NCBI GenBank assembly: GCA_013139755.1
Contig: WTAG01000563.1
Coordinates: forward strand, 1-7,254
Reading direction: 5' to 3'
DNA length: 7,254 bases
Source: Methylomarinum sp.
GTDB lineage: Bacteria; Pseudomonadota; Gammaproteobacteria; Methylococcales; Methylomonadaceae
This document shows, in pieces, positions 1 to 7,254 of the stretch (position 1 is its first letter; each line of letters starts with the position of its first letter). The notes under the pieces were generated by a model. The model had not been told where the DNA came from, made no database searches, and worked only from the letters and a program-made list of their open reading frames with translations. The position numbers were made by a program, and so were the translations under genes.

Positions 1-538
1 GCGAACTGAACTGAGATGACAGCTTCATGGTGATGGGCAGGGAAACATGGCTACGTAACTCGGTTAATAAGTTTATATAACGATCTTCAACTTGTTGGCT
101 ACTCATTTCAATATCAGCAGCAATAAAATAGACATTTAGTTCCAGTGCATCAGTTCCGGCCTGTTGCAGCGCTTTGCCATACTCAATCCAGCCATCAGAA
201 TGTGTACCATTAAGGCTGGCGATAATAGGAATATCAAGCTGGGACTTTAGTTGCTGTAACTTTTGCAGATAACGATCCTGATAACTTGTAAATTCTACGG
301 GTGAGGGATGAAAGCTATCCGCTTCGGCATGACCTATGTCTTGTTGATGAAAAAACCGATCATGTCGTCTGGATTCAGCTTCTATGCCTTCTTCAAATAA
401 AGAGTGCATGACCAAGGCCGATGCACCGGCATCTTCAAGTTGTTTGGCGGAGTCCAGGTCTTTACTGAGTGGTGAGGCTGATGGTACCAGCGGGTTTTTG
501 AGTGTCAGGCCAAGATAGTCTGTGCTTAAGTTTGCCAT
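1..538 (-). CDS. Dihydroorotate dehydrogenase-like flavoprotein, 3' end outside the window
   Basis: Partial gene: 179 codons are visible from the ATG at 538 and the frame is open to the left edge; relatives are around 330 residues, so roughly the N-terminal half is present. Seen: an N-terminal NPLVPSASPLS segment (residues 15-25), an IIASLNG strand (105-111), ALELNVYF (131-138) and ITMKLS (169-174). These match the FMN-binding TIM barrel of class 1 dihydroorotate dehydrogenases, the lysine of MKLS being the usual FMN-contacting lysine. Known: this subgroup, annotated 'dihydroorotate dehydrogenase-like', is separate from the pyrimidine enzyme PyrD; its substrate is not established. The start follows the tail stop of nifJ (541-543) by 2 bases, and its Shine-Dalgarno AGGA (548-551) lies within the nifJ tail, so coupled translation with nifJ is likely. 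Inference: a redox partner of PFOR metabolism rather than pyrimidine synthesis. Confidence 0.85.
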   Translation of the reverse strand, partial: MANLSTDYLGLTLKNPLVPSASPLSKDLDSAKQLEDAGASALVMHSLFEEGIEAESRRHDRFFHQQDIGHAEADSFHPSPVEFTSYQDRYLQKLQQLKSQLDIPIIASLNGTHSDGWIEYGKALQQAGTDALELNVYFIAADIEMSSQQVEDRYINLLTELRSHVSLPITMKLSSQFSS

Positions 539-540
539 GT

Positions 541-699
541 CTATAATTCCTGTGATGTTTGTTTGCTTGTAGCCTTAACCGCTGCAACCTTGGCGCTGTC
601 GGACCAGTCCAGTTCAGCAAGTTGTTGGTAATAGTGATAGCGATGGTTGACATCACGTTGTGCCTGAGCCAAAAATCGTTCAGCATTTTCGGGGTGAGT
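541..699 (-). pseudogene. nifJ: Stranded C-terminal tail of nifJ beyond an in-frame amber codon
   Basis: Directly after the TAG at 700-702 the nifJ frame stays open for 52 codons and then stops at TAG (541-543). The translation begins THPENAERFLAQAQRDV, continues through HRYHYYQQLAEL and ends TSKQTSQEL. The HPE-x-AE-x-x-LAQAQ-x-DV pattern followed by an aromatic 'YQQLA' resembles the ordinary end of bacterial PFOR chains, so this is the natural C-terminus and not random read-through. With it the protein would be 1208 residues, within the usual NifJ range; without it 1155. There are no further stops or frameshifts, and the tail abuts the next gene with only 2 bases between, which argues that the disruption is very recent, artefactual, or tolerated by read-through. 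It has no start signal of its own. Confidence 0.8.
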
Positions 700-3600
700 C
701 TACCAAAGCATATCAAAACGTGTTTCGGTACGGATGAAGTCTTGATAGGGAATAGATGGTGGCTCAGAATCAAGATGCATTGGGTTTTTACCTTGTTTTA
801 TTTTGTTCGGATCAAAACGAAACAGAGGCCAATGACCACTTTTTACTGCTAGTTGCTGTTGCTGGTGATTGTTAGACAAGTCTATACCGTGAGCAATACA
901 GGGTGAGTAGGCAATAATCAATGACGGGCCTTGATGCGCTTCTGCTTCCAGAAAGGCACGTAATGTTTGAGTGTCTTTGCCCGCATAGGCGACATGAGCC
1001 ACGTAGACATTTTCATAATCCATGGCAAGCAGGGCGAGGTCTTTCTTGGCTGTTGCTTTACCGCTAGCAGAAAATTTGGCAACCGCACCGCGTGGCGTGG
1101 CTTTAGATGTTTGTCCGCCAGTGTTGGAATAGACTTCTGTATCTAAAACCAGAATATTGACATTACGACCGCTAGCCAGCACATGATCCAGTCCACCATA
1201 ACCGATATCATACGCCCAGCCATCACCACCGATGATCCAGACACTTTTTTTGCATAGGTTACCGGCGAGCTGTGTCAGTTTTGTTGCGGTAGGTGAGTCA
1301 ATGGATTGCAGTTGCTGACGTAACAGTTCAACACGCTGACGTTGCTCATATATACCGGCTTCACCGGATTGATTGGCATTAACTAGATCGTCAACCAGTT
1401 CGGAGTTCAGCTGTGGTTTCAGTTGCATTAACAATTCATGAGCATATTCACTGTGCTTATCTATAGCGACTCGGATACCCAGACCGAATTCGGCATTGTC
1501 TTCAAATAATGAGTTATTCCATGCAGGCCCATGACCTTCAGGGTTTTTAGTCCAAGGTGTAGTGGGCAAGTTACCGCCATAAATAGAAGAACAGCCCGTG
1601 GCATTAGCTACCACCATACGATCACCAAACAATTGGCTAGCGAGTTTGATATAGGGTGTTTCACCACAACCGGCACAGGCACCGGAAAATTCAAACAAAG
1701 GCTGCATTACCATGGAGCCTTTGATGGTGGCGACTTTGAGTTGTCGGCGATCATATTCCGGTAGTGACAAGAAATAATCCCAGTTTTGGCGTTCCGGCTG
1801 TCTTAGAGGCTGTATGTTTGCCATATTGAGTGCCTTGCGGCTAGCATTGGTTTTATCACGTATGGGACAAATATCAACACACAGACCACAGCCAGTACAA
1901 TCTTCGGGGGATACCTGATAACTCATTACCAGATCTGCTGGAAAATCTTTGCCCAATACCGGCGTATATTTGAATGTTTCTGGTACTTTTGCCAGATCAT
2001 TGATTGGAAATAGCTTGCTACGAATAACTGCATGGGGGCAGACCATGACACATTTGCCACATTGGGTGCATAAATCCGTTTCCCAAACCGGAATTTCCAG
2101 TGCCAGGTTGCGTTTTTCATAGGCGGCAGTACCTAATGGAAAGCTGCCATCGGCAGGAAAAAAACTGACAGGAATGGCGTTGCCCTGGCCAGCAATAATC
2201 TTGGCAGTAACCTTACGAACAAACTCTGGTGCTGATTCAGGTACGAGAGAATGTAACTCAATCTGGCTGGATATCTGCTGGGGAATGTTAATTAAGTGTA
2301 AATCAGCCAAGGTTTCATCAATGGCTTTGAAGTTTAATTCGACCATCCGTTTATTTTTTCTGCCATAGGTTTTTTCCACAGCGTGTTTGATAGCTGTAAT
2401 GGCTTTGTCTTTTGCTAAGATCCCTGAAATAGCAAAAAAGCAGGTTTGCATAATGGTATTGATGCGTTTTGCCATACCTGTTTTTTCTGCAACGGCGTAG
2501 GCATCAATGCTGTATACCTTGATCTGTTTGTCGATAATTTGCTGTTGCATTTTTTTTGTCAGCGTAGCCCAGACATCTTTAGCATCAGCTGGTGAGTTAA
2601 GCAGAAATACAGCACCGTCTGCCGCCATATCAAGCATGTTATAACGTTCTATGAAAACAGGTTGGTGACAGGCAACAAAGTTGGCATCGTTGTTAGCTAT
2701 CAGATAGCTAGAGTGGATGGGTTCAGAACCAAACCGCAGGTGCGAAATCGTAACCGCACCCGATTTTTTTGAATCATAAACAAAATAACCTTGCGCATAG
2801 AGTTCGGTACTATCACCAATAATTTTGATACTGTTTTTGTTGGCACTGACGGTACCATCACTGCCTAACCCATAAAATATGGCCTGAAAATTATTGTGAT
2901 GAGCATCGGTACGAAAATCTGGGTTCCAGTCCAGACTATGAAATTCAACATCATCATCAATGCCGATAGTGAAATGATTTTTCAGCTTAGCCTGGGTTAA
3001 ATGATCAAAAACAGCTTTGACCATGGCGGGTGTAAATTCCTTGGAAGAAAGTCCATAACGCCCACCAATAACTTTTGGTATTCCGATAAATTTATTTCCA
3101 TCAGAGCAACAATGTTGAGCAATCGCAGTTACCACATCTTTATATAGCGGTTCACCATCGGCACCGGGTTCTTTGGTGCGATCTAACACGGCTATGCGGC
3201 TGCAACTGGCAGGTAAAGCAGCGATTAATGCTTCAGCTGAAAATGGGCGATAAAACCTGACTTTAATCGTGCCAACAGATTCGCCCTGTTTAACTAGATA
3301 ATTAACGGTTTCTTCGACAGTTTCTGCGCCTGATCCCATCAGGATGATCACATGCTTGGCTTCCATGTCACCAATATAATCAAACAGCTGGTAATAGCGA
3401 CCGGTCAGTTTGGCAAAACGATCCATCGTCGCTTGCATGATGGCTGGCATATTGCTGTAATAGGGATTAACCGATTCACGTGCCTGAAAATAGACATCAG
3501 GGTTTTGCGAACTACCACGCAACACGGGGTGTTCAGGTGATAAACCACGGTTACGGTGTGCTTGCACCCAGTCATCGTTGATCATAGCATGATAGATACT

Positions 3601-4167
3601 GTCATCAAATGAGGTGATTTTGGCAATTTCATGCGAGGTACGAAAACCATCAAAAAAATGCAGAATAGGTATTCGGCTTTCCAGACTGGCAGCAGTAGCA
3701 ATTAATGCAAAGTCCATCACCTCTTGTGGTGAGTTTGCTGCCAGCATGGCAAAGCCCGTCATTCTGGCAGCCATAACATCGCTGTGATCACCAAAAATTG
3801 ATAAGGCCTGACAAGCCAGAGAGCGTGAAGCAATGTGGAATACTGTTGGCGTTAATTCACCGGCAATTTTGTACATATTGGGCAGCATCAACAGCAAACC
3901 TTGTGATGCGGTAAAGGTGGTGGTTAATGCTCCTGCCTGTAGTGCACCATGTATGGCTCCTGCTGCACCGCCTTCTGATTGCATTTCGATGATTTCTGGC
4001 ACAGTTCCCCAGAGATTGCTTTGACCACGAGAAGACCATTCGTCAGCTACTTCGCCCATGGGGGATGCAGGGGTGATGGGATAGATAGCAATAACTTCAT
4101 TCAGTTTATGAGCGACAGTGGCTGCTGCCTGGTTGCCATCTATCATTAACATTGTGGGTTTTGACAT
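700..4167 (-). CDS. nifJ: Pyruvate:ferredoxin (flavodoxin) oxidoreductase, single-chain PFOR, with premature amber stop
   Basis: Catalyses pyruvate + CoA + oxidised ferredoxin/flavodoxin to acetyl-CoA + CO2 + reduced carrier in the cytoplasm. The 1155 visible residues show the single-chain domain order: TPP pyrimidine domain with YPITP (29-33), E65 and R115; domain II with KEPGADGEPLYKDV (332-345); the gamma-type domain with GLGSDGTVSANKNSIK (433-448); the EKR linker motif (684-686); a two-cluster ferredoxin domain (C700, C703, C706, C710 and C757, C760, C763, C767); and the catalytic TPP domain with GDG (981-983) and N1015. The proximal-cluster cysteines C831, C834, C859 and C1090 have the same spacing (3, 25, 231) as recalled for Desulfovibrio africanus PFOR. 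Start: ATG with AAGG (4175-4178) seven bases upstream, 9 bases after amrA. Odd: TAG at 700-702 interrupts a frame that continues for 52 family-like codons. Direction in vivo (oxidation or pyruvate synthesis) and the carrier cannot be told from sequence; no nif genes are nearby, so nitrogen fixation is not implied. Confidence 0.95.
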   Translation of the reverse strand: MSKPTMLMIDGNQAAATVAHKLNEVIAIYPITPASPMGEVADEWSSRGQSNLWGTVPEIIEMQSEGGAAGAIHGALQAGALTTTFTASQGLLLMLPNMYKIAGELTPTVFHIASRSLACQALSIFGDHSDVMAARMTGFAMLAANSPQEVMDFALIATAASLESRIPILHFFDGFRTSHEIAKITSFDDSIYHAMINDDWVQAHRNRGLSPEHPVLRGSSQNPDVYFQARESVNPYYSNMPAIMQATMDRFAKLTGRYYQLFDYIGDMEAKHVIILMGSGAETVEETVNYLVKQGESVGTIKVRFYRPFSAEALIAALPASCSRIAVLDRTKEPGADGEPLYKDVVTAIAQHCCSDGNKFIGIPKVIGGRYGLSSKEFTPAMVKAVFDHLTQAKLKNHFTIGIDDDVEFHSLDWNPDFRTDAHHNNFQAIFYGLGSDGTVSANKNSIKIIGDSTELYAQGYFVYDSKKSGAVTISHLRFGSEPIHSSYLIANNDANFVACHQPVFIERYNMLDMAADGAVFLLNSPADAKDVWATLTKKMQQQIIDKQIKVYSIDAYAVAEKTGMAKRINTIMQTCFFAISGILAKDKAITAIKHAVEKTYGRKNKRMVELNFKAIDETLADLHLINIPQQISSQIELHSLVPESAPEFVRKVTAKIIAGQGNAIPVSFFPADGSFPLGTAAYEKRNLALEIPVWETDLCTQCGKCVMVCPHAVIRSKLFPINDLAKVPETFKYTPVLGKDFPADLVMSYQVSPEDCTGCGLCVDICPIRDKTNASRKALNMANIQPLRQPERQNWDYFLSLPEYDRRQLKVATIKGSMVMQPLFEFSGACAGCGETPYIKLASQLFGDRMVVANATGCSSIYGGNLPTTPWTKNPEGHGPAWNNSLFEDNAEFGLGIRVAIDKHSEYAHELLMQLKPQLNSELVDDLVNANQSGEAGIYEQRQRVELLRQQLQSIDSPTATKLTQLAGNLCKKSVWIIGGDGWAYDIGYGGLDHVLASGRNVNILVLDTEVYSNTGGQTSKATPRGAVAKFSASGKATAKKDLALLAMDYENVYVAHVAYAGKDTQTLRAFLEAEAHQGPSLIIAYSPCIAHGIDLSNNHQQQQLAVKSGHWPLFRFDPNKIKQGKNPMHLDSEPPSIPYQDFIRTETRFDMLW

Positions 4168-4176
4168 GTCTATACC

Positions 4177-4746
4177 TTAAATAAACTGGTTTGATCTGAA
4201 ACTTTCAGTGGTGTAACGATAGGCACGAAGATCATCAGACCAATAACTTGCCGGTAATCCCGCTTTAATTTTCAGGTGATGAACAAAATCAGTTGGCTTG
4301 GGTAAAGATTCCCATACTGATGGCAAAAATGTAGCTCGATGCCGACCATCATCTAGAATCAGTCCATCAATATCAGGACGTAGCTGTTTGATTAAATCAG
4401 CTTCAGATTGACAGGGTATTGCTTCAGATGGGCTGAGAATAGAAAGGTGAATACTAAGATCATTCAATTCATCTTCAGTTAACGGTGGGAATCGCGGATC
4501 TGAGAAAGCAGCTGCATAGCTGTTGTAAGCAATGTCTTCAATCAGTGGCCTGCACGCTTCTAACATGCCGATACAGCCTCGTAGTTGTCCATATTTTTCT
4601 AAGGTGACAAAAGTGGCGCGAAGTACCGTTAGCTCATCTTCTATTTCTGAAATATCTACAGGTAGGGGAGAGGCTTTTTTTAAACCATGTTCGATAGATG
4701 CTCTGGCAATATTTTTTAAAGTTTTTCGCTGACTATCAGTGAGCAT
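4177..4746 (-). CDS. amrA: AmmeMemoRadiSam system protein A (AMMECR1 family)
   Basis: A 189-residue protein, typical for bacterial and archaeal AMMECR1 homologues and nearly all of it the one domain. Seen: the hallmark LRGCIG at residues 55-60, preceded by FVTLEKYGQ, and FSDPRFPPLTEDEL (81-94), the second highly conserved block; also FLPSVWESLP around 144-153. No signal peptide or membrane segment. Known: the family includes the human AMMECR1 protein; its biochemical activity is not established, and in prokaryotes it recurs with a MEMO protein and a radical SAM enzyme. The start is fixed by a very strong GAGGAGG (4754-4760) seven bases upstream, inside the end of amrB. The ATG shares its A with the amrB TAA stop (TAATG), a classic termination-reinitiation junction. 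Its own TAA stop (4177-4179) overlaps the nifJ Shine-Dalgarno region, tying its expression to PFOR. Confidence 0.93.
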   Translation of the reverse strand: MLTDSQRKTLKNIARASIEHGLKKASPLPVDISEIEDELTVLRATFVTLEKYGQLRGCIGMLEACRPLIEDIAYNSYAAAFSDPRFPPLTEDELNDLSIHLSILSPSEAIPCQSEADLIKQLRPDIDGLILDDGRHRATFLPSVWESLPKPTDFVHHLKIKAGLPASYWSDDLRAYRYTTESFRSNQFI

Positions 4747-5549
4747 TAGGGTGCCTCCTCAAATAAATAAGCACCATATCCAACCACACTGTCTTTGCTG
4801 CCGGCAGTGTCCCCCGAGTTTCTTAAATCAATAATGGATGGGGTAAGTGTGTGTTGTTGAGCAAACTTGAGCAGGCCGTTGACACCAATACAGCCACAGG
4901 CATTATCTGAATGGATGGCATCAAAATCAAGTTCAATAATAGCTTGAGATGTGGCATTATCTAACTGTTGTGCTGTTTGATAGTCATGAAAGTGACTAAG
5001 ATCAGAGCTAATCACAATCAAAGTTTCAGGACCACCCCAGAGGGTTTCGATGACTTGTGCTACCAGTTCAGGGCTGGCATTGCCTGCGACAATGGGAATA
5101 ATGGAAAAATCATCTAATACTTGTTGTAAAAAGGGCAATTGAACTTCAACGCTATGTTCAGCCGCATGGGCTTGATCAAACACATGAACGCCATCGATAT
5201 GTAAAAGCTTAGCCTGAGATTCTTGGTCTAATGGGATGTCACCCAGTGGCGTTTCAAAATAATCTGCACTGCTAAGAGCCAAGCCATTAAAGCCAACGCG
5301 ATGTGATGGCCCAATGATGACAACATGTTTAATAATCTGCCGGACAGGTTGTAAATATTGATAGACACTGGCAGCAATTTCTCCCGAATAGATAAACCCA
5401 GCGTGAGGAACAATGATGGCTTTTGGGATATGTCGCTCGGGTGTTAATACGGCTTGAGCAAGTTGCTGGCTAACCATATCATGAAGGACATCAGGGTTAT
5501 CTGGATAAAATAAACCTGCAACAGCAGTGGGACGTGTATTTTTTTTCAT
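4746..5549 (-). CDS. amrB: AmmeMemoRadiSam system protein B (MEMO family)
   Basis: A 267-residue MEMO-family protein of usual length. Motifs in order: AGLFYP (11-16), VPHAGFIYSG (47-56), IIGPSH (78-83), EHSVEVQLPFLQ (131-142), SSDLSHF (181-187), NACGC (216-220) and NSGDTAGSKDSVVGYGA (244-260). H49, H83 and C218 correspond by position to the metal-binding His-His-Cys set described for human MEMO1; C220 is a nearby additional cysteine. The fold is related to class III extradiol dioxygenases, but the family's reaction is not settled. No signal peptide or membrane segment. The ATG is preceded by AGAGG (5556-5560) with a 6-base spacer. It is the first gene of the leftward set and faces amrS across a short divergent region; its TAA stop overlaps the amrA start by one base. 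Confidence 0.93.
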   Translation of the reverse strand: MKKNTRPTAVAGLFYPDNPDVLHDMVSQQLAQAVLTPERHIPKAIIVPHAGFIYSGEIAASVYQYLQPVRQIIKHVVIIGPSHRVGFNGLALSSADYFETPLGDIPLDQESQAKLLHIDGVHVFDQAHAAEHSVEVQLPFLQQVLDDFSIIPIVAGNASPELVAQVIETLWGGPETLIVISSDLSHFHDYQTAQQLDNATSQAIIELDFDAIHSDNACGCIGVNGLLKFAQQHTLTPSIIDLRNSGDTAGSKDSVVGYGAYLFEEAP

Positions 5550-5584
5550 TACAGACCTCTAATTAAAGGAGTAATATTGACCTT

Positions 5585-5613
5585 AGTATCCTGCTGGATT
5601 TGCATGATTGCAA
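5585..5613 (-). promoter_or_regulatory. Candidate sigma-70 promoter for the amrB-amrA-nifJ-DHOD operon
   Basis: On the minus strand TTGCAA (5608-5613, 4 of 6 to TTGACA) and GATACT (5585-5590, 4 of 6 to TATAAT) are separated by exactly 17 bases. Transcription would start near 5578, leaving a leader of about 28 bases before the amrB ATG at 5549. The match is moderate and is by-eye only; its position is sensible for the operon. The -35 overlaps the inverted repeat at 5600-5613, so a regulator bound there would interfere with or modify this promoter. Confidence 0.4.
5600..5613. promoter_or_regulatory. 14-base inverted repeat with FNR/CRP-type spacing
   Basis: The sequence TTGCA-TGAT-TGCAA has perfect 5-base arms and a 4-base centre. 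The arm length and spacing are those of FNR/CRP-superfamily sites (FNR: TTGAT-N4-ATCAA), although the inner half-site bases differ. Placement between the divergent genes and over the candidate leftward -35 supports an operator role. By chance a 5-base-arm repeat at some position in 100 bases is not rare, so this is only suggestive. Confidence 0.35.
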
Positions 5614-5646
5614 GATCTTTTTTAATGATAATGGCGAGGTGTGACG

Positions 5647-6744
5647 ATGAATAATAACGTTGGTACTAGCGAAACATTTCCTGATGCAGTAGAAACCCAA
5701 TATTGGCACTTACTTGATGATAATCGGATTCAGTGCGATCTCTGTCCCCGGTTTTGTAAATTACATGAAGGTCAGCGTGGTTTGTGTTTTATTCGCGCTA
5801 ATCAGAATAATGCCATTGTATTGACCTCTTGGGGACGTTCCAGTGGATTTGCTGTTGATCCGATAGAAAAAAAACCGCTTAATCATTTCTTACCAGGTAC
5901 ACCTGTACTTTCTTTTGGAACAGCGGGTTGCAATCTCGCTTGTAAATTCTGCCAGAACTGGGACATCAGTAAATCAAGAGAAATGGATTCATTGATGTCG
6001 AAAGCAACACCAGTAATGATTGCCGATAAGGCGAAGGAATTACATTGCCGCAGTGTCGCTTATACTTATAACGATCCGGTCATTTTTCACGAATATGCCA
6101 TTGATGTCGCTCAAGCTTGCACCGAGCAGGGTATTAAAAATGTCGCAGTGACAGCAGGCTATGTTTGCCCCGAACCTCGTGCAGAATTTTACCAGTATAT
6201 GGATGCGGCTAATGTTGACCTTAAGGCATTTACAGAAAGTTTCTATCACAAATTAACTGGCTCTCATCTACAACCCGTACTTGAGACACTAGAGTATATA
6301 AAGCATGAAACTAATGTCTGGCTGGAACTGACTACACTAATTATACCGGAAGAAAATGACTCTGAAGCTGAAATTCAGCAGATGACTCAGTGGGTAGTCG
6401 AGCATTTGGGGCCAGATGTACCGATGCATTTCTCGGTATTTCATCCTGACTGGAAAATGTTGAATAAATCATCAACACCACCAGAAACAGTCAAAAGAGC
6501 AAGGCAGATTGCATTAGATAATGGGGTGAAATATGCCTATGTAGGTAATATGCATGACAAGGCGGGGGACAGTACCTGGTGTCATCATTGTGGCGCATTG
6601 TTGATTGGGCGAGATTGGTATGAACTCAGCGAATGGCAGCTGACAGCAGACGGTAAATGTTTGGCTTGTGGTACCGAATGTGCCGGCATATTTGAATCTC
6701 AACCGGGAAACTGGGGGGCCAGACGATTGGCTGTGAATATTTAA
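5647..6744 (+). CDS. amrS: AmmeMemoRadiSam system radical SAM enzyme
   Basis: A 365-residue radical SAM protein (numbering from the ATG at 5647). The SAM/4Fe-4S motif is GCNLACKFCQNW, with C95, C99 and C102 in CxxxCxxC spacing. An N-terminal cysteine block CDLCPRFC...GQRGLC (C30, C33, C37, C47) and the VDPIEKKPLNHFLPGT segment (70-85) are typical of AmrS and of its relatives among pyruvate formate-lyase activating enzymes. YTYNDPVIFHEY (139-150) is another family block. The C-terminus has CHHCG (312-316) and CLACGTEC (338-345), a probable zinc-ribbon-like or extra cluster site. Substrate unknown. Start choice: GAGGTG (5636-5641) gives a good 5-base spacer to the ATG at 5647, whereas the in-frame GTG at 5641 lies inside that ribosome site; an in-frame TAA at 5629 rules out starts further up. 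Transcribed away from amrB/amrA, so the trio is split across a shared control region. Confidence 0.93.
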   Translation: MNNNVGTSETFPDAVETQYWHLLDDNRIQCDLCPRFCKLHEGQRGLCFIRANQNNAIVLTSWGRSSGFAVDPIEKKPLNHFLPGTPVLSFGTAGCNLACKFCQNWDISKSREMDSLMSKATPVMIADKAKELHCRSVAYTYNDPVIFHEYAIDVAQACTEQGIKNVAVTAGYVCPEPRAEFYQYMDAANVDLKAFTESFYHKLTGSHLQPVLETLEYIKHETNVWLELTTLIIPEENDSEAEIQQMTQWVVEHLGPDVPMHFSVFHPDWKMLNKSSTPPETVKRARQIALDNGVKYAYVGNMHDKAGDSTWCHHCGALLIGRDWYELSEWQLTADGKCLACGTECAGIFESQPGNWGARRLAVNI

Positions 6745-6777
6745 CCGACTATTTAGAAACGTGTATGAAAAAATTTC

Positions 6778-6794
6778 GGACAATTGCTTTGTCC
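6778..6794. repeat. Small hairpin after amrS, no U-tract
   Basis: GGACAA and TTGTCC form a 6-base-pair stem around a 5-base loop (TTGCT), 34 bases after the amrS stop. It is followed by ATATTATTG and not by a run of T on the plus strand, so it is not a convincing intrinsic terminator for amrS. On the minus strand a T-run follows after a few bases (6767-6776 region), but no minus-strand gene is seen to need it. Confidence 0.3.
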
Positions 6795-6859
6795 ATATTA
6801 TTGCGGCCTGTTATCTGTATTGAAGTTATGGATTCAGGTTAAATAAATCAAACTTAATT

Positions 6860-7012
6860 ATGTTTTTAAGAATAAAAACGCTAATAGTGCTTATTATATT
6901 AGCAATTCTTGGGGTAGGACCTGTTCCAACCACGAGCCTTTTTTTTATCTATGTTGTAATTTTTAGACCCCGTTGGTTCAAGGAGTTGGTTCATAAGATT
7001 TACCTGGCATAA
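6860..7012 (+). CDS. Small conserved-looking membrane protein, 50 residues
   Basis: ATG at 6860 opens 50 codons ending at TAA (7010-7012). The protein has a short basic start (MFLRIKT), a hydrophobic stretch at about 8-19, a GPVPTTS turn (20-26), a second hydrophobic stretch (27-35) and a basic RPRWFKELVHKIY end (36-48). This is the layout of a small inner-membrane hairpin or re-entrant protein: two short hydrophobic segments with positive charge at both termini. The ordered GPxPTTS and RPRWF motifs look selected and not random, and I have an impression of similar unnamed small proteins in gammaproteobacteria, but I cannot name a family. The weak point is the lack of a clear Shine-Dalgarno; the nearest AGG (6836-6838) is too far upstream. 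It lies 115 bases after amrS on the same strand, so it may be co-transcribed. Function unknown. Confidence 0.6.
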   Translation: MFLRIKTLIVLIILAILGVGPVPTTSLFFIYVVIFRPRWFKELVHKIYLA

Positions 7013-7120
7013 AAAAATTATTTGAGTGATCTTATGTAAAAATGTCATTAAACACATATCAAACTTAAAGCTAACCGCCGCCTCCCCAGTTTTTATTATA
7101 TAGTTTGGTGTTCTTCCGAA

Positions 7121-7149
7121 TTGACACGCCATTATCTAGCAACTAGGCT
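7121..7149 (+). promoter_or_regulatory. Candidate sigma-70 promoter facing right
   Basis: TTGACA (7121-7126) is a perfect -35 match. Seventeen bases later lies TAGGCT (7144-7149), which keeps only the first, second and last positions of TATAAT. A start would fall near 7156, inside the palindrome at 7155-7168. The strong -35, exact spacing and adjacent palindrome support a regulated promoter for a gene beyond 7249; the weak -10 leaves doubt. Confidence 0.4.
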
Positions 7150-7154
7150 GTGCA

Positions 7155-7168
7155 GTATCAATTGATAC
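7155..7168. promoter_or_regulatory. Perfect 14-base palindrome, candidate operator
   Basis: GTATCAATTGATAC is identical to its reverse complement over all 14 bases. It covers the predicted transcription start of the candidate promoter at 7121-7149, a typical place for a repressor site. The regulator cannot be named from the sequence; the centre reads ATCAATTGAT, which is not the FNR arrangement (the half-sites are in the opposite order and lack a spacer). Confidence 0.4.
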
Positions 7169-7219
7169 GGTAAATTTCTTGAAAGCAGGGTAATATCAGG
7201 TTATCAAGGAAAATTTACC
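7169..7219. repeat. Long imperfect inverted repeat in the candidate leader
   Basis: The left arm GGTAAATTT + CTTGA (7169-7182) pairs with TCAAG (7204-7208) and AAATTTACC (7211-7219): 9 plus 5 base pairs with a 2-base bulge (7209-7210) and a 21-base loop. In RNA it would form a stem between the candidate start site near 7156 and the possible ATG at 7249. There is no following T-run, so it is not an intrinsic terminator; it could be a leader-RNA structure, an operator pair or a small repeat element. Confidence 0.45.
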
Positions 7220-7254
7220 TAAGAAGAATAGTTAGTCAAAATACGAACATGAAC

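Follow-up and report, generated by a model that had tools for sequence, protein, structure and literature searches.

The nifJ gene carried by a 7,254-nucleotide stretch of Methylomarinum sp. DNA (hereafter the window) is interrupted near its end by an in-frame TAG (amber) codon that is absent from every relative examined. The tail beyond it is intact and the gene shows no other damage. Since the TAG is not shared by these relatives, an ordinary mutation of recent date or an error in the sequence is the most likely cause, not a programmed switch. We favour, as the probable explanation, a recent single-base nonsense mutation from CAG (Gln) to TAG at nifJ codon 1156 in the sequenced strain or population. 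The features concerned are as follows.

541..4167, minus strand: nifJ, pyruvate:ferredoxin (flavodoxin) oxidoreductase (PFOR; TIGR02176), interrupted by one in-frame TAG.
700..702, minus strand: premature TAG at codon 1156, where most relatives have Gln.
544..699, minus strand: tail of 52 codons beyond the TAG, matching the end of PFOR domain VI colinearly and continued by a short variable extension.
541..543, minus strand: second TAG, at the usual end position of the family.
2..538, minus strand: start of a dihydroorotate dehydrogenase-like gene (NF005741), downstream of nifJ and cut by the window end.
4177-4746, minus strand: AmmeMemoRadiSam protein A, above the NCBIfam cut-off.
4746-5549, minus strand: AmmeMemoRadiSam protein B, above the NCBIfam cut-off.
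5641-6744, plus strand: radical SAM enzyme, above the NCBIfam cut-off.

The minus-strand nifJ frame, numbered from its ATG at 4167, extends over 1155 residues to the TAG at 700-702. A preliminary description of this DNA had reported an amber codon near the nifJ end, an open stretch of 52 codons after it and a second TAG 2 bases before the next gene. Frame reading bears this out, bases 539-540 being the whole spacer between the second TAG (541-543) and the ATG of the next gene (536-538). Against the TIGR02176 profile, the 1155 residues before the TAG reach 1717.1 bits (cut-off 911.35), covering model positions 1-1136 of 1167. The part preceding the TAG thus exceeds the curated cut-off and belongs to the NifJ/PFOR family. 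All 19 cysteines of the whole frame lie upstream of the amber codon and none in the tail. The matched TPP-binding domain also precedes the stop, in agreement with the earlier statement that the cluster cysteines and the TPP part do so.

The genes for AmmeMemoRadiSam A and B lie upstream of nifJ on the same strand and, together with the radical SAM gene on the plus strand, adjoin it (window 4177-6744). All three of these genes are complete and terminate in TAA. The downstream gene reaches 226.6 bits with NF005741 (cut-off 303), the match covering profile positions 1-179 of 335; it presumably falls short because the window end cuts it. An AGGA motif is located inside the nifJ tail, just upstream of the start of this gene (window 536-555, minus strand). 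Were translation to stop at 700, 161 bases (699-539) would remain untranslated ahead of that start, which might reduce coupling.

To place the amber codon among relatives, 7999 candidate proteins (those sharing most words) were scored and the best 120 listed. These records are clustered at 90% identity, which could conceal a truncated or same-strain member. The best match listed, P0002, which represents 3 sequences, is 98% identical over its whole length (1208 aa) and has Gln at the amber position. Among 119 of the 120 listed proteins this column is occupied by Q (85), H (30), R (2) and Y (2; three if P0034, left out of the counts, is included), and by Q in 19 of the 21 nearest. P0034 is 80% identical to the window protein and only 1153 aa long; from about residue 1141 it ends in some 13 residues that bear no relation to PFOR, perhaps the result of a frameshift or a chimeric contig. 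This unrelated end distinguishes it from the event in the window and, as there is no stop at the amber site, it was rejected as a second truncation.

At the DNA level, related loci comprise 80 kept of 177 confirmed in a scan of genome contigs and 30 from 121 genomes searched around the relative G001 (84 of which gave a match). The amber site is reached in 106 of these 110 loci (L061, L062, L065 and L067 do not extend to it). An exact match of 200 bases identifies at least 13 of the 30 added loci as duplicates of members of the first 80, so that 93 loci remain. The codons observed at the site in the 106 loci are CAA (58), CGC (14), CAC (7), CAG (6), CGT (5), CGA (5), CAT (4), AGA (3), CGG (2), AAA (1) and TAT (1). 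The six CAG codons, some of them in duplicates, include three of the first 76 loci and those of L001 and L002. No stop codon occurs at the site in any of the 106 loci (93 after removal of recognised duplicates). A TAG common to several species had been proposed as support for read-through, and the conserved stop expected of a programmed amber read-through gene is lacking in these loci. The TAG had also been described as one change away from CAG or AAG. The distribution of residues in the protein column favours CAG over AAG; a single locus has a Lys codon, AAA.

The tail aligns without gaps with solved single-chain PFORs up to its residue 1185 (6cin) or 1198 (7plm and 1b0p). Codon 1156 pairs with residue 1139 of the 1232-residue 7plm from Desulfovibrio africanus, where the alignment reaches 1181, and with residue 1141 of the 1171-residue 6cin, which we take to be a Moorella enzyme, where it reaches 1170. 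The mean share of the majority letter in the 119 relatives is 86% at residues 1-1155, 81% at 1157-1190 and 63% at 1191-1208. Together with the gap-free alignment, the second value is what justifies the earlier impression of a normal PFOR end. In 104 of 106 related loci the frame continues for at least 34 further codons and the stop falls 35 to 72 codons beyond the site (53 in the window); in L039 and L047 no stop occurs within the stretch read, which ends shortly after the match. Judged from these alignments, the TAG would chiefly remove the last part of domain VI, with about 20 variable residues, and not the protective arm. The lost part is probably structural, since even the shorter solved PFOR (6cin) retains the stretch up to query residue 1185 and the frame goes on in 104 of the 106 loci.

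Apart from the TAG, nifJ shows no sign of decay. Before the TAG, 19 of 1155 residues differ between the window and P0002, and after it 2 of 52, a higher rate in the tail but one that rests on tiny numbers. Of 652 columns conserved to 95% or more in the other rows, 6 show a departure in the window, and P0002 shares all 6, as expected of a young stop. No departure at these columns is specific to the window; gene decay was accordingly rejected and the earlier remark of no other damage holds. The lack of decay points to either a recent change or an error. No frameshift was found elsewhere in nifJ and no long homopolymer at the amber site.

The preliminary description had left four options, of which nonsense mutation and error fit the evidence; suppression and read-through retain in their favour only the intact tail. 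A programmed or suppressor-tRNA read-through giving two PFOR lengths would account for this intact, in-frame tail, and the base following the TAG is A, a context that may favour suppression. However, the TAG is not conserved, and we regard such read-through as highly improbable. No CTA anticodon was found among 37 tRNAs of the relative G004 (ARAGORN reading; 150 of 249 first-look candidates scored, overlapping loci counted once), a set that is incomplete because some expected tRNAs such as tRNA-Ile are missing, nor among the part of the found tRNAs that was read in G001-G003. No tRNA gene was found inside the window. None of four near genomes (relatives of other species) has PylS above the cut-off. 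Weak matches occur in each of the four, but 13 of 14 control genomes also give matches, and one control exceeds the cut-off. The stretch 710-620, around and after the TAG, gives a fold with z -1.60, its stability being equalled in 9 of 200 shuffles, which was taken as no signal, and a structured read-through element was rejected on this unremarkable value. Reassignment of TAG was also rejected because this codon ends nifJ in some relatives: among the first 76 loci the end codon was read in 67, with TGA in 54, TAA in 9 and TAG in 4. A stable and selected short PFOR, adapted to the loss of its tail, is the least credible reading of all. The position of all cysteines and of the matched TPP-binding domain before the stop would allow it, and P0034 is also short, though with an unrelated end. 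Against it, query-spanning matches among those listed have open frames of at least 1194 aa (apparently measured from stop to stop), the frame runs on past the site in nearly all loci, and even the 1171-residue solved enzyme retains the residues up to query 1185. Even taken together, programmed read-through and a selected short form are very unlikely.

An error of sequencing or assembly, or a metagenome consensus that took up a minority variant, is a serious if less probable alternative, in which the nifJ of the organism would be normal and full-length. It fits nearly as well as a mutation: the stop occurs in the window sequence alone among those examined, the remainder of the gene is free of decay, and the four nearest genome records (L001, L002, L003 and L066) are Methylococcales or Methylomonas metagenome-assembled genomes. 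The lack of a long homopolymer and of a frameshift, and the scores of the three neighbouring complete genes above their family cut-offs, speak weakly against an error. The nonsense mutation that we favour would have arisen from an ancestral CAG by a C-to-T transition, a single step at a Gln codon, the sequenced base being real. The Gln of P0002 and the CAG codons of two of the four nearest loci, L001 (83% identity) and L002 (81%), support this origin, but the other two, L066 (83%) and L003 (79%), have the Arg codons CGC and AGA. Translation would then end at the TAG and yield a PFOR of 1155 residues without its last 53 (the domain VI end and the short extension). This loss would probably weaken folding or dimer packing rather than provide a useful short form. 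There is a slight chance, overlapping with the mutation itself, that the TAG is real but leaky in this strain: full-length PFOR, made as a minority product, would then preserve activity, and the population could tolerate the mutation.

Such an event is ordinary. A literature search found no paper on a nifJ nonsense mutation and, for premature stops, read-through and amber codons in bacteria, none evidently about such a nifJ case. The importance of the finding is small beyond annotation, where automated gene calling will yield a PFOR of 1155 aa and overlook the end usual for the family. The case also warns against taking one sequence with an orderly tail as evidence of read-through. A mutation that proved real would be a natural test of whether PFOR tolerates losing the end of domain VI.

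It had been suggested, as speculation, that two PFOR forms could differ in oxygen tolerance. According to a figure legend in PMC8945911, domain VI of the D. africanus PFOR covers residues 786-1170 and domain VII residues 1171-1232, and a Cys1195-Cys1212 bridge is named in the same paper. An additional C-terminal domain that covers the proximal cluster and confers unusual oxygen stability is described in PMC5020499. The window protein resembles the D. africanus enzyme (1b0p, 1kek, 7plm) and can be aligned with it up to residue 1181 of the 1232 in 7plm, where the alignment stops. The domain VII arm (1171-1232, with its bridge) is a D. africanus feature to which the nifJ tail offers, at most, a short equivalent that is largely unaligned and lacks cysteine. 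On the same domain boundaries, the window protein does not appear to be an oxygen-protected PFOR of the domain VII type. Because the tail corresponds in the alignment for the most part to the end of domain VI and is free of cysteine, the oxygen idea is unsupported, and a role of the tail in oxygen tolerance was rejected on these domain limits. The closest likeness in family domains, cluster cysteines and position of the frame end is to the single-chain NifJ (TIGR02176), from which the window gene differs by an in-frame TAG in place of the usual Gln, His or Arg codon, 53 codons before the end.
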